Assembly: GCF_033110965.1 (NCBI RefSeq) | Contig: NZ_CP137003.1 | Coordinates: 1,240,001-1,304,000, forward strand | Direction: 5' to 3' | DNA: 64,000 nucleotides | From: Raineyella sp. LH-20 | Lineage (GTDB): Bacteria > Actinomycetota > Actinomycetes > Propionibacteriales > Propionibacteriaceae | Shown: piece by piece, positions 1 through 64,000 of the stretch | Numbering within the stretch: position 1 is the stretch's first letter | Layout of the letters: each line of letters begins with the position of its first letter | Notes under the pieces: model-generated | Database searches by the model: none | What the model was told of the DNA's origin: nothing | What the model saw: the letters and a program-made list of their open reading frames with translations, nothing else | Translations under genes and position numbers: made by a program

Positions 1-7
1 CGCGCCG

Positions 8-490
8 TCAGGACGATGCGCGCCGGCCCCGCCGTGCGGTGCCCTCGGGGGCGTCGAAGAGCGGCTCGCCGGTCGTCACGTGCTGGCCGAGCAGGTCCGA
101 GGCGATGCTGCCGGGGGCGGTGTCGAGCACGCAGACCAGCACCACCGGGGACAGCCCGCGGGCCTCGACGTCAGTCGGATCCCAGCGGATCATCTCCTGG
201 CCGGCGACCACCTCGCCCTTGACCGGGCCGACGATCTCGAAGCCTGCGCCGTCCAGCTTCACGGTGTCGATGCCGAGGTGGACCAGCAGCCCGAGGCCGT
301 CGGGGGTGGCGATGGCGTACGCGTGCGGGTGGACTTTGGCGATCTTGCCGGAGACCGGCGCGACGGCGATGCCGGGCGTACGATCCGGGTCGATCAGCAC
401 GCCCGAGCCGACCATCTCGGCGGCGAAGACCGGGTCGGGCGCTTCGCTCAGCGGTCCGACGGTGCCGGGGACAGGGGCGACGACCTTCAC
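8..490 (-). CDS. crr: PTS glucose/GlcNAc-family EIIA domain protein
   Basis: Phosphocarrier of a sugar phosphotransferase system. It passes phosphate from HPr to EIIB in the cytoplasm. The 160-residue protein is a single EIIA-Glc domain, and the motif LLVHLGIDTVKLDG carries the phospho-accepting histidine. An open frame continues upstream to about 652, but that part is low-complexity shadow of the EIIB gene. I place the start at the GTG at 490, which overlaps the EIIB stop (GTGA), a typical translationally coupled junction. With EIIB, and EIIC at 1898, it makes a split three-part permease. The nagB/nagA neighbours suggest N-acetylglucosamine as substrate (inference). Confidence 0.93.
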   Translation of the reverse strand: MKVVAPVPGTVGPLSEAPDPVFAAEMVGSGVLIDPDRTPGIAVAPVSGKIAKVHPHAYAIATPDGLGLLVHLGIDTVKLDGAGFEIVGPVKGEVVAGQEMIRWDPTDVEARGLSPVVLVCVLDTAPGSIASDLLGQHVTTGEPLFDAPEGTARRGRRASS

Positions 491-717
491 ATCAGGTCCT
501 GCATGTCCTCGGCGATCGTGTCGGCCTCGGGGCCGACCACGACCTGGACGATCCGGCCCTGCTTGACCACTCCCATGGCGCCGGCGGCGCGCAGGGCGGC
601 CTCGTTGACCAGCGAGGGGTCGTTGACCTCCGTGCGGAGTCGGGTGATGCACGCTTCCATCTCAGCGATGTTGTCGGCGCCGCCGAGGCCGGCGAGGAGC
701 GCTTCAGCCTTGCTCAT
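487..717 (-). CDS. PTS EIIB domain protein (glucose/GlcNAc family)
   Basis: Single EIIB domain of 76 residues that accepts phosphate from EIIA and phosphorylates the sugar carried by EIIC. The motif EACITRLR contains the phospho-cysteine at about residue 22 and the following arginine typical of PTS_EIIB (IIB-Glc family). It is the first gene of a two-gene unit, with EIIA following by a 4-base overlap. In many bacteria B and C are fused (NagE, PtsG). Here, as in the Streptomyces nagF/nagE arrangement, B is a free protein. The EIIC gene is 1.2 kb away on the other strand. Confidence 0.93.
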   Translation of the reverse strand: MSKAEALLAGLGGADNIAEMEACITRLRTEVNDPSLVNEAALRAAGAMGVVKQGRIVQVVVGPEADTIAEDMQDLM

Positions 718-863
718 GGCTGTCCCTTTCTGTGTCCCGGTCAGCCCTGACCGGGTGTGGTCGTGTCCGCCGCCGAACCGCAGTCGGCGAGCGTCTCCAT
801 TGTCACCTGACGAGTGTGTCTCGCGCCGCTTGACAGGAGTGCCGTCGCGGATGAAGACTTCGT

Positions 864-888
864 GGTACGTACCGGACTGTACCAGACC
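864..888. promoter_or_regulatory. Candidate GntR (DasR/NagR-like) operator between the EIIB and gntR genes
   Basis: Two adjoining dyads lie in the 245-bp divergent intergenic region: a perfect 10-bp palindrome GGTACGTACC (864-873), directly followed by the imperfect palindrome GGACTGTACCAGACC (874-888). The second resembles the actinobacterial DasR responsive element (core TGGTCTAGACCA) but is not an exact match. The position between eiiB and the HutC-type regulator fits autoregulation and control of the PTS genes. Assignment to the adjacent regulator is inference. Confidence 0.5.
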
Positions 889-962
889 GAACCGGTGCGG
901 GCCAGAGGTCCATCAGGGACTCCCCGGAGCGTCCCGGACCTCGTGCGATCGAGGAGGATCAC

Positions 963-1691
963 GTGAGCCAGACCAAGGTGCTGAAACTGGGCGCCGTGCC
1001 GAAGTACGCCCAGTTGGAGACCCAGCTCCTGGCTTATGTGGCCGACCTCGAACCGGGTGAGCCGATCGAGTCGGAGCGCTCGCTGATGGAGACGTACGGC
1101 GTCAGCCGCGCCACGGTGCGCCGGGCAATCGCCGACCTGGTCAACGACGGGGTGCTGGTCCGGCGGGCCGGCCAGGGCACCTTCGTCGCCGAGCCCAAGG
1201 TGCAGACCAACCTGCACCTCGCCTCCTTCACCCAGGACATGACCCAGCGCGGGCGGGTGCCGTCCACTGCGGTGCTGTCCATGCAGCTGGCCACCCCGGA
1301 CGAGGACGTCGCCCAATACTTCGGCTCCTCCGCCCCGGCCTGGCACCTCGAACGCGTCCGGAGCGCCGACGACGAGCCGATGGCGTACGAGGAGCAGTGG
1401 ATCAACCCCCGGTACGCGCCCGACCTGGGCACCAAGGACCTGCGCGGCTCGGTCTACGCCACCCTCGCCGAGGACTACGACTGCCCGGTCGACGCGGCCG
1501 AACAGACGATGTGGGGGATCAACGCCGACGACCGCCTCGCCGAACTGCTCGACGTGGAGGTCGGCCAGGCTCTGCTGGTCTTCGACCGGGTCTCCAGCAG
1601 CCGCGGCCGCCCGATCGAATCAGTGCGTTCCTGGTACCGCGCCGACCGCTACCGGGTGCACATGAGCCTCGACACCTCGATGGAGGCCTGA
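963..1691 (+). CDS. HutC-type GntR transcriptional regulator, probably of GlcNAc utilisation
   Basis: This 242-residue repressor/activator has an N-terminal winged helix (about residues 12-78, with ESERSLMETYGVSRATVRRAI as the recognition region) and a C-terminal UTRA ligand-binding domain (about 95-235). This is the architecture of DasR/NagR, which sense glucosamine-6-phosphate or GlcNAc-6-phosphate. The GTG at 963 follows GAGGAG. It sits between the divergent EIIB-EIIA pair and the codirectional EIIC-nagB-nagA genes, so it most likely controls both. The ligand is inferred from context. HutC/UTRA members also sense other sugars or histidine intermediates. Confidence 0.85.
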   Translation: MSQTKVLKLGAVPKYAQLETQLLAYVADLEPGEPIESERSLMETYGVSRATVRRAIADLVNDGVLVRRAGQGTFVAEPKVQTNLHLASFTQDMTQRGRVPSTAVLSMQLATPDEDVAQYFGSSAPAWHLERVRSADDEPMAYEEQWINPRYAPDLGTKDLRGSVYATLAEDYDCPVDAAEQTMWGINADDRLAELLDVEVGQALLVFDRVSSSRGRPIESVRSWYRADRYRVHMSLDTSMEA

Positions 1692-1897
1692 GCACCCCAC
1701 TCCTCGACCGCCTCCCCTGAACAGCCACCGACCCCCAGGACCACCCCCGAACGACGTACGGCCCCCGCGACGTACGCCCCACTCCGACACGTACGACCCA
1801 CCCCCGACTCCCTCGAACACTTCTCTCTCTCACCCCAGGGCCTGGACACCCCATGGCCCATTGGCGGCCGCAGGTGCGGCCACGAAAGGAACACCTC

Positions 1898-3154
<1,257 letters not shown>

Positions 3155-3172
3155 GCGACCCCGACCGTGATC

Positions 3173-3203
3173 GCCCGACCCGGTGCACCGCGCCGGGTCG
3201 GGC
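3173..3203 (+). terminator. GC-rich hairpin between EIIC and nagB
   Basis: GCCCGACCCGG (3173-3183) pairs perfectly with CCGGGTCGGGC (3193-3203) across a 9-nt loop. No U-run follows. It may be a terminator or, since nagB-nagA follow on the same strand, an attenuating or RNA-stabilising element that lowers expression of the metabolic genes relative to the permease. Confidence 0.6.
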
Positions 3204-3281
3204 GGTCGCCGGCCGTCCCACCGACGTGGCCTCCCCGGGGAAAGCTCGGGGTGGCCCCCCTCAACCCGAACGGAACGTGAC

Positions 3282-4064
3282 GTGGAAGTCATCATCAAAC
3301 CCGCAGCAGACGACCTCGCACCGGTGGCCGCCGACATCGTTCAGCGGCTGGTGCACGACAAGCCGGCGGCCGTGCTCGGGGTCGCCACCGGATCCAGCCC
3401 GGTCGGTCTCTACGCCGAACTGGGGCGCCGGGTGGCCGCAGGACAGCTGTCGCTCGCCGACTGCCGGGCCTTCATGCTCGACGAGTACGTCGGGCTGGCG
3501 GCCGACCATCCGGAGCGCTACCGCAACTTCATCGAGCGCGAACTCGTGGCCCGTACGGACCTCCCCAGCGCCCACGTGATGGGGCCGGACGGTCTGGCCG
3601 AGGACATCCCCGCCGCCTGTGCGGCGTACGAGCAGGCGATCAGCGACGCCGGGGGCGTCGACCTGCAGATCCTCGGCATCGGTGCGGACGGGCACATCGG
3701 CTTCAACGAGCCGACCTCCTCGCTCGGCTCGCGGACCCGGATCAAGACCCTCGCCCGGCAGACCCGGATCGACAACGCGCGGTTCTTCGGCGGTGACGTC
3801 GACCAGGTGCCGACGCACTGCCTCACCCAGGGCGTCGGCACGATCATGGCCGCTCGCCGTGTCGTGCTCCTCGCCGACGGGGAACGCAAGGCGGAGGCGG
3901 TCCACCAGATGGTCGAGGGACCGGTCTCGGCGATGTGGACCGGCACGGCGCTGCAGTGGCATCCCCATGCCACGGTGATCGTCGACGAGGCCGCGGCCTC
4001 GCGCCTGGCGTTGCACGACTACTACCTGGACGTGTACGCCGACAAGCCCGGGTGGCAGGAATGA
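3282..4064 (+). CDS. nagB: Glucosamine-6-phosphate deaminase
   Basis: Converts glucosamine-6-phosphate to fructose-6-phosphate and ammonia, feeding amino sugar into glycolysis. The 260-residue length is normal for NagB. Family signatures seen are GVATGSSPVGLYAEL near the N-terminus, FMLDEYVGL with the catalytic aspartate, and GADGHIGFNEP with the active-site histidine. I chose the GTG at 3282 because homology begins at VEVIIKPAADD. The open frame extends upstream to 3183 through non-homologous sequence. Its stop overlaps the nagA start (ATGA), so the two are translationally coupled. Confidence 0.95.
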   Translation: MEVIIKPAADDLAPVAADIVQRLVHDKPAAVLGVATGSSPVGLYAELGRRVAAGQLSLADCRAFMLDEYVGLAADHPERYRNFIERELVARTDLPSAHVMGPDGLAEDIPAACAAYEQAISDAGGVDLQILGIGADGHIGFNEPTSSLGSRTRIKTLARQTRIDNARFFGGDVDQVPTHCLTQGVGTIMAARRVVLLADGERKAEAVHQMVEGPVSAMWTGTALQWHPHATVIVDEAAASRLALHDYYLDVYADKPGWQE

Positions 4065-5245
4065 CCACGATCTTCCGGGCCGCCCGGGTGCTCACCCCCG
4101 AACCGCTGGAGGACGCCTGGGTGCGGGTCGAGGGCGAGCGGATCGTCGAGGTCGGCACCGGGCCGGCTCCGACCGGTGCCGTCAGAACGGGTGGATCGGG
4201 TGGTTCGGCCGGCGTGGGTGATGTGTCGGGCGGCGCGGCCGAGGTGGTGGACCTGGGCGATCGGCTGCTGGTGCCCGGGTTCGTCGACATCCACTCCCAC
4301 GGCGGCGGAGGCGCGGCGTACACCGACGGCGCCGAGGCGGCCCGGACGGCGTTGGCCACCCATCTCGCCCACGGCACCACCTCGGCGATGGCCTCCCTGG
4401 TCACCGACACGATCGACGTGCTGGAGCGCCAGGTGCGCGACCTCGTGCCACTGGTCCGCGACCGGGAGTTGCTGGGCATCCACCTGGAGGGGCCGTGGCT
4501 GTCCGAGCTGCACTGCGGTGCCCACGACCCCGACCTGCTCCGCGACCCGGTGCGCCACGACGTCGACGCCCTGCTGGCGGCCGGTGAGGGCACCATCCGG
4601 ATGGTCACCCTGGCCGTCGAACTGTTGGGCGGTCAGCCGGCCGTACGCCACCTGGTGGAGTCCGGCGTCGTCGTCGCCCCCGGCCACTCCCATGCGACGT
4701 ACGCCGAGGCCAATCTCGCCATCAACGGGGGCGCCCGCGTCGCCACCCACCTGTTCAACGCCGAACGCCCGATCCACCACCGCGAACCCGGGCTGATCGT
4801 CGCCCTGCTGGAACGCCCCGAGGTGGTGGTCGAGATAATCGCCGACGGGGTGCACCTGCACGCGGCGATGGTCGGCGACATCGCCCGGCTCAAGCCGCGG
4901 CAGTTCGTCCTGGTCACCGACGCGATGGCCGCCGCCGGCAGCGCCGACGGCGACTACGACCTCGGGCCGCTCAAGGTCGAGGTCCGCGACGGTGTCGCCC
5001 GGCTGGCCGGTGGTGGAGCCATCGCCGGCAGCACCCTCACCCTGGACCGGGCCGTACGTTTCTGCGTCGAGCACGCCGGGATCGACCTGGTCGACGCCGT
5101 ACGCGCCGCGACGCTGACCCCCGCCACCGTCTTCGGGCGCGACGACATCGGCCGGATCGCCCCCGGGACGTACGCCGACCTGGTGGTCCTCGGGCGCGGC
5201 CTCGGCGTCGAGGCCGTCTACCGCTGCGGGCGACAGGTGCGCTGA
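4061..5245 (+). CDS. nagA: N-acetylglucosamine-6-phosphate deacetylase
   Basis: Amidohydrolase (394 residues) that removes acetate from GlcNAc-6-phosphate, the step before NagB. Visible landmarks are the metal-binding segment VDIHSHGGGG, EGPWLS with the metal-ligand glutamate, APGHSHATYAEA and THLFNA with histidines, ADGVHLH, and VTDAMAAAG with the catalytic aspartate. The ATG at 4061 overlaps the nagB stop. Residues 42-56 form a short Gly/Ser/Val-rich loop (GGSGGSAGVGDVSGG) longer than in most homologues. Confidence 0.95.
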   Translation: MTTIFRAARVLTPEPLEDAWVRVEGERIVEVGTGPAPTGAVRTGGSGGSAGVGDVSGGAAEVVDLGDRLLVPGFVDIHSHGGGGAAYTDGAEAARTALATHLAHGTTSAMASLVTDTIDVLERQVRDLVPLVRDRELLGIHLEGPWLSELHCGAHDPDLLRDPVRHDVDALLAAGEGTIRMVTLAVELLGGQPAVRHLVESGVVVAPGHSHATYAEANLAINGGARVATHLFNAERPIHHREPGLIVALLERPEVVVEIIADGVHLHAAMVGDIARLKPRQFVLVTDAMAAAGSADGDYDLGPLKVEVRDGVARLAGGGAIAGSTLTLDRAVRFCVEHAGIDLVDAVRAATLTPATVFGRDDIGRIAPGTYADLVVLGRGLGVEAVYRCGRQVR

Positions 5246-5453
5246 GCCGGCGGCGGCAGGTCCGGCGGCTGGGCGGTCGGGCGGTCGGGCGGTCAGGAAG
5301 TCAGACGGTCAGGCGGCCGGGCCCGAGGAGCGTACGGTGGCCGGGCCGGACCGGCCTGCCCCATACTGATGGCCGGGAGAGGAGCCCGAGGAGGGGTGGT
5401 CCCGCGGCGCGCTCCCGAGACTGAATCGGTGGCGGACGTCGAAGGCGGTAGGG

Positions 5454-6149
5454 GTGTCGGATCTCACGGGCGCGGTGGTCGAGGCGTCGCGGTTCCTCGA
5501 CCTGATCGGCGTGCTGTCCAACGCCATCCTCGGCGGTGTGGTGGCACGCAACGAGCGATTCGATGCCATCGGCTTCGCCATGCTGGCGATCGTGTCCGGG
5601 CTGGGCGGCGGCCTGATCCGCGACGTGCTGCTCCAGAAGGGCACCCCGATCGCGCTGACCGACCCGGCCTACATGGTGATCGCGCTGATCGGCGCGGCGA
5701 TCGCCTTCCTGATCCCGGTGGCCGGCCGCAGCTGGAACCTGGTCTTCCCCTGGGTCGACGCCCTCGCCCTGGGCACCTGGGCGGTCGCGGGCGCCACGAA
5801 GACGCTGACCGTCGGTCTCGGCCCGCTGCCCGCGGTGCTGCTCGGCGCGGTGACCGCGGTCGGCGGGGGTGCGGTCCGCGAGATCCTGCTGCGGCACGTT
5901 CCCTCCGTCTTCGGTGGCAACACGCTGTACGCCACACCTGCGCTGCTCGCCAGCGGCGCCCTGGTGCTGCTGGACTGGCTGGGGCACCCCACCGTCGGAC
6001 TGGTGGTCGGAACGTTCATCGGCGCCGGTCTGGTGCTGATGTCGCGGTGGCGCAACTGGCAGCTGCCCGAGGCCTACCACCTCAAGCCGATCCGGGTCTG
6101 GCGACGGCTGCCCTCGGCCAGGAACCGGCGGCGGAAGGAGCACAGGTGA
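5454..6149 (+). CDS. TRIC family (YadS/UPF0126) membrane channel protein
   Basis: Integral membrane protein of 231 residues with about seven hydrophobic segments, in the prokaryotic trimeric intracellular cation channel-like family. The duplicated family signature is present twice: GLGGGLIRDVLL and VGGGAVREILL. These glycine-arginine motifs kink the pore helices in known structures. Physiological substrate is not firmly established for bacterial members, which are usually described as monovalent cation channels. It starts at GTG 5454 and overlaps the next gene by four bases (GTGA), so it leads a four-base-overlap set of three genes. Confidence 0.85.
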   Translation: MSDLTGAVVEASRFLDLIGVLSNAILGGVVARNERFDAIGFAMLAIVSGLGGGLIRDVLLQKGTPIALTDPAYMVIALIGAAIAFLIPVAGRSWNLVFPWVDALALGTWAVAGATKTLTVGLGPLPAVLLGAVTAVGGGAVREILLRHVPSVFGGNTLYATPALLASGALVLLDWLGHPTVGLVVGTFIGAGLVLMSRWRNWQLPEAYHLKPIRVWRRLPSARNRRRKEHR

Positions 6150-6967
6150 CCGGACCGCGTTCCACGCCCCCGCCGCCCGGCGCTGGGCCGTCCAGCGCGT
6201 CCCGTGGCTACCGGGTGGTGCCGATGAGCCGCGCCCGACGGGCGCTGGCGGTGGGCCAGGAGGCTGCCCGCCGCAAACACACCATGTTCGGGCTGGTCGA
6301 GGCCGACCTGACCATCCCACGCCGGCTGCTCCGCGACCACCGCGACGCCACCGGGGAACGGCTGTCGTTGACGGCGTACGTGGTGACCTGCGTGGCCGCC
6401 GCGCTGGCCGAGTTCCCGGCGGTCAACGCCTTCCGCCGAGGCCGCTCCCTGGTGTTCCTGGACGAGATCATCGTCGAGGTGCTGCTGGAACGGACCATCG
6501 ACGGCCAGCCGGCGGTGGGATACCTGCCGATCCGGCACGCCGACACCAAGTCGCTGCGGGCGGTGCACGACGAGATCCGGGCCGGACAGGCCTCCCGACC
6601 GCAGACCATCGCCGGGCAACGCTGGCTGGACCTGGTGCCGAGCTTCCTGACCCGACCGCTGATGGAGTACATGAGTCACAGCCCCCGCTGGGTGCTCCGC
6701 CTCGGTGTGGTCGGGGTGAACAACCTCGGCATGGGCGCCTCGGTCGCCGGCTGGGGCCTCGCCCCCGGAGCGGGGACGCTGGGCGTGTCGATCGGCGGCA
6801 TCACCACCCGCCCAGGGCTGGTGGCCGATGCGCTGACCCGCCAGGAAGTCGCCCACCTCACCCTGGCGTTCGACCATGACGTGATCGACGGTGCGCCGGC
6901 GGCCCGATTCACCGCCCGCCTGGTCGAACTGCTCGCGGCCGGCGAGTCGATCCGCGACCTGGGATGA
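6146..6967 (+). CDS. Stand-alone 2-oxo acid dehydrogenase-type acyltransferase (catalytic domain only)
   Basis: A 273-residue protein with the chloramphenicol-acetyltransferase-like fold of E2 subunits. Near the C-terminus FDHDVIDGAPAARF carries the catalytic H-x3-D-G motif. The lipoyl and peripheral-subunit-binding domains of true E2 proteins are absent, so it is not a complete pyruvate or branched-chain dehydrogenase core. The N-terminus begins with a Pro/Ser/Gly tail. Stand-alone members are common in actinobacteria, and their acyl acceptor is unknown. GTG 6146 overlaps the upstream stop, and GGAAGGAG precedes it at a good distance. Confidence 0.82.
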   Translation: MTGPRSTPPPPGAGPSSASRGYRVVPMSRARRALAVGQEAARRKHTMFGLVEADLTIPRRLLRDHRDATGERLSLTAYVVTCVAAALAEFPAVNAFRRGRSLVFLDEIIVEVLLERTIDGQPAVGYLPIRHADTKSLRAVHDEIRAGQASRPQTIAGQRWLDLVPSFLTRPLMEYMSHSPRWVLRLGVVGVNNLGMGASVAGWGLAPGAGTLGVSIGGITTRPGLVADALTRQEVAHLTLAFDHDVIDGAPAARFTARLVELLAAGESIRDLG

Positions 6968-7266
6968 CTGACTTCACCTTCACCGCGCCGCTGTGGCGCT
7001 GGCCCGGGGAGAGCCCGTGGCATTTCGTCGCGCTCCCCGAGGAACTGACCGACGACGTACGGATGCTCGCGGGGCCGCGGAAGGCCTTCGGTTCGGTGCG
7101 CGTCGAGGTCACCGTCGGTGCGACGACGTGGCGTACGTCGCTGTTCCCCGACGGCGGCCGGGACACCTACCTGCTGCCGGTGAAACAGGCCGTACGCCGC
7201 GCCGAGGGACTCGGCGAGGGCGACCCGGTCGCGGTGACGCTGCGGTTGGTCGGCGCGGACGAGTGA
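6964..7266 (+). CDS. DUF1905 domain protein
   Basis: Small 100-residue protein, essentially one DUF1905 domain, a short beta-barrel module of unknown biochemical function. Recognisable features are WHFVALPEE near residue 20, FGSVRVEVTVGATTWRTSLFPDGG, and YLLPVKQAVRRAEGLGEGDPVAVTL. It overlaps the acyltransferase stop by ATGA, so it is probably cotranslated with it. Function cannot be stated. Confidence 0.8.
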   Translation: MTDFTFTAPLWRWPGESPWHFVALPEELTDDVRMLAGPRKAFGSVRVEVTVGATTWRTSLFPDGGRDTYLLPVKQAVRRAEGLGEGDPVAVTLRLVGADE

Positions 7267-7338
7267 CCATCGGGGAAGGGTGACCGCTCCGCCGGCGTTG
7301 ACACTCCAGGACACTCCAGCAGCGATCGGAGGCGGGTC

Positions 7339-8433
7339 ATGGAACCCAATGACCAGAGACCTGTCGACCAGGAACCCGGCGACCAGGAACCCGGCGACCA
7401 GGGACGTGACGATCGGGAACGTGACGATCGGGAAGGTGACGATCGGCGGTCCGCCGACCAGGGGCCCGGAGCCCGCGGGGCCGCGGACGACGGGACCGAC
7501 GGGACTGACGGCGAGGCCCTGGACGCCTACTCCCGGGTCGTCACCACGGTCGCCGAACACCTGCTCCCGCGGGTGGCGGCGGTCCGCATCCGCGACACCC
7601 GCGGAAGAGAGTCGGAGGGCTCGGCGGTCGTCCTCACCGCCGAAGGGCACCTGCTCACCAACGCCCACGTCGTCGGCCGGGCGCCCGCCGGGGAGGCACT
7701 CTTCGCCGACGGCAGCACCTCGCCCGTCGAGGTCGTCGGTCGGGATCGGCTGGCCGACCTCGCGCTGCTGCGCGCCGAACGCGAACTGTTGGCCCCGCCG
7801 ACCTACCGCGACGTCGACGATCTGCGGATCGGCTCCCTGGTCGTGGCGGTGGGCAACCCGCTGGGCCTGACCGGCAGCGTCACCGCCGGGGTGGTCAGCG
7901 GGCTGGGCCGGTCGCTGCCGGTGCAGACCCGCAGCGGGATGCGGCTGATCGAGGACGTCATCCAGACCGACGCCTCGCTCAATCCGGGCAACTCCGGGGG
8001 TGCGCTCGCCGACTCGGCGGGCCGGGTGATCGGCATCAACACCGCTGTCGCCGGCCTCGGCGTGGGTCTGGCGGTCCCGGTCAACGCGACGACCCGGCGC
8101 ATCATCGCTGCCCTGATGCACGACGGCCGGGTCCGCCGGGCCTACCTCGGGTTGGTCACCTCGCCGGCGGTCCTGCCACCGCGATGGGCCGAACGGACGG
8201 GGCGTCGTACGGCCCTGCGGGTGATGGAGGTGGTCCCCGGCAGCCCGTCGGCGTCCAGCGGCATCCTTCCGTACGATCTCGTCCTGGCGGTCCAGGGCCG
8301 TCAGCTCGGCGACGCCCAGTCGCTGCAGCGGCTGCTCTTCGAGGACGCCATCGGCAGGCGCCTGGAGATCACGGTGCTGCGTAACGGGGCGCTGGTCGAC
8401 ACGGTGGTGGTGCCGGCGGAGCTGGCCGACTAG
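7339..8433 (+). CDS. HtrA/DegP-like trypsin-type serine protease with PDZ domain
   Basis: A 364-residue S1C-family protease. The catalytic triad is readable as TNAHVVG (His), DLALLR (Asp) and NPGNSGGAL (Ser), and a PDZ domain fills about residues 270-360. There is no signal peptide or transmembrane segment, so unlike most actinobacterial HtrA proteins it may be cytoplasmic. The first 50 residues are a repetitive acidic tail built from repeats of D-Q-E-P-G and D-R-E, the product of an in-frame minisatellite. The stop codon lies in the first unit of a 31-32-bp repeat that continues downstream. Confidence 0.87.
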   Translation: MEPNDQRPVDQEPGDQEPGDQGRDDRERDDREGDDRRSADQGPGARGAADDGTDGTDGEALDAYSRVVTTVAEHLLPRVAAVRIRDTRGRESEGSAVVLTAEGHLLTNAHVVGRAPAGEALFADGSTSPVEVVGRDRLADLALLRAERELLAPPTYRDVDDLRIGSLVVAVGNPLGLTGSVTAGVVSGLGRSLPVQTRSGMRLIEDVIQTDASLNPGNSGGALADSAGRVIGINTAVAGLGVGLAVPVNATTRRIIAALMHDGRVRRAYLGLVTSPAVLPPRWAERTGRRTALRVMEVVPGSPSASSGILPYDLVLAVQGRQLGDAQSLQRLLFEDAIGRRLEITVLRNGALVDTVVVPAELAD

Positions 8434-8506
8434 GACCAAGGCCCCCGGCGGAGCTGGCCGACCAGGACCAAGGCCCCGGCGGAGCTGGCCGACCAGGGCC
8501 AAGGCT
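8413..8506 (+). repeat. 31-32-bp tandem repeat spanning the protease stop codon
   Basis: Three copies begin at 8413, 8445 and 8476 with CCGGCGGAGCTGGCCGAC. The first encodes the last residues of the protease and its TAG stop. In the two downstream copies the stop reads CAG, so these copies would be coding if read in frame. The block looks like duplication of the gene's 3' end. Confidence 0.85.
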
Positions 8507-8604
8507 CCGGTGGCTGGCGGCCTGCTGCACCCCATGGCCGAGCAGCGCCCGGACCCGGCCGCGTCGGCCTGCTCGTGCGGGCTCGGGCTCTGCCGAGTCG
8601 ATAC

Positions 8605-8621
8605 CATAGGTCATACCTATG
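8605..8621. promoter_or_regulatory. Palindromic operator upstream of the FadR-type gntR gene
   Basis: CATAGGTCATACCTATG is a perfect 7-3-7 inverted repeat, about 80 bp before the regulator start. Its GG-N5-CC core and 17-bp length match sites at 9607, 11450 and 12702. Autoregulation is inferred. Confidence 0.65.
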
Positions 8622-8699
8622 TGAGAGGGTGCGGAATGCCGGCGCACCGGCTATCCTGCCGGATTCGACCCGCTCCACCGTACGGCCGAAAGGGGCACC

Positions 8700-9422
8700 A
8701 TGGCCAGCAAGAGTTCTGAGCTGTTTTCTGCCGTCCACGTCAATCGCGCATCGCAGATCATCGTCGATCAGATCAAGCTGCTCGCGCGTGAGGGGAAGCT
8801 GCAGGTGGGCGACCGCCTGCCCAGCGAGCGGGACCTCTGCGAGCGCTTCGGCGTCAGCCGTGTCACGGTCCGTGAGGCGTTCCGGGTCCTGGAGTCGAAC
8901 GGCATGCTGACGATCCGGGTCGGTTCCCACGGCGGCGCCTTCCTCACCGCGCCGACTGCGGAACGACTCGGGGAGGGACTTGCCGAGCTCATCTCCTTGG
9001 CGCCGCTGACCGCCGCGGACATCACCGAGGCCCGCTTCATCGTGGAGCTCGGCACCCTGCCCCTGGCGGTCGAGAGGGCCACCGAGGAGGACATCGAGGC
9101 GCTCTTCGCCATGGTGGAGGAGGGCGAGGCAGCGGTCGCAGCGGGTGACTACCGCGTCCAGCTCTCCGCCGACTTCCACGTACGGATCGCCCACTGCGCC
9201 CACAATCCTGCCGTCGAGATGCTGATGCAGAGCTTCCATGGTCCGATGCGCATGTCGATCGAGACCTCGCACGCGGCGGCGCCGATGACCATGCGGGGCG
9301 TGGCCGAGCACCGGGAGATCGCCGAGGCCATCAAGCGGCGGGATCTCGAGGCCGCGCGGACGGTGATGACGCGTCATCTGGGTCGTACGGCGGACCGGGT
9401 CCGCACACTGCCCGCGGAATGA
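8700..9422 (+). CDS. FadR-family GntR transcriptional regulator (FCD domain)
   Basis: A 240-residue regulator with an N-terminal winged helix (about 15-82, LPSERDLCERFGVSRVTVREAF) and an alpha-helical FCD effector domain (about 90-230). The FCD metal/ligand residues are suggested by RFIVELG, SADFHVRIAHCAHNP and AEHREIAEAI. Such proteins typically repress catabolic genes and respond to organic acids. It precedes a strong terminator and the remains of an oxygenase/transport locus, and four similar 17-bp palindromes lie at the promoters around it. The effector is unknown. Confidence 0.87.
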   Translation: MASKSSELFSAVHVNRASQIIVDQIKLLAREGKLQVGDRLPSERDLCERFGVSRVTVREAFRVLESNGMLTIRVGSHGGAFLTAPTAERLGEGLAELISLAPLTAADITEARFIVELGTLPLAVERATEEDIEALFAMVEEGEAAVAAGDYRVQLSADFHVRIAHCAHNPAVEMLMQSFHGPMRMSIETSHAAAPMTMRGVAEHREIAEAIKRRDLEAARTVMTRHLGRTADRVRTLPAE

Positions 9423-9483
9423 TCCGGGGCACCTGAGCCCGACTCGCCGATCCTGACGGAGGACCTGCGTCGCAAGGTCGCCG

Positions 9484-9523
9484 GACGACGCCGTACGAAC
9501 GAGATCGTTCGTACGGCGTCGTC
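9484..9523 (+). terminator. Strong rho-independent-type hairpin after the FadR-type regulator
   Basis: An 18-bp perfect stem (9484-9501 with 9506-9523, arms begin GACGACGCCGTACG) closes a 4-nt loop AGAT. It lies 61 bp after the regulator stop and is followed by GTCTTCG rather than a long T-run. It is perfectly symmetrical and could act in both directions. Confidence 0.8.
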
Positions 9524-9606
9524 GTCTTCGCGCACCGCGAATGCCGACGACGAGACGGCCGGTCAGGCTCGCACGCTGGTGACCGTGCACAAGTTGAACT
9601 GAGGAT

Positions 9607-9623
9607 CAATGGATTGACCAATG
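9607..9623. promoter_or_regulatory. Operator-like site upstream of the substrate-binding protein gene
   Basis: CAATGGATTGACCAATG has the TGG-N5-CCA core seen at 12702 and, with one change, at 11450. It lies about 90 bp before the lipoprotein start, and TTGACC within it could be a -35 element. Probable target of the adjacent FadR-type regulator (inference). Confidence 0.5.
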
Positions 9624-9711
9624 TGATCTGGGCCACTACCGTCGTCGCCTAAGAGGTGGGTCGCCTCGGCTCCACCACGAACCCGTTTCAGGCTGACCGC
9701 AGGGAGTTCCA

Positions 9712-10134
9712 ATGACGTATCGTCCCCGCAGCCGGCGCCGCCACCCGGTAGCGCTGTGCTCCGTCCTCCTGTCGGTCGCACTCGGTCTGACCGCGTGCGC
9801 CGGCAGTTCGCAAGCCAGTCCGCCATCCAGCGTGGAAACGCCGTCCGTCACGATCGGGAAGGCCGTCGACACGATCGGCTTCTCCGCCATCGACGTCGCC
9901 CAGGAGATGGGCTACTTCGAGGACGCCGGTGTCACCGTCAAATCGCAGCTGCTCGAGGGCAGCAGCCAGACCACCGCCGCGCTGCAGAGCCACAGCATCC
10001 AGTTCGCCACCCTCTCCTCCAGCGCGCTGCTGCTCGCCTCGAGCAAGGGCGTCCATCTTCAGGCCATCTGCAGCCTCGACCACGGCGTCTCGGTGCAGAT
10101 CGTGGCGGCGTCGTTGGCGCTGTGCACGCCGTAG
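9712..10134 (+). pseudogene. Truncated ABC transporter substrate-binding lipoprotein (NMT1/SsuA-like)
   Basis: The 5' part encodes a lipoprotein signal peptide (basic residues, hydrophobic core, lipobox LTACAG) followed by the start of a type 2 periplasmic binding protein of the nitrate/sulfonate/taurine or aromatic-acid family (IGFSAIDVAQEMGYFEDAGV, then LQSHSIQFATLSSSALLLA). Homology stops near 10108. The last few codons to the stop at 10134 are antisense of the Rieske gene that meets it head-on. At 140 residues it is under half the usual 320-340. No permease or ATPase gene follows. It was most likely cut by a deletion or recombination. A sequence misjoin would look the same. Confidence 0.75.
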
Positions 10135-11024
10135 CCGTCGCGCATCGCCTGGACCTCGTCGGCGGTCAGTGGGCGGGTCGGGTGGTAGTCGTAGCTGAAC
10201 GCCCAGCAGTGCTCGTCGTCGATCGGCACCCAGAAGTGGCCGTGCACCGGGTTGTCCGCACGCGGGGGGACCATGGTGAAGTTGGGCAGCACCCAGGGGG
10301 TGATCCGCCAGTAGTAGCTGTCCTCCTGGGCGTTGCGACGCGCACCGATGAGCAGCCCGCCCTCGTGGTCGATGACCTCGAAGAAGGGCTTGAGATCACC
10401 CTTGTTGTACGCGTTGGCGCCGCCGGCCGCGCTCTTGAACAGGGGGTCGGTGTCGACGTTGCCGCCGTGCAGGAAGGTGACGTGGCTGGAGTCGATGCCG
10501 CCCTCGAGGGCCTGCAGCCAGTTGCACTCCTGCAGCCTCTTGGAACAGAACGCCTGCTCCTCGGGCACGGTCGCGAACTCCCACTCGGGCAGCGGCGGCT
10601 GCTGCTCCGGGTCGCCCAGGTAGGCCCACAGCACCGGGCCGCGCTGGACCATCGGGTAGGACTTGAGCTTGACGCTGGCGCAGAAGTTGCTGTTGTCGGC
10701 CTCGCTGGGGACGTCGACGGCCTGGCCGGTGACATCGAACTTCCAGCCGTGGTAGGGGCAGCGCAGACCGTTCTCCTCGTTGCGGCCGAACCACATCGAG
10801 GCGCCACGGTGGGCGCAGAACTCGTCCATCAGACCGTAGCGGCCCTCGGTGTCCCGGAAGGCGATCAGCCGCTCGGAGAGGATCTTGACTCGTACCGGCG
10901 GGCAGTCGTTCTCGGGCAGTTCCTCGGCGAGCAGCACGGGCTGCCAGTAGCGGCGGAACAGCTTGCCCATCGGGGCGTCCGGGCCTGTTTGGGACAACAG
11001 TTGATTGATCTCAGGGCGCAACAT
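10059..11024 (-). pseudogene. 3'-truncated Rieske non-heme iron oxygenase, phthalate dioxygenase-like
   Basis: The large oxygenase subunit is recognisable from its start: the Rieske [2Fe-2S] site has Cys70, His72, Cys89 and His92 (FCAHRGASMW and RCPYHGWKF), and the iron site has D178-x2-H181-x4-H186 (IDSSHVTFLH). Homology runs to about residue 307 (YGVHSANDA), then the frame reads through antisense of the truncated binding-protein gene to a stop at 10059. Relatives are around 400-450 residues, so the C-terminal part, which supplies the carboxylate iron ligand, is missing. The enzyme is probably inactive. It follows the ferredoxin gene. Confidence 0.78.
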
Positions 11025-11107
11025 TGCGGCGGATCCTTTCGGTCTGGCTGGGGCGGAGCGGCTGGAGTCCGGACCCCGGAGGACTCAGGTGGCCCGGATC
11101 CGGGGAC

Positions 11108-11431
11108 TCAGTACTGGGTGGGCGGGACGTCGACGACCAGGCCGTCGAGTTCGTCGTTGAGGATGATCTGGCATCCGAGTCGGCTGCAGTCGCGCGGCTC
11201 GGCGACGCCCAGGTCGATGATGTCGGCTTCGAGGTCGCCGGGTTGGCCGACGAGCCCTCGGAACGGGTCCCGGACCCACACATGGCAGGTGGCGCAGGAA
11301 TTGTTCCCGCCGCACTCGCCGATGATGCCGGCCACGCCATGGCGCAAGGCAGCGGACATGACCGAGTCACCGACTTCAGCGGTGACGACCGTGGTGTCGC
11401 CGTCGGCGCTGACGTACGAGATCTGGGGCAT
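11108..11431 (-). CDS. [2Fe-2S] ferredoxin, adrenodoxin/putidaredoxin type
   Basis: Electron carrier of 107 residues. The cluster ligands are in GECGGNNSCATCHVWV (Cys-x5-Cys-x2-Cys) plus a later cysteine in SRLGCQI, as in adrenodoxin-type ferredoxins that serve P450s and Rieske oxygenases. The start at 11431 (MPQISYVS) follows AAGGAGGTTCG. An upstream in-frame start is less likely. It is the first gene of a two-gene unit with the truncated oxygenase. No reductase is nearby. The gene itself looks intact. Confidence 0.9.
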   Translation of the reverse strand: MPQISYVSADGDTTVVTAEVGDSVMSAALRHGVAGIIGECGGNNSCATCHVWVRDPFRGLVGQPGDLEADIIDLGVAEPRDCSRLGCQIILNDELDGLVVDVPPTQY

Positions 11432-11449
11432 CGGATCGAACCTCCTTGG

Positions 11450-11492
11450 TAATGGTCTAATCATTGTACTGTTAGCCAAATCACAGTGTCAA
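11450..11492 (-). promoter_or_regulatory. Promoter and operator of the ferredoxin-oxygenase unit
   Basis: In gene orientation, TTGACA (11492-11487) and TACAAT (11468-11463) are separated by 18 nt, a near-consensus housekeeping promoter. The palindrome TAATGGTCTAATCATTG (top strand, 11450-11466) overlaps the -10 and start-site region, where a repressor would block initiation. The -35 overlaps the stop codon of the Ni/Co transporter gene. Confidence 0.72.
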
Positions 11493-12682
11493 CGGATTGG
11501 TGAGACGTCCCGCTCCCGGCGCTGGGGGTCGTCCTGGCCGGTGAGAGGGACCGTCGCCCAGCGCTGCTCGATCCGGCCGAACTTCCATACACCGAGGGCG
11601 AGGATCCAGGCCGCGGCGAAGAGCCCGACGATGGCGAAGCCGGCGTAGTCCAGGTCGATCCCGGCGATGACGGCCAGTGGGCCGGTGGAGATCTCGAGCT
11701 GGTTCGCGACGACCCCCAGCAACTCGATGCCGCCGATCACCAGGGCGACCAGGACGGAGATCACGGTGATGGTGAGGTTGTAGTAGACCTTGCGGACGGG
11801 CTGGGAGAAGGCCCAGCCGTACGCCGCGTTCATGAACACCCCGTCGACCGTGTCCGCCAGGCTCATTGCGGCGGCGAAGAGCACGGGGAGCACCATGATC
11901 GCGTACCAGGGGAGGTTGAACGCCGCCGCGCCGCCGGCAAGGACCAGCAGCCCGACCTCGGTGGCGGTGTCGAACCCCAGGCCGAACAGGACGCCGACCG
12001 GGTAGATGTGCCAGGGCTTGCGGACCAGATGGGTCAATCGGCGCAGCAGGCGATTGAAGAATCCCCTCGAGTCCAGGTGCCTCTCCAACTCGGCTTCGTC
12101 GAAGGTGCCGGCCCTCATGTCGCGGAAGACCCGGCCGATCCCGACCAGTGAGCCGAGGTTGAGCAGGCCGATCGCCAGCAGGAACACCCCGGAGACGAGG
12201 GGGCCGATGATGCCGGTCAGCTGGTGCAGGAGGGAGGAGTCGTCACCGAGCTGGGTGGCGAGCGTACGGATCCCGACGGCGAGGAAGGCCGAGAGGCCGA
12301 AGACGATCGTGGAGTGTCCGAGGGAGAACCAGAACCCCACCGAGAGTGGTTGTGGCGACTGGATCCCGTCGATCGTGCCGGTCCGCGCCCGGTCGGCGAT
12401 CAGTTTCCGGGTGACGTTGTCGACGGCTGCGATGTGGTCGGCGTCGAACGCGTGGCGCAGGCCGAAGGTGTAGGCCAGCAGTCCCACGGCGACGGTGAAG
12501 ACGGGGTGGTCGCCGCCGAGGTGGAGCTGTGCCGGGGTGACGAATCCCAGCAGGATGCCGAATCCGAGGAGGTGGAGGATGGCGACCACCAGGAGCATGC
12601 CGCCCAGGCTTCGTCGATCCCGCGAGCTCAGACTGTGGGCGAACTCCGTCAGGCGTCCTCGGCGTGGCGTCGATGCATCCAT
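11489..12682 (-). CDS. NiCoT-family nickel/cobalt transporter
   Basis: High-affinity Ni2+/Co2+ uptake permease of 397 residues with eight predicted membrane helices. The family signature RHAFDADHIAAVDN in helix 2 (H-x4-D-H) is complete, and LGHSTIVF and GLGFDTATEVGLL are the second and third conserved motifs. The charged loop between helices 4 and 5 and the charged C-terminal tail are usual. No urease, hydrogenase or cobalamin gene is nearby, so its metal cannot be chosen. It has its own promoter with the palindrome also found at the ferredoxin promoter. Confidence 0.92.
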   Translation of the reverse strand: MDASTPRRGRLTEFAHSLSSRDRRSLGGMLLVVAILHLLGFGILLGFVTPAQLHLGGDHPVFTVAVGLLAYTFGLRHAFDADHIAAVDNVTRKLIADRARTGTIDGIQSPQPLSVGFWFSLGHSTIVFGLSAFLAVGIRTLATQLGDDSSLLHQLTGIIGPLVSGVFLLAIGLLNLGSLVGIGRVFRDMRAGTFDEAELERHLDSRGFFNRLLRRLTHLVRKPWHIYPVGVLFGLGFDTATEVGLLVLAGGAAAFNLPWYAIMVLPVLFAAAMSLADTVDGVFMNAAYGWAFSQPVRKVYYNLTITVISVLVALVIGGIELLGVVANQLEISTGPLAVIAGIDLDYAGFAIVGLFAAAWILALGVWKFGRIEQRWATVPLTGQDDPQRRERDVSPIR

Positions 12683-12701
12683 GGGTCCCTCCAGATTCTG
12701 C

Positions 12702-12742
12702 TAATGGCATAACCATTATTCCCATCTGGGTTGGGTGGTCAA
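12702..12742 (-). promoter_or_regulatory. Promoter and operator of the Ni/Co transporter gene
   Basis: In gene orientation, TTGACC (12742-12737) is followed after 17 nt by ATAATG (12719-12714). The palindrome TAATGGCATAACCATTA (12702-12718) covers the -10. Both the palindrome and an upstream GCTAACAG element preceded by TGTGA are shared with the ferredoxin promoter. Confidence 0.68.
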
Positions 12743-12776
12743 GGGATTTCTGTTAGCTGGGTCACATTTGATGTGA

Positions 12777-12842
12777 GGTCGTACGCCGCGTCGCCGTCAC
12801 CGCCGGGTCGTACGCCGCGTCGCCGCCAGGGCGGTCGTACGC
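12777..12842. repeat. Short tandem repeat in the 373-bp nickel transporter/flavodoxin gap
   Basis: GGTCGTACGCCGCGTCGCCG occurs at 12777 and 12806, with a third partial copy (GGTCGTACG) at 12833. Besides this repeat and the Ni/Co transporter promoter, the intergenic stretch 12683-13055 holds no recognisable gene. Confidence 0.7.
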
Positions 12843-13055
12843 GCGCCGGAGGTCTCGGTATCGCCGCAGCCGTGGTGGACGTCATGCCGGCCGCCATCGT
12901 CAACCGCTCTGCCGCTGGGTATCGTTCACTTCCAAAGGGATCCGCCGGGCCGGTTCTGTGTAGGCCCACGACTCCCGGTGCACAGCTCCGGGTCCCGGGC
13001 CACCCTGAGACCCAGGTCTTCACCCCGAGTCTCCGACGTCGACGCAGGAGGCGCG

Positions 13056-13616
13056 ATGAAGGTTCTGGTGGCATACGCGACCCGCCATGGAGCGACGGCC
13101 GGGATCGCGTCCCGGATCGCCGAGACGCTGACCGCGGCCGGTCATCAGGCGACCGCGTCGCCGGTCGATCAGGTCACGACTCTTGACGATTACGCGGCGG
13201 TGGTCCTGGGATCGGCTGCGTACATGTATCACTGGCTGAAGCCGGCGGTCCAGTTCGCCCGGCGGCACCGGGGTGCGCTCGCGGAGCGGCCGTTGTGGCT
13301 GTTCAGCAGCGGTCCCGTCGGGGCGACGACGGTGGACGACGCCGGCCGGACGGTGGACGACAAGGGGCGGGACGTGTTCGAGGGATCCCGACCCAAGGAG
13401 TTCGAGGACCTGTCCGCTCTGCATCCGCGAGGTGACCGGGTGTTCTTCGGGGCGTACGACCCGGACGCCGATCCGGTGGGCTTCGGCGAGCGCATGCTCA
13501 AGCGGATGCCGGCCGCCAAGGACTCCCTGCCTGCCGGCGATTTCCGCGATTGGCAGGCGATCGAGGAGTGGGCCCGGGAGATCGCCGCCTCGTTGGATGC
13601 GATGCCCGCGGACTGA
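13056..13616 (+). CDS. Flavodoxin domain protein (HemG/flavodoxin_5 type)
   Basis: FMN-binding flavodoxin-like protein of 186 residues. The phosphate-binding loop is YATRHGATAGIASRIAETL at residues 6-24. Later conserved blocks are VVLGSAAYMYHWLKPAVQF and PLWLFSSGPVG. It most resembles menaquinone-dependent protoporphyrinogen oxidase-like flavodoxins, but that activity is not established here. The start at 13056 has CAGGAGG upstream, and the 26 in-frame codons before it show no homology. It is convergent with the VOC gene and stands alone. Confidence 0.83.
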   Translation: MKVLVAYATRHGATAGIASRIAETLTAAGHQATASPVDQVTTLDDYAAVVLGSAAYMYHWLKPAVQFARRHRGALAERPLWLFSSGPVGATTVDDAGRTVDDKGRDVFEGSRPKEFEDLSALHPRGDRVFFGAYDPDADPVGFGERMLKRMPAAKDSLPAGDFRDWQAIEEWAREIAASLDAMPAD

Positions 13617-13673
13617 GGGTTGGCGTGGGCGGGACATCGGGACGGGCGGACGAGGTGCCGTCACCCGGCGTGC

Positions 13674-14093
13674 TCAGTTTCGGGGGAAGTCGTCGGCGGT
13701 GAGCCCGTCGGGGTGTCCGCGCGGCCATTCCACCAGCTCGATCCGGTAGCCGTCCGGGTCCGAGATCCAGGCCGTCCGAGGACCGTCCGGTCCGCCGGGG
13801 AGCTCCGGCGTGCTCGGCCGCAGCCCGGCGAGGGTGAGCGCCGCGATCGACGCCTCGAGGTCATGGACCTGGACGACCAGGTGATGGAATCCGGTGCCGA
13901 GGTCCACCGGGCCGTCGGTGGGCCGGTATGCCAGTTCCAGACTCGCCACCTGCTCACCGGGGAAGGCGAGCACGAGCAGCAGCGAGCCCTCGCCGAGGTC
14001 GACGCGTCCCAGTTCGCGGTAGCCGAGCACCCGGTAGAAGTCGAGTGACGTGTCGAGATCGGTGACGCGATAGGCGGTGTGCAGTGTCTTCAT
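13674..14093 (-). CDS. VOC (glyoxalase I-like) family protein
   Basis: Vicinal-oxygen-chelate fold of 139 residues with two beta-alpha-beta-beta-beta modules: residues 1-60 (HTAYRVTDLDTSLDFYRVLGY) and 68-125 (GFHHLVVQVHDLEASI, then ISDPDGYRIELVEW). The metal ligands expected of glyoxalase I are the early His, a Glu of SLELAYRP, the His of FHHLVV and the Glu of IELVEW, and all are present. Lactoylglutathione lyase-like activity is plausible, but actinobacteria use mycothiol and VOC substrates vary, so the substrate is left open. Confidence 0.8.
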   Translation of the reverse strand: MKTLHTAYRVTDLDTSLDFYRVLGYRELGRVDLGEGSLLLVLAFPGEQVASLELAYRPTDGPVDLGTGFHHLVVQVHDLEASIAALTLAGLRPSTPELPGGPDGPRTAWISDPDGYRIELVEWPRGHPDGLTADDFPRN

Positions 14094-14198
14094 CCGGAGT
14101 CCCTTGATTGCTGTCCCTCCATGGTCGCAAGCAAGGGGGTGGGCCTCAACAGGAGGTGCCCCACCCCTGCCCGGCGTGCCCCCACGTAGCCTGGACGG

Positions 14199-14972
14199 GT
14201 GGCCACCGTCCTCGTCGCAGCCTCCCGCCGTCGGCGGCCGTGGCTGTTCCTCGTCCTTGTCATGGTGCTGGTCCTCCCGCTCTGGTGGGCAACCGTCGCC
14301 ACCGGCGGTCGGGCGTTGGTCCTCGGGCTGCCGGTCGCCGTGGTGGGGATCGTCATCCCTGCGGCCCTCGCCAGCGTCCTGGCCTGGCGTGAGGAAGGGT
14401 GGACCGGACTACACGCGGTGTGGTCCGGGTTGGTCGACGTCGCCCGGGTACGGCCGCGGTGGTGGTGGACGGTCGGTCTGGGCGCCGCCCCCGTCGCGGC
14501 GGCGCTGGGCTGGCTCATCGGCCCCCGTCCCGGTGACGCCCCGGCGGTTCCCTGGTACCTGACGCCGCTCCTCTTCGTCGTGTTCTTCCTCGGCGCCATC
14601 CCCGAGGAGGTCGGCTGGACGGGCTATCTGACCGCGCGGTTGACCGCTGACCACGGGGTGCTCGGGGCCGGGGTGATCATCGGTGCGGCCTGGCAGTTGT
14701 GGCACTCGGTGCCCTATCTCGCCCAGGGACACACCTGGTCGTGGCTCGCGGGCCAGTTCCTGGTGAGTGTGCTGGCCCGGATCCTGATGGTGTTGCTGTA
14801 CCGACACAGTGGTGGCGGCTTGGCACTGGCCTGCGCGGTCCACGCGATGCTCAACACCGTGCAGATTTACCCCGATGGTTTCGCCGCCTTCGACCCGTGG
14901 CCGTCGGTGCCCGGCATGCTGTTGGTGCTGCTCGGTGCCGCCTGGTTGGCCCGCCGGACCACTCGTTCCTGA
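14199..14972 (+). CDS. CPBP family intramembrane metalloprotease
   Basis: Multi-pass membrane protein of 257 residues in the Abi/CPBP (Rce1-like) family. The three family motifs are visible: PEEVGWTGYL with the catalytic glutamate pair, WQLWHSVPY with a conserved histidine, and HAMLNTVQ with the third histidine/asparagine. Bacterial members process membrane or prenylated proteins and are sometimes linked to bacteriocin immunity. No such partner is adjacent. It starts at GTG 14199. Confidence 0.85.
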   Translation: MATVLVAASRRRRPWLFLVLVMVLVLPLWWATVATGGRALVLGLPVAVVGIVIPAALASVLAWREEGWTGLHAVWSGLVDVARVRPRWWWTVGLGAAPVAAALGWLIGPRPGDAPAVPWYLTPLLFVVFFLGAIPEEVGWTGYLTARLTADHGVLGAGVIIGAAWQLWHSVPYLAQGHTWSWLAGQFLVSVLARILMVLLYRHSGGGLALACAVHAMLNTVQIYPDGFAAFDPWPSVPGMLLVLLGAAWLARRTTRS

Positions 14973-15023
14973 TCCGGCCTCCGGGCGCGAGGTGACCTGC
15001 GCCGGCTGGGAGGGTGGACTCGA

Positions 15024-15076
15024 GTTACTTGACTGAGGAGAAAGCAACTCGGATGCTTGAAGCATCGTCAAGTAAC
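15024..15076. promoter_or_regulatory. Nested inverted repeats upstream of a membrane protein gene
   Basis: GTTACTTGAC (15024-15033) and GTCAAGTAAC (15067-15076) are perfect reverse complements that enclose a smaller hairpin, GATGCT-TGA-AGCATC (15052-15066). Both outer arms are followed or preceded by ACTGAGGAG-like sequence. This could be a paired binding site for the winged-helix protein encoded at 15687, or an mRNA structure in the 5' leader of the gene starting at 15089. Confidence 0.6.
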
Positions 15077-15088
15077 TGAGGAGCGATC

Positions 15089-15565
15089 ATGGGTGTCGAC
15101 CCGCTTCCTGACCCGGACGGCGCCCAGGCCGCACTCGAGAAGGCTGCCGACGCTCGCCGCACGGCGGTCGACGGCACCCGCCGGCCGGCCTGGATCGACG
15201 CGATCCTGGCTCTCACGATGGGGATGACGATCCCGGTGGCCCTGCTCGGCCAGTGGGTCGTCGCCGCCATCGTGCTCGTCGTCGGTTCGGTCGCCGGCGT
15301 GCTGGCCGACCGAAAGTTCACCCGGCGGCGAGGCAGGATCCTCGATACCCGGGCACTGGGCGCCCGCACCCTGCCGTACGCCCTGGTGTACGGCGCGATC
15401 TTCGTCCTCCTGCAGTTCCGCGCTCCGGCGGCCTGGCAGCCCTGGTATGCGCTCGGGGTCGGTCTGTTCGCCGCGATCGGTGTGTTCGCCTGGTTGCGCT
15501 GGGAGGAGCGATATCAGGCCCGGCGCATCGCTGCCGGCGATTACCACCGCTACGACCTGCTGTGA
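15089..15565 (+). CDS. Small membrane protein, function unknown
   Basis: A 158-residue protein with four hydrophobic segments (about residues 35-50, 55-72, 95-110 and 118-135), a charged N-terminus and an arginine-rich loop (DRKFTRRRGR). I do not recognise a named domain. It precedes a codirectional winged-helix regulator by 121 bp. This pairing of a small membrane protein with a MarR/ArsR-like regulator is common in actinobacteria and suggests they are coregulated. GAGGAG lies just before the ATG. Confidence 0.7.
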   Translation: MGVDPLPDPDGAQAALEKAADARRTAVDGTRRPAWIDAILALTMGMTIPVALLGQWVVAAIVLVVGSVAGVLADRKFTRRRGRILDTRALGARTLPYALVYGAIFVLLQFRAPAAWQPWYALGVGLFAAIGVFAWLRWEERYQARRIAAGDYHRYDLL

Positions 15566-15686
15566 ACGGGGCTCGTAGCGTCCCTGGGTGTGTATTCCGG
15601 CCGTCGTGGATCCGGGTGCTCGTGAACCGCGTGCCCGTGAACCCGGCTGCTGGTGAATCAGATACTGTCGTAAACCGGGGTCCGCG

Positions 15687-16010
15687 ATGAGCTGGGGGTC
15701 GATCGTCGCCCGGTTCGACGACCTCATCCACGTGCCGGTCCGGTTGCGGATCACCGCCGCGTTGGCGGCGACACGAGACCTGGAGTTCGGTGCCCTGGAG
15801 GAGTCGCTGGGGATCTCCACCTCCCTGCTGTCCAAGCACTTGCGGCTCCTCGCCGATGCCCGGTACGTCGTCCTGGAGAAGCGGCCGCAGCCCTTCGGTC
15901 GGCCGCGGACCTGGATCCGCCTCACGCCTGAGGGGCGTACGGCCTATCTCGGGCATGTGGCGGCACTCCGGGAACTGCTCGAGGGGACGGGTGGGCCGGG
16001 CGAGGTGTGA
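15687..16010 (+). CDS. Winged-helix transcriptional regulator (MarR/ArsR-like)
   Basis: A 107-residue one-domain DNA-binding protein. The helix-turn-helix is LGISTSLLSKHLRLLADARYV, and the beta wing is LEKRPQPFGRPRTWIRLT. It matches the small winged-helix proteins that often follow a membrane protein gene. It has no cysteine, so it is not a thiol metal sensor. Its likely target is the inverted-repeat region at 15024-15076 (inference). Confidence 0.82.
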   Translation: MSWGSIVARFDDLIHVPVRLRITAALAATRDLEFGALEESLGISTSLLSKHLRLLADARYVVLEKRPQPFGRPRTWIRLTPEGRTAYLGHVAALRELLEGTGGPGEV

Positions 16011-16044
16011 GCGGCGCAGCCCCATCTGCCTTGCGCGGGCCGCT

Positions 16045-16106
16045 CATGCGTTGTGTTCATGCGTTCCTGCGTGTCATCCAGCACCAACGCATGAGCACAA
16101 CGCATC
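16045..16106. terminator. Long imperfect inverted repeat downstream of the winged-helix gene
   Basis: Arms at 16045-16065 (CATGCGTTGTGTTCATGCGTT) and 16086-16106 are reverse complements with two mismatches and a 20-nt loop. Placed 35 bp after a stop codon and before the convergent ars genes, it may serve as a bidirectional terminator. It borders the tandem array that starts at 16111. Confidence 0.6.
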
Positions 16107-16110
16107 ACTG

Positions 16111-16372
16111 GGGTGACCGTGTGTGCTGGGGCACTCCACGGGGATGGATCCGGCGTCCACCGTGCCAGCGGTGACCGTGTGTGCTGGGGCACTCCACGGG
16201 GATGGACCCGGCGTCCACCGTGCCTGGGGTGACCGTGTGTCCTGGGGCACTCCACGGGGATGGACCCGGCGTCCACCGTGCCAGGGGTGACCGCGTGTGC
16301 TGGGGCACTCCACAGGGATGGATCCGGCGTCCACCGTGCCAGGGGTGACCGCGTGTGCTGGGGCACTCCCTC
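16111..16372. repeat. 58-bp tandem repeat array, 4.5 copies, non-coding
   Basis: Copies start with GTGACC at 16113, 16171, 16229, 16287 and 16345, an exact 58-bp period, with only a few substitutions between units. Each unit contains CTGGGGCACTCCAC and GGCGTCCACCGTGCC. The period is not a multiple of three, so the long frames crossing it on the minus strand cannot be a repeated protein. With the inverted repeat before it, this fills the 493-bp gap 16011-16503. There are no unique spacers, so it is not a CRISPR array. Confidence 0.93.
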
Positions 16373-16503
16373 TGGGTGGTGGCTCCTTCCCCTGAGGGCG
16401 CAGGCCGCATGCCCGCGGATCACTCCATTGAGAGCGGGGCTGTGTGACGGAGCCCTGATAAGCCTGCCGAGTGAGGCTCCTTGCAGGGATCGCTCGGCCC
16501 GGC

Positions 16504-16956
16504 TCAGTCGCGCCGGGCGGCTTCGGCGGGCGTGGGCTGCACCTCGACACCCAGGTCGACGAGCAACGCGGTGACCCGGCGACGGATCTCGTCGCGGATC
16601 GGCCGTACGGCCTCGACGCCCTGGCCGGCCGGGTCCTCCAGGACCCAGTCTTCGTAACGCTTGCCCGGGTAGTACGGGCAGGTGTCGCCGCAGCCCATCG
16701 TGATCACCACGTCCGAGGCCTGGACGGCCTCGGGGGTGAGGATCTTCGGCTTCTCCGCGGAGATGTCGATGCCCTCCTCGAGCAGGGCTTCGCGGACCGC
16801 CGGATTGATGGAATCGGCCGGAGCCGAGCCGGCGGAGCGGACCTCGACCATGCCGCCGGACAGGTGGTGGGCGTACGCAGCGCCCATCTGGGAGCGGCCG
16901 GCGTTGTGTACGCAGACGAACATCACGGATGCCTGGTGGTCGGACGGGGTGGTCAT
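16504..16956 (-). CDS. arsC: Arsenate reductase, low-molecular-weight phosphatase type
   Basis: Reduces arsenate to arsenite in the cytoplasm so that it can be exported by Acr3. The 150-residue protein opens with the phosphatase P-loop FVCVHNAGRSQMG (Cys-x5-Arg). Later come MGCGDTCPYYPGKRYEDW with further redox cysteines and the actinobacterial tail EAVRPIRDEIRRRV. This type uses thioredoxin or mycothiol/mycoredoxin for recycling. The ATG at 16956 is chosen by homology; the frame runs further upstream without it. It lies 50 bp after acr3. Confidence 0.93.
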   Translation of the reverse strand: MTTPSDHQASVMFVCVHNAGRSQMGAAYAHHLSGGMVEVRSAGSAPADSINPAVREALLEEGIDISAEKPKILTPEAVQASDVVITMGCGDTCPYYPGKRYEDWVLEDPAGQGVEAVRPIRDEIRRRVTALLVDLGVEVQPTPAEAARRD

Positions 16957-17006
16957 AGCACGCCTTTCATCGGAGTGGGGTTCATCGGAGTGGGGTGAGG
17001 ACGGCG

Positions 17007-18107
17007 TCAACGGGTGGGGAGAGTGGGGTCGTTCGGGAACAGCCGGGGGGCGAGCCAAAGCGCGACGTACACCAGGCCGACCAGGACCGGCACCTCGATC
17101 AGCGGACCGACCACACCGGCCAGGGCCTGGCCGGAGGTGACGCCGAAGGTGCCGATGGCCACGGCGATGGCGAGCTCGAAGTTGTTGCCCGCGGCCGTGA
17201 AAGCGACGGTGGTGGAGTGGGCATAGTCCAGCCCGGTGGCGCGGGACAGCAGCAGACCGCCGAGCCACATGATCGCGAAGTAGACGACCATCGGCACCGC
17301 GATCCGGGCGACGTCCCACGGGCGGCTGGTGATCTGGTCACCCTGTAGGGCGAACAGTAGGACGATCGTGAAGAGGAGCCCGTAGAGGGCGAGTGGGCCG
17401 ATCCGGGGCAGGAAGCGCTGCTCGTACCAGGTGCGGCCCTTCGCCCGCTCCCCGAGGTGTCGGGTGAGGAACCCGGCGACCAGCGGGATGCCGAGGAAGA
17501 CGAGGACGGAGACGAAGATCGCCCCGAAGGAGAAGCCCGCCGAGGTGGTCGGCAGTCCCAGCCAACCGGGCAGCACCTGCAGGTAGAACCAGCCGAGGGC
17601 GGAGAAGGCGATCACCTGGAAGACGGAGTTGATCGCCACGAGCACCGCGGCCGTTTCCCGATCGCCACAGGCGAGATCGTTCCAGATCAGCACCATGGCG
17701 ATGCAACGGGCCAGGCCGACGATGATCAGGCCCGTACGGTACTCCGGCAGGTCGGGCAGCAGCAGCCAGGCGAGGGTGAACATCACCGCCGGCCCGATGA
17801 TCCAGTTGAGCACCAGCGAGAGGCCCATCAGGCGTCGGTCGGCGGCGACCCGGCGGGTCTCGTCGTAGCGCACCTTGGCCAGGACGGGATACATCATCAC
17901 CAGCAGGCCGATGGCGATCGGCAGCGAGACCGAACCGATCTTCACCGCGTCCAAGGCGGCGGACAGCCCGGGGACGAACCGGCCGAGCAGCAGCCCGACG
18001 ACCATCGCCGCGAGGATCCAGGCCGGCAGGAAACGGTCGAGCAGGCTGAGCTGTCCCGCGACCGACCTGTGGTGGGCCGACCTTTCGGGGATGACGGTCT
18101 GCGACAC
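17007..18107 (-). CDS. acr3: Acr3-family arsenite efflux permease
   Basis: Ten-helix arsenite exporter of 366 residues. Typical Acr3 features are LGLARCIAMVLIWNDLACGD, with the conserved cysteine essential for transport, and the distal TAAGNNFELAIAVAIGTFG block. The start is GTG 18107 after GAAGAGAGGG. Fifty further in-frame codons upstream lie in the operator region and are not conserved. It is divergent from arsR, with ArsR-type palindromes between. Confidence 0.93.
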   Translation of the reverse strand: MSQTVIPERSAHHRSVAGQLSLLDRFLPAWILAAMVVGLLLGRFVPGLSAALDAVKIGSVSLPIAIGLLVMMYPVLAKVRYDETRRVAADRRLMGLSLVLNWIIGPAVMFTLAWLLLPDLPEYRTGLIIVGLARCIAMVLIWNDLACGDRETAAVLVAINSVFQVIAFSALGWFYLQVLPGWLGLPTTSAGFSFGAIFVSVLVFLGIPLVAGFLTRHLGERAKGRTWYEQRFLPRIGPLALYGLLFTIVLLFALQGDQITSRPWDVARIAVPMVVYFAIMWLGGLLLSRATGLDYAHSTTVAFTAAGNNFELAIAVAIGTFGVTSGQALAGVVGPLIEVPVLVGLVYVALWLAPRLFPNDPTLPTR

Positions 18108-18157
18108 GGAAACCCTCTCTTCATATCGATGATCCTCAATGGGAGCCTGGCTTAGTG

Positions 18158-18173
18158 ATTGACATTTGTCAAT
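18158..18173. promoter_or_regulatory. ArsR-type operator for acr3-arsC
   Basis: ATTGACATTTGTCAAT is a perfect 16-bp palindrome 51 bp before the acr3 start. It fits the TTGAC-N6-GTCAA form of ArsR sites and probably covers the -35 element of the acr3 promoter. Confidence 0.82.
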
Positions 18174-18309
18174 GTGGCCGACGAGGTCAGGGGCAGCAGG
18201 CGGGAGCACCGCTCTGATGGCTGCATTGAATCTCTCCGGGCTCACACGCACCGAACGACGACCACTCCACAACATCGACGGATCTCAATATGAGGATGGT
18301 GAGGCATGT

Positions 18310-18325
18310 ATCGACAGTTGTCAAT
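18310..18325. promoter_or_regulatory. ArsR-type operator for arsR
   Basis: ATCGACAGTTGTCAAT is the same palindrome as at 18158 with one arm altered (ATCGACA against TGTCAAT). It lies 20 bp before the arsR start, which suggests autorepression. Confidence 0.78.
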
Positions 18326-18345
18326 GCGGCCGGTAGGCTGGGGGG

Positions 18346-18723
18346 ATGACGCAGGTTGAACTGGACAGGACTCCCCTCGTCGAGTCCGACGAGGTCTGTA
18401 TCGAGGGGTCGGCGCTCATGTCGTCCGAGCGAGCCGCAGGGCTGGCCGAGATCTTCAAGGCGCTCGCGGATCCGACCCGGGTGCGCCTCCTGGCGCACAT
18501 CCGTTCGTCCGAACACGGCACCGCCTGCGCCTGTCACCTTCCTGAGATCCTGGGGATCAGTCAGCCCACCCTGTCGCATCACCTGAAGAAGTTGGTGGAT
18601 GCGGGGTTGGTTGTCCGCGAACAGCGGGGGCGGTGGGCACACTACACCGCCGTCGCCGACGCTCTGGGTGTCGCTCAGGGCTTCCTTGCCGAGCCGATCG
18701 TCACCGACGCCCGGTGTTGCTGA
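18346..18723 (+). CDS. arsR: ArsR-family arsenite-responsive repressor
   Basis: A 125-residue winged-helix metalloregulator. The HTH is ISQPTLSHHLKKLVDAGLV. Candidate As(III) thiols are Cys18, Cys61, Cys63 and a C-terminal Cys124-Cys125 pair. The HGTACACHLPE segment lies at the start of the DNA-binding region as in actinobacterial ArsR proteins, which use N-terminal and helix-alpha cysteines rather than the E. coli CVC motif alone. It is divergent from acr3 and codirectional with arsD-arsA, with operators on both sides. Confidence 0.92.
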   Translation: MTQVELDRTPLVESDEVCIEGSALMSSERAAGLAEIFKALADPTRVRLLAHIRSSEHGTACACHLPEILGISQPTLSHHLKKLVDAGLVVREQRGRWAHYTAVADALGVAQGFLAEPIVTDARCC

Positions 18724-18729
18724 CGCCAT

Positions 18730-18745
18730 ATTGACGCCGGTCAAT
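18730..18745. promoter_or_regulatory. ArsR-type operator between arsR and arsD, first site
   Basis: ATTGACGCCGGTCAAT keeps the ATTGAC...GTCAAT arms of the acr3 operator with a GC centre. It begins 7 bp after the arsR stop codon. Confidence 0.7.
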
Positions 18746-18759
18746 GCAAGTGATTGACT

Positions 18760-18781
18760 CACATCGACAGTTTTCGATGTG
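18760..18781. promoter_or_regulatory. ArsR-type operator between arsR and arsD, second site
   Basis: CACATCGA (18760-18767) and TCGATGTG (18774-18781) form an 8-6-8 inverted repeat containing ATCGACAGTTTTCGAT, a close variant of the arsR operator. It ends 11 bp before arsD, so arsDA can probably be repressed separately. Confidence 0.7.
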
Positions 18782-18792
18782 AGGGGTTGTTC

Positions 18793-19224
18793 ATGGTGGC
18801 GTTGAAGGTCTTTGAAGGGCCGTTGTGCTGCAACACCGGTGTCTGCGGGCCGGATCCGGAACAGGCGCTGGTCGACTTCACCGCCGATGCCCGCTGGCTC
18901 GCCACCCAGGGCGTCGAGGTCACCCGGGCCAACCTCGCCCAGGACCCCGCGGCGTTCGCCGAGGACCCCTCCGCCCGCGCGTTCGTCCGGGTGGCCGGTG
19001 CCGAGGCACTGCCTCTGGTCGTGGTGGACGGGATCACCGTCCTCACCGGCCGCTACCCCTCACGGGCCGAACTGGCGCGCTTCGCCGGCCTGGCCGCGCC
19101 CGCGTCGGCACCTGCGGCGGCGACCGAGTCCTCCTGCTGTGGCGCCGATGATCAGGCGTCGGGATGTTGTAGCCCGGCGCCGCAGGTCCTGCAGATCTCC
19201 GCCCCCACCCGATCCTGCTGCTGA
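18793..19224 (+). CDS. arsD: ArsD arsenic metallochaperone
   Basis: Thioredoxin-fold chaperone that hands As(III) to the ArsA ATPase. The 143-residue protein has GPLCCNTGVCGP at the N-terminus, giving Cys12, Cys13 and Cys18, the three thiols known to bind arsenite. The C-terminal third carries three extra vicinal pairs (SSCCGAD, GCCSPAP and the terminal SCC), as in longer ArsD proteins. The ATG at 18793 follows GAGGGG, and an upstream frame from 18754 crosses the operator. It lies 8 bp before arsA. Confidence 0.92.
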   Translation: MVALKVFEGPLCCNTGVCGPDPEQALVDFTADARWLATQGVEVTRANLAQDPAAFAEDPSARAFVRVAGAEALPLVVVDGITVLTGRYPSRAELARFAGLAAPASAPAAATESSCCGADDQASGCCSPAPQVLQISAPTRSCC

Positions 19225-19232
19225 GGCGAGCC

Positions 19233-20981
19233 ATGCGGTATCTCGATGGCGTTCCCCGTTACCTCTTCTTCACCGGCAAAGGTGGGGTCGGCAAGACCAG
19301 CGTCGCCTGCGCGACCGCCGTCGACCTGATCGACCGGGGCCGGCGGGTGCTGCTCGTCTCCACCGACCCGGCGTCCAACGTCGGCCAGGTCTTCGGCCAG
19401 ACGATCGGCAACCGGATCACGCCGGTGGTGGCCGCTCCGGGTCTGGACGCCCTGGAGATCGACCCCGAGCAGGCCGCGGCCGACTACCGCGAACGCACCG
19501 TGGCGCCCCTGAAGGGCTTCCTCTCGGCGGCGGATCTGGCGTCGGTCACCGAACAACTCTCCGGCGCCTGCACGACCGAGATCGCCTCGTTCAACGAGTT
19601 CACCGATCTTCTCGCCGACAGCGACCTGACCCGCGGCTACGATCACGTCGTCTTCGACACCGCCCCGACCGGCCACACCATCCGGCTGCTCCAACTACCT
19701 GGCCAATGGACCCGGTTCATCGACGACGGCTTGGGTGACACCTCGTGCCTCGGCCCGATGTCGGGGCTGGAGAAGTCCCGGGCCACGTACGGTGACGCCC
19801 TCACCGCGCTGGCCGACCCCGCCCGGACCCGTCTTGTCCTCGTCGCCCGCGCCCAGATCGGTGCCCTGACCGAGGCCGCCCGTACGGTCGATGAACTCGG
19901 CGAGGCCGGCGTACGCGCCACTCACCTGGTGGTCAATGCGATCCTGCCACCGGGTCCCGACCATGATCCGCTGGCCGACGCCATCCACCGGCGTGAGGAG
20001 GCCGCGCTGGCGGCGATGTCCCCCCGGCTCGCCGACCTGACCCTCGACCTCCTCCCGCTGCGCGGCACCGACGTGGTCGGAATGCCGGCCCTGCGGGATC
20101 TCCTCTGCGAGGAGAGCGCCGCCGTGACCCTCTCGGCGGCCGAAGACTCGAGCACCGCCGATCCTGTGCTGCCCGGCCTTGACTCCCTGGTCGACGTCCT
20201 GGCGGAACAGGAGCACGGGCTGGTGATGTGCATGGGGAAGGGTGGCGTCGGCAAGACGACCATCGCCACCGCGATCGCGCGCGGGCTGGTCGCCCGGGGC
20301 AAGGACGTTCACCTGACCACCACGGACCCGGCCGCCCATCTCGACCTCTCCCTGGCACGCGAGGGCATGCGGGTGTCCAGCATCAACCCCGGACAGGCCG
20401 TCGCCGACTACCGGGCCCACGTGATGGCCACCAAGGGCGCCACCCTCGACGACGACGGGCGCGCGCAACTCGCCGAGGACCTCAGATCTCCGTGTACCGA
20501 GGAGGTCGCGGTCTTCCAGGCCTTCTCCCAGGCGGTCCTCGACGCGCGTCGACGCTTCGTGATCATGGACACCGCCCCGACCGGTCACACCCTGCTCCTG
20601 CTGGACGCCACCGGCTCCTACCACCACGACGTCGCCCGCAACATGGCGCCGGGCACCCGCTTCACGACACCGATGATGCGCCTTCAGGACCCCGACTACA
20701 CCAAGGTCATCCTCGTCACGCTGGCCGAGACCACCCCCGTCCTCGAGGCCGAGCAACTCCAGGCCGATCTCGAACGCGCCGACATCCATCCGTGGGCGTG
20801 GGTGGTCAACCAGACCCTCACCGGCAACCCGACCACCGACCCCCTGCTGCGTAGGAGGCAGGCCGCCGAGCGCGGCCCGCTCGACCGGGTCGGCCGAGCG
20901 AGTGCCCGCGCCGTCCAGGTCCCGCTGACCGCCGATGACCGGGCCACTCCCGGGATCACGCTCCACAGCGCCCTCGCCTGA
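19233..20981 (+). CDS. arsA: ArsA arsenite-activated ATPase, two-domain
   Basis: Cytoplasmic pump ATPase of 582 residues with two homologous nucleotide-binding halves. Each has a Walker A (FFTGKGGVGKTS near residue 12 and MGKGGVGKTT near 335) and a switch motif DTAPTGHT. Cysteines in LSGACTTE and LRSPCTEE are in the positions of the arsenite-binding thiols. It normally energises ArsB, and with Acr3 the same role has been proposed in arsDA-acr3 clusters. The C-terminus ends in an unconserved tail. Confidence 0.93.
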   Translation: MRYLDGVPRYLFFTGKGGVGKTSVACATAVDLIDRGRRVLLVSTDPASNVGQVFGQTIGNRITPVVAAPGLDALEIDPEQAAADYRERTVAPLKGFLSAADLASVTEQLSGACTTEIASFNEFTDLLADSDLTRGYDHVVFDTAPTGHTIRLLQLPGQWTRFIDDGLGDTSCLGPMSGLEKSRATYGDALTALADPARTRLVLVARAQIGALTEAARTVDELGEAGVRATHLVVNAILPPGPDHDPLADAIHRREEAALAAMSPRLADLTLDLLPLRGTDVVGMPALRDLLCEESAAVTLSAAEDSSTADPVLPGLDSLVDVLAEQEHGLVMCMGKGGVGKTTIATAIARGLVARGKDVHLTTTDPAAHLDLSLAREGMRVSSINPGQAVADYRAHVMATKGATLDDDGRAQLAEDLRSPCTEEVAVFQAFSQAVLDARRRFVIMDTAPTGHTLLLLDATGSYHHDVARNMAPGTRFTTPMMRLQDPDYTKVILVTLAETTPVLEAEQLQADLERADIHPWAWVVNQTLTGNPTTDPLLRRRQAAERGPLDRVGRASARAVQVPLTADDRATPGITLHSALA

Positions 20982-21034
20982 CGTCCGCTCGGCGCTCCGT
21001 TCCGACCGACCCCTGGCCCTGAGAGGATCCCCTC

Positions 21035-22402
21035 GTGCCCCATCTGATCGCTGTCGGCGGCTCCGACGCCGGCATCTCCGCCGCACTCCGGGCCCGCGAA
21101 CTCGATCCGAGTGCAGAGGTCACCGTGGTGGTGGCCGATCGCTACCCGAACTACTCCATCTGTGGCATCCCGTACTACGTCTCCGGTGACGTCACGCCGT
21201 GGCAGTCGCTGGCCCACCGCACCATCGCCGATCTCGAGGCCGCCGGCGTACGCCTCCTGCTGGACACCCGGGCCGAGGCCATCGACGTGACGGGCCGGCG
21301 GCTGAGCGTACGCGGGCCCGGCGGCGCCACCGAGGTGGCGTACGACGAGCTGGTGGTCGCCACCGGCGCGCTGCCCTCCGGTGCCGGCATCGCCGGACTG
21401 GACCGGCTCGGCCCGGACGACGGGCTGCACGTGATGCACTCGATGGGGGACACCTTCGCCCTCGATCGCCACCTCGCCGAGCGGGCCCCGCAGACTGCGA
21501 TCATCGTCGGCGCCGGCTACGTCGGACTCGAGATGGCCGAAGCGTTCACCGTCCGCGGCATCCGGGTCACCCAGCTCCAGCGCGGTCACGAGGTGCTGTC
21601 GACCCTCGATCCGCAGCTCGGGGCACAGGTGCACGCCGAGCTGTCCGCGCACGGCGTCGAGGTGCTGGTCGACACCACGGTGACTGGGGTCGAGCGGTGC
21701 GGGGCGGGGCTGCAGGTGTCCGGCGTGCACCAGGGTGCTCCGTTCACCCGATCGGCCGATCTGGTCCTGGTGGTGGTCGGCGTACGGCCCAACACGGCCT
21801 TGCTGGCCCACGCGGGAGCCACTCTCGGCGCGGGTGGCGCGGTCGCCGTCGACGAGCGGATGCGCACCGGGCTGCCGCACATCTTCTCGGCGGGCGACGG
21901 GACGGTGACCCACCACCGGTTGCTCGGCGTCAGCTACCTGCCGCTGGGCACCACGGCGCACAAGCAGGGACGCGTTGCCGGGGAGAACGCGGTCGGCGGC
22001 GACGCCCGGTTCGCCGGATCGGTCGGCACCCAGGTGGTCAAGGTCTTCGACCTCGTCGCGGCACGGACCGGGCTGCGGGACCGGGAGGCCGTCCGGGCCG
22101 GGTTCGCGCCGGTCACCTCCGCGGCCGCCGCCGACGACCACAAGCGGTACTTCCCGGGCGCGCATCCGATCGCTTTTCGGATCACCGGTGACGAGCGGGA
22201 TGGTCGGCTGCTGGGGGCTCAGCTGGTGGGCCGGCTCGGCACCGAGGTGGCCAAGCGCGTCGACACGTACGCCACGGCGCTCTACGCCGGCCTGACCGTT
22301 GACCAGGTCTCCGAGCTCGACCTCAGCTACACCCCGCCGCTCGGATCGCCGTGGGACGCGGTGCAGGTCGCGACCCAGGCATGGGCGCCGGCCCGGCGGT
22401 AG
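21035..22402 (+). CDS. FAD/NAD(P)-dependent disulfide oxidoreductase of the ars cluster
   Basis: A 455-residue flavoprotein of the CoA-disulfide reductase/NADH oxidase group. An FAD-binding GGSDAGISAALRARE opens the protein. NYSICGIPYYVSGDV holds the single redox cysteine at about residue 43. VGAGYVGLEMAEAF is the NAD(P)H site, and a dimerisation domain follows residue 320. Such flavoproteins often close actinobacterial ars operons, but their reaction in arsenic metabolism is not settled. It starts at GTG 21035, 53 bp after arsA. Confidence 0.83.
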   Translation: MPHLIAVGGSDAGISAALRARELDPSAEVTVVVADRYPNYSICGIPYYVSGDVTPWQSLAHRTIADLEAAGVRLLLDTRAEAIDVTGRRLSVRGPGGATEVAYDELVVATGALPSGAGIAGLDRLGPDDGLHVMHSMGDTFALDRHLAERAPQTAIIVGAGYVGLEMAEAFTVRGIRVTQLQRGHEVLSTLDPQLGAQVHAELSAHGVEVLVDTTVTGVERCGAGLQVSGVHQGAPFTRSADLVLVVVGVRPNTALLAHAGATLGAGGAVAVDERMRTGLPHIFSAGDGTVTHHRLLGVSYLPLGTTAHKQGRVAGENAVGGDARFAGSVGTQVVKVFDLVAARTGLRDREAVRAGFAPVTSAAAADDHKRYFPGAHPIAFRITGDERDGRLLGAQLVGRLGTEVAKRVDTYATALYAGLTVDQVSELDLSYTPPLGSPWDAVQVATQAWAPARR

Positions 22403-22436
22403 CGGCCGGCCTGGCGGTCGCCACCGTCGTCGTGGC

Positions 22437-23213
22437 TCACCAGGTGGCGTCGCCGCGGATCGCCACGTCGGAGCCGCCGTCCACGAAGACGATCTGCCCG
22501 CACAGGTGGCTGTTCTCCTCCGAGACCAGCCAGGCGTGCAGGTGGGCCGGGACTTCCGGCTCCATCGGCCCGTTCAGCGGCATCGGGACCTGCTGCAGCA
22601 GGGCGTCGACCGCCTCCTTGGTCGCCATCAGGTCATGGGTCATCGGGGTCACCACGATGCCGGGCGCGATCCCGTTCAGCGGGATGTGTGCGCCGGCCCA
22701 CTGCGGGCCGGTCGCATGGCGGCGGATCCACTTGGCGAGCGCCTGCTTCGTGGTGCCGTAGATCAGCGTCCCGGTCTGGGTGTCCGCCGCCAGCTCCTCG
22801 GCCCGGGCGAGGGCCGCCGGCTCGTCCTCGGCGAGCAGTGCGTCGAGTAGTTCGGCGTCCGGTGGGTAGAGCGAGGCCATCGAACAGGTCACCGAAGCCC
22901 GTGGCGCCGCCGATCCGGCCAACAGTGGCCGCAGCCCCTCGAGGGTGGCGAGCGCGCCGAAGAAATTCACCGCCACGGTCTTCGGGATGGGCAGCGCAAG
23001 CCCGGCGTTCGCCACGATCGCGTCGATGCTGCCGCCGGTCAGTTCCCGGACTCCGTCGACCAGCGCCGTACGTCCCTCGGTCGTGGTCAGGTCCACGGTG
23101 ACATCAGCGTCATGCAGGTCGACACCGATGACGCGCTCACCTCGTTCGGTGAGGATCCTCGCCAAGGTCTTGCCGATGCCGGATGCCGCCCCGGTCACCA
23201 CGATGGTTCGCAT
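22437..23213 (-). CDS. SDR-family oxidoreductase (3-alpha-hydroxysteroid dehydrogenase-like)
   Basis: NAD(P)-dependent short-chain dehydrogenase of 258 residues. The Rossmann motif is VVTGAASGIGK at residues 5-15. IVANAGLALP matches the NAG motif, and the catalytic Ser and YGTTK (Tyr-x3-Lys) are present. The insertion between serine and tyrosine is long (about 40 residues), as in HSDH/carveol-type SDRs. It is divergent from the TetR regulator at 23538, so that regulator may control it. Substrate unknown. Confidence 0.82.
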   Translation of the reverse strand: MRTIVVTGAASGIGKTLARILTERGERVIGVDLHDADVTVDLTTTEGRTALVDGVRELTGGSIDAIVANAGLALPIPKTVAVNFFGALATLEGLRPLLAGSAAPRASVTCSMASLYPPDAELLDALLAEDEPAALARAEELAADTQTGTLIYGTTKQALAKWIRRHATGPQWAGAHIPLNGIAPGIVVTPMTHDLMATKEAVDALLQQVPMPLNGPMEPEVPAHLHAWLVSEENSHLCGQIVFVDGGSDVAIRGDATW

Positions 23214-23498
23214 GATGATTCGCCTCCTCGGGCACAGCCAGCCCGTGAGGGGCCGGGCCCGCACGGAGTGGGGATGCTCCGTCATCGCGGCCGGCGGCGG
23301 GGCTGATCCCTTTCAGGATAGAAACCCGGCGGGACGTACGTGGGGCGATCGGTGATCTGGATCACGGCGGCTCGAAGGTCGTGTCGGCGTGGGCCACGGT
23401 GACCTCGGGGGTGCCCATGGTGACCGCGGGGAGTGCTCAAGGTGGGCCTTGGGGCAAGGGGACCTCGGAGGGGGCGCCGGAGCGTGATCGATCAGATC

Positions 23499-23520
23499 TA
23501 TTAGAGGGATTTGTCTAATA
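23499..23520. promoter_or_regulatory. TetR-type operator between the SDR gene and tetR
   Basis: TATTAGA (23499-23505) and TCTAATA (23514-23520) are perfect inverted repeats with an 8-bp spacer, AT-rich against a GC-rich background, 18 bp before the tetR start. The remainder of the 324-bp gap (23214-23537) shows only GC-rich, mildly repetitive sequence (GGTGACC-containing). Confidence 0.75.
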
Positions 23521-23537
23521 ATGGTAGGGTAGGTGCC

Positions 23538-24287
23538 ATGACAGTGCCTGCACGGGTGCCGCAGCGCGCGGCACGCCGCCGCGCCGACATCCTCCGGACG
23601 GCCCGCCGGCTGTTCGCGGAGGAGGGGATCGGCCCGGTCACGCCGGGGCGGATCGCCAAGGAGGCGGGGATCAGCCCGGGGAACCTCTATTACTGGTTCG
23701 GTTCCAGGACCGAGATCGTCCACGAACTGTTCGCCCAGTGGATCGCCGATTCCGGACTGCCCGCCGACCTCGGCCAGGACCCGTCCCCCGATCCGGCGGA
23801 CATCCTGGCGCTGCTGTGGGGACGGATCCCGGCCCAGCACCGGATCAACGAGGACTACGCCTTCTTCCAGCGCGAACTGCTGCCGCTGCTCCACGCCGAA
23901 CCAGCCCTCGCCGCGGAGTACCGCCGCAACCACGCGGCGCGGGTCGATCTGCTCGTCGAACTCACCGAGCAGGTCATCGCCGCCGGACTGCTGCGACCCC
24001 CGCGGCCTCCGGCCACCGTCCGTGTGCTGGTCGAGGTGCTGTGGCTGGTCGCCGAGACCGCCGGGCCGTTCGCCCGGGCGACCGGGGACGGTGGCCTCGA
24101 TGCCACCCGACTCGCCCGGGCGGTGATCGGGCCGTCGTTGACCGACGCCGGGCGCCGGGCGCTGGCTCTCGCCGACCCGTCCGACCCCGCCGCCGACCCG
24201 TCCGATCCTGCCTCCGGCCCGTCCGATCCCGCCGCCACCCCGGCCGACCCCGCATCCGCTCCGACCGACCCCGAGTCCCGACCATGA
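23538..24287 (+). CDS. TetR-family transcriptional regulator
   Basis: A 249-residue repressor. Its N-terminal HTH domain spans about 10-60 (VTPGRIAKEAGISPGNLYYWFGSRTEI), and a TetR C-terminal ligand domain follows. The last 35 residues are an unstructured tail of DPSDPA-like repeats encoded by a 24-36-bp minisatellite (24172-24280). It is translationally coupled or nearly so to the nitroreductase gene. The start at 23538 places the operator just upstream. Ligand unknown. Confidence 0.85.
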   Translation: MTVPARVPQRAARRRADILRTARRLFAEEGIGPVTPGRIAKEAGISPGNLYYWFGSRTEIVHELFAQWIADSGLPADLGQDPSPDPADILALLWGRIPAQHRINEDYAFFQRELLPLLHAEPALAAEYRRNHAARVDLLVELTEQVIAAGLLRPPRPPATVRVLVEVLWLVAETAGPFARATGDGGLDATRLARAVIGPSLTDAGRRALALADPSDPAADPSDPASGPSDPAATPADPASAPTDPESRP

Positions 24288-24307
24288 CCGCCCGACCGGA
24301 GGACCTC

Positions 24308-25576
24308 ATGCCGCAGCCCGCTGACCCACGCCCTGGCGTCTCCCCGTCGGCCGAGCCAGTGCGGATCTCGCGCCGCACCGTTCTCAGAGGTCTCGGGATC
24401 GGCACTGGCGCGGTCGCGCTGACCGCTGTGGCCGGGGCCGGCATCCGCGGAGCGGCGAACGGCGTGTGGGCGCAGGGCAAGGGGGCGCCGTACGCGCTGT
24501 GGTCGAGCTGGCAGGACGTGCCCGGCCCGGCGGCGGTGGTGGCGGCCGGGGTGCTCGCCGCCAACCCGCACAATCTGCAGCCGTGGACCTTCACCCTCGA
24601 TGAGGGCGCGGTGGACACCGTCCCGGGAGCGGCCGAGGGGACGGCCACGATCGACCTCGTCGACGATCCTGCCCGGGCGACGCCGACCTGCGATCCTGAC
24701 GGCCGGGAACGGGTCGCCGGCCTCGGCTGCGCCGTGCAGAACATGGTGATCGCCGCCCGGGCCCGCGGACTCGCGGCCACCGTCGAGGTCTGGCCCGGTG
24801 GCGACCCGGCCGGCCCTGCCGCGCGGCTCCGTCTCGGACCGGGCCCTGCGCCGACCGTACGCGAGCGTGAGTTGGCTGCGGCGATCTCCGCCCGGCACAC
24901 GAACCGCGGACCGTACGCCGACCGTCCCCTCGACGCGGGGACCCTGGCCGCACTGACCGTGGATGCCCCGTCCGGCGCCGCCGTCCACTGGGTGACCGCA
25001 CCGCCTCGGCTCGCGGCGCTCGGCGCCCTCTACGTCGAGGCGACCCAGGCAATCGTCGACGACGAACCGATGTCGGTGGAGGCGTTCTCGTGGTTCCGCA
25101 ACGACCGCTCGGCCATCGACGCGCACCGCGACGGGCTGACCCTGGACTGCCAGGGGTTGGACGACGCCACCCTGGCGATGGCCAAGATCCTCCCGGCACA
25201 GTCGCGCACGGCCGGCGACCGGTTCTGGGTGAACTCCACCCGCGACGTGCACACCGCCACCGCCGTGGCGTACGGCATCATCCGGGTGACTGACACCACC
25301 GATCCGGCCGCCCGCCTGGCTGCTGGGCGGCTGCTGGAACACCTCCACCTCGTCGCCACCGCGGCCGGGCTGGGCCTGCACCACATGAACCAGATCACCG
25401 AACGGATCGCCCGGGACACCACCACCGGGGCGCCCGATCGGTTCTCCGCCCGGTGGGCCGACGCCACCGGCCTGCCCGCCGCCGAGGGACTGCTCTCGTT
25501 CCGCCTCGGGCACCCGGTGCGCACCGCAGCCCCGAGCCCCCGCCGGGCGCTGGAGGACGTGCTGCGGGTCCCCTGA
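24308..25576 (+). CDS. Tat-exported nitroreductase family protein (Acg-like)
   Basis: A 422-residue protein with a twin-arginine signal peptide (ISRRTVLRGLGIGTGAVALT near residues 20-40) followed by a nitroreductase fold. AANPHNLQPWTF matches the start of the FMN-binding region in Acg-like proteins, and ISARHTNRGPYADRPL is the second family block. I prefer the ATG at 24308, which has GGAGG five bases upstream. An ATG at 24284 overlaps the tetR stop and is the alternative. Some Acg relatives are thought to sequester flavin rather than act as enzymes, so catalysis is not certain. Confidence 0.8.
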   Translation: MPQPADPRPGVSPSAEPVRISRRTVLRGLGIGTGAVALTAVAGAGIRGAANGVWAQGKGAPYALWSSWQDVPGPAAVVAAGVLAANPHNLQPWTFTLDEGAVDTVPGAAEGTATIDLVDDPARATPTCDPDGRERVAGLGCAVQNMVIAARARGLAATVEVWPGGDPAGPAARLRLGPGPAPTVRERELAAAISARHTNRGPYADRPLDAGTLAALTVDAPSGAAVHWVTAPPRLAALGALYVEATQAIVDDEPMSVEAFSWFRNDRSAIDAHRDGLTLDCQGLDDATLAMAKILPAQSRTAGDRFWVNSTRDVHTATAVAYGIIRVTDTTDPAARLAAGRLLEHLHLVATAAGLGLHHMNQITERIARDTTTGAPDRFSARWADATGLPAAEGLLSFRLGHPVRTAAPSPRRALEDVLRVP

Positions 25577-25614
25577 GCCCGGCCGGTCGCGGGCGGTGTG
25601 AGGCCGGCGCAATG

Positions 25615-26688
25615 TCAGCCGATCGAGCCGGCTGCCCCGGTGGGGACGACGGTCGATTCGACCAGTCGACCGTCGCTGAACGCTGCGGCGATCTCCGCCC
25701 GGGGCCGTCCGGAGGCGCAGAGCGCGGCCAGCAGGATCCTGGCCTGGCCCGGACGCAGGGAGCGCGAGTGGATGGCGCCCGCGGCGGCAAGATCGGCGCC
25801 GCCGCCACCGCCGCCGTAGCTGGCGACCAGCGGCCCTTCGGGCACTCGACTGGACACCACCACCGGCACGCCGGCAGCAGTGCAACGGCGTACGCCCTCG
25901 ACGACCTCGGGGGAGGCGTTGCCCGATCCCAGGGCGGCGAGCACCACTCCGTCGGCGCCTGCCCGGAGACTCGTCTCGAGGTGCAGCGCGTCGACGCCGG
26001 GATGGACGGCCACGATGTCGATCCGGACAGCGGCGACCGAGCCGGGCAAATGTGGTCGGCCAGCGAGAGTCTGCGACCCGGCGGGAGTGTCGTGCCGGCC
26101 CGTGGGAGGCGTGGGCGACCCGATGGGGGGAGTGGGCGACCCGGCGGGAGTGGGCGACCCGGCGACCCGGAAGGCGTCCGACTCGTCCGTGCTGTGCTTG
26201 TACGCCGTCCACGCCGGCAGCAGACGGTCACCGAAGGCGATGACCACAGCCGGCTCTCCCGCGGGGTGATCCGTGATGGCCCTGATCGCCGCCGCGACGT
26301 TGCGTGGGCCGTCCGGCTGCGGATGGTCCGCCGTACGTTGCGCGCCGGTGAACACGACGGGCTTCGGGCTGCGGTGCTGAAGGTCGACCAGCAGTGCGGT
26401 CTCCTCCATCGCATCGGTGCCGTGCAGGACGATGACCCCGTCCACAGCGTCGTCGGCGAGCTGTTCGCCGACGGCATCGCTGATCCGCTGCATGTCACGC
26501 AGCGTCAGGGCCGAGGAGTCCTTCGCCATCAGATCGACCAGGCGGAGGTCGGCCGAAGCCGCCGGGAAGAGGGCGAGCAGGTCGTGCCCCCCGAGGGCCG
26601 GGGCGCTCGTGCCGTCGGCACTCCGCCGGCTGGCGATCGTGCCCCCGGTGGCGATGACGGCGATGAGCCGATCCGCAGTACGCATCAT
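25615..26688 (-). CDS. L-asparaginase, type I/II family, with a Pro-Gly repeat insertion
   Basis: Hydrolyses asparagine to aspartate and ammonia. The 357-residue protein has the first catalytic threonine in AVIATGGTIAS and the second Thr-Asp pair in VIVLHGTDAMEET, and VVFTGAQR is also conserved. There is no signal peptide, so it is cytoplasmic. Between about residues 173 and 215 lies a low-complexity stretch of repeated GSPTPP-like units, from an in-frame minisatellite at about 26060-26170. It falls before the conserved SVAAVRIDIVAVHPG segment and would form an exposed loop. Confidence 0.85.
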   Translation of the reverse strand: MMRTADRLIAVIATGGTIASRRSADGTSAPALGGHDLLALFPAASADLRLVDLMAKDSSALTLRDMQRISDAVGEQLADDAVDGVIVLHGTDAMEETALLVDLQHRSPKPVVFTGAQRTADHPQPDGPRNVAAAIRAITDHPAGEPAVVIAFGDRLLPAWTAYKHSTDESDAFRVAGSPTPAGSPTPPIGSPTPPTGRHDTPAGSQTLAGRPHLPGSVAAVRIDIVAVHPGVDALHLETSLRAGADGVVLAALGSGNASPEVVEGVRRCTAAGVPVVVSSRVPEGPLVASYGGGGGGADLAAAGAIHSRSLRPGQARILLAALCASGRPRAEIAAAFSDGRLVESTVVPTGAAGSIG

Positions 26689-26761
26689 GCGAGCGACTGT
26701 ACGTCCACGCCTGCGGGACCCGTTGCGGAGTGCCCGACGCTCCAGATGGCTGGCCGTGGCG

Positions 26762-27613
26762 TCACCGCGCGTACTGGCCGGCCTCTGTTCCCAAGACGTT
26801 GAGCAGGGCCAGCGCCTCGGCGCTGGGAGAGCCCGGTTGCGCGCTGTAGAGCACGAGATGCTGGTCGCTGTCGGCGAGCATGAGGGTGTCGCAGTCGAGC
26901 GTGACGTCCCCGACGACCGGGTGGCGGAAGGTCTTGGTGAGCATCGGCGGTGCCTGCACGTCGTGCCGGTCCCAGAGCCGAGCGAAGTCGGTGCTGCCGT
27001 CGCGGAGGTCGTCGACGAGGCCACGTACGGCCGGGTCCGCCGGGTAGCGGGCGAGTGTGGTGCGCAGCTGCATCACCACGCTCAGGCGGAACTCGGCGAT
27101 GTCGGACACCCCGTACAGTGCGGCACCGGTGCCCTGCGGGCCGAGAAAGGCCCGGCGTGCGAGGTTGCGGTCGGCTGGGGCGAGCGGGGCGAAGTCCTCC
27201 ATCAGTGCCGCTGCGAGATCGTTCCAGGCGAGCACCTCGAACGCAGCGGACGTCACGATGCCGGCCGTCTGCGGCAGCCGCTCGAGCAGGGCGCGGATGC
27301 TCGGACGTACGTCGCGCCGGTGCAGCCCGGTCCGGTTCGGTGCGGTCCCCGCCAGGACGTGGAGGTGGTCGGACTCGGCGTCGGTGAGCCGCAGCGCGCC
27401 GGCGATCGCGGCCAGGACGTCGGCCGAGGGTCGTGGCGCGCGCCCCTGCTCGAGACGGACGTAGTACTCGGTGGAGATGTGTGCCAGGACCGCGACCTCC
27501 TCCCGACGCAGGCCCGGCGTACGACGTCGCGGGCCCGAGGGCAGGCCCACATCCTGCGGACGCAGCCGCTCGCGGCGGCTGCGAAGGAATGCCCCGAGAT
27601 CCTGCTTGTCCAT
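26762..27613 (-). CDS. XRE-family regulator with MmyB-like ligand-binding domain
   Basis: A 283-residue regulator. The helix-turn-helix domain (about 5-70) contains RTPGLRREEVAVLAHISTEYYVRLEQGR, diagnostic of the HTH_31/MmyB group. The remaining 200 residues are the MmyB-like PAS-fold domain (EVLAWNDLAAALMEDFA, then FRHPVVGDVTLDCDTLML). In this family the domain is thought to bind fatty acids or related ligands, and the gene usually represses a divergent SDR gene. Exactly that arrangement is seen here with 27700. The start at 27613 is chosen by homology. Confidence 0.88.
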   Translation of the reverse strand: MDKQDLGAFLRSRRERLRPQDVGLPSGPRRRTPGLRREEVAVLAHISTEYYVRLEQGRAPRPSADVLAAIAGALRLTDAESDHLHVLAGTAPNRTGLHRRDVRPSIRALLERLPQTAGIVTSAAFEVLAWNDLAAALMEDFAPLAPADRNLARRAFLGPQGTGAALYGVSDIAEFRLSVVMQLRTTLARYPADPAVRGLVDDLRDGSTDFARLWDRHDVQAPPMLTKTFRHPVVGDVTLDCDTLMLADSDQHLVLYSAQPGSPSAEALALLNVLGTEAGQYAR

Positions 27614-27699
27614 ATGCCCAGTGTGTACGCGGCCGAGGCTGCGGAGGGTGGTACCGCCTGTGCCTGTCTCCGACGGGCAGCCTGACGGACGCTGGAGGC

Positions 27700-28491
27700 A
27701 TGGCACACACCACGAACACCGCCGTCAGCGCGCCCGTCGGGCTACTGGCCGGCAAGGTCATCTTCATCACCGGCGCCAGCCGCGGCATCGGGGAAGCCGC
27801 CGCCCGGCTCTTCGCCGCCGAGGGCGCCACGGTCGTGCTCGCCGCACGCAGCACCGATGCCCTCGAGCGCATCGTGACCGAGATCCGCGCCGGCGGCGGC
27901 ACCGCCGACGCCGTCACCCTGGACCTGGCCGACCGGGCGAGCATCCGCGCGGCGGTCGAGCGCGTCGACGACCTGCACGGGCGGTTGGACGGCGCCTTCA
28001 ACAATGCGGGCGTGGCCCAGCAGCCCGGCCCGGTCGACGCGACCAGCGACGAGGACATCGACACCCAGTTCACCGTGAACTTCCGGTCGCACTGGACCGC
28101 CATGAACGCCGAGGTCGCGCTCATGCGGCGTAGTGGCGGCGGGGCGATCGTCAACACCTCCAGCATCGGCGCCCGCCGCGCCAACTCCGGCCTGGCCGCC
28201 TACGGGGCCATGAAGCGCGCGCTCAACAGTCTCACCGAGACCGCCGCGGTCGACCTGGCCCCCGCCGGCATCCGGGTCAACGGCATCACGCCTGGCGGCA
28301 CCTCCACGGACATGGTCGACGAGTGGGAAGCGGCCGCCCCGGGGACCATCGAGCGGATCAGCGCGACCATCCCGCTGGGACGGATGGCCGAGCCCCGGGA
28401 GGTCGCCGAGGCCGCCGCATGGCTCCTCAGTGACCGCGCCTCGTTCGTGACCGGCGCGATCCTCCCGGTCGACGGTGGAGCGGGCGCCTGA
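27700..28491 (+). CDS. SDR-family oxidoreductase
   Basis: Classical short-chain dehydrogenase of 263 residues. The cofactor motif ITGASRGIGEAA lies at 24-35, FNNAGVA at about 103, the catalytic serine in VNTSSIGA, and YGAMK (Tyr-x3-Lys) follows. VDGGAGA at the C-terminus is typical. GCTGGAGGC precedes the ATG. It is divergent from the XRE-MmyB regulator, with 86 bp between the starts. Probably an NAD(P)H oxidoreductase for small alcohols or ketones; the substrate is unknown. Confidence 0.85.
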   Translation: MAHTTNTAVSAPVGLLAGKVIFITGASRGIGEAAARLFAAEGATVVLAARSTDALERIVTEIRAGGGTADAVTLDLADRASIRAAVERVDDLHGRLDGAFNNAGVAQQPGPVDATSDEDIDTQFTVNFRSHWTAMNAEVALMRRSGGGAIVNTSSIGARRANSGLAAYGAMKRALNSLTETAAVDLAPAGIRVNGITPGGTSTDMVDEWEAAAPGTIERISATIPLGRMAEPREVAEAAAWLLSDRASFVTGAILPVDGGAGA

Positions 28492-28729
28492 GAAGCGGGT
28501 GCCAGGCTCTACCGGGCGTGACGAGATGATCATGAAGGCACCGGACTATTGGATGAGCCACTACGTCCTGGCGACCGACCCCACATTCAACGGCAGGGTC
28601 TATCGGATGCTCTCCCACCCTCGACAAGCCGCCGCGCTGGTCGGTGATTGGTTCACGCGCTCGCTGACACCCACAACGGATCAGGAGATGTCACCGGCAA
28701 CAACCGCATCGCGACGCGGACTCAACGGC

Positions 28730-29191
28730 TCAGCGACCGAACAGGTAGAGGAGCTCAGCCACGCCCCAGACCCCGGCGATGGCGAGGAGCGGCCACTTGA
28801 AATCCGAGTCGATGAGCACATTCACGACCGCCATCGTTCCGATCGAAGCGGCCCCGGCGATCGCTGTGACGACAGCGGCGGCCGGCGAGCGCCGTCGGAT
28901 CCCCGACTGCGCGACATAGACAGTCAGGACACCGGTCGCGATCACGTATCCGCCGAGCACCCAGAAGACCTGCCTGAGCCACGTGGCAATCGCCGGAGCC
29001 ACCGCCTGGATCTGTGAGAGCGATGCACCGACGTACCGCGCGTCTTCCGGCAGGAGCGACGGGCGGAAGGCTGCGAAGTACATCCCGATCACGACCAGAA
29101 CGATCCCGAACGCCGTCAGCAGGATGGCCGAGAAAGGTTGGGCGCGTTCGACTACCTGTGCCCGCTTCCGCCCACGATCTGCGCTTCCCAT
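28730..29191 (-). CDS. Four-helix membrane protein, function unknown
   Basis: A 153-residue protein with four predicted transmembrane helices (about 20-40, 65-85, 95-118 and 125-145) and a short basic N-terminus (MGSADRGRKRAQ). No domain is recognised. The chosen start at 29191 lacks a clear ribosome binding site. It lies between two stretches without genes, 28492-28729 (nothing recognisable) and 29192-29354, next to a transposase-like remnant, so this may be an acquired or relic region. Confidence 0.6.
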   Translation of the reverse strand: MGSADRGRKRAQVVERAQPFSAILLTAFGIVLVVIGMYFAAFRPSLLPEDARYVGASLSQIQAVAPAIATWLRQVFWVLGGYVIATGVLTVYVAQSGIRRRSPAAAVVTAIAGAASIGTMAVVNVLIDSDFKWPLLAIAGVWGVAELLYLFGR

Positions 29192-29280
29192 GCTGTCTCC
29201 AGTCGAAGTCGGCTCCACACAACGCACTGACAGCTGCCGGACCGAAACGGGCCAGGATCTCCCCCCTAACCCCTGGATCC

Positions 29281-29331
29281 TTCGCACGGGTGCAGTGTTC
29301 GCACGATTGCAGTGTTCGCACGATTGCAGTG
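29281..29331. repeat. 17-bp tandem repeat
   Basis: TGCAGTGTTCGCACGAT occurs at 29291 and 29308, with partial copies before (TTCGCACG at 29281) and after (TGCAGTG at 29325). Non-coding. It borders the transposase-like remnant. Confidence 0.75.
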
Positions 29332-29354
29332 AAGTAGAGCGCTAGCACACTAGC

Positions 29355-29462
29355 ATTCTTGACGGCGGCTCCGCCCTCGGCTTCCGCAACCTCACGAACG
29401 ACATTGCGCGCAGCATGCTCGAAGCAGGAGGCTTCAGACCCGCGCTACCGCCTCAACCATGA
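29355..29462 (+). pseudogene. Possible 3' remnant of a transposase gene
   Basis: An open stretch of 35 codons ending in TGA reads LGFRNLTNDIARSMLEAGGF followed by RPALPPQP. This resembles the C-terminal end of some actinobacterial transposases, but I am working from memory of that motif. It has no start codon and nothing upstream continues the frame. If right, an insertion sequence once sat beside dnaB and only its end survives. Confidence 0.4.
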
Positions 29463-29471
29463 GGAGTCCGT

Positions 29472-32147
29472 TCAGTGCGCCATGTCGGTGAACCGGGAGT
29501 AGTGGCCCTGGAAGGCCACCGTCACCGTCTTGGTCGGGCCGTTACGGTGCTTGGCGACGATGATGTCGGCCTCACCGACGCGGCTGGAGTCGTCCTTGTT
29601 GTAGTAGTCGTCGCGGTGGACGAGGATGATCACGTCCGCGTCCTGCTCCAGCGAGCCGGACTCACGCAGGTCGGAGACCGACGGGCGCTTGTCGTCGCGC
29701 TTCTCCGGGTTACGGTTCAGCTGCGAGATCGCGATCACCGGCAGCTCCAGCTCCTTGGCCAGCAGCTTCATCTGCCGGGAGAACTCGGAGACCTCCAACT
29801 GTCGGGACTCGACCTTCTTGCCGGAGCTCATCAGCTGCAGGTAGTCGAGCACGATCAGCTTCAGGTCGTGCTGCTGCTTGAGCCGGCGGGCCTTGGCGCG
29901 GATCTCCATCATCGTCAGGTTGGGGGAGTCGTCCACAAACAGCGGCGCCGACCCGATCAGGCTCGCCTTGCCGGAGACCCGGTCCCACTCGTCACTCGAC
30001 ATGGTGCCCTGGCGCATGTGCGACAGCGGCACCGACGCCTCGGCCGAGAGCATCCGCATGGTGATCTCGGTCTGGTTCATCTCGAGGGAGAAGATGCACG
30101 AGGTCAGGCCGTGCTTGATCGAGGCAGACCGGCAGATGTCCAGCCCCAGCGTGCTGTTGTGGGTCGGAATCATCGACTCGGTCGCCAGGTAGAGATGCTC
30201 GGCATTGTCGACCTGCACGCAGCGTACGGGCACTGAGTCGATGCGCTCGACCGCCGTGACGTACCGCGTGTCGGTGCGGGATGTGCGCCGGCTGACCGGA
30301 GCCTGCAGTGCTGCCTTGCGCGAGAGGTGGAAGACCCGGGCGTCAGGCGTGAAGTTCAGGAGATAGGCGGTGCTCCGCGCCGCGTCACGACCACGGACCG
30401 CTTTCGTCCGCGCGGTGCAGCGCCATCCGAGGCTCACGACCAGTTCGCGAACGTCGTCCGCGAGTTGCTCGTCGGTGACGACGAACTGGCAGGCGCCGGC
30501 ATTCGTGACTGTGCCGTCGGTGTCCATCAAACCGCGCAGCAGTTCCAGACGCTGGGCAGCGGAAGCTCGCTGGTAGGCATCGGGAATGTGCTTGTTGCCC
30601 AAGACTCCCAAGGTCCGCAGATCTGCCTGGACGGACTCCGTACGCGATTCCCGACGCAGGCTGTGGTTCAGACCAGTCCGACGTTCGATCACCAGACCGG
30701 TGGCGCGCAGAGCGTCAACAATTTCCTGGTCCGCCGTGACGAAGCGAGCCCCGTCCGTGTGGCCGTCTCCCAACCACACCCCCAAGGCGTATGGAGGGAC
30801 CGGGAGCTGCGCTTCAGGAAGATCGAGCGGTGCACAGGTGCGTACGGCCCAGTTGGCGCGACCGTCGGCGCATCGGACAGACGCGGCCATCACCTCAGTG
30901 GTGACTGTGATCGGGTCGGTTGTGTGGGCGGGCACGGGGGCCGTGCGTGCGTGCAGCCGGGTCAGCATCTCGCGTCGGGAGTAGGCAGGCGCGCCCCAGG
31001 TGTACGAGCGCGAGGGGCCCTGGACCTGGACGGGGAGACGGCCCTGCACGCGCCCGCGGCCGACGGCGTGGAGCGTATTGCGGTATTCATCGCCGACCTC
31101 GTTAAGCAGATCAGCCATGGTCACCTGACGGTCCGGTTCGCCAGTGCCGGCACTGACGAGGGCGGCCAGGGAGGCCACTCGCGGGTCTTCCGCGCGACGA
31201 TCCGAAGCGGGCCCCCAGCGTCGGATAGTGCGGTTCGTGGCATTCCACTCGTGCTCGGCATCGGCCACCACGGTCGTGCCGTCGGAGAACGTGATCCGGT
31301 AGCACGGGCGTTCGGTCATCACCTCGGTCGCCGCGACCACGGTCGTCGGAAGGCCGTTCGCGTCGAGCAGCCGGTCGCCGACGCGTACGTCACCCATGGT
31401 GGTCCACCCGGTCGGGGTGGGCAGCGGGGTGTCGAGAGCGAGCGCCTTCCCCATGCCCGGTCGGGCCGCGATGATGATCATCTGGCCCGCGTGCAGGCCG
31501 GCGGTCAGCTCGTCGAGCTCGGCGAAGCCGGTGGGGACGCCGCTCATCACGCCGCCCTGGGCCTCGATCAGCTCCATCTGGTCCATCGTCGGCTCGATCA
31601 GCTGCTCCAGCGGCTTGTAGTCCTCCGTCGTCCGCCGATCGGCGACGGCGAACATCGTGGCCTGGGCCTCGTCGACGATGTCGTCCACGTCGCCCTCGGC
31701 GTTGTAGCCGAGTTGGGCGATCTTGATCGAGGCCTGTACGAGGCGGCGCAGGACGGCCTTGTCGCGGACGATCTGGGCGTAGTAGCCGGCGTTCGCGGCG
31801 ACGGACACCGAGGCGACCAGGTCGTACAGGTAGGTGTGGCCGCCGACGCGGGCGATGTCGCCGCGCTTGGTCAGTTGCTCGGCCACGGTGATGGCGTCGG
31901 CGGGCTCGCCGAGGGAGTACAGGTGGATGATCGCGTCGAAGATCAGCTCATGGGCGGGCTTGTAGAAGTCGTCGCTGCGGACGAGCTCGATGACCTCGGC
32001 GATCGCGTCCTTGGAGATCATCATCGCGCCCAGCACGCTCTGCTCGGCAACCAGATCCTGCGGCGGCTGGCGATCGGGACCGGGCCCAGGGCGGTCAGGC
32101 TCCCGATGGTCGGCGTTCCAGGCCTGTTCCAGCCCGACGACACCCAT
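29472..32147 (-). CDS. dnaB: Replicative DNA helicase DnaB with a 430-residue intein
   Basis: Hexameric 5'-3' helicase of the replisome. The 891-residue precursor has the DnaB N-terminal domain (PQDLVAEQSVLGAMM), linker and RecA-like ATPase domain. The intein interrupts the P-loop: residues before it end GMGK and those after it begin STLGLD, so splicing restores GMGKS and yields a 461-residue helicase. Walker B (KLIVLDYLQLM) and the arginine-finger region lie in the C-extein. The start at 32147 follows AAAAGGGGGAG, and 38 earlier in-frame codons are not conserved. It is transcribed alone here. Confidence 0.96.
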   Translation of the reverse strand: MGVVGLEQAWNADHREPDRPGPGPDRQPPQDLVAEQSVLGAMMISKDAIAEVIELVRSDDFYKPAHELIFDAIIHLYSLGEPADAITVAEQLTKRGDIARVGGHTYLYDLVASVSVAANAGYYAQIVRDKAVLRRLVQASIKIAQLGYNAEGDVDDIVDEAQATMFAVADRRTTEDYKPLEQLIEPTMDQMELIEAQGGVMSGVPTGFAELDELTAGLHAGQMIIIAARPGMGKALALDTPLPTPTGWTTMGDVRVGDRLLDANGLPTTVVAATEVMTERPCYRITFSDGTTVVADAEHEWNATNRTIRRWGPASDRRAEDPRVASLAALVSAGTGEPDRQVTMADLLNEVGDEYRNTLHAVGRGRVQGRLPVQVQGPSRSYTWGAPAYSRREMLTRLHARTAPVPAHTTDPITVTTEVMAASVRCADGRANWAVRTCAPLDLPEAQLPVPPYALGVWLGDGHTDGARFVTADQEIVDALRATGLVIERRTGLNHSLRRESRTESVQADLRTLGVLGNKHIPDAYQRASAAQRLELLRGLMDTDGTVTNAGACQFVVTDEQLADDVRELVVSLGWRCTARTKAVRGRDAARSTAYLLNFTPDARVFHLSRKAALQAPVSRRTSRTDTRYVTAVERIDSVPVRCVQVDNAEHLYLATESMIPTHNSTLGLDICRSASIKHGLTSCIFSLEMNQTEITMRMLSAEASVPLSHMRQGTMSSDEWDRVSGKASLIGSAPLFVDDSPNLTMMEIRAKARRLKQQHDLKLIVLDYLQLMSSGKKVESRQLEVSEFSRQMKLLAKELELPVIAISQLNRNPEKRDDKRPSVSDLRESGSLEQDADVIILVHRDDYYNKDDSSRVGEADIIVAKHRNGPTKTVTVAFQGHYSRFTDMAH
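30156..31445 (-). other. Class 3 intein with LAGLIDADG homing endonuclease domain in DnaB
   Basis: Precursor residues 235-664. The first residue is Ala (ALALDTPLPTPTGW), not Cys or Ser, so standard N-terminal acyl shift is impossible. The Trp-Cys-Thr set of class 3 inteins is present: Trp in block B (ADAEHEW), Cys in block F (VPVRCVQVD) and Thr in block G (IPTHN), followed by extein Ser. Endonuclease blocks LGVWLGDGHTDG and LLRGLMDTDG keep both catalytic aspartates, so the element may still be mobile. It sits in the P-loop, an insertion point known for actinobacterial DnaB inteins. Confidence 0.93.
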
Positions 32148-32371
32148 GACTCCCCCTTTTCCGACGCTGCGCCCATTGCTGGGACCGACCCTAGGCGCAG
32201 GCTCTGACACTGCGCGTACGACCGCTGTGCGACGTACGTTCACTGCCGGATGACGGCGCATAGAACCTGCCGCCGGACCGTCCCTCTCGGCCGTCGGGGT
32301 TCGTCTCCGCCCGGTCCTCCGGACCGGCGGAGCTCCACCGTAGACGCTCGCAGGCCCGCTCGCCAGACCGG

Positions 32372-32620
32372 TTATCCACAGGCCATGTGGACAACCGGGG
32401 GATGCTTGTGGAGACTGTCTCTGGGTAGGGGGACAACTTGTGGACTGCCTCGGTCCGGGATCGGTCCGACCTTTGCCGACATAGCCCTGACAAGGGCTTT
32501 TAATCTTGGCTCGCGGTGGATGAAGTTTCTTTCAAGGCAATCGTCAGACCAGTGGCATCGCTGGTCTGGCAGGTTGACAGCGGCCTTGGAATGTGGCATT
32601 TCCACACGCGTTGTGTATAA
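32372..32620. promoter_or_regulatory. DnaA-box-like cluster upstream of dnaB
   Basis: Three 9-mers fit TTWTNCACA: TTATCCACA (32372-32380), TGTGGACAA in the opposite orientation (32386-32394, only 5 bp away) and TGTGTATAA (32612-32620, opposite orientation). A weaker copy is near 32439. The 693-bp gene-free region 32148-32840 also holds a relatively AT-rich stretch around 32500-32640. This could let DnaA control dnaB or form a minor DnaA-binding locus. dnaA, dnaN, gyrB and rpmH are absent, so oriC is not claimed. Confidence 0.5.
32545..32568. promoter_or_regulatory. Inverted repeat in the dnaB-csoR intergenic region
   Basis: CAGACCAG (32545-32552) and CTGGTCTG (32561-32568) form an 8-8-8 dyad. 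It may be a regulator site or short hairpin. No assignment is made. Confidence 0.5.
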
Positions 32621-32800
32621 CTCTTTCGATCCGTGGCGGTTCGATCGGGGCGTGACTACGGCGAACGAATCAAGAGATGTTGCGCCGCCGTGATCCCGTC
32701 GTGACCTTTTGTATACCGTGCCACCGAGCGGCTGTCCCCGGTGTTCGGCGGGTAGTCTGGGGGGACGATCCCCCCAGTATGCGGATCGGGGGCCGGGTGG

Positions 32801-32816
32801 ATACCCCACCGGGCAT
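32801..32816. promoter_or_regulatory. CsoR-type operator upstream of csoR
   Basis: ATACCCCACCGGGCAT keeps the ATACCCC...GGGTAT pseudo-palindrome of CsoR sites with one deviating base in the right arm. It lies 25 bp before the csoR start. Confidence 0.75.
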
Positions 32817-32840
32817 CATGGGGGTGAACGGAGGAGGTTC

Positions 32841-33362
32841 ATGATGGAAGCCGAGACGACGGCAGTCGCCGGATCGACGGACGCCACGACCTCGGTCGGG
32901 TCGGCGCCGAGCTGCTGTGGCGGCCACCGGACGACCGTTGCGGATCCCGCCCGGGTGGTCGCCCTGACCCTCGAGGAACGTACGGACGTCTCAGCGGTGG
33001 TCGATGCCGAGGACGAGGCCGTCGTGACCGACGCTCCCGCCGCACAGGAGGGTGCCGCCGGCTGCTGCGCCACCGACAACCCGTGGGGCTACGCCGACAG
33101 CAAGCAGGACTACGTCCGTCGACTGCGCCGGATCGAGGGCCAGGTCCGCGGCCTGCAGCGGATGGTCGACGAGGATCAGTACTGCATCGACATCCTGACC
33201 CAGATCTCTGCTGTCACCAAAGCCCTGGAATCGACCGCGCTGCGGCTGCTCGACGAGCACCTCTCGCACTGCGTCATGCACGCGATCGAGGCCGGCGGTG
33301 AGGAGGCCGACCAGAAGTTGGCCGAGGCCTCCGCGGCGATCGCCCGGCTCGTCCGGTCCTGA
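32841..33362 (+). CDS. csoR: CsoR-family copper-sensing repressor with long N-terminal extension
   Basis: Copper(I)-responsive repressor. The C-terminal 85 residues are a CsoR/DUF156 four-helix domain (YVRRLRRIEGQVRGLQRMV) with Cys115, His140 and Cys144, the exact C-H-C spacing that binds Cu(I). The 80-residue N-terminal extension is unusual: typical CsoR proteins are about 90-120 residues. It carries two vicinal Cys pairs (PSCCGGH and GCCATDN) that could bind metal. GGAGGAGG precedes the ATG. It is followed by copZ. Confidence 0.9.
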   Translation: MMEAETTAVAGSTDATTSVGSAPSCCGGHRTTVADPARVVALTLEERTDVSAVVDAEDEAVVTDAPAAQEGAAGCCATDNPWGYADSKQDYVRRLRRIEGQVRGLQRMVDEDQYCIDILTQISAVTKALESTALRLLDEHLSHCVMHAIEAGGEEADQKLAEASAAIARLVRS

Positions 33363-33498
33363 CCCCGACGGTGCTGCTGAGGGTGGCACGCCTCCGCTGA
33401 GCGAGTCGTCCGGCCCGGCCGGTGCGGCGTACGCTTCTCACCAGCACAACCGCCGTGGCGCCCGTTCGCCGCGACGCCGACTCCACGGGAGGACTTCC

Positions 33499-33708
33499 AT
33501 GGCCACCACCGCCTACACCGTCTCCGGCATGAGCTGCGGCCACTGCGTCACCTCGGTGACCGAGGAGGTCAGCGCCGTCGACGGCGTCACCGCGGTCGAC
33601 GTGGACCTGGAGTCCGGCCGGATGGTCGTCACCGCCGACACCATGATCACCTTCGAGGCCATCGCCGCGGCGGTGGACGAGGCGGGCTACACGGTCGTCC
33701 CGGCCTGA
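33499..33708 (+). CDS. copZ: Copper chaperone / HMA domain protein
   Basis: A 69-residue heavy-metal-associated domain with GMSCGHC, the Cu(I)-binding Cys-x2-Cys, and the usual ferredoxin-like fold blocks (VTSVTEEVSAVDGVTAVDVDLESG). It buffers cytoplasmic Cu(I) and delivers it to exporters or to CsoR. GGGAGG lies before the ATG at 33499. No CopA ATPase gene follows in the window, which is unusual for a csoR-copZ pair. Confidence 0.9.
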   Translation: MATTAYTVSGMSCGHCVTSVTEEVSAVDGVTAVDVDLESGRMVVTADTMITFEAIAAAVDEAGYTVVPA

Positions 33709-33817
33709 GGCCCGCCGGATCCTGGCTTCACTCCGGATCAGACGTCACCCCGGATCCTGGCCCATCGGCCGGGCCGGCTGCACCCCCGGGCTTGGCCGAA
33801 TCACTGATCCCGATCGC

Positions 33818-33853
33818 ATGCCCGGGTCGACCGTATGCCCGGGGTCGACCGTA
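33818..33853. repeat. 17-18-bp direct repeat after copZ
   Basis: ATGCCCGGGTCGACCGT is followed directly by ATGCCCGGGGTCGACCGT, differing by one inserted G. Non-coding, in the gap 33709-33932 between convergent genes, which otherwise contains only GC-rich sequence with repeated CGGATC. Confidence 0.65.
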
Positions 33854-33932
33854 TAGTCCATCGCGGCCCGCCGCCGGGTCCCAGTGACGCCTCGTGGTTC
33901 GCCCCGGGCCCTGCCTCAGCCCGGCGACCGGC

Positions 33933-34583
33933 TCAGTTCGGCGAGATGTCGCCGACGTTGCGCCGGAACGGCAGCGAATGCGTGGCCCGGATCAGCCCCG
34001 CCTCGCGCCGCAACCGGTCCCGCGCCACCACCAGCCGTTCCTCGGTGGTCGCTGCCGCCAGCAGCTCTTGTTGGTCGGGAATGCTGAGCGGGACCAGTGC
34101 CCCCACCGTGTAGGCCAGCTCGTCCGGATCCTCCGGCAGCGGCGGGATCTCCCCGTTCAGCGCAGTGGCGTACGTCTCCAATGCCCGGCGCACCTCGCGG
34201 GCGTGCTCGGCCACCCGGGTCGCGCTGCCCCGCATCTCCGACAGCGGCGTCACCAGACCGGTGGCGTACGGCGTCTCGGCCGCCGCGTCGATCCCGTCCA
34301 GCCGGAACCGCCAGGTGCCCATCACCCGGATCACGAAGCGCTCCCCGAGGGAGCGTGCGGAGGCCAGCCGGGCCGCGCAACCGACACTGTGCACGCTGTG
34401 GACCCGGCGGGTGCCGACCTCGGAGCCCTCGCGGATCGCGACCACGCCGAACTCCCGCTCCTGCGGATCCTGCTCGGCCAGATCCTCCAGAAGGCGCAGG
34501 TAGCGGGGCTCGAACACCTGCAGCTGCAGGGGCATGCCCGGAAACAGGACCACCCCGAGCGGGAACAGCGGGAGTCGCCTCAT
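33933..34583 (-). CDS. LON N-terminal (substrate-binding) domain protein
   Basis: A 216-residue protein that is a stand-alone Lon N-terminal domain. [25 protein letters not shown] is the hallmark opening, and the helical half runs from about 120 to 205. The AAA+ and protease domains of Lon are missing. Such proteins are widespread in actinobacteria and of unknown role, perhaps substrate adaptors. The start overlaps the upstream gene's stop (ATGA). Confidence 0.87.
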
Positions 34584-35038
34584 GAGCCCGCACCGCCGAC
34601 CCCGCCACCGTCGCTCCCGGCGGTGTGTTCTTCGGTGGTGTGCGCTTCGGCGGTGCTCGAGCCGGTGGTGTGTGCTTCGGCGGTGTGTGTTTCGGTGGCG
34701 TCCGGTGCGGTGACGTCCGAGGCGGTGCCCTTCGTCTCGGCCGCCAGCGTCGCCTCGACCCGGGCGACCTTGCCGGTGAGTTCGCCGCTGTGGCCGGGAC
34801 GGATGTCGGCCTTCAGCACCAAGGAGACCCGGGTGCCGTACGCCCCGACCGCTTCGGTGGCCCGCTTGACCACGTCCATCACCTCGTCCCACTCACCCTC
34901 GATCGTGGTGAACATCGCGTCGGTGTGGTTGGGCAGGCCGGACTCGCGGACGACGCGGACAGCGGCCGCGACCGCCTCGTGCAGGGAGGCGTCGGGGTTG
35001 TCCCCACCGGAGGGGGCCACGGAGAAGGCGACGAGCAT
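34580..35038 (-). CDS. MTH1187 family thiamine-binding protein with a repetitive tail
   Basis: The first 100 residues form a ferredoxin-like MTH1187/YkoF domain ([52 protein letters not shown]), a family thought to bind thiamine. The last 50 residues are an unusual Thr/His/Glu-rich tail of TAEAHTT-like repeats, from an in-frame minisatellite at about 34615-34710. It is translationally coupled to the LON-domain gene. Chosen start 35038, where homology begins. Confidence 0.82.
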
Positions 35039-35183
35039 GTGCCCACCGTAGCCATTCACGGACCGAGCGGAAGACCTTCCGAGCGGAGTCGGCCCGGTGC
35101 GGCCGTACGACTCCACAGCTTGGGTCCCGGACCCGGGGTGTAGCGCCGACCGCCGGTCGCCGACCACGAATTGCCCGACCGCC

Positions 35184-35203
35184 GGCCGACCGCTCCGTCG
35201 GCC
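35184..35203 (-). terminator. Hairpin immediately after the phenol hydroxylase operon
   Basis: GGCCGAC (35184-35190) and GTCGGCC (35197-35203) form a 7-bp GC stem with a 6-nt loop, directly abutting the dmpP stop codon. Likely the operon's terminator, though without a U-tract. Confidence 0.6.
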
Positions 35204-36265
35204 TCAGCGCTTGATCAGTGGGGAGTTCACCCCGGCCTGCTTGTCGCCCTCGTTGAAGAAGTCCTCGTGGAAGATGTCGCGCGGGAACAGCCGCCGGCTC
35301 ATGAACGACTTCAGGCAGCCCTCGACCATCCGTGGCGACCCGCACATGTAGCCCTGGTAGCCGATCAGCTTGTCGAAGTCCTCCTCCATCGCCGTGCTGA
35401 CGAAGCCGGTGCGGTAGCCGTCCGGTGCCGTCTCGTCGGAGACACACGGGTGGAAGGTGAACTGGTCGGGGTACTCCTCGGCCAGCTCACGGAAGACGTC
35501 CACGTCGTAGAGGTCCGCCACGGTGCGGCCACCCGCGTAGAGGGTGATGTGGCCGTCGTACGCCTCGTCGACCAGGGCGTGCTTGACCATCGACGCGAGC
35601 GGGGCCAGGCCGGTGCCGCCGCCGAGCATGATCACCGGGGTGTCCTCCTCCCAGGTGCGCAGCACGAAGCGGCCGTACGGACCGGAGAGTTGCACCGTGT
35701 CGCCGACCGCGGCGTCCTTGAACAGCCAGCCGTCGGTGGCCACACCGCCCGGGACATTGCGCACCTGGAACTCGACCACCCGGTGCTCGGTGGGTGGGTT
35801 GGCCATCGACCAGGTCCGGTCGATGCCGTCGGTGCCCGGCACCACGACGCGCAGGTACTGCCCGGCGTTGAAGAAGAGGTCGCGGTCCAGCTCGATCCGC
35901 AGCCGCTTGATCTCGTGGGCGATGTCGGTGATCTCGACGATGGTGCCGGTGTAGTCCTGCACCGGGTGGATCTCCAGCTCCTCGTCGATGTCGATGTCGG
36001 CCTCGATGGTGACGTCGCTCTGCGGCCGGGCGCAGCAGGTGAGGGTCTTGCCCTCCTCGCGCTCGAAGTCCATCAGCGCGAAGCTGGACGCCTCGCCGTG
36101 GTCGACCTCGCCGTCGAGGACGTCCACCTTGCAGGTGGCGCAGGTGCCGTGGGTGCAGGAGTGGGGCAGCCAGACACCGGCCCGCAGGCAGGCCTCGAGG
36201 ATGGTCTGGTCGTCGGCGACCTCGACCTCGCGGCCGAGCGGTTCAACGGTGACGGTGTGGCTCAT
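35204..36265 (-). CDS. dmpP: Phenol hydroxylase reductase component (P5)
   Basis: NADH-dependent electron donor of the multicomponent phenol hydroxylase. The 353-residue protein has an N-terminal plant-type [2Fe-2S] ferredoxin domain with cysteines in HSCTHGTCATCKVDV and LTCCARP. An FAD domain (RTWSMANPP) and an NAD domain (VIMLGGGTGLAPLASM) follow. Length and sequence match DmpP closely. It is the last gene of the operon and is set apart from dmpO by 132 bp containing a strong hairpin. Confidence 0.93.
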   Translation of the reverse strand: MSHTVTVEPLGREVEVADDQTILEACLRAGVWLPHSCTHGTCATCKVDVLDGEVDHGEASSFALMDFEREEGKTLTCCARPQSDVTIEADIDIDEELEIHPVQDYTGTIVEITDIAHEIKRLRIELDRDLFFNAGQYLRVVVPGTDGIDRTWSMANPPTEHRVVEFQVRNVPGGVATDGWLFKDAAVGDTVQLSGPYGRFVLRTWEEDTPVIMLGGGTGLAPLASMVKHALVDEAYDGHITLYAGGRTVADLYDVDVFRELAEEYPDQFTFHPCVSDETAPDGYRTGFVSTAMEEDFDKLIGYQGYMCGSPRMVEGCLKSFMSRRLFPRDIFHEDFFNEGDKQAGVNSPLIKR

Positions 36266-36354
36266 GGTGTCCCTGCGGTTCTCTCTGACGGGTGGCGGAA
36301 TGGGGTGGATCGGTCGAGATCGGTCGGCGATCGGACCGTTGGGCTGGGGATGCC

Positions 36355-36385
36355 GGGAGGGGCCGGGGTCGTCCCGGCCCCTCCC
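36355..36385 (-). terminator. Intra-operon hairpin between dmpO and dmpP
   Basis: GGGAGGGGCCGGG (36355-36367) pairs perfectly over 13 bp with CCCGGCCCCTCCC (36373-36385) around a 5-nt loop. It sits after the dmpO stop and before dmpP. It may partly terminate transcription or protect the upstream mRNA, lowering reductase relative to hydroxylase. Confidence 0.75.
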
Positions 36386-36397
36386 AGCGGTCGTCGG

Positions 36398-36721
36398 TCA
36401 GGCCCGGGTGAAGCCCAGGGTGTTCTTGTGCCGGACGCCGAGCTCCTCGAGGGTCTGGTCGTCCTGCGGGCTGAAGGCGTCGTCGACCAGGGTCCAGGCG
36501 TACGATTCGTCACCCGTGGTGTGCGGGTTGGCGGAGACGTACGGCAGGAACTGGGTCTGGTAGAAGTCCTTCCAGGTCATCGCCCGGGGCACCCGGACGG
36601 TGGCCGGCGAGCAGAACCACCGGTCGTCGATCTGCCACAGGTTGACCAGCATGTCGTCGCCGTAGAAGGACTGTGCCGACCGGGACGGGTAGGTGTAGTC
36701 GTAGAGAGCCTTGATCGCCAT
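36398..36721 (-). CDS. dmpO: Phenol hydroxylase subunit P4
   Basis: Small (107 residues) gamma subunit of the oxygenase. ALYDYTYPSRSAQSFYGDDM at the start and the C-terminal SYAWTLVDDAFSPQDDQTLEELGVRHK block align with DmpO from memory. The start is ATG 36721, two bases after the dmpN stop. It stabilises the (alpha-beta-gamma)2 hydroxylase. It contains no metal-binding motif. Confidence 0.9.
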   Translation of the reverse strand: MAIKALYDYTYPSRSAQSFYGDDMLVNLWQIDDRWFCSPATVRVPRAMTWKDFYQTQFLPYVSANPHTTGDESYAWTLVDDAFSPQDDQTLEELGVRHKNTLGFTRA

Positions 36722-36723
36722 GG

Positions 36724-38313
36724 TCAGGCGTCCTTTCCGAGCTTGTCCTCGATCTGCTGGTGCCACTTCTGCCAGTTGACGTCGTCGACGCTGCCGACGA
36801 ACTCCCCGTTGTCGCCCTCCTGGTAGCCGTACCAGGCCAGCACGTCGGGGATGGTCGGGCCGCCGCAATTCCCCTGGTAGATCTGGTGCACCGGCAGCCA
36901 CGCCTGGCGGTACTTCTCCGGCTCACGGTCGAAGATCCACTTGCAGGCCTCGGAGCAGAAGTTGTAGTGCTCCCCCTCGTGGTCGGAGTGGAACTGCGCG
37001 ATGTGGGCCGAGTCGCCGTGCACCTTGAAGGCCATCGGGATCTGACAGGTCTGGCACAGCTCCGGCAGACCCGGATAGGTGAAGCGCTTGCCGGCCTCGT
37101 CCAGGGCCCGCATCTCGTCCCACTTGGCCCGGTACTCCTGGTCGAAGGTGTCCGGGTAGGCCTGCGACAGCCAGTCCATGTGCTCTGCGTCGGGCACCGT
37201 GGTGGTGAAGTTCGCGGCGTGGCTGAACTGGTAGAGGACGTCGTACAGCCAGTGGGAGAGGTGGTCCTTCTCCCAGACCGCCTGCTCGACGTGCTTCGGC
37301 GGGCGGATGCCGTAGAGCGCCAGGTCCGGGAAGAGGCCCTTCATCATCTGCTGCTCGAAGTAGAGCTCAAAGGCCTCCTTCCAGCTCATCACCGGGCGCG
37401 GCAGCATGTAGTCGAGCATCGCGGCGACCAGGCCGGTGACCCGGTAGCCCCGCCAGAACCACTTGTCCACCCACTCCTGGACGATCGGCACGTTGGCCTC
37501 GTCCTGCTCGAGGATGAACTTGATCGCCTCCAGGCCCAGCGTCATGTGCCGGGACTCGTCGGACTGCGCGGAGAAGCCGAAGGTCATCGTCGGCAGATCG
37601 CCGTTGAAGCTGGCGGCCGACATGAACGGCACGAACAGCAGGTTGGTGAGCAGGTACTCGAAGGAGAACCCGATCGCGATCATGAACTCGAACGGGCCGG
37701 CCGACAGGGCGTCGTCGAAGTACGACTTGGTCACCGACAGGTACCAGACCCGGTCGTGCTGGGTGGTGAAGTTGTGGAAGCCGCTGTAGTACTTGTTGTA
37801 GTTCGACAGCGTGTGGATCTCGGTCTGCGCGTGGCGGATCTCGTCGACCGACTGGCACAGTGCCGCGAACCGCGGGCCCGGGCCGTTGAACTGGCGCGCC
37901 AGATACGCGAAGTGGCGGTGCGCCTGGTACTCCAGCGGGGTCACCCCACCGAGGAAGATCTTCATCGCGTTGAGGTAGCTGGCGTGGGCGAGGGTGAGGT
38001 GGCCCTGGCCCTGTGCGAAGCCGTCGAGGACCGAGTAGAGCCGCTTGTCCTTCTCCGCCTGGTAGCGGTAGTAGGCGTCGACGGTCAGCCGGAACGGGTC
38101 GTCCCACTTGGACCAGTCGTGGATCTTGATGCCCTCGTACGTGGTGTGGGGGTACATCTCCTCCTCGGAGACGTACGACGGCTGCCAGTCGAGGTCACGG
38201 GTGAGGGCGCTGTAGCGCGCCTTCATCGACAGCTTCTTCGGCTTGCCGGCCGGCTTCGGGGACTGGGCCTGCGGCTGGTCGGGCGCAGCGCTGTTGGGAG
38301 TGATGGTGGTCAT
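36724..38313 (-). CDS. dmpN: Phenol hydroxylase alpha subunit P3, diiron catalytic subunit
   Basis: Catalytic subunit of a soluble diiron monooxygenase that hydroxylates phenol to catechol. The 529-residue protein shows all expected iron ligands: Glu128 (PLEYQAHRH), Glu158 and His161 (DEIRH), Glu219 (FSFEYLL), and Glu253 and His256 (DESRH). A C-terminal YHS/zinc-type motif (CQTCQIPMAFK with a later EACKWIF) is typical of DmpN rather than methane or toluene monooxygenases. The N-terminal 25 residues are Pro/Gln-rich. The substrate may extend to cresols. Confidence 0.94.
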   Translation of the reverse strand: MTTITPNSAAPDQPQAQSPKPAGKPKKLSMKARYSALTRDLDWQPSYVSEEEMYPHTTYEGIKIHDWSKWDDPFRLTVDAYYRYQAEKDKRLYSVLDGFAQGQGHLTLAHASYLNAMKIFLGGVTPLEYQAHRHFAYLARQFNGPGPRFAALCQSVDEIRHAQTEIHTLSNYNKYYSGFHNFTTQHDRVWYLSVTKSYFDDALSAGPFEFMIAIGFSFEYLLTNLLFVPFMSAASFNGDLPTMTFGFSAQSDESRHMTLGLEAIKFILEQDEANVPIVQEWVDKWFWRGYRVTGLVAAMLDYMLPRPVMSWKEAFELYFEQQMMKGLFPDLALYGIRPPKHVEQAVWEKDHLSHWLYDVLYQFSHAANFTTTVPDAEHMDWLSQAYPDTFDQEYRAKWDEMRALDEAGKRFTYPGLPELCQTCQIPMAFKVHGDSAHIAQFHSDHEGEHYNFCSEACKWIFDREPEKYRQAWLPVHQIYQGNCGGPTIPDVLAWYGYQEGDNGEFVGSVDDVNWQKWHQQIEDKLGKDA

Positions 38314-38316
38314 GGG

Positions 38317-38640
38317 TCAGTCCTCGTCTTCCTCGTCGTCCTCGACCTTGGGGCCCCACGAGATGACGATGCGGTCCTCGTCCCACTCGGAGATGTTGCC
38401 GGCCAGGGTCACGATCGCCATCTGGAACTCGTGGGTCTCCCACAAGCGGCCGAGCTGGGCCTCGACGCTCTCGCGGTTGATCTCCAGACGGCCGGGGGCC
38501 TGCAGCTTCACCAGGCCCGGGAAGTGGTTGATGATCAGGTCCGGGTTGTCGCCCTCGATCGCGGTGATCAGCGCCCGGTTGTTCTCGGTCTCCTGCAGGT
38601 CGATGCTGACCGGCCGGTTGTCCAGGATGTTCTCGGTCAT
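38317..38640 (-). CDS. dmpM: Phenol hydroxylase effector (coupling) protein P2
   Basis: Cofactor-less regulatory protein that binds the hydroxylase and couples NADH oxidation to hydroxylation. It is 107 residues with the MmoB/DmpM fold: RPVSIDLQETENNRALITAIE and INHFPGLVKLQAPGRLEINR are conserved. The tail is very acidic (EDDEEDED). It lies three bases before dmpN and overlaps nothing. Confidence 0.93.
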   Translation of the reverse strand: MTENILDNRPVSIDLQETENNRALITAIEGDNPDLIINHFPGLVKLQAPGRLEINRESVEAQLGRLWETHEFQMAIVTLAGNISEWDEDRIVISWGPKVEDDEEDED

Positions 38641-38641
38641 C

Positions 38642-39679
38642 TCAGGCTCCCTGGGTGTCGAGGACGGTGTCGATCGGGAGGCCGAGGGCGCGGAACTTGT
38701 CGGCGACCACGGCGGCGTGCGTACGGACGGCGGCGACCGAGTCGGTGCCGGCCAGCTCGGCGGCCCGCGCGGCCAGCGGCTCGACGGCAGCCAGCGCCCG
38801 CGGCAGCCACCCGGTGACGGCGGCGGCGATGGCGGCCTTGTTGGCCTCGCCGTACTGCTCGTCGGCGAGCCACGCCTTGTACAGCGGGTCGAGCCACTTG
38901 CGGTGCTCGGTCCACCAGGTGCCGATGTGCTGGGCGAGCAGCGAGTACGCGCCGGCGCCGGAGAGGATCGCCTCCTCGTCGAGGTGGCGATAGACCAGCG
39001 CGTCGAGCAGCTCGTCGACCAGGTCCAGCCCGATCACCGCGACCGCCCAGTCCTGCTCGACCAGCAGCTTCTCCTCGACCTCCCGCAGCCCTTGGAGGTG
39101 CGGGGCGTCGATCCACTGGGCCTTGGCGGTCTTCAGCACGGCGGCGCTCTCGGCGCCCAGGGCGATCCCGACCCGGGAGATCAGCTGGGCGTTGCCGGCC
39201 CGGTCGAAGCCCTCGTACGCGCAGCACTGGGTGATGGAGGCGCCGTAGCCGAAGCGGCAGGCGTTGGAGTAGAGCATCTGTGCGCCGGACTCGTAGTGGC
39301 GCAGCGGGATGATCACCTCGGCGATCAGCTGCTGCCAGGTCTGCGGCGTACGGTCCAGCAGGCCGTGGTCGGTCACGTAGTCGAGCGTCTTGCCGAAGGC
39401 CTCGTGCATGGCGGCCCGGTTGGTGACGTACGGCGTGTAGTAGTACTGCCGCGGGTCGGTGTAGGAGTACGGGTCGGTCAGCTTGAGAGCGCTGTAGTCC
39501 GGGTCATAGAGCTCACGCTCGGAGTCCCAGGTCGGGCGGTAGTGGAAGTTCTCCACGGCCTGCAGGCCGATGGTCCCCTCCTGGTAGCGGGTGGCGGGCT
39601 TGTCGCCGTAGCGCTCGATCAGTGGCGTGAAAGTCTGGCGAAGCGGCTCGATGATCTGGGTCTTCAGCTCGTACTGCAC
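38642..39679 (-). CDS. dmpL: Phenol hydroxylase beta subunit P1
   Basis: Structural beta subunit of the hydroxylase, 345 residues, with the ferritin-like fold but no iron ligands. The opening KTQIIEPLRQTFTPLIERYG, then FHYRPTWDSERELYDP and TDPRQYYYTPYVTNR, match DmpL. It follows the unknown 143-residue gene by 150 bp and precedes dmpM by one base. Confidence 0.93.
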   Translation of the reverse strand: MQYELKTQIIEPLRQTFTPLIERYGDKPATRYQEGTIGLQAVENFHYRPTWDSERELYDPDYSALKLTDPYSYTDPRQYYYTPYVTNRAAMHEAFGKTLDYVTDHGLLDRTPQTWQQLIAEVIIPLRHYESGAQMLYSNACRFGYGASITQCCAYEGFDRAGNAQLISRVGIALGAESAAVLKTAKAQWIDAPHLQGLREVEEKLLVEQDWAVAVIGLDLVDELLDALVYRHLDEEAILSGAGAYSLLAQHIGTWWTEHRKWLDPLYKAWLADEQYGEANKAAIAAAVTGWLPRALAAVEPLAARAAELAGTDSVAAVRTHAAVVADKFRALGLPIDTVLDTQGA

Positions 39680-39829
39680 GTGACTGACCTCCTTCCTGTG
39701 TGGACCGGTCCTCGTCGACCGGGGTCGGGGGTGCGCACCGAGTGGTGCGGTGGGGTGGGGCGGCGGGCTGGTGGGAGTCGCCGGCCGGGAGTCGCTGGGG
39801 CCGACCGTACGATCGCGGTGTCGCCGGGC

Positions 39830-40261
39830 TCAGCTGATGTGGACCTGCCGGTCGTTGTGCAGACCGGCGGCGACGACCAGCCGGACCAGCAGGTCGGGCA
39901 GCGACTCCGGCCCGACCAGTTCCTGCGGTTCGCCCTGGGGCAGGTCGGCCGAGAGGATCCGGCCCACCGTCCGACCGCCGGTGTAGTGGGTGGAGACGCG
40001 GGCACGGTGGTCGCGGCAGGTGATGGTGAAGGCGAGATCCTCCCCGCCCAGTTCGTCGTCCAGCGACAGGTGGGAGTCCGGGTCCTCGATGACCGCGTTG
40101 GCCTCGCAGACCAGCTGCTCGGCCAGCGACCGCAGGGCGACCTGGCGATCCGTGCCCTCGTTGCGGGCGAGGGGGAGCGCGGGACGCAGCGCGGGCTGCG
40201 GGGCCTCCTGGGGCTCCGGTGCCCCGAGCACCTCGGCGAGCCGGTGCATGAAGAACGTCAT
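39830..40261 (-). CDS. Unrecognised leading gene of the phenol hydroxylase operon
   Basis: A 143-residue protein in the place where dmpK (P0, about 90 residues, needed for iron loading) is expected, but it does not resemble DmpK. The N-terminus is Pro/Ala-rich (APEPQEAPQPALRPALPLA). The remainder looks like a compact alpha/beta domain (LAEQLVCEANAVIEDPDSHL, then FTITCRDHRARVSTHYTGGR). AAGGAGGAG supports the ATG at 40261. Operon position suggests an assembly or accessory factor; function is otherwise unknown. Confidence 0.7.
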   Translation of the reverse strand: MTFFMHRLAEVLGAPEPQEAPQPALRPALPLARNEGTDRQVALRSLAEQLVCEANAVIEDPDSHLSLDDELGGEDLAFTITCRDHRARVSTHYTGGRTVGRILSADLPQGEPQELVGPESLPDLLVRLVVAAGLHNDRQVHIS

Positions 40262-40326
40262 GGACTCCTCCTTGAGTCGTGTCCGTGGCCATGAATGTAA
40301 GGTGGGTCACAGATTGCTCGGTATCC

Positions 40327-40336
40327 GTAGAACTAC
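40327..40336. promoter_or_regulatory. Dyad in the divergent dmp operon / regulator intergenic region
   Basis: GTAG-AA-CTAC is a small perfect dyad lying within two direct copies of TATCCG (40322 and 40340). It is the only symmetric element I see in the 222-bp gap 40262-40483, and a candidate site for the LuxR-type regulator. Confidence 0.4.
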
Positions 40337-40483
40337 CCGTATCCGCCCCCGCGGCGCGGGTGCCGACGGGCCCGGGCGATCCCCCGTGCCGGGTGCGGGG
40401 CGGACCGGGTCGGCCCTGGTGACCCGTGGTCCGGCGTCCGCGCGCGTTACGCTGGGGAGAATCTCGCCGTCGAGGAGCCACCC

Positions 40484-42790
40484 GTGACCGAACTGTCGCT
40501 ATCACCGGCGCCGGCGACACCGCTGACGTCCTTCATCGGCCGCGAGGAACTGGTGTGCCATCTGGTGGACCTGGTCCGGCAGCGCCGGTTGGTGACCCTG
40601 GTCGGGCCGGGCGGCATCGGCAAGACCCGGCTGGCGGCCGAGCTGTGCACCCGGCTGGACCAGGACTTCCCCGACGGGACAGCCGTCGTCACCCTGGACG
40701 CCATCTCCGACCCGGCGGACGTGCCCTGGCGCACCGCCTCGGCGGTGCAGCCGGTCGACCAGTCGGTGCAGGACCCGGTGGAACAGGTGCTCGGCCACCT
40801 GCGTCCGCGCAGCCTGCTGCTCGTCCTCGACAACTGTGAGCACCTGCTCGAGGCCGCCGCCGAGCTGGCCCGGGTGATCCTCCAGGAGTGTCCCGGGGTC
40901 CGGATCCTGGCGACCTCCCGCGAACCGCTGGGGATCCGGGGTGAACAGGTGCAGGTGGTGCCGCCGCTGCAGGTGCCCGCCTCCTGTGCCGACCTGGACG
41001 TCGTCCGGGAGTCGGAGGCGGTCCTGCTGCTGGTCGATCGGGCCGATCGGGCCGGTGTCCGGCTCATCGTGGGGCCGGACAACTGCGCGCAGGTCGTCGA
41101 GTTGTGCAGCCACCTGGACGGGATGCCGTTGGCGATCGAGCTGGCCGCCGCCCGGCTGCGGGCGCTCGGCGTGGGGGACCTGCTGGACCGGCTCGACCAG
41201 CGGTTCTCCCTGCTCAAGGGGTCGCCCCGCGACATCCTGCCCCGGCACCGTACGCTCGAGGCGCTGGTCGACTGGAGCTACGAGCTGTGCACCCCCGCCG
41301 AACGACTGCTCTGGTCGCGGCTGTCAGTGTTCCGCGGCGGCGCCGACCTGGACGCCGTCGAGACCGTCGCCGGGTACGGCGCGATCGACCCGGCCGACGT
41401 GATCGACCTGCTCGACGGTCTGGTCGCCAAATCGGTGCTGATCGCCGAACCCGTCGACGGCGGCACCCACTACCGTCAACTGGTCACCATGCGCGACTAC
41501 GGGGCCCGTGTCGCGGTCCGCGCCGACGAGTGGGAGGACCTGCGCCGACGCCACGCCCGGCTCGTCCTCGAGCGCAGCGGCCAGATGCACCGGGAATGGG
41601 CCGGGCCACACCAGGCGCAGTGGCTGCGCCGGGCCCGCCGCGACGTCGCCGAGGTGGTGGCGGCGATGGACTGGGGGATCGCCGATCCGGCGGCCCACGA
41701 CACCGCCGCGGCGATCGCCGCCAACCTGCGCTACTTCTGGGCCGGCGGCCACACCATGGCCGCCGGCCGCTACCGACTGGAGCGGGTGCTGGCGCTGCCC
41801 GACGTCGCCGCGCCGCTGCGCTGCGAGTGCCTGCTGGTCGTCTCCTGGGTGGCGATGCTGCAGGGTGACCACGCGGACGCGGCCCGTACGTTGGCGGAGG
41901 CGTACGACCTGGCGACCGAGCTGGGCGACCGGCGACGGCTGGCCGAGGTCGACACCTGGAACGGCCTCTACTGCCTCTTCGAGGGCGAACCGGCCCGGGG
42001 CGTCGAGCTCTACCGGCGTGGCATCGCGGTGCTGCGAGAGGTCGGCGACATCGCCGCGATGCAGACGGCCATGTTCCAGCTCGCGCTGTGCCAGATCTAC
42101 TCCGGCGATCCGACCGGCGGCGGGGAGACGTGTGCGGAGATCCTCGCCGAGAGCCGCCGCAACGGTGAGGCCTGGGTCAAGGCGTACGCCCTGTGGGTGA
42201 GCGGCATCGTCCGCTGGCGACAGGGCGACCTGGCCGGGGTGCGGGCGTACGCCACGGACGCCCTGCGGCTGCAGGAGGTCTTCGAGGACGGCATCTGCAC
42301 CCCGCACGTCCTCCTACTTGCCTGCCAGGTGGTGATGGCAGGCGGCGAGGTGCGCCGGGCGGCCCGATTGCAGGGCGCCGCGGACGCCCTGTGGCGGGCC
42401 CAGGGCACCGGCATCGACGCGTTCGGACCCGGTCTGGCCGGAGACGCCCGGGAGAGCCGCGAGCGGATCCTGCGGGTGCTCGGCCGTGAGGAGGCCGAGG
42501 CGCTGATGGCGGAGACCGCCGATCTGGACCTGCGCCAGGCGATCGAGGTGGGGCTTGCCGAACTCGCCCTCACCCCGGTGACGACACCGGCGGAGGCGGG
42601 CCTGACGAAGCGCGAGGCCCAGGTCGCCGAGTTGGTGGCCGAGGGGCTCAGCAACAAGCAGATCGCCACCCGGCTCACCATCTCCACCCGCACCGTCGAC
42701 GGGCACGTGGAGCACATCCTGGCGAAGTTCGGCGTCACCTCGAGGGGCCAGGTGGCCGTACGCCTCCGCGAGACCAGGCCGATCCGATGA
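40484..42790 (+). CDS. STAND-type ATPase / LuxR-family transcriptional regulator
   Basis: A 768-residue signal-transduction ATPase. An N-terminal NB-ARC/AAA domain has Walker A VGPGGIGKTRL at about residue 40 and Walker B SLLLVLDNCEHLLEAA. LATSREPLGIRGE is the sensor region. A helical TPR-like section (about 420-680) follows, and the C-terminal LuxR HTH is LTKREAQVAELVAEGLSNKQIATRL. Such proteins usually activate genes after ligand-induced oligomerisation. Being divergent from the phenol hydroxylase operon, it is the best candidate for its activator (inference). GTG start after GAGGAG. Confidence 0.88.
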   Translation: MTELSLSPAPATPLTSFIGREELVCHLVDLVRQRRLVTLVGPGGIGKTRLAAELCTRLDQDFPDGTAVVTLDAISDPADVPWRTASAVQPVDQSVQDPVEQVLGHLRPRSLLLVLDNCEHLLEAAAELARVILQECPGVRILATSREPLGIRGEQVQVVPPLQVPASCADLDVVRESEAVLLLVDRADRAGVRLIVGPDNCAQVVELCSHLDGMPLAIELAAARLRALGVGDLLDRLDQRFSLLKGSPRDILPRHRTLEALVDWSYELCTPAERLLWSRLSVFRGGADLDAVETVAGYGAIDPADVIDLLDGLVAKSVLIAEPVDGGTHYRQLVTMRDYGARVAVRADEWEDLRRRHARLVLERSGQMHREWAGPHQAQWLRRARRDVAEVVAAMDWGIADPAAHDTAAAIAANLRYFWAGGHTMAAGRYRLERVLALPDVAAPLRCECLLVVSWVAMLQGDHADAARTLAEAYDLATELGDRRRLAEVDTWNGLYCLFEGEPARGVELYRRGIAVLREVGDIAAMQTAMFQLALCQIYSGDPTGGGETCAEILAESRRNGEAWVKAYALWVSGIVRWRQGDLAGVRAYATDALRLQEVFEDGICTPHVLLLACQVVMAGGEVRRAARLQGAADALWRAQGTGIDAFGPGLAGDARESRERILRVLGREEAEALMAETADLDLRQAIEVGLAELALTPVTTPAEAGLTKREAQVAELVAEGLSNKQIATRLTISTRTVDGHVEHILAKFGVTSRGQVAVRLRETRPIR

Positions 42791-42876
42791 GCCCGGAGGC
42801 GCCGATGAGCCCGGAGGCGCCGATGAGCCCGGAGGCGCCGATGAGCCCCGAAGCGCCGATGAGCCCGGGTCCCGGC
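42787..42876 (+). repeat. 18-bp in-frame tandem repeat carrying repeated start codons
   Basis: ATGAGCCCGGAGGCGCCG repeats from 42787 with ATG codons at 42787, 42805, 42823, 42841 and 42859. Each intact unit supplies GGAGG five bases before the next ATG, so the repeat is a ladder of ribosome binding sites and starts. The fourth unit reads CCCGAAG and lacks GGAGG. Confidence 0.9.
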
Positions 42877-43647
42877 AGGCCACCGATCCGCCGGCTGACC
42901 GGCACCGAGCCCGCCCTGGGTGACCTCGACCTGGTCCGGGCACTGGGGGAGGAACCGGGCGTACGGGCCAACATGGTCGAGTCGGTCGACGGTCACGCCA
43001 CCATCGCCGGCCGGGTCGGTGCCCTCACCGGTGCCGCCGACCAGGCGCTGCTGGCGGCGTTGCGGGGGTGGTGCGACGTCCTGCTGGTCGGCGCGGGTAC
43101 GGTCCGTGCCGAGGGCTACGGCCTGCTCGACCTGCCGGCCCCGGTCCGCGACTGGCGGCTCTCCCGCAGGCGTACGCCCCGGCCGCTGCTCGCGATCGTC
43201 TCCGGCAGCCTCGACCTCGACCCGGCCCTGCCGGCCTTCGCCGATGCCGCGGCGCAGGGGCCGGATGCGCTGCCCTGGGTGGTCACCGTGCCCGGGGCCG
43301 ATCCTGGGCGGCGGGCCCGGCTCGCCCCGTACGCCCACTTCCTGGAGGTCGAGCCCGGGCCGGACGGCCGCCCGTCGCTGCCCGGCGCGGTCGCCGCGCT
43401 GCGGGCGGCGGGCATGGTGCGGGTGCTCAGCGAGGGCGGCCCGGCGGTCCTCGGCAGCCTGATCGGTGCCGGGGTGGTCGACGAACTGTTCCTCACCGTC
43501 TCGCCGGTGCTGGTCGGCGGGGACGGGCCGCGGATCCTGCGGACCGACGGCTACGACGCCCCCGTCCCGCTGCAGCTGCTGGAGGTGCTTGGCGCCGGCG
43601 ACGAACTGTTCCTGCGCTACCGGGTGGGAACGGGACGGCGGATGTAG
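42787..43647 (+). CDS. RibD C-terminal / dihydrofolate reductase-like pyrimidine reductase family protein
   Basis: NADPH-dependent reductase domain of the RibD-C family, 286 residues from the first start. After four MSPEAP repeats come NMVESVDGHATIAGR, WCDVLLVGAGTVRAEGYG, the cofactor region MVRVLSEGGPAVLGSLI and VDELFLTVSPVLVGGDG. RibD's deaminase half is absent. No other riboflavin gene is nearby, so a riboflavin role is not assumed. Any of five ATGs (42787 to 42859) could start it. The first overlaps the LuxR stop by ATGA. Confidence 0.85.
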   Translation: MSPEAPMSPEAPMSPEAPMSPEAPMSPGPGRPPIRRLTGTEPALGDLDLVRALGEEPGVRANMVESVDGHATIAGRVGALTGAADQALLAALRGWCDVLLVGAGTVRAEGYGLLDLPAPVRDWRLSRRRTPRPLLAIVSGSLDLDPALPAFADAAAQGPDALPWVVTVPGADPGRRARLAPYAHFLEVEPGPDGRPSLPGAVAALRAAGMVRVLSEGGPAVLGSLIGAGVVDELFLTVSPVLVGGDGPRILRTDGYDAPVPLQLLEVLGAGDELFLRYRVGTGRRM

Positions 43648-43707
43648 CCACGACCTCCCGGGCCTCAGATGGGGCGTCGCCGGACGGGGTGTCGGGACGG
43701 GAGAGTG

Positions 43708-44703
43708 TCAGGTGGTCGGGTCAGCCGCCGCGTCGACCGGTGCTCCGGACCGGGCATAGCGTTGGGCCAACGCCGAGCAGGCCATCAGCTGGGCCTGGTG
43801 GAACACCATCAGAGGCAGGGCCACCAGACCGATCGGCTGGCCGGCGAAGAGCACCGCGGCCATCGGCAGACCGGTCGCCAGGGACTTCTTCGAGCCGCAG
43901 AACTGGATCGCGATCCGGTCTTCATGGCTGAAGCCGAGCCGGCCCGCCAGCCACCAGGTCAGCCCCAGCACCACGGCCAGCACCACCAGGCAGGTGGCGA
44001 CCAGGGCGAGCACCTGGAGCAGCGAGACCTGCGCCCACATGTGCTCGCGGCGCCCGGCGGAGAACGCGGAGTAGACGACGAGCACGATGATGCCCTGGTC
44101 CACCAGGCGCAGTGGCTTCTTGTGCTTCGTGACGTACGCCGCCGTCCAGCGCCGGGAGAGCTGGCCGAGCACGTACGGCACCAGGATCTGCAGGACGATG
44201 TCGAGGACCGCCTCGGGATGCACCGAGGCATGCCCGGTGGTGTTCATCAGCGCGATCACCAGCAGTGGGGTGAGGAACACCCCGATCAGATTGGACATCG
44301 AGGCGGAGACCACGGCGCCCGCGACGTTGCCGCGGGCGATCGAGGTGAAGGTCACCGACGACTGCACCGTGGACGGCAACAGGGTGGTGTAGAGCAGGCC
44401 GACGTAGAGCGCCGGGGTGAGCACCCCCAGCGGCACCAGGAAGCCGAGCGCCAGCCCGATCAGCGGAAACAGGACGTACGTGAAGCCGAGGATCACCACG
44501 TGCAGCCGCCAGTGCCTGAGGCCGTCCAGGGTGTCGCGCGGATGCATCCGGGCGCCGTACAGGAAGAACAGCAGGGCAATGCCGACGGTGACCGCGTTCG
44601 ACAGTGCCGTCGCGCCCGCGCCTCGGGCCGGCACCAGCGTGGCGACGATCGCCGAGGTGACGATGGCCAGCAGGAACGGGTCGAGGCGCAGGCGGGCGAA
44701 CAT
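43708..44703 (-). CDS. Bile acid:sodium symporter (BASS) family protein, YfeH-like
   Basis: Membrane transporter of 331 residues with nine to ten helices. Family landmarks are LFFLYGARMHPRDTLDGLRHW, PSTVQSSVTFTSIARGNVAGAV and FCGSKKSLATGLPMAAVLF with the conserved lysines. This belongs to the SBF-like/SLC10A7 branch. Bile acid transport is only the name-giving function. It stands alone and ends convergently with the RibD-like gene. Confidence 0.85.
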   Translation of the reverse strand: MFARLRLDPFLLAIVTSAIVATLVPARGAGATALSNAVTVGIALLFFLYGARMHPRDTLDGLRHWRLHVVILGFTYVLFPLIGLALGFLVPLGVLTPALYVGLLYTTLLPSTVQSSVTFTSIARGNVAGAVVSASMSNLIGVFLTPLLVIALMNTTGHASVHPEAVLDIVLQILVPYVLGQLSRRWTAAYVTKHKKPLRLVDQGIIVLVVYSAFSAGRREHMWAQVSLLQVLALVATCLVVLAVVLGLTWWLAGRLGFSHEDRIAIQFCGSKKSLATGLPMAAVLFAGQPIGLVALPLMVFHQAQLMACSALAQRYARSGAPVDAAADPTT

Positions 44704-44763
44704 GTCTGGCAGGTTACCCGGGCGGTGCCGCCGGCCCGCGGAAAGGGCCGGTCGGTCAGCCGG

Positions 44764-45126
44764 TCAGTCCCGGGCGCGGGCGGTGAGCAGTGCGGCCAGC
44801 GCGACGGCGTCCTGGTGGTCGAGCCCGTCGACGAACTCGCGGAGGGCGTCGCGGCGCTGCACGGAGGTGCCGACCAGGGCGGCCCGCATCTCCTCGGCGA
44901 TCAGCGTCGCGCGCGACTCGGCGGGTCGGTAGTACCAGGCGCGCCCGTCGAGGTCACGGGTCACCCGGTCCTTCTTCGCCAATCGGTCGAGTACGGTCAT
45001 CACGGTGGTGTAAGCGAGGTCCCGATCGCGAGTCAGCTCGGCAAGTACCTCCCTGACCGACATCGCGTGGTCGGAACGCCACAACACCTCCATGACCTGG
45101 AGTTCGAGGTCACCAAGGTTCGGCAT
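44764..45126 (-). CDS. BlaI/MecI/CopY family repressor
   Basis: A 120-residue winged-helix repressor. LGDLELQVMEVLWRSDHAMSVREVL and AYTTVMTVLDRLAKKDRVTRDLDGRAWYYRP are the family hallmark. In this family, proteolysis by a BlaR/MecR-type partner or copper relieves repression. No such protease gene and no CopY-type cysteine motif is present, so the inducer is unknown. It is divergent from cydABDC with 154 bp between starts. Confidence 0.87.
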   Translation of the reverse strand: MPNLGDLELQVMEVLWRSDHAMSVREVLAELTRDRDLAYTTVMTVLDRLAKKDRVTRDLDGRAWYYRPAESRATLIAEEMRAALVGTSVQRRDALREFVDGLDHQDAVALAALLTARARD

Positions 45127-45153
45127 GCTGCCATCCTAGAGCAACGAGGGCCT

Positions 45154-45161
45154 TAGTACTA
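45154..45161. promoter_or_regulatory. Candidate BlaI half-site palindrome between blaI and cydA
   Basis: TAGTACTA is a perfect 8-bp palindrome inside TTAGTACTACAG. The TACTACA portion resembles mycobacterial BlaI sites. It lies 28 bp from the blaI start. Confidence 0.45.
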
Positions 45162-45280
45162 CAGCCCGCGTAGCAAAAATGGAACGGCTCGCACAGGTCA
45201 CGCTTTGCAACGACACAGCGTCGTATGTGACGTGGGCCTCGACAGAGGCGGTCAAGGGGGCGTGCCGTTACATTCGCCTC

Positions 45281-46777
45281 ATGGATCCGGTCTTGCTGGC
45301 CCGGTGGCAATTCGGCATTACCACCGTGTACCACTTTCTCTTCGTCCCCCTCACCATTTCGCTGTCACTCCTCGTAGCGGTGATGCAGACCATGCATCAC
45401 CGCACCGGCAAGGAGTCCTACCGTCGCCTGACCGACTTCTTCGGGAAGCTCTTCCTGATCAACTTCGCGATGGGCGTCGTCACCGGCATCGTGCAGGAGT
45501 TCCAGTTCGGCATGAACTGGTCCGAGTACTCCCGCATGGTCGGCGACATCTTCGGAGCCCCGCTCGCCTTCGAGGCGCTGGTGGCCTTCTTCCTCGAGTC
45601 GACCTTCCTGGGCATCTGGATCTTCGGCCGTGACCGGCTGCCCAAGGGCGTCCACCTGGCGTCCATCTGGCTCGCCGGCATCGGCACCATGCTGAGCGCC
45701 CTGTTCATCCTGGTCGCCAACTCCTTCATGCAGCACCCGGTCGGCTTCACCTACAACCCGACCACCGGTCGGGCGGAGATGACCGACTTCCTGGCGGTGC
45801 TCACCAACCCGGTGGCGCTCACCACCATCGCGCACACCCTGACCGCCGCGTTCATGACCGGCGCCGCCTTCATCCTCGGCGTGGCCGGCTGGCATCTGCT
45901 GCGGATCGCCCGGGCCAACAGGGCGGCGACCATCACCGAACTGAGCGGTGACGCGGCCGACGACGCCGAGGGCTACAGCTGGGCGACCAAGTTCGGCGCC
46001 TGGGTCCTGATCATCGCCGGCGCTCTGGTCGCGATCTCCGGTGACGTGCAGGGCAAGGTGATGACCGACGTGCAGCCGATGAAGATGGCTGCCGCCGAGG
46101 CGATCTGGGAGACCGAGACGCCTGCCTCGTTCTCGCTGTTCACCATCGGCACCCTCGACGGCTCCCGAGAGGTCTTCTCCATCAAGGTGCCCGGCGTGAC
46201 CTCCTTCCTGGCCACCGGCTCCTTCAACGGCACGGTGCAGGGCATCAATCCGCTGCGTGAGCAGTACGACGCCCAGTACACCCAGATGATCCGCGAGCGC
46301 TACGGCGACGAGGTCGCCAACTCGATGACCTACACCCCGTCGGTCCCGGTCAGCTACTGGTCCTTCCGACTGATGATCGGTCTGGGCATGCTCGCGATCG
46401 CCGTGGGCATCATCGCCCTCGTCCTGGTGCGCGGCGGCAAGCTGCCTCCGGTGCGCGCCGGCTGGTTCTGGACCCTGATGATGGTGGCGGCCCCGCTGCT
46501 GCCGCTGATCGCCAACTCGTTCGGCTGGATCTTCACCGAGATGGGTCGCCAGCCCTGGATCGTCTTCGGTCTGATGCCGACCGCCCCCGCCGTCTCCATC
46601 GGTGTGCCGGCCGTCCAGGTCCTGATCACGATGATCGGCTTCACTCTGATCTACGGCGTCCTCGCTGTGATCGAGGTCCGGCTGATGCTACGCGCCATCC
46701 GCAAGGGTCTCGCGCCGGTCCCATCCGTCCAACCGGCCGGCGCCGAGAGCGACGCGCCGCTGTCGTTCGCGTACTGA
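45281..46777 (+). CDS. cydA: Cytochrome bd quinol oxidase subunit I
   Basis: Heme-bearing subunit of the high-affinity, non-proton-pumping oxidase. It has 498 residues and about nine helices. The N-terminal RWQFGITTVYHFLFVPLTI includes His18, the heme b595 ligand position, and VQEFQFGMNWSEYSRMVGDIFGAPL is strongly conserved. GRQPWIVFGLMPT ends helix 8. The Q-loop is of the short actinobacterial/Bacillus type. The start at 45281 is chosen by homology; the frame continues 34 codons upstream. Confidence 0.95.
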   Translation: MDPVLLARWQFGITTVYHFLFVPLTISLSLLVAVMQTMHHRTGKESYRRLTDFFGKLFLINFAMGVVTGIVQEFQFGMNWSEYSRMVGDIFGAPLAFEALVAFFLESTFLGIWIFGRDRLPKGVHLASIWLAGIGTMLSALFILVANSFMQHPVGFTYNPTTGRAEMTDFLAVLTNPVALTTIAHTLTAAFMTGAAFILGVAGWHLLRIARANRAATITELSGDAADDAEGYSWATKFGAWVLIIAGALVAISGDVQGKVMTDVQPMKMAAAEAIWETETPASFSLFTIGTLDGSREVFSIKVPGVTSFLATGSFNGTVQGINPLREQYDAQYTQMIRERYGDEVANSMTYTPSVPVSYWSFRLMIGLGMLAIAVGIIALVLVRGGKLPPVRAGWFWTLMMVAAPLLPLIANSFGWIFTEMGRQPWIVFGLMPTAPAVSIGVPAVQVLITMIGFTLIYGVLAVIEVRLMLRAIRKGLAPVPSVQPAGAESDAPLSFAY

Positions 46778-46790
46778 GGGGATGCCCACC

Positions 46791-47876
46791 ATGGAAACCG
46801 CACTTCCGATCGTCTGGTTCCTGCTGATCGCCGTCCTGTGGACCGGCTTCTTCGTCCTGGAAGGTTTCGACTTCGGGGTCGGCATGCTGATGCCGTTCCT
46901 CGCCAAGGACGACCGCGAGCGGCGCGTGCTGCTCAACACCATCGGCCCGGTCTGGGACGGTAACGAGGTCTGGCTGCTCACCGCCGGCGGTGCGACCTTC
47001 GCCGCCTTCCCGGAGTGGTACGCCAGCCTCTTCTCCGGCCTCTACCTGCCGCTGTTCCTCGTCCTGCTCGCGCTGATCCTGCGCGGGGTCTCCTTCGAGT
47101 ACCGCCACCAGCGCGGTGAGGTCTCCTGGAAGCGCGGCTGGGACGCCTGCATCATCGGCTCGGCGTACGTCGCCTCGCTCGTCTTCGGCGTCGCCTTCGC
47201 CAACTTCGTCCGCGGCCTGCCGATCGACGCCACCCGTACGATCCACCAGACCGTCGGCAGCTTCTTCGGTCTGTTCACCCCGTTCGCCCTGCTCGGTGGG
47301 ATCACCTTCGTGGCCCTGTTCCTCACCCACGGTGCCGCCTTCGTCGCTCTCAAGACCTCCGGCGAGCTCCGTGACCGGGCCAGGACGATCGGTTCACGCA
47401 CCGGCATCGTGACCATCGTCGCGATGGCCGCTCTGGTGGTCTGGATGAACCTCGGCTTCTCCGGGGCCGCTCGCGGCGTGGAGGGGGCTGCTCCGGCACT
47501 GTCGCTGTGGCCGGCCGCTCTGCTGGCCGTGCTCGGTACGGTGGTGCTGTGGCTGATGAACACCCGTGGTCGGGAAGGCTGGGCCTTCATCGGTGGCGGC
47601 GTCGCGGTCCTCGCCCTGATGGTGAACGTCTTCGCGGCGATGTTCCCGTACGCGATCCCGTCCACCCTCGACCCGGCGAACGGGCTGACCGTCTTCCAGG
47701 CGGCCTCCAGCCCGTACACGCTGACGATCATGACGATCGCCGCGTGCGTGATGACGCCGATCGTGCTGGCCTACCAGGCCTGGACCTACTGGGTGTTCCG
47801 CAAGCGCCTGTCGGTCAAGGACATCCCGGCCGACGAGTCGGTCGTCGCCGCGATCCCCGGTCCCGTCGCTGGCTGA
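46791..47876 (+). CDS. cydB: Cytochrome bd quinol oxidase subunit II
   Basis: Second membrane subunit, 361 residues from ATG 46791. LEGFDFGVGMLMPFLAKDD and GPVWDGNEVWLLTAGGATFAAFP are diagnostic. GAGGGG at 46776-46781 favours 46791 over the in-frame ATG at 46782, which would have no spacing. Its TGA overlaps the cydD start (TGATG). With CydA it forms the oxidase that supports growth at low oxygen or with respiratory inhibitors. Confidence 0.95.
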   Translation: METALPIVWFLLIAVLWTGFFVLEGFDFGVGMLMPFLAKDDRERRVLLNTIGPVWDGNEVWLLTAGGATFAAFPEWYASLFSGLYLPLFLVLLALILRGVSFEYRHQRGEVSWKRGWDACIIGSAYVASLVFGVAFANFVRGLPIDATRTIHQTVGSFFGLFTPFALLGGITFVALFLTHGAAFVALKTSGELRDRARTIGSRTGIVTIVAMAALVVWMNLGFSGAARGVEGAAPALSLWPAALLAVLGTVVLWLMNTRGREGWAFIGGGVAVLALMVNVFAAMFPYAIPSTLDPANGLTVFQAASSPYTLTIMTIAACVMTPIVLAYQAWTYWVFRKRLSVKDIPADESVVAAIPGPVAG

Positions 47877-49537
47877 TGCCGGGACCTGTTCACCGCAACC
47901 TGCTGGCGAGGGCCCGGGCGACGAGGATCTACCTCGTCGCCGGGGTCCTCGTCGGCACGTTGACCGCGTTCCTCGTCGTCGCCCAGGCCTGGCTGCTGTC
48001 GCACCAGATCGCCGGGGTGTTCGACACCGGTCGCCTCGACGGCCTGGGCCGGACCGTCGGGCTGCTTGCCCTGGTCCTGCTCGGCCGCGCGGCACTGCGC
48101 GGGATCAACCCGTGGCTGGGCCAGCGCGCCGCCGCCCTGGTCAAGGGTCAGCTCCGCCACGAGGTGGTGGAGGCCCGGCTGGGCCGGCCGCTCGATCCGC
48201 GTACGGACACCGGCGGCCTGGTCGACCTGGTCACCCACGGGCTCGACGCGCTCGACGGCTACTACGCCAAGTACCTCCCGCAGCTCCTGTTGGCGGTCAC
48301 CGTGCCGCTGGTGGTCGGGGTGGCGATCCTCAGCTCCGACCTCTGGTCCGCCCTGGTCCTGGTGCTCACCGTGCCGCTGATCCCGTTCTTCATGGCGCTG
48401 ATCGGCTGGGCCACGGAACGCCGGATGGCCCGTCGCTGGGACGTCCAGGCCCGCCTCGCCCACCACTTCGCCGACCTGGTCGCCGGTCTGCCGACCCTCC
48501 AGGTGTTCGGCCGGGCCCGTGCCCAGGCGATCGGACTGCAGCGGATCGAGGCCCGCAACCGGGCCGAGACGATGGGCACGCTGCGGATCTCCTTCCTCTC
48601 CTCGATGACCCTGGAACTGCTGTCGACGCTGTCGGTGGCGATCATCGCCGTGTCGATCGGCATCCGGACCGTCAACGGCGAGATGGACCTTGCCGCCGGC
48701 CTGTTCCTGCTCGTCCTCGCCCCCGAGGTCTATCTGCCGCTGCGCGAGGTCGGCGTCCACTACCACGACTCCGCCGAGGGCGTCGCGGCCGCCGACCGGG
48801 CCTTCGCCGAGATCGACGCCCCCCGGATCGGGGCCGGCCCGTCCCAGACCCCGGGATCGGAGACCCCGATGGTCGATCCCACCGCGCCGACGGTGCAGAT
48901 CCGGGACCTGCAGGTCACCTACCCCGGTGCCGGGACCCCCGCGTTGCGCAGCCTCGACCTCGACCTGGCGCCCGGTGAATTCGTCGCCGTCGTCGGCCCC
49001 AGCGGTGGGGGGAAGTCCACCCTGCTGGCGACCCTGATGGGCTTCGTCCGCCCCTCCGCCGGCGAGGTGCTGCTCGGCGGGGTGCCGATCGACCGGGTCG
49101 ACCTGGCGGCCTGGCGTCGCCGCGTCGCCTGGGTCGGTCAGACTCCCGGACTGCCGGAACGTACGGTCGGCGCGAACGTCGCCCTCGGGGCGCCGGACGC
49201 CCCGGTGGGGGCGATCCGGGCTGCGCTGGACCGGGCCGGTGCCGCCGAACTGACCCTCGACCACGAAGTCGGCGACGAGTCGGAGGGGCTCTCGGACGGT
49301 GAACGGCGACGGGTCGGGCTGGCCCGGGCCCTGCTGCGGCTGAGCCACGGTGGCGGTCACCTGCTGATCCTCGACGAGCCGACCGCCGGTCTCGACCCGG
49401 ACACCGAACGGCGGGTGCTGGCCGCCCTGCGCGACGCCGACCCCAGCACGAGCGCCCTGGTGGTCACCCACCGGCCGGCCGTGGTGGCCGCCTGTGATCG
49501 CGTGGTCACCGTCGGTGCGATGGAGGTGGCGGCATGA
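47876..49537 (+). CDS. cydD: ABC exporter CydD, cytochrome bd assembly
   Basis: Half of the CydDC thiol (cysteine/glutathione) and heme-linked exporter needed to assemble cytochrome bd. The 553-residue protein has six helices and an ATPase domain with Walker A VGPSGGGKST, a signature reading EGLSDGERRRVGLARAL (LSDGE instead of LSGGQ), and Walker B HLLILDEPT. The start overlaps cydB by one base, and its stop overlaps cydC (ATGA). Confidence 0.94.
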   Translation: MPGPVHRNLLARARATRIYLVAGVLVGTLTAFLVVAQAWLLSHQIAGVFDTGRLDGLGRTVGLLALVLLGRAALRGINPWLGQRAAALVKGQLRHEVVEARLGRPLDPRTDTGGLVDLVTHGLDALDGYYAKYLPQLLLAVTVPLVVGVAILSSDLWSALVLVLTVPLIPFFMALIGWATERRMARRWDVQARLAHHFADLVAGLPTLQVFGRARAQAIGLQRIEARNRAETMGTLRISFLSSMTLELLSTLSVAIIAVSIGIRTVNGEMDLAAGLFLLVLAPEVYLPLREVGVHYHDSAEGVAAADRAFAEIDAPRIGAGPSQTPGSETPMVDPTAPTVQIRDLQVTYPGAGTPALRSLDLDLAPGEFVAVVGPSGGGKSTLLATLMGFVRPSAGEVLLGGVPIDRVDLAAWRRRVAWVGQTPGLPERTVGANVALGAPDAPVGAIRAALDRAGAAELTLDHEVGDESEGLSDGERRRVGLARALLRLSHGGGHLLILDEPTAGLDPDTERRVLAALRDADPSTSALVVTHRPAVVAACDRVVTVGAMEVAA

Positions 49538-51228
49538 CCGCACGTACGTCCGACCGTTCCCGCGACGTCGCTGGAGGCTCCCCGGCCGGATCCCGGGCCC
49601 GCTCCGACGTCGCGGGGGCTTCCCCCGCCGGCCCCGTCGGCCTGCTGTCCGGCCTGGTGCGCACCCTGCCCGAGGGCCGTGGCCGGGTGCTCGCGTCGGT
49701 GGTCCTCGCCGCCTGTGCGTCCGGCGCAGCAGTGGGCCTGCTCGGCACCTCAGCCTGGTTGTTGTCCCGCGCGGCGCAGCACCCGCCGATCCTCTACCTG
49801 ATGGTCGCGATCACCGCCGTCCGCACCTTCGGCATCTCCCGCGGGGCGTTCCGCTACGCCGAACGCCTCCTCGGACACGACCTGGCGCTGCGGATGCAGA
49901 GCGCGCTGCGGCTGCGCGTGTACGACGTGCTCAGCCGGACCACGCTCCTCGGCCGGCGCCGCGGCGACCTGCTGATCCGGATCGTCGACGACGTCCGGGC
50001 CGTGATGGACGCGGTGGTCAGGGTCGTCGTGCCCGCGGCCGCCGCCGGCCTGGTCGCGGTGGCCACCACGGTGATCATCACCCTGTTCTCCGTGCCGGCG
50101 GGGATCCTGCTCGGCGCCAGCGCGGTGCTGGCCGGAGTCCTCATCCCGTGGCTGGCCGGCGCGGCCTCCCGGCGGGCGGACGCCTCGCTGGCGCCGTTGC
50201 GCGGCGAACTGGCCGACGCGGTGGCCGCGCTGCATCGTACGGCCCCCGATCTGGTGGCGTACGGAGTGCAGGACGCGGCACTCGCCCGGATCGACACCCT
50301 CAACGCCCGGCTCACCGCTGCCGAGGAGCGGGCGGCACGAGTCCGCGGACTGTCCGGTGCCTTGCAGGTGCCGGCCGCCGGGGTGGCAGTGCTCGGGTCG
50401 CTGATCGTCGGTGCCCCGGCTGCCGCGGGGGGCACCCTGCCGGTCGTCCAACTGGCCGTGCTGGTGCTCACCCCGCTCGCCCTGCACGAGGCCCTGGAAC
50501 CGCTGGCCGAGGCGGCCCAGACCTGGACTCGGGTGCGGTCCTCGCTGCGGCGGGTCGACGAGGTGCTCGCCACCCCGCCGACCGGGCGCGAGACCGGCCC
50601 CGAGCGACTGGTCGGCGGCCCGTCCCTCGACCTGCGCGGGCTGGCCGCCGGCTGGCCCGGCGCCGACCCGGTGGTGACCGGTCTCGACCTGCACGTCGGT
50701 GCCGGCGAGCGGGTCGCCCTGGTGGGCCGCAGCGGTCTGGGCAAGACCACGGTCGCCGCGACCGTGATGGGGCTGCTCCCGCCGCGGGCCGGTGAGGTCG
50801 AGGTGCACGGCACGGTGGGCTACCTGGCCCAGGACGCCCACGTCTTCGACACCTCCGTCGACGAGAACGTACGGATCGGCCGGCGGGACGCCACCCCGGA
50901 CGAGGTGGTCGACGCGCTGCACCTGGCGGGCCTCGACCTGGCCCCGGAACGGACGGTGGGCGAGCACGGCGGCCGGCTGTCCGGCGGAGAGGCCCGACGG
51001 CTCGCGGCCGCCCGGTTGTTCGTCGGGGACGCGAACGTGGTGATCCTGGACGAGCCGACCGAACACCTCGACGAGGAGACCGCGGCCGCCCTGGTCGCCG
51101 ATCTGTGGGCGGCCACCGCAGGCGCTGCGGTGCTGGTGATCACCCACGACCCGGCGGTCCGCGACGCCTGTGATCGGGTCGTCGACCTGTCCGCGTACGC
51201 CTCGGGGGCTGCGGTCCCGACGCGGTGA
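49534..51228 (+). CDS. cydC: ABC exporter CydC, cytochrome bd assembly
   Basis: Partner half-transporter of 564 residues. A Ser/Arg/Gly-rich N-terminal 30 residues precede six helices (SAWLLSRAAQHPPILYLMVAI is typical of CydC). The ATPase domain has Walker A VGRSGLGKTT, signature GGRLSGGEARRLAAARLF and Walker B NVVILDEPT. Unlike in CydD the signature is near canonical. It completes the cydABDC operon, all overlapping or closely spaced. Confidence 0.94.
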   Translation: MTARTSDRSRDVAGGSPAGSRARSDVAGASPAGPVGLLSGLVRTLPEGRGRVLASVVLAACASGAAVGLLGTSAWLLSRAAQHPPILYLMVAITAVRTFGISRGAFRYAERLLGHDLALRMQSALRLRVYDVLSRTTLLGRRRGDLLIRIVDDVRAVMDAVVRVVVPAAAAGLVAVATTVIITLFSVPAGILLGASAVLAGVLIPWLAGAASRRADASLAPLRGELADAVAALHRTAPDLVAYGVQDAALARIDTLNARLTAAEERAARVRGLSGALQVPAAGVAVLGSLIVGAPAAAGGTLPVVQLAVLVLTPLALHEALEPLAEAAQTWTRVRSSLRRVDEVLATPPTGRETGPERLVGGPSLDLRGLAAGWPGADPVVTGLDLHVGAGERVALVGRSGLGKTTVAATVMGLLPPRAGEVEVHGTVGYLAQDAHVFDTSVDENVRIGRRDATPDEVVDALHLAGLDLAPERTVGEHGGRLSGGEARRLAAARLFVGDANVVILDEPTEHLDEETAAALVADLWAATAGAAVLVITHDPAVRDACDRVVDLSAYASGAAVPTR

Positions 51229-51421
51229 TCGACGGGGCGGCGGCTGCGCAGGCAGCGGCCGTCCTGCCGGGGGGGAGAACCACGCCGGCCGACTGGTCCG
51301 TGCGGCGGGGACGTCGAGGTCCGTCCCCGCCGGGCGGCGCCGCGCCGGCCGGCGTGGGCCCATCCGCCGCCCGTGCCGGGTGGGCGCTTCCGGCACGGGT
51401 GGCGGACGGGCGTGGTAGCGC

Positions 51422-51440
51422 ATATCCCCGTGGGGGTATT
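51422..51440. promoter_or_regulatory. CsoR/CstR-type operator upstream of the CstR-like gene
   Basis: ATATCCCCGTGGGGGTATT has ATATCCCC and GGGGTAT arms around a short centre, the form bound by CsoR/CstR proteins. It ends 36 bp before the start codon. A close relative is at 57596. Confidence 0.75.
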
Positions 51441-51475
51441 ATTCGAGGCCAGAGCAGTACGAGAAGGAGGGCGCC

Positions 51476-51730
51476 ATGGAATTGCCCAGCGAGGACTTGC
51501 GCCCGGTCGTCAATCGGCTGAAGCGGGCCCGGGGCCAGCTCAACGGCATCATCGACATGCTGGAGGAGGGCCGCGACTGCGAGGAGGTCGTCACGCAGAT
51601 CGCCGCCGTGGCGAAGGCGCTGGATCGCGCCGGGTTCGCCGTCGTCGCCGCCGGGATGCGCCAGTGCGTGCTGGCCGATGAGGGCCTGGACACCTCCAAG
51701 ATGGAGAAGCTCTTCCTCTCCCTGGCCTGA
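51476..51730 (+). CDS. cstR: CstR-like persulfide-sensing repressor (CsoR/DUF156 family)
   Basis: An 84-residue four-helix repressor. It keeps Cys35 (GRDCEEVV) and Cys64 (MRQCVLAD) of the family, but the copper-binding histidine position (residue 60) is glycine. Two cysteines without the histidine is the pattern of CstR, which forms di- to tetrasulfide bridges with reactive sulfur, rather than of CsoR. AAGGAGG precedes the ATG. A matching operator lies upstream of the CoA-disulfide reductase-rhodanese genes 6 kb away, supporting a sulfide-stress role. Confidence 0.82.
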   Translation: MELPSEDLRPVVNRLKRARGQLNGIIDMLEEGRDCEEVVTQIAAVAKALDRAGFAVVAAGMRQCVLADEGLDTSKMEKLFLSLA

Positions 51731-51828
51731 CCCGCCTCCCGGCCGCCCCGCATCCTGCCGGCCTGGCTTTGTGTCGGCCTGGCTTTGTGTCGGCCTGCCT
51801 CGTGCCAAGCTCGGCCCCCTGGGCCGGC

Positions 51829-52533
51829 TCAGTCCGCCTCGTCCAGGGCCTGGTCGACCTCGTCGAGGATCAATTGCATCGCGGCCCGGGCCGCCTTTGC
51901 GTCGCCGTGGAAGACCGCCTCGGCTACCGCCTCGTGACCGTCGAGGGCCTCGGGCTTGGGCGGCGACGGCATCAGACCGATTTCTTCGCGCCCGGCGAGC
52001 ACCGACGCGATCTGGTCACTCAGTGCGGCGAACAGTTCGTTGCCGCTGGTGGTGAGGATCAATCGGTGGAACTCGATGTCGAGCTGCAGGAACTCCTGGC
52101 GCAGGCCGCCCTCGCCGGTCCGCCGCAGTTCCGCGGCCAGCGGCAGCAGCAGGGCCCGGTCGTGGATCGAGGCGCAGCGCGCCATCCCGTAGACGGCGGC
52201 CGGTTCGACGGCCATCCGCAGCTGAGTCAGTGACCGCAGCTGCTCGCGCCGTCGACCGGAGTGCAGCCGCCAGTCGATCAGCGTGGTGTCGAGGACGTGC
52301 CACGCCGACGCCGCCAGCGCGACGATTCCGCGGCGACGTACGGTCTCCGTCAGCCCCATCGACTCCAGCAGTCGGGATGCCTCCCGGGCGACCGTACGTG
52401 AGACGCCGAACCGTTCCTGGATCTCCTCCAGTGTCCGCGCTTCGCCGACCGGCCACTGCCCCTCGATGATCTCGGTGCCGAGCTCGCGGGCCACTCCATG
52501 GTGCATCAACGGCCGCTCGGAGTTCGTCGTCAT
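51829..52533 (-). CDS. gntR: FadR-family GntR regulator of the gluconate operon
   Basis: A 234-residue repressor with an N-terminal winged helix (TLEEIQERFGVSRTVAREASRLLESMGL) and FCD domain (DIEFHRLILTTSGNELF, then DGHEAVAEAVFHGD). It is divergent from gntK-gntP-gnd with 159 bp between starts, the normal arrangement for gluconate repressors of actinobacteria, which respond to gluconate or 6-phosphogluconate. An AT-rich segment CTCTTTAAAAGG near 52630 may hold the promoter. Start by homology at 52533. Confidence 0.85.
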   Translation of the reverse strand: MTTNSERPLMHHGVARELGTEIIEGQWPVGEARTLEEIQERFGVSRTVAREASRLLESMGLTETVRRRGIVALAASAWHVLDTTLIDWRLHSGRRREQLRSLTQLRMAVEPAAVYGMARCASIHDRALLLPLAAELRRTGEGGLRQEFLQLDIEFHRLILTTSGNELFAALSDQIASVLAGREEIGLMPSPPKPEALDGHEAVAEAVFHGDAKAARAAMQLILDEVDQALDEAD

Positions 52534-52692
52534 CGCTGCCTCCTCAGGGCGTCCTTGGAGCGAGCCTAGTCGCATCGGGCCCTGAAGGCTCCCCGGTGCC
52601 GTTCGCTGCGTCACACCGCGAGTTGAGAGACTCTTTAAAAGGTGTAGCATCATCTGCAATGAGGCAAGGGTGCTTCTCAAGAGAGGTCAAGG

Positions 52693-53226
52693 ATGACTGA
52701 AACACATGTGGTGGTGATGGGAGTCGCCGGCAGCGGCAAGTCGACCATCGCCCACGGACTGGCCGATCGGCTCGGCTGGCCGGTGGCCGAGGGGGACGAC
52801 TTCCACTCGGCCGAGAACATTGCCAAGATGACAGGCGGCCATCCGCTCACCGATGAGGATCGGTGGCCCTGGCTGGACAGCATCGCCGCCTGGACCGCCG
52901 CGCAGGACGAGGCCGGACGCTCCACCCTGGTCACCTGCTCCGCCCTCCGCCGGGTCTACCGTGACCGGCTGCGGACGGCTCCCGGACGGACCGTCTTCGT
53001 CCACCTGGTCGGTTCCCCCGAGCTGCTGGCGGCCCGTCTCGCCGCCCGTACGGACCACTTCATGCCCGCCTCGCTGCTGCCGTCCCAGCTGGCGACTCTG
53101 GAGCCGCTCGACTCCGACGAGGACGGCGTCGTGATCGACATCGAGCAGAACGTCGAGCAGATGCTCGACTGCATCGTCGCCGCTCTCGTCTCCGGCGACC
53201 GTGAGGTCAAGGGGTGTGCAGAATGA
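52693..53226 (+). CDS. gntK: Gluconokinase
   Basis: Phosphorylates gluconate to 6-phosphogluconate with ATP. The 177-residue P-loop kinase shows Walker A MGVAGSGKST at residues 9-18. GDDFHSAENIAKMTGGHPLTDEDRWPWL is the substrate-binding block, and LVTCSALRRVYRDRLR is also typical. It is the first gene of the gluconate operon and overlaps gntP by ATGA. Confidence 0.95.
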   Translation: MTETHVVVMGVAGSGKSTIAHGLADRLGWPVAEGDDFHSAENIAKMTGGHPLTDEDRWPWLDSIAAWTAAQDEAGRSTLVTCSALRRVYRDRLRTAPGRTVFVHLVGSPELLAARLAARTDHFMPASLLPSQLATLEPLDSDEDGVVIDIEQNVEQMLDCIVAALVSGDREVKGCAE

Positions 53227-54551
53227 CCGGACTCGTCCTCGCCGCTCTCGCCGGCATCGCCACGATCGTCCTGCTGATCGTCTGGCTCAAGATCCACCCG
53301 TTCCTGTCCCTGATGGCCGGCTCCGCCGTGATGGCGCTGGCCGCCGGTGTCCCGCTGGAGAAGCTCTTCAGCAGCTTCACCACGGGTCTCGGGTCGACCA
53401 TCTCCGGCGTCGGCCTGCTGATCGTGCTGGGGTCGATCATCGGCACCCTGCTGGTGTCCTCCGGCGGTGCCGATGTCATCGTCGACACCATCCTCAGCAA
53501 GACCCCGGTCCGGCGGCTGCCCTGGGCGATGGCGCTGATCGCCTTCATCGTCGGCATCCCGCTGTTCTTCGAGGTCGGTGTGGTGATCCTCATCCCTGTG
53601 GTGATGTTCGCCGCCCGACGGGCGAAGGTGCCGGTGGTCCTCTTCGGTATCCCGGCGCTGGCCGGCCTGTCCGCCCTGCACGGGCTGATCCCGCCGCACC
53701 CGGGCCCGCTGATCGCGATCTCGGCGCTGAAGGCCAACCTCGGCCTGACCCTCGCCTTCGGCCTGATCGTCGCCGTCCCGTGCGTGGTCCTCTCCGGTCC
53801 GGTGCTCGGCCGGATGATGGCCCGTTGGGTGCCGCACGAGGTCCGTGAGGACTTCCTCGGGCACAGTCCGGCCGAGGGTGTGAAGCGCCCCGGCTTCGGC
53901 GCCTCACTGACCGTCGTCCTGCTCCCCGTCGTCCTGATGCTGGCCGCGACCATTGCCGAGATGACCTTCGGCACCAAGAATCCGGTGGGCGCGTTCCTCG
54001 GCTTCGTCGGCACCCCGCTGATCGCCCTGATCATCACCACCGTCGTCGCGATGTTCGTCTTCGGCTACGGGCTGCGGAAGTCCCGCAAGGAGGTCGACAA
54101 GCTCGTCGGCTCCGCGTTCGGCCCGATCGCCGGCATCCTGCTGATCGTCGCCGCCGGCGGTGGCTTCAAGCAGACCCTGGTCGACTCCCACATCGCCGAC
54201 ATGCTCGCCAAGGGCCTGCTCGCCGCCGCCCTCCCGCCGCTGCTGGCCGGCTGGCTGGTGGCCGTCGTCATCCGGCTCGCGACCGGCTCGGCCACCGTGG
54301 CCACCATCACTGCGTCCGGCATCGTCGCCCCGCTCGCCGTCGGCCTCTCGCCGGCCCACACCGCCCTGATGGTGCTCGCCATCGGCGCCGGCTCGGTCTT
54401 CTTCAGCCACGTCAACGACGCGGGCTTCTGGATGGTGAAGGAGTACTTCGGCATGACAGTGGGGGAGACCTTCAAAACCTGGTCGTTGATGGAGACCGTG
54501 CTGTCCGTCGTCGGGATCATCGCAGTGATGGGGCTCAGCCTCGTCGTCTGA
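53223..54551 (+). CDS. gntP: Gluconate permease, GntP family
   Basis: Gluconate:H+ symporter of 442 residues with about 12-14 helices. GIPLFFEVGVVILIPVV and GLIPPHPGPLIAISALKANLG are strongly conserved in GntP, and the C-terminal VFFSHVNDAGFWMVKEYFGM is diagnostic. The ATG at 53223 overlaps gntK, and a GTG three codons earlier is less likely. It supplies substrate for GntK. Confidence 0.95.
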   Translation: MTGLVLAALAGIATIVLLIVWLKIHPFLSLMAGSAVMALAAGVPLEKLFSSFTTGLGSTISGVGLLIVLGSIIGTLLVSSGGADVIVDTILSKTPVRRLPWAMALIAFIVGIPLFFEVGVVILIPVVMFAARRAKVPVVLFGIPALAGLSALHGLIPPHPGPLIAISALKANLGLTLAFGLIVAVPCVVLSGPVLGRMMARWVPHEVREDFLGHSPAEGVKRPGFGASLTVVLLPVVLMLAATIAEMTFGTKNPVGAFLGFVGTPLIALIITTVVAMFVFGYGLRKSRKEVDKLVGSAFGPIAGILLIVAAGGGFKQTLVDSHIADMLAKGLLAAALPPLLAGWLVAVVIRLATGSATVATITASGIVAPLAVGLSPAHTALMVLAIGAGSVFFSHVNDAGFWMVKEYFGMTVGETFKTWSLMETVLSVVGIIAVMGLSLVV

Positions 54552-54679
54552 CCCGACGTCCCCACGGCCGTCCTGAACATCGGCCGACCGTACGCCACAC
54601 TCCGCGGCGCCCCGCCCGTACGGGCCGATGATCCGGTCCGTACGACAGGGCGCCGCGGACTATCGGAAAGAGGAAACAC

Positions 54680-55570
54680 ATGCAACTGGGACTGGTCGGC
54701 CTGGGCCGGATGGGCCGTGCGATGGGCGAGCGGATCAGCTGTGCCGGCCATGACGTCATCGGCTACGACCGCGACCCGGAGATCTCCGACACCCGCGACC
54801 TGGCCGACCTGGTCAGCCGGCTCACCGCACCGCGGACCGTCTGGGTGATGGTGCCGGCCGGCGCGCCGACCCAGGACACCGTCGCCCGGCTCGCCACGCT
54901 GCTGGAGCCCGGCGACCTGGTCATCGACGGCGGCAACTCGCGCCACACCGACGACACCGAGCACGCCGGGCAGCTGGCCGAGCGGGGCATCGGCTACCTG
55001 GACTGCGGTGTCTCCGGTGGGGTGTGGGGCCTCGACAACGGTTATGGCCTGATGGTCGGTGGCGCCCCCGAACTCGTCGAACGGGCGATGCCGATCTTCG
55101 ACGCGCTGCGCCCGGAGGGGCCGCGGGACGAGGGCTTCGTCCATGCCGGCGGAGTCGGCGCCGGCCACTACGCCAAGATGGTGCACAACGGCATCGAGTA
55201 CGGCCTGATGCAGGCGTACGCCGAGGGCTGGGAGCTGTTGGACGCGACCGACGTGGTCGACGACGTGGCCGGCTGCTTCAAGGCCTGGACTCGGGGCACC
55301 GTGGTCCGCTCCTGGCTGCTCGATCTGCTGGTGAAGGCCCTGGCGGCCGACCCCGGTCTGGCGGGCATCGAGGCGTACGCCACCGACTCGGGTGAGGGCC
55401 GCTGGACCCTGCACGAGGCGGTGGACCACGCGGTGCCGATGCCGGTCACCGCAGCAGCGCTGTTCGCCCGGTTCACGTCGCGGCAGGACAACAGCCCGAC
55501 GATGCGGATGGTGTCGGCCTTGCGGGCGCAGTTCGGCGGGCACGCCGTACGGCCCGCGGAACAGGCCTGA
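54680..55570 (+). CDS. gnd: 6-phosphogluconate dehydrogenase, decarboxylating (short, NAD-type)
   Basis: Oxidises 6-phosphogluconate to ribulose-5-phosphate and CO2, completing gluconate entry into the pentose phosphate pathway. It is 296 residues, the short form lacking the long C-terminal domain of the 470-residue enzyme. GLVGLGRMGRAM is the Rossmann motif, and IDGGNSRHTDD, DCGVSGGVWGL and KMVHNGIEYG are catalytic and substrate-binding signatures. AAGAGGAAA precedes the ATG. It is 128 bp after gntP. Confidence 0.93.
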   Translation: MQLGLVGLGRMGRAMGERISCAGHDVIGYDRDPEISDTRDLADLVSRLTAPRTVWVMVPAGAPTQDTVARLATLLEPGDLVIDGGNSRHTDDTEHAGQLAERGIGYLDCGVSGGVWGLDNGYGLMVGGAPELVERAMPIFDALRPEGPRDEGFVHAGGVGAGHYAKMVHNGIEYGLMQAYAEGWELLDATDVVDDVAGCFKAWTRGTVVRSWLLDLLVKALAADPGLAGIEAYATDSGEGRWTLHEAVDHAVPMPVTAAALFARFTSRQDNSPTMRMVSALRAQFGGHAVRPAEQA

Positions 55571-55582
55571 TCGAGGGGCGAA

Positions 55583-55626
55583 GGTGGGGCACCGCAGGGC
55601 AGCGGAGTGGTGTGCGGTGCCCCACC
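55583..55626. terminator. Bidirectional hairpin between convergent gnd and CoA-disulfide reductase genes
   Basis: GGTGGGGCACCGCA (55583-55596) pairs perfectly with TGCGGTGCCCCACC (55613-55626) over 14 bp with a 16-nt loop. It fills the 64-bp gap between two convergent stop codons. Confidence 0.85.
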
Positions 55627-55634
55627 CGGATCGG

Positions 55635-57383
55635 TCAGCGAGCCGCCTCGACCTCGGCGGGCGTCTCGCTCCAGGCCGGCCGGGCGATCGGCCGGGTGGC
55701 GGTGGACCAGGTCTGGTAGCCACCGGTCAGGTTGCGGACCCGATGGCCGGCCTGGCGCAGGATCCGCTCGGCCACGTGGCCGCGCAGCCCCACCTGGCAG
55801 GTGATCACCAGTTCCCCGGCGGGCACCTCGTCGAGGCGGTCACGCAGCTCGTCGACCGGGATGTTGATCGAGCCGGGGATGTGGCCGCGATGGAACTCGC
55901 CAGTGGTCCGTACGTCGATCAGTGGCGTGCCGGCCCGGTGGACGGCCTCCACCTCGTGCCACTGGATCAGCTCGGACTGACCCGTCACCACGTTGTCGTC
56001 GATGAAGCCGAGCATGTTGATCGGATCCTTGGCGGAGCCGAACTGCGGGGCGTACGCCAGCTCGAGGTCGGCCAGGTCGGCCGCCCTGAGTCCGCCGCGC
56101 ATCGCCGTGGCGATGACGTCGATCCGCTTGTCGGCGCCGTCGCGACCGATCGCCTGGGCGCCGAGGATCTCGTCGGTGTCCGCGTCGACCAGCAGCTTCA
56201 GGTGCAGCGTCTCGGCGCCGGGGTAGTAGCCGGCGTGCGAGCCCGGGTGGGCGTGGATCGCCCGGTAGGTGCGGCCGGCGGCCCGCAGCCGCTTCTCGTT
56301 CCAGCCGACCGAGGCGGCCATCAGGTCGAAGACGCCGACGATGGCGGTGCCGAGCACCGGCTGCGACGCCGTCGTACGTCCGGCGATCACGTCGGCGACC
56401 AGCCGACCGTGCCGGTTGGCGGTCTGCGCCAGCGGCACCATGGCGGCCTCGCCGGTGAGCGCGTCGCGCTTCTCGGCGGCGTCGCCGACGGCGAAGATGG
56501 CCGGGTCGGAGGTGCGCTGGCTGTCGTCGACGACGATCCCACCGCGCGGGTTGACCTCCAGGCCGGCGTCCTTCGCCAGGTGCGAGTCCGGCCGGACCCC
56601 GATCGACATCACCACCAGGTCGGCCGGGATCTCCGCGCCGGAGTCCAGCGTGACGGTCCGCTCGCCGATTGCGGTCACCTGGGCCCCGGTCAGCACGTCG
56701 ATGCCGTTGTCGACCAGCTCCTGGGCGACGTACGCGGCCATCTCCGGGTCGAGCGGGGGCAGGATCTGGTCGGCCAGTTCGATGACCGTCACGTCGATCC
56801 CACGGTGCTGCAGGTTCTCGGCCAGCTCGACGCCGATGAAGCCGCCGCCGATCACCACCGCGGTCTGCGGCCGGCGGGCCACCGCGGCGACCATCGCGTC
56901 GACGTCGGCGATGTTGCGCAGGGTGAGCGCCCGCTCCTTGCCCGGGATGTCCGGGACGAACGGCGACGCGCCGGGGGAGAGCACCAGGGTGTCGTACGAC
57001 TCGGTGGTGATCCGGTCGGTGTTGAGGTTGCGCACCGTCACCTGCTGGGCGGCCCGGTCGATCGAGACGACCTCGTGGCCGACGCGGACGTCGATGCCGA
57101 AGCGGCGACCGAGCGACTCCGGCGTCTGCAGCAGCAGCGCCTGGCGGTCCTCGATCACGCCGCCCACGTGGTAAGGCAGGCCGCAGTTGGCGAACGAGAC
57201 GTACCAGCTGCGCTCGAAGACGATGATCTCGCATGTCTCGTCGAGCCGGCGCAGCCGGGTCGCGGCGGACATGCCGCCGGCGACGCCACCGACGATGACG
57301 ACCTTGCGGGAGTGTCCGGGCTTGCGGGACTGTTCGGGCTGGCCGGAGTGCTCGGGCATGGTGGCGGTGCGCTCCGTGCTCAA
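55635..57383 (-). CDS. CoA-disulfide reductase-rhodanese fusion (FAD-dependent)
   Basis: A 582-residue flavoprotein. VVIVGGVAGGMSAATRLRR is the FAD motif, SFANCGLPYHVGG carries the CoA-linked redox cysteine, VVIGGGFIGVELAENL is the NAD(P)H motif, and a rhodanese domain follows residue 480 with the persulfide cysteine in VITCQVGLRGHV. Such CoADR-Rhd proteins reduce CoA persulfide or polysulfide. The start at 57383 overlaps the small upstream gene (ATGA). A CstR-type operator precedes the pair, placing it in sulfide or persulfide metabolism. Confidence 0.92.
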   Translation of the reverse strand: MSTERTATMPEHSGQPEQSRKPGHSRKVVIVGGVAGGMSAATRLRRLDETCEIIVFERSWYVSFANCGLPYHVGGVIEDRQALLLQTPESLGRRFGIDVRVGHEVVSIDRAAQQVTVRNLNTDRITTESYDTLVLSPGASPFVPDIPGKERALTLRNIADVDAMVAAVARRPQTAVVIGGGFIGVELAENLQHRGIDVTVIELADQILPPLDPEMAAYVAQELVDNGIDVLTGAQVTAIGERTVTLDSGAEIPADLVVMSIGVRPDSHLAKDAGLEVNPRGGIVVDDSQRTSDPAIFAVGDAAEKRDALTGEAAMVPLAQTANRHGRLVADVIAGRTTASQPVLGTAIVGVFDLMAASVGWNEKRLRAAGRTYRAIHAHPGSHAGYYPGAETLHLKLLVDADTDEILGAQAIGRDGADKRIDVIATAMRGGLRAADLADLELAYAPQFGSAKDPINMLGFIDDNVVTGQSELIQWHEVEAVHRAGTPLIDVRTTGEFHRGHIPGSINIPVDELRDRLDEVPAGELVITCQVGLRGHVAERILRQAGHRVRNLTGGYQTWSTATRPIARPAWSETPAEVEAAR

Positions 57384-57553
57384 CGGCGGAAGAAGGACAT
57401 GAACGAGCCGGAGGCCGACGAGCCGGCACCGGCGTTCCGGTCACAGGTGCACCACTGGCCGGCCGGGACGGTGGCCTTGACCGCGTCGATGTGCTGGCCA
57501 CAGCCGGCCCAGGTGGTCTTGCCGCAGGACGAGCAGGTGACGGGACGGCACAT
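57380..57553 (-). CDS. Small zinc-ribbon-like protein
   Basis: A 57-residue protein with two paired-cysteine motifs, MCRPVTCSSCGKTTWAGCG and GQWCTC, suggesting a zinc ribbon or a thiol carrier. Similar short proteins are common in actinobacteria, but no function is known to me. GAAGGAGA precedes the ATG at 57553, and the stop overlaps the CoA-disulfide reductase start, so the two are cotranslated. In this context a thiol or persulfide role is possible (inference). Confidence 0.8.
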   Translation of the reverse strand: MCRPVTCSSCGKTTWAGCGQHIDAVKATVPAGQWCTCDRNAGAGSSASGSFMSFFRR

Positions 57554-57595
57554 GAGGGATTCTCCTTCGTGGAGGGGCTGGAAACATCCACCATG

Positions 57596-57611
57596 ATGCC
57601 CCCGGGGGTAT
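57596..57611. promoter_or_regulatory. CstR/CsoR-type operator for the CoA-disulfide reductase operon
   Basis: ATGCCCCCGGGGGTAT is a 16-bp palindrome with one mismatched pair, 43 bp before the small gene. It matches the ATACCCC...GGGGTAT consensus and the site upstream of the CstR-like gene at 51422. Confidence 0.78.
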
Positions 57612-57643
57612 TCAGGTGCAAATCGAGGTGACCCGGAGGGTGG

Positions 57644-57680
57644 CACGGCCCGGGACACTCGACGAGTGTCCCGGGCCGTG
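57644..57680. terminator. Long perfect hairpin downstream of the ABC exporter genes
   Basis: CACGGCCCGGGACACT pairs with AGTGTCCCGGGCCGTG across a 5-nt loop (CGACG). The full symmetric span is 57644-57680. It lies 97 bp after the minus-strand exporter stop and before the oppositely controlled operon. Confidence 0.8.
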
Positions 57681-57776
57681 GGTCGCCACGCCGTCGGGGC
57701 CGGATCGTGACGGCGGCGGGGTGGCCGGTCAGTCATGTCGTGGCCGATGACGCGGTCGGGCAAGGAGGAGGTGGGC

Positions 57777-59840
57777 TCAGGCGACCTCCGCCTCGATCGC
57801 CCCCTCGAACTGCGACCGGTACAGCCGGTAGTACGCGCCCTCCCGGGCGAGCAGCTCCTGGTGGTCGCCCTGTTCGACGATCCGGCCGTGCTCCATCACC
57901 AGGATGGTGTCCGCGTCGCGGATCGTGCTGAGCCGGTGGGCGATCACGAAGCTCGTACGATCCTTGCGCAGAGCGTTCATCGCGCGCTGCACCAGCAGCT
58001 CGGTGCGGGTGTCGACCGAGCTGGTCGCCTCGTCGAGGATCAGCAGGGCCGGGTCGGCGAGGAAGGCCCGGGCGATGGTCAGCAGCTGCTTCTCGCCGGC
58101 GGAGATGTTGCTGCCCTCCTCGTCGATCACCGTGTCGTAGCCGTCCGGCAGCGAGTGCACGAACCGGTCGACGTACGTCGCCCGGGCCGCCGCCAGGATC
58201 TCGCCCTCGCTGGCGTCGGGATTGCCGTACGCGATGTTGTCGCGGATCGTGCCGTGGAACAGCCAGGTGTCCTGGAGCACCATGCCGATGTTCTGGCGCA
58301 GTGCGTGACGGGGGACGGAGGTGATGTCGACCCCGTCGAGGGTGATCCGGCCGGCCTGCAGCTCGTAGAACCGCATGATCAGGTTGACCAGAGTGGTCTT
58401 GCCCGCCCCGGTGGGGCCGACGATCGCGATGGTGTGGCCGGGCTCGGCCACCAGCGAGAGGTCGGTGATCAGCGGCTTCTGCGGATCGTACGAGAAGTCG
58501 ATCGACTCGAACTCGACCCGCCCACGGGTCGGGTTGAGCTGCCCGGGGGCGTCCGCCGACTCCTCCGTGGCGTCGAGCACCTCGAAGACCCGCTCCGCCG
58601 AGGCCACCCCGGACTGGAGCAGATTGGCCATCGAGGCCACCTGGGTGATCGGCTGGGTGAACATCCGGCTGTACTGGATGAAGGCCTGCACGTCGCCCAG
58701 CTGCATCTGGCCGCTGGCCACCCGCAGGCCGCCGACGACGGCGACCGCGACGTACGACAGGTTCCCGACGAAGAACATCGTCGGCATGATGATGCCGGAG
58801 ATGAACTGGGCCCGGAAGCCGGCGCCGTAGAGCTGGTCGTTGCTCTCGGCGAAGGCCGCCTCCGCCTCGTGGCGCCGACCGAAGACGGTGACCAGCGAGT
58901 GACCGGTGTAGGCCTCCTCGATCCGGCCGTTGAGCTCGCCGGTGTAGCGCCAGTTGAGCACGAACTGCTTCTGTGACTGCTTGCCGATGATGGAGACCAG
59001 CACCACCGAGACCGGGATCGCGGCGATCGCGATCGCCCCCAGCACCGGGGAGACGACGAACATCATCACCCCGACGCCGAGGATCGTCAGCAGTCCGTTG
59101 AGCAGCTGGGAGAGGGTCTGCTGCAGGGTCTGGGCGATGTTGTCGATGTCGTTGGTGACCCGGCTGAGCAGCTCTCCGCGGGGCTGGCGGTCGAAGTAGG
59201 ACAGCGGCAGCCGGTTGATCTTGCCGGCGACCTCCTCGCGGAGCCGGTAGACGGAGCGCTGGACGACACCGTTGAGGATGTACGCCTGGCCCCACATCAG
59301 CAGGCCGGACAGCAGATAGAGGCCGAGCGCCAGCCCCAGCACGGTGCCCAGTGCGGTGAACTGGATGCCCTGCCCGGGGACCACGTTCATCCCCTGCAGC
59401 ATGTCGGCGAACCGGCCGGCGGTGGCCGGGGTGACCGCGCCGCCGCTGAGCCCCGGCATCGCCGGACCGCCCTGGGCGTACGACCGCAGACCCTCGATCA
59501 CCATGTCCTTGGTGACTGCGACGGTGCGCCCCGCCACGGTGACGGTGGCCGGCAGGGACTTGCCGATCACGCCGGCGAAGATGATGTCGGTGGCCCGGCC
59601 GATCAGCTTGGGGCCGACGACGGTGAAGGCGACGCCGGCCGCGGCCATCACCACGACCAGGCCGATCAGCGCCCGCTCGGGCCGCAGGTGCCCGAGCAGC
59701 CGGCGCAGCGAGGGGCCGAAGTTCGTCGCCTTCTCCGTCGGGCGCCCGGCCATGTGGCCGCCCGGGCCGCGGCCGGCCCCGCCGGGACCGAACGCGGGGC
59801 GCTGCGGGGCGGCCTTCGGGGAGGACTGGGCGGTGCTCAT
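57777..59840 (-). CDS. ABC exporter half-transporter (second subunit)
   Basis: A 687-residue multidrug-type ABC exporter. It has six helices and an unusually long extracytoplasmic loop after helix 1 (about residues 90-160, Gly/Ala-rich). The ATPase domain has Walker A VGPTGAGKTT, signature GSNISAGEKQLLTIARAF (SAGEK instead of SGGQ) and Walker B LLILDEAT. The degenerate signature here and a canonical one in its partner suggest a heterodimer with asymmetric sites. It overlaps its partner by ATGA. Confidence 0.9.
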   Translation of the reverse strand: MSTAQSSPKAAPQRPAFGPGGAGRGPGGHMAGRPTEKATNFGPSLRRLLGHLRPERALIGLVVVMAAAGVAFTVVGPKLIGRATDIIFAGVIGKSLPATVTVAGRTVAVTKDMVIEGLRSYAQGGPAMPGLSGGAVTPATAGRFADMLQGMNVVPGQGIQFTALGTVLGLALGLYLLSGLLMWGQAYILNGVVQRSVYRLREEVAGKINRLPLSYFDRQPRGELLSRVTNDIDNIAQTLQQTLSQLLNGLLTILGVGVMMFVVSPVLGAIAIAAIPVSVVLVSIIGKQSQKQFVLNWRYTGELNGRIEEAYTGHSLVTVFGRRHEAEAAFAESNDQLYGAGFRAQFISGIIMPTMFFVGNLSYVAVAVVGGLRVASGQMQLGDVQAFIQYSRMFTQPITQVASMANLLQSGVASAERVFEVLDATEESADAPGQLNPTRGRVEFESIDFSYDPQKPLITDLSLVAEPGHTIAIVGPTGAGKTTLVNLIMRFYELQAGRITLDGVDITSVPRHALRQNIGMVLQDTWLFHGTIRDNIAYGNPDASEGEILAAARATYVDRFVHSLPDGYDTVIDEEGSNISAGEKQLLTIARAFLADPALLILDEATSSVDTRTELLVQRAMNALRKDRTSFVIAHRLSTIRDADTILVMEHGRIVEQGDHQELLAREGAYYRLYRSQFEGAIEAEVA

Positions 59841-61582
59841 GCTGCGGCCTCCTCGGCGCTCATCTGGGACTCGACGATCTCGCGGTAGGTGGGGTTGTCG
59901 GCGAGCAGTTCCTCGTGGGTGCCGCGGCCGACGATCCGGCCGTCCTCGAGCACCAGGATCTGGTCGGCACCGGCGATCGTCGACACCCGCTGGCCGACGA
60001 TCAGCACCGCCTCGTCCACGATCTCCCGCTCCAGGGCCGCCCGGAGCCGGGCGTCGGTGGCCACGTCCAGGGCCGAGAACGAGTCATCGAAGATGTAGAG
60101 ATCAGGTTTGCGGACCAGCGCCCGGGCGATGGACAGCCGTTGTCGCTGGCCGCCGGAGACGTTCGTGCCGCCCTGGGCGATCGGTGCGTCGAGGCCGCCC
60201 GGCATCTCCTCGACGAAGTCGCGCGCCTGGGCGACGTCGAGGGCGTGCCACAGCTCCTCGTCGGTCGCCTCCGGGTTGCCGTAGCGCAGGTTGCTGGCCA
60301 CCGTCCCGGTGAACAGGTACGGCTTCTGCGGGACCAGCCCGATCCGGCTCCACAGCAGCTCCGGGTCGAGCCGTCGTACGTCGACACCGTCCACCTCGAC
60401 CGTGCCCTCGGTCGCGTCGTGCAGCCGGGGGAGCAGGTTGACCAGGGTGGTCTTGCCCGAGCCGGTGGAGCCGATGATCGCGGTGGTCCGCCCTGGGGCC
60501 ATCGAGAAGCTGATGTCCTGCAGCACCGGCGAGTCCGCGCCGGGGTAGGTGAAGCCGGCGCCGGTCAGCGTGACTGTGCCGTGGGTGGTCACCGTACGGA
60601 CCGGCTCGGCCGGCGGCGCGACGCTGCTCTCGGTGTCGAGGACCTCCATGATGCGCTCCGCGCAGACCGCGGCGCGGGGCACCATGACGATCATCATCAC
60701 GGCCATCATGCCGCTCATCAGGATCTGCATCAGGTACTGCAGGAACGCCGTCAGGCCGCCGACCTGGATGCGCCCGGCGTCGATCTGGTAGGCGCCGAAC
60801 CACAGCACGGCGACGCTGGACACGTTGAGGATCAGCATCACCACCGGGAACATGCTGGCCATCAGCCGGCCGACTGCCACGGCGGTGCCGGTCAGGTCGC
60901 CGTTCGCGGCGGCGAACCGTTCGGTCTCGTACGGCTCGCGGACGAACGCCCGCACCACCCGGATGCCGGAGATCTGCTCGCGCAGCACGCGGTTGAGGAC
61001 GTCGATCCGCTGCTGCATGGACTGGAAGAGCGGCACCATCCGGCTCACCAGCGCTCCGATGCTGGCGCCCAGGACGACCACCGCGACGACGATCAGCCAG
61101 GACATGTGCCAGTCGCTGCGCAGCGCCATCACCACGCCGCCGACCATGGTGATCGGTGCGCCGAGGATCATGATGCAGGTCATCAGCACCAGCATCTGGA
61201 CCTGCTGGACGTCGTTGGTGTTGCGGGTGATCAGCGACGGTGCGCCGAACCGGTTGACCTCGCGCGAGGAGAAGGAGAGCACCCGGGAGAAGATCGCCGC
61301 TCGGGTGTCGCGGCCGAAACGCATCGCGACCATGCTGCCGAGCAACACGGCACCGATCTGGCAGATCACCTGGACCAGGCTGACCGCCAGCATGATGGCG
61401 CCGTGGCTCCAGATGAAGGGGGTGTCGCCCTTCGCCACGCCGTCGTCGATGATCGAGGCGTTGAGGGTGGGCAGGAAGAGGGAGGCGATCGTCGCGGCGA
61501 ACTGCAGCGCGACGACCCCGACCAACTGGCCGGAGTAGGGGCGCAGATGGCGCACCAGGAGCCGATTGAGGGGATGCTTCAC
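59837..61582 (-). CDS. ABC exporter half-transporter (first subunit)
   Basis: A 581-residue half-transporter with six helices. The ATPase domain has Walker A IGSTGSGKTT, the canonical signature NVSGGQRQRLSIARAL, and DLYIFDDSFSALD where the usual catalytic Glu after Walker B is replaced by Asp, as in the degenerate site of heterodimeric exporters. The GTG start overlaps the tetR stop, so regulator and pump are one operon. Relatives export drugs or lipids. Confidence 0.9.
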   Translation of the reverse strand: MKHPLNRLLVRHLRPYSGQLVGVVALQFAATIASLFLPTLNASIIDDGVAKGDTPFIWSHGAIMLAVSLVQVICQIGAVLLGSMVAMRFGRDTRAAIFSRVLSFSSREVNRFGAPSLITRNTNDVQQVQMLVLMTCIMILGAPITMVGGVVMALRSDWHMSWLIVVAVVVLGASIGALVSRMVPLFQSMQQRIDVLNRVLREQISGIRVVRAFVREPYETERFAAANGDLTGTAVAVGRLMASMFPVVMLILNVSSVAVLWFGAYQIDAGRIQVGGLTAFLQYLMQILMSGMMAVMMIVMVPRAAVCAERIMEVLDTESSVAPPAEPVRTVTTHGTVTLTGAGFTYPGADSPVLQDISFSMAPGRTTAIIGSTGSGKTTLVNLLPRLHDATEGTVEVDGVDVRRLDPELLWSRIGLVPQKPYLFTGTVASNLRYGNPEATDEELWHALDVAQARDFVEEMPGGLDAPIAQGGTNVSGGQRQRLSIARALVRKPDLYIFDDSFSALDVATDARLRAALEREIVDEAVLIVGQRVSTIAGADQILVLEDGRIVGRGTHEELLADNPTYREIVESQMSAEEAAA

Positions 61583-62229
61583 GTCAAGTCCTTCTGGAGT
61601 GCCTTCAGGAGCAGGTGGGTGAGGAGGTCCGGATCCGCCAGCAGAGCGTCGCCCAGGATCGGGTGCAGGGTCGCGGTCACCACCGATCGTACGAACGCGG
61701 CGGCGGTGGCCGGATCGGGGTCGAGGTCGGCCCCGTCGCCGGCGGCCAGCACGTCGGCGACGGCTGCGGTGAGCAGCTGGCGGTCGTGCAGGTCGGGCGG
61801 GCCGGGGTGGTGATGGCGGTGGTCGGCGTGCGGGTCTGGCGGTCCGGGGAGGTCACGGGCGGCCTCGCCCGCGGCGGTCTCGCGGCCGGGCCGGGGACGG
61901 TGCAAGGCGGCGAACAGGCCACTCACCCGCCGGCTCCGCGCCGCGAGGACGTCGACGACCTGTCGCAGCCGGGCGTCCAACGGCAGCGTCTGATCGATCG
62001 TCCGGAGCCGGGCGATGTCGGCGCTGGGGTCGAGTGAGGCCCGCAGCGTCGCCTCGAGCAGGTCGTGCTTGGTCGGGAAGACCCGGAACAGGGTGCCCTC
62101 GGCGATGCCACAGGCGGTGGCGATCTGCCGGGTCGACACCTCGGGCCCCGACTCGGCGAGCAGCGGCATGGTCGCGGCGATGATGGCGTCGCGCCGGGCT
62201 GACGGGGGCAGTGGTCGTGCTCTGGTCAC
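61579..62229 (-). CDS. TetR-family regulator of the ABC exporter
   Basis: A 216-residue TetR repressor leading the exporter operon. The HTH is STRQIATACGIAEGTLFRVFPTKHDL. The C-terminal domain contains a His/Asp/Pro-rich loop (PPDPHADHRHHHPGPPDLHD) that could bind metal or be merely repetitive. The start is GTG 62229 with the operator just upstream, indicating autoregulation of the pump. Confidence 0.88.
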   Translation of the reverse strand: MTRARPLPPSARRDAIIAATMPLLAESGPEVSTRQIATACGIAEGTLFRVFPTKHDLLEATLRASLDPSADIARLRTIDQTLPLDARLRQVVDVLAARSRRVSGLFAALHRPRPGRETAAGEAARDLPGPPDPHADHRHHHPGPPDLHDRQLLTAAVADVLAAGDGADLDPDPATAAAFVRSVVTATLHPILGDALLADPDLLTHLLLKALQKDLT

Positions 62230-62242
62230 TCCGCGAGTGTAG

Positions 62243-62260
62243 TGAGTGAGTGTTCACTCA
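62243..62260. promoter_or_regulatory. TetR operator of the exporter operon
   Basis: TGAGTGA (62243-62249) and TCACTCA (62254-62260) are perfect inverted repeats with a 4-bp spacer, 14 bp upstream of the tetR start. The TGAGTG...CACTCA form is common for TetR regulators of drug exporters. Confidence 0.82.
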
Positions 62261-62444
62261 TCAAGCGCGGGGTGATCGGGAGATGTGCCCCGCGCGGGCG
62301 CCGTACGCCGCTGACGGAGTGCCGGGGTGAGGGGCGTCGGGATGGGGGCGTCGGGGTGAGGGGTCGCGGCCGCCCGGGGGCGTCCGGTCCGGGCGGCGAC
62401 TAGGTTGGGGGGAAACAGCGGCCGACCGACGCGGAGGAGGGGCG

Positions 62445-63089
62445 ATGACGGGACGTACGTTCGACGGTGTCATCTTCGACATGGACTCGACACTGGTGGA
62501 CTCGATGCCGGCGATCGTGCGGGTCTGGTCGGCGTTCGCGGACCGCTACGGGCTGACCGTCGACGAGCCGACGCGGCTGCTCGGCCGGTCCACCCGCTGG
62601 ATCATCGACCAGTACGTCCGGGCCGACGTCCGCGACGAGGCGATGGCCTGGATCACCGAGCACGAGCTGGCCGACCAGGACGGGGTGGTGGCCCTGCCCG
62701 GCGCAGCCGAGGCGCTGCAGGCGGCGGGTCCGCGGGGCGCGGTCGCCACCTCGGCGAGCCGGGAGATGGCGTACGCCCGGCTCGGGGCCGCCGGGCTGCC
62801 GATGCCCGCGGTGCTGGTCACCGCCAGCGACGTGGTCCGGGCCAAGCCCGATCCGCAGATCTTCCTGGCCGCGGCGGCCGGGCTGGCGGCCGTTCCGGCG
62901 GACTGCCTGGTCGCCGAGGACGCCCCGAACGGCCTGCGGGCGGCCCGGGCCGCCGGGATGGCGACCGTCGCGGTGACCACGACACACCCCGCGGAACAGC
63001 TCACCGCACTGGCCGACGTCGTGGTGCCCGACCTGAGTCACCTCGGGCTCCGCCTCGACGGTGGCCGGGTGCAAGTCAGCCGTCGGTAG
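62445..63089 (+). CDS. HAD-superfamily hydrolase, phosphatase type (IA)
   Basis: A 214-residue phosphatase. VIFDMDSTLVDSMP carries the nucleophile and acid Asp residues (motif I; Ser replaces the common Gly after the second Asp). TSASRE is motif II, AKPDPQIF gives the lysine, and VAEDAPNGLRAA is motif III/IV. An alpha-helical cap of about 60 residues follows motif I. It is like sugar-phosphate phosphatases; the substrate is unknown. GGAGGAGG precedes the ATG. Confidence 0.87.
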   Translation: MTGRTFDGVIFDMDSTLVDSMPAIVRVWSAFADRYGLTVDEPTRLLGRSTRWIIDQYVRADVRDEAMAWITEHELADQDGVVALPGAAEALQAAGPRGAVATSASREMAYARLGAAGLPMPAVLVTASDVVRAKPDPQIFLAAAAGLAAVPADCLVAEDAPNGLRAARAAGMATVAVTTTHPAEQLTALADVVVPDLSHLGLRLDGGRVQVSRR

Positions 63090-63141
63090 CCGCCGCCCGG
63101 CGTCGGCCACCGACGGCGGGGCTACCGCCCGGCGTCGGCTG

Positions 63142-63849
63142 TCAGCCGGCGGTGGGGGTCTGCGGGTGGCTGGCGCTACCGCCGACGGACGGCCGCGGCA
63201 GGTCGATCCCGGGCGCGCTGAACCCCGAGGTCTCGGCGAGCCGCACCGCAGTGCCGTACGCCACGACCTCGATCACCTCGGCACTGACCTGGCAGGTGTC
63301 GAAACGCATCCCCACCACGGCGTCGGCATGGGCCCCGAGCGCCATCCGGACCATCCGGGTGACCGCCTGCTGCCGCTCGGTGAGCAGCGTCCGCGCCTGG
63401 ATCTCGCGGTTGCCGCCCAGCTCGCGGGAGCGGGAGACCACCCCCATCACGTCGCCGATCACCCCGGTGATGGTGCGGCCGGGCATCGCGTCGGTCGTGG
63501 TGACCGGCAGACCGTGGTCGACCCGTCCCGGCGGGGTCGGGGCAGGGGCCTCGACACTGGTCGGGGTGGGTTGAGCGGTCTGTCCCGGGCGCGCCGGCTG
63601 GGAGGGCGGCGCGGCGTGCTGCGGCACCGGACTCAACTGCGGGGTGGCGATCCCCGATCCGGGTGTGCTCGGCACCGGTCCGCCGGTGCGGGCGGGCTGC
63701 GGGTGGCTGGTCGGCGGCTGGCCGGGGCCCGGGGTCGTGCCCTGGAGCAGAGGGTTCTGGACCGCTGGGGCGACCGGCGGTGCCTGGACCGGTGGGCCCA
63801 CGGGCGCGCCCGCGGGCGGCGGACTCCATGCGGTCGGCGGCTGGTTCAT
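63142..63849 (-). CDS. YbjQ/UPF0145 domain protein with a proline-rich N-terminus
   Basis: A 235-residue protein. Residues 1-110 are a disordered Pro/Ala/Gln-rich region. Residues 115-210 form a YbjQ-like domain: TTTDAMPGRTITGVIGDVMG, then REIQARTLLTERQQAVTRM and ADAVVGMRFDT with VIEVVAYGTAV. YbjQ domains are annotated as possible heavy-metal-binding pentamers; the function is unknown. The N-terminal extension, absent from short YbjQ proteins, might mediate protein contacts. Confidence 0.82.
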   Translation of the reverse strand: MNQPPTAWSPPPAGAPVGPPVQAPPVAPAVQNPLLQGTTPGPGQPPTSHPQPARTGGPVPSTPGSGIATPQLSPVPQHAAPPSQPARPGQTAQPTPTSVEAPAPTPPGRVDHGLPVTTTDAMPGRTITGVIGDVMGVVSRSRELGGNREIQARTLLTERQQAVTRMVRMALGAHADAVVGMRFDTCQVSAEVIEVVAYGTAVRLAETSGFSAPGIDLPRPSVGGSASHPQTPTAG

Positions 63850-63873
63850 GCCAGTAACCCTAGTGGTCAGAGG

Positions 63874-64000
63874 TCACGAAAGCGCCGTTATGGTGACCTT
63901 GACAAACATTTCCGAGTCGCCACCGGCGTACGTCCCGCGTAGTGGAGACACGTCGGAGTAGTCGCGGCCGTGCCCGATCCGGACGTACGACTCGTCCACC
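63874..64000 (-). CDS. Transglutaminase-like protein, C-terminal end only (partial)
   Basis: The last 41 codons of a minus-strand gene that continues past the window edge. RIGHGRDYSDVSPLRGTYAGG is characteristic of the C-terminal part of bacterial transglutaminase-like (cysteine protease fold) proteins, with the catalytic aspartate in GRDYSDV. The stop codon TGA is at 63874-63876. The catalytic Cys and His lie outside the window. Confidence 0.75.
   Translation of the reverse strand, partial: VDESYVRIGHGRDYSDVSPLRGTYAGGDSEMFVKVTITALS

Follow-up and report, generated by a model that had tools for sequence, protein, structure and literature searches.

Overlaps in which the stop codon of one gene and the start codon of the next share the sequence ATGA usually couple the translation of the two genes (Huber 2019, PMC6728339). 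This coupling is reported to be local, with a distance of +14 nt losing 40-80% of it and a distance of +38 nt losing nearly all (PMC10666635, 2023). The main texts of both papers present one junction per gene pair and contain none of the terms 'duplicat', 'tandem' or 'repeat(s)'. In E. coli ascB, a 10-nt duplication that doubled the ribosome binding site (RBS) was accompanied by 5- to 6-fold higher expression, the report leaving open whether transcription or translation was affected (PMC4488073). In Neisseria meningitidis, 19/55 repeat tracts of strong candidates are described as flanked by several in-frame ATGs (PMC5084427).

The locus studied here lies in Raineyella sp. LH-20, in a window of 64,000 nucleotides (the whole stretch of DNA that was analysed), and shares one trait with each of these systems. 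As in the ATGA termination-reinitiation pairs of PMC6728339 and PMC10666635, a LuxR-type regulator and a reductase overlap stop to start as ATGA, whereas the junction in Raineyella is repeated. As in ascB, there is a short tandem duplication at the start site, but ascB as described in PMC4488073 has two copies, laboratory-evolved, and one start codon, against five in-frame start codons in Raineyella. As in Neisseria meningitidis, a repeat tract lies close to alternative starts; in the account of PMC5084427 the repeat separates the starts and alters the frame or the choice of start, whereas in Raineyella the unit itself comprises start and binding site and the frame stays constant. In the one open-access collection that was searched, we found related ideas and no such start ladder. 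The features of the locus are as follows (rungs are the five start codons; SD, Shine-Dalgarno).

40484-42790, + strand: LuxR-type regulator with an ATPase domain, 768 aa, the upstream partner (Pfam GerE E 6.7e-18, AAA_22 E 1.5e-8)
42788-42790, + strand: TGA stop of the LuxR-type regulator (ORF 40484-42790)
42787-43647, + strand: RibD_C-domain reductase, 286 aa counted from rung 1 (Pfam RibD_C E 2.7e-23, residues 59-268)
42784-42868, + strand: tandem array of the unit CCGATGAGCCCGGAGGCG, 18 bp x 4.7 (TRF score 156, period 18, 95% matches)
42787-42789, + strand: rung 1, ATG sharing ATGA with the LuxR stop, weak SD only (duplex -3.1 kcal/mol)
42805-42807, + strand: rung 2, ATG with GGAGG at 42795-42799 (SD duplex -9.5 kcal/mol)
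42823-42825, + strand: rung 3, ATG with GGAGG at 42813-42817 (SD duplex -9.5 kcal/mol)
42841-42843, + strand: rung 4, ATG with GGAGG at 42831-42835 (SD duplex -9.5 kcal/mol)
42859-42861, + strand: rung 5, ATG without GGAGG, CGAAG upstream (SD duplex -1.9 kcal/mol)

The initial annotation had described a ladder of five start codons, most with an RBS of their own, and the ladder proved real. The ATGs at 42787, 42805, 42823, 42841 and 42859 share one frame in a 286-aa ORF ending at 43647, and the array is not a chance product, since the highest TRF score across 20 dinucleotide-shuffled windows was 83, compared to 156. 'Most' amounts to three of the five: the GGAGG-5nt-ATG spacing is present at rungs 2, 3 and 4 and absent at rungs 1 and 5, which are preceded by CCAGGCCGATCCG and CCCGAAGCGCCG, respectively, both without GGAGG. 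The 18-bp unit does encode MSPEAP and place GGAGG at a usable distance from the next ATG. As had been claimed, adding or removing a unit preserves the frame, 18 being divisible by three. The tandem repeat sits in or beside the start site, a trait expected of contingency (phase-variable or tuning) loci. That the array could be an assembly artefact within a repeat seems very improbable to us; it is known from one genome only, but that genome is one contig of 3,632,335 bases with 100% completeness, and unit 4 is distinct, so that collapsed copies would be the likelier error.

The claimed overlap of the reductase with the LuxR gene was likewise borne out, the LuxR stop and the first reductase ATG forming ATGA at 42787-42790 as in ATGA pairs, and the LuxR frame upstream of it looks coding by GC phase. 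Judged from its sequence, the downstream gene is a RibD/Rv2671-like reductase: it scores 83.3 bits against the Pfam cut-off of 24.1 for RibD_C, which places it in that family, and 163.6 bits against the NCBIfam PRK14059 pyrimidine reductase equivalogs, under their curated cut-off of 184 and thus outside that group. The nearest solved structure is M. tuberculosis Rv2671 (PDB 4xrb, E 6.5e-28, residues 56-255), a protein assigned to the folate pathway in PMC10530724. The conserved domain begins at residue 59 (RibD_C) or 56 (Rv2671 match), and every rung lies outside it, because rung 5 is residue 25.

Congeners G001, G002 and G003 were compared with the Raineyella sp. LH-20 genome, one genome per species. 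The reductase gene is present in 4/4 genomes of the genus. In each of the three congeners it begins at a single ATG, its start carries no array and its product lacks an MSPEAP-like N-terminal tail. G001 has the same LuxR ATGA overlap at an equal distance from the common RET codons; its GGAGG lies within LuxR, 7 nt before the start. In G002 the reductase ATG lies 47 nt past the LuxR stop, with an additional in-frame GTG 15 nt upstream of the ATG. In G003 the LuxR stop overlaps, as GTGA, the start of a 230-codon ORF, and the reductase comes after it with an SD of its own. Among the genus loci, this intervening ORF (L002) is found only in G003; it has weaker matches (38-40%) elsewhere in all 4 genus genomes. 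Across the family, reductase matches were found in 86/198 genomes at E 0.001, many of them partial. We inspected the starts at 31 reductase-like loci (4 from the genus, 26 from other family genomes and one from an Acidimicrobiia MAG). Among these 31, the repeated ATG ladder occurred only in the Raineyella sp. LH-20 genome, and LuxR was next to the reductase only in the 4 genus loci, in G003 with the extra ORF between.

The junction can be aligned to the LuxR end of G003. With the array (four full units) omitted, 30/38 bases are identical, and over the 21 downstream bases rung 5 matches G003 at 15/21 and rungs 1-4 at 10/21; among 72 RTGAGC sites in the window on both strands, the next best match to G003 was 13. 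This suggests that rung 5 was the original start and that four units were added by slippage, a comparison with a single congener, whose LuxR gene is followed by a different gene. In our reading, the array arose recently, by tandem amplification of a stop-start junction.

From these data we consider the following course probable. A lone start overlapping the LuxR stop as ATGA would have been multiplied by replication slippage into 18-bp units, each added unit bringing another ATG, in the reductase frame because of the unit length, and another MSPEAP on a non-conserved N-terminal tail. Three of the added starts would have a good RBS because the unit holds GGAGG five bases before the ATG. Ribosomes ending LuxR would restart at rung 1 and some would also initiate on rungs 2-4, resulting in reductase with tails of varied length on an identical enzyme body. 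Because coupling is local (PMC10666635), and rungs 2 and 3 are +14 and +32 nt away, respectively, restart is expected mainly at rung 1. Rungs 2-4 would need fresh initiation at their own GGAGG, possibly hindered by predicted structure.

Initiation strength was estimated from SD duplex energies with the textbook anti-SD core and from opening costs in a simple folding model over 30 bases around the start. The congener starts had SD duplexes of -9.5 (G001), -8.5 (G002) and -10.3 kcal/mol (G003). An SD motif within the upstream gene, usual but not universal in ATGA pairs, was not found in LuxR for the overlapping rung 1 (-3.1 kcal/mol versus -9.5 kcal/mol at the homologous G001 start). The predicted opening costs of rungs 1-5 were 14.5, 19.8, 19.0, 16.1 and 14.0 kcal/mol, respectively, compared to 11.0 (G001), 11.5 (G002) and 8.6 kcal/mol (G003) at the congener starts. 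Rungs 2-4 (16.1-19.8 kcal/mol) are thus predicted to be harder to open than the starts of the three congeners (8.6-11.5 kcal/mol), and with these three starts as the yardstick the predicted structure speaks against easy initiation there. These values weaken the earlier proposal that the array makes the reductase independent of LuxR, since rung 1 retains the ATGA overlap typical of coupling and rungs 2-4 are predicted to be costlier to open than congener starts.

The same opening costs are consistent with a neutral minisatellite, in which the array would be a slippage product with a tolerated tail and one rung (probably rung 1 via ATGA, or rung 2) would do nearly all the initiation. We hold this to be quite possible, a little short of probable. 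The position of the tail outside the conserved domain agrees with it, as does the fact that none of the three congeners keeps the array. Since the window and the genome carry other arrays away from starts, slippage could be a general process here and the array could be neutral. In the window, 51 TRF rows reach a score of 40 and 6 reach 100 or more, which means that strength alone does not set an array apart there. The top-scoring array of the window is a 58-bp x 4.5 tandem array (95% matches) at 16110-16369; others are a 31-bp x 3.1 array at 8413-8510 and a 21-bp x 5 array at 24170-24273. Elsewhere in the genome, a 19-bp x 7.1 array lies between genes at L093:3255-3388 (G000:C1 near 3295255) and a 60-bp x 3.2 array at L093:3903-4097. 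The three intact GGAGG-ATG pairs argue against neutrality, and so, weakly, do the changes in unit 4, both of them synonymous.

Two third codon positions distinguish unit 4 from units 1-3 and leave MSPEAP unchanged; these two differences are why GGAGG is missing ahead of rung 5. As 11/54 single changes in the unit are synonymous, the chance that two would both be so is p about 0.04, which gives a weak hint from the sequence that the reductase tail is translated from some upstream rung. With GGAGG not kept in unit 4, the binding sites are evidently not all maintained. A unit that preserves MSPEAP and destroys GGAGG is what would be expected if the repeat were retained for the tail peptide and not for the starts; we regard this as improbable, as a similar tail is found in no congener and the tail lies outside the domain of the family.

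The initial annotation had also suggested that the number of units may tune expression. Judged from the array, such tuning is plausible: the unit keeps the frame and brings its own GGAGG, and the RBS doubling at ascB went together with raised expression (PMC4488073). A full ladder of this kind, in which slippage alters the unit number and selection acts on the amount of reductase, nevertheless appears rather unlikely to us in view of the predicted opening costs and of rung 5, which is without GGAGG. Our preferred reading stays with an ATGA start amplified by slippage and put to mixed use.

Start-site duplications were also searched for in other genomes. In the Raineyella genome itself, the pattern GGAGGN{4,9}ATGN{1,30}GGAGG had 54 matches versus 25 in the reversed control. 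The duplicated GGAGG-5nt-ATG pattern was matched in 30/197 family genomes and 31/394 class genomes, and the duplicated GGAGG-spacer-ATG pattern in 46/394, 16/394 and 54/394 class genomes with spacers of 6, 7 and 8, respectively. Single pattern matches mean little, because the reversed control also matches in many genomes. We retained near-identical copies only if GC content by codon position placed the beginning of the coding frame at the array (the gene-start rule). Among the matches listed, the rule was passed by 14/45 chains from 117 loci and by 4/15 chains from 35 loci; the loci were up to 30 listed matches per search plus 13 regions of other genomes picked by eye, and the pass counts are not rates. 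The 42/60 chains that failed (31/45 and 11/15) were not counted as ladders. Two of the 18 passing chains are doubtful (L162 and L183) and one is the Raineyella sp. LH-20 array itself (L089). Two further candidates in the Raineyella genome were rejected: G000:C1:3295328, a 19-bp x 7 array where no long ORF starts and whose upstream ORF we take to be ribosomal protein S15, and a 30-bp repeat at G000:C1:3155866 (L212), which fails the gene-start rule. The clearest arrays in other genomes are as follows.

L215:1494-1640 (G215:C1 near 4629067): 30-bp x 4.9 in-frame ladder, five GGAGG-8nt-ATG rungs, MOSC gene (Pfam E 1.9e-23)
L135:1464-1540 (G566:C140): four ATGA rungs 26, 23 and 23 bp apart, preceding a P450 gene
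L152:1495-1532 (G378:C65): three ATGA rungs, 17-bp unit, preceding an acyl-CoA dehydrogenase gene, 6-residue mini-ORFs

The MOSC ladder resembles the Raineyella array as an in-frame repeat with five GGAGG-ATG rungs, and differs from it in belonging to another family and gene and in having no ATGA overlap, the upstream stop lying 18 nt before the first GGAGG. It has eight in-frame ATGs altogether, each with an SD-like stretch; in the stretches examined, each of its nearest MOSC orthologs (G597 and G590) has a single start. At L135 the upstream gene ends on the first ATGA, and three mini-ORFs of 8-9 residues follow, each stopping on the next ATGA; mini-ORFs terminating on the next ATGA also occur at L139, L143, L170, L171, L188 and L203. 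The genome with L152 carries, at L130, an 18-bp in-frame pair ahead of another acyl-CoA dehydrogenase gene. A weaker case is L115, with a 15-bp pair ahead of a 489-codon frame that matches no Pfam family. Among the loci examined, the length of the Raineyella array is reached only at L215 and at the doubtful L162 (five copies). A coding-like upstream ORF stops on an array ATGA in 6/18 chains (L089, the Raineyella array, and L135, L139, L143, L187 and L204). By their sequences, repeated starts recur at unrelated actinobacterial genes, and this recurrence is the most interesting result of the analysis.

Among the matches listed, the unit lengths of the 18 start-type loci fell into classes 0, 1 and 2 modulo 3 with 7, 2 and 9 loci, respectively. 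A class with at most 2 of the 18 loci has p 0.033, and without the Raineyella array and the two doubtful loci the figure is 2/15 (p 0.079). The prediction on phase preceded the spacer-8 search, which by itself did not confirm it (1/4 start-type loci was 3n+1), and the permitted unit lengths favoured class 0 slightly in two class searches. The shortage of 3n+1 units is suggestive only; such units would enter the gene out of frame, and selection should remove them if the additional starts were used. The first rung read ATGA in 13/18 start-type chains versus 5/42 other chains (Fisher p 8e-6), although true starts may often read ATGA anyway. We offer tentatively, as possible but not likely, the view that actinobacterial genes repeatedly shift their translation start by tandem amplification of the start site, a route so far unrecognised, with 3n units giving in-frame ladders (the Raineyella reductase and MOSC) and 3n+2 units at ATGA giving relays. 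In a relay each copy would form a mini-ORF of 6-9 residues whose stop overlaps the next start, and coupling would be passed on stepwise.

Arrays at start sites would mislead automatic start-codon annotation, and a recurrent class of them merits a proper census. The relays would provide a test of whether terminating ribosomes hand over along chained, overlapping mini-ORFs. If the rungs of the Raineyella array are used, the unit number would be a frame-safe dial on both translation and N-terminal length, arising from a single common type of mutation.
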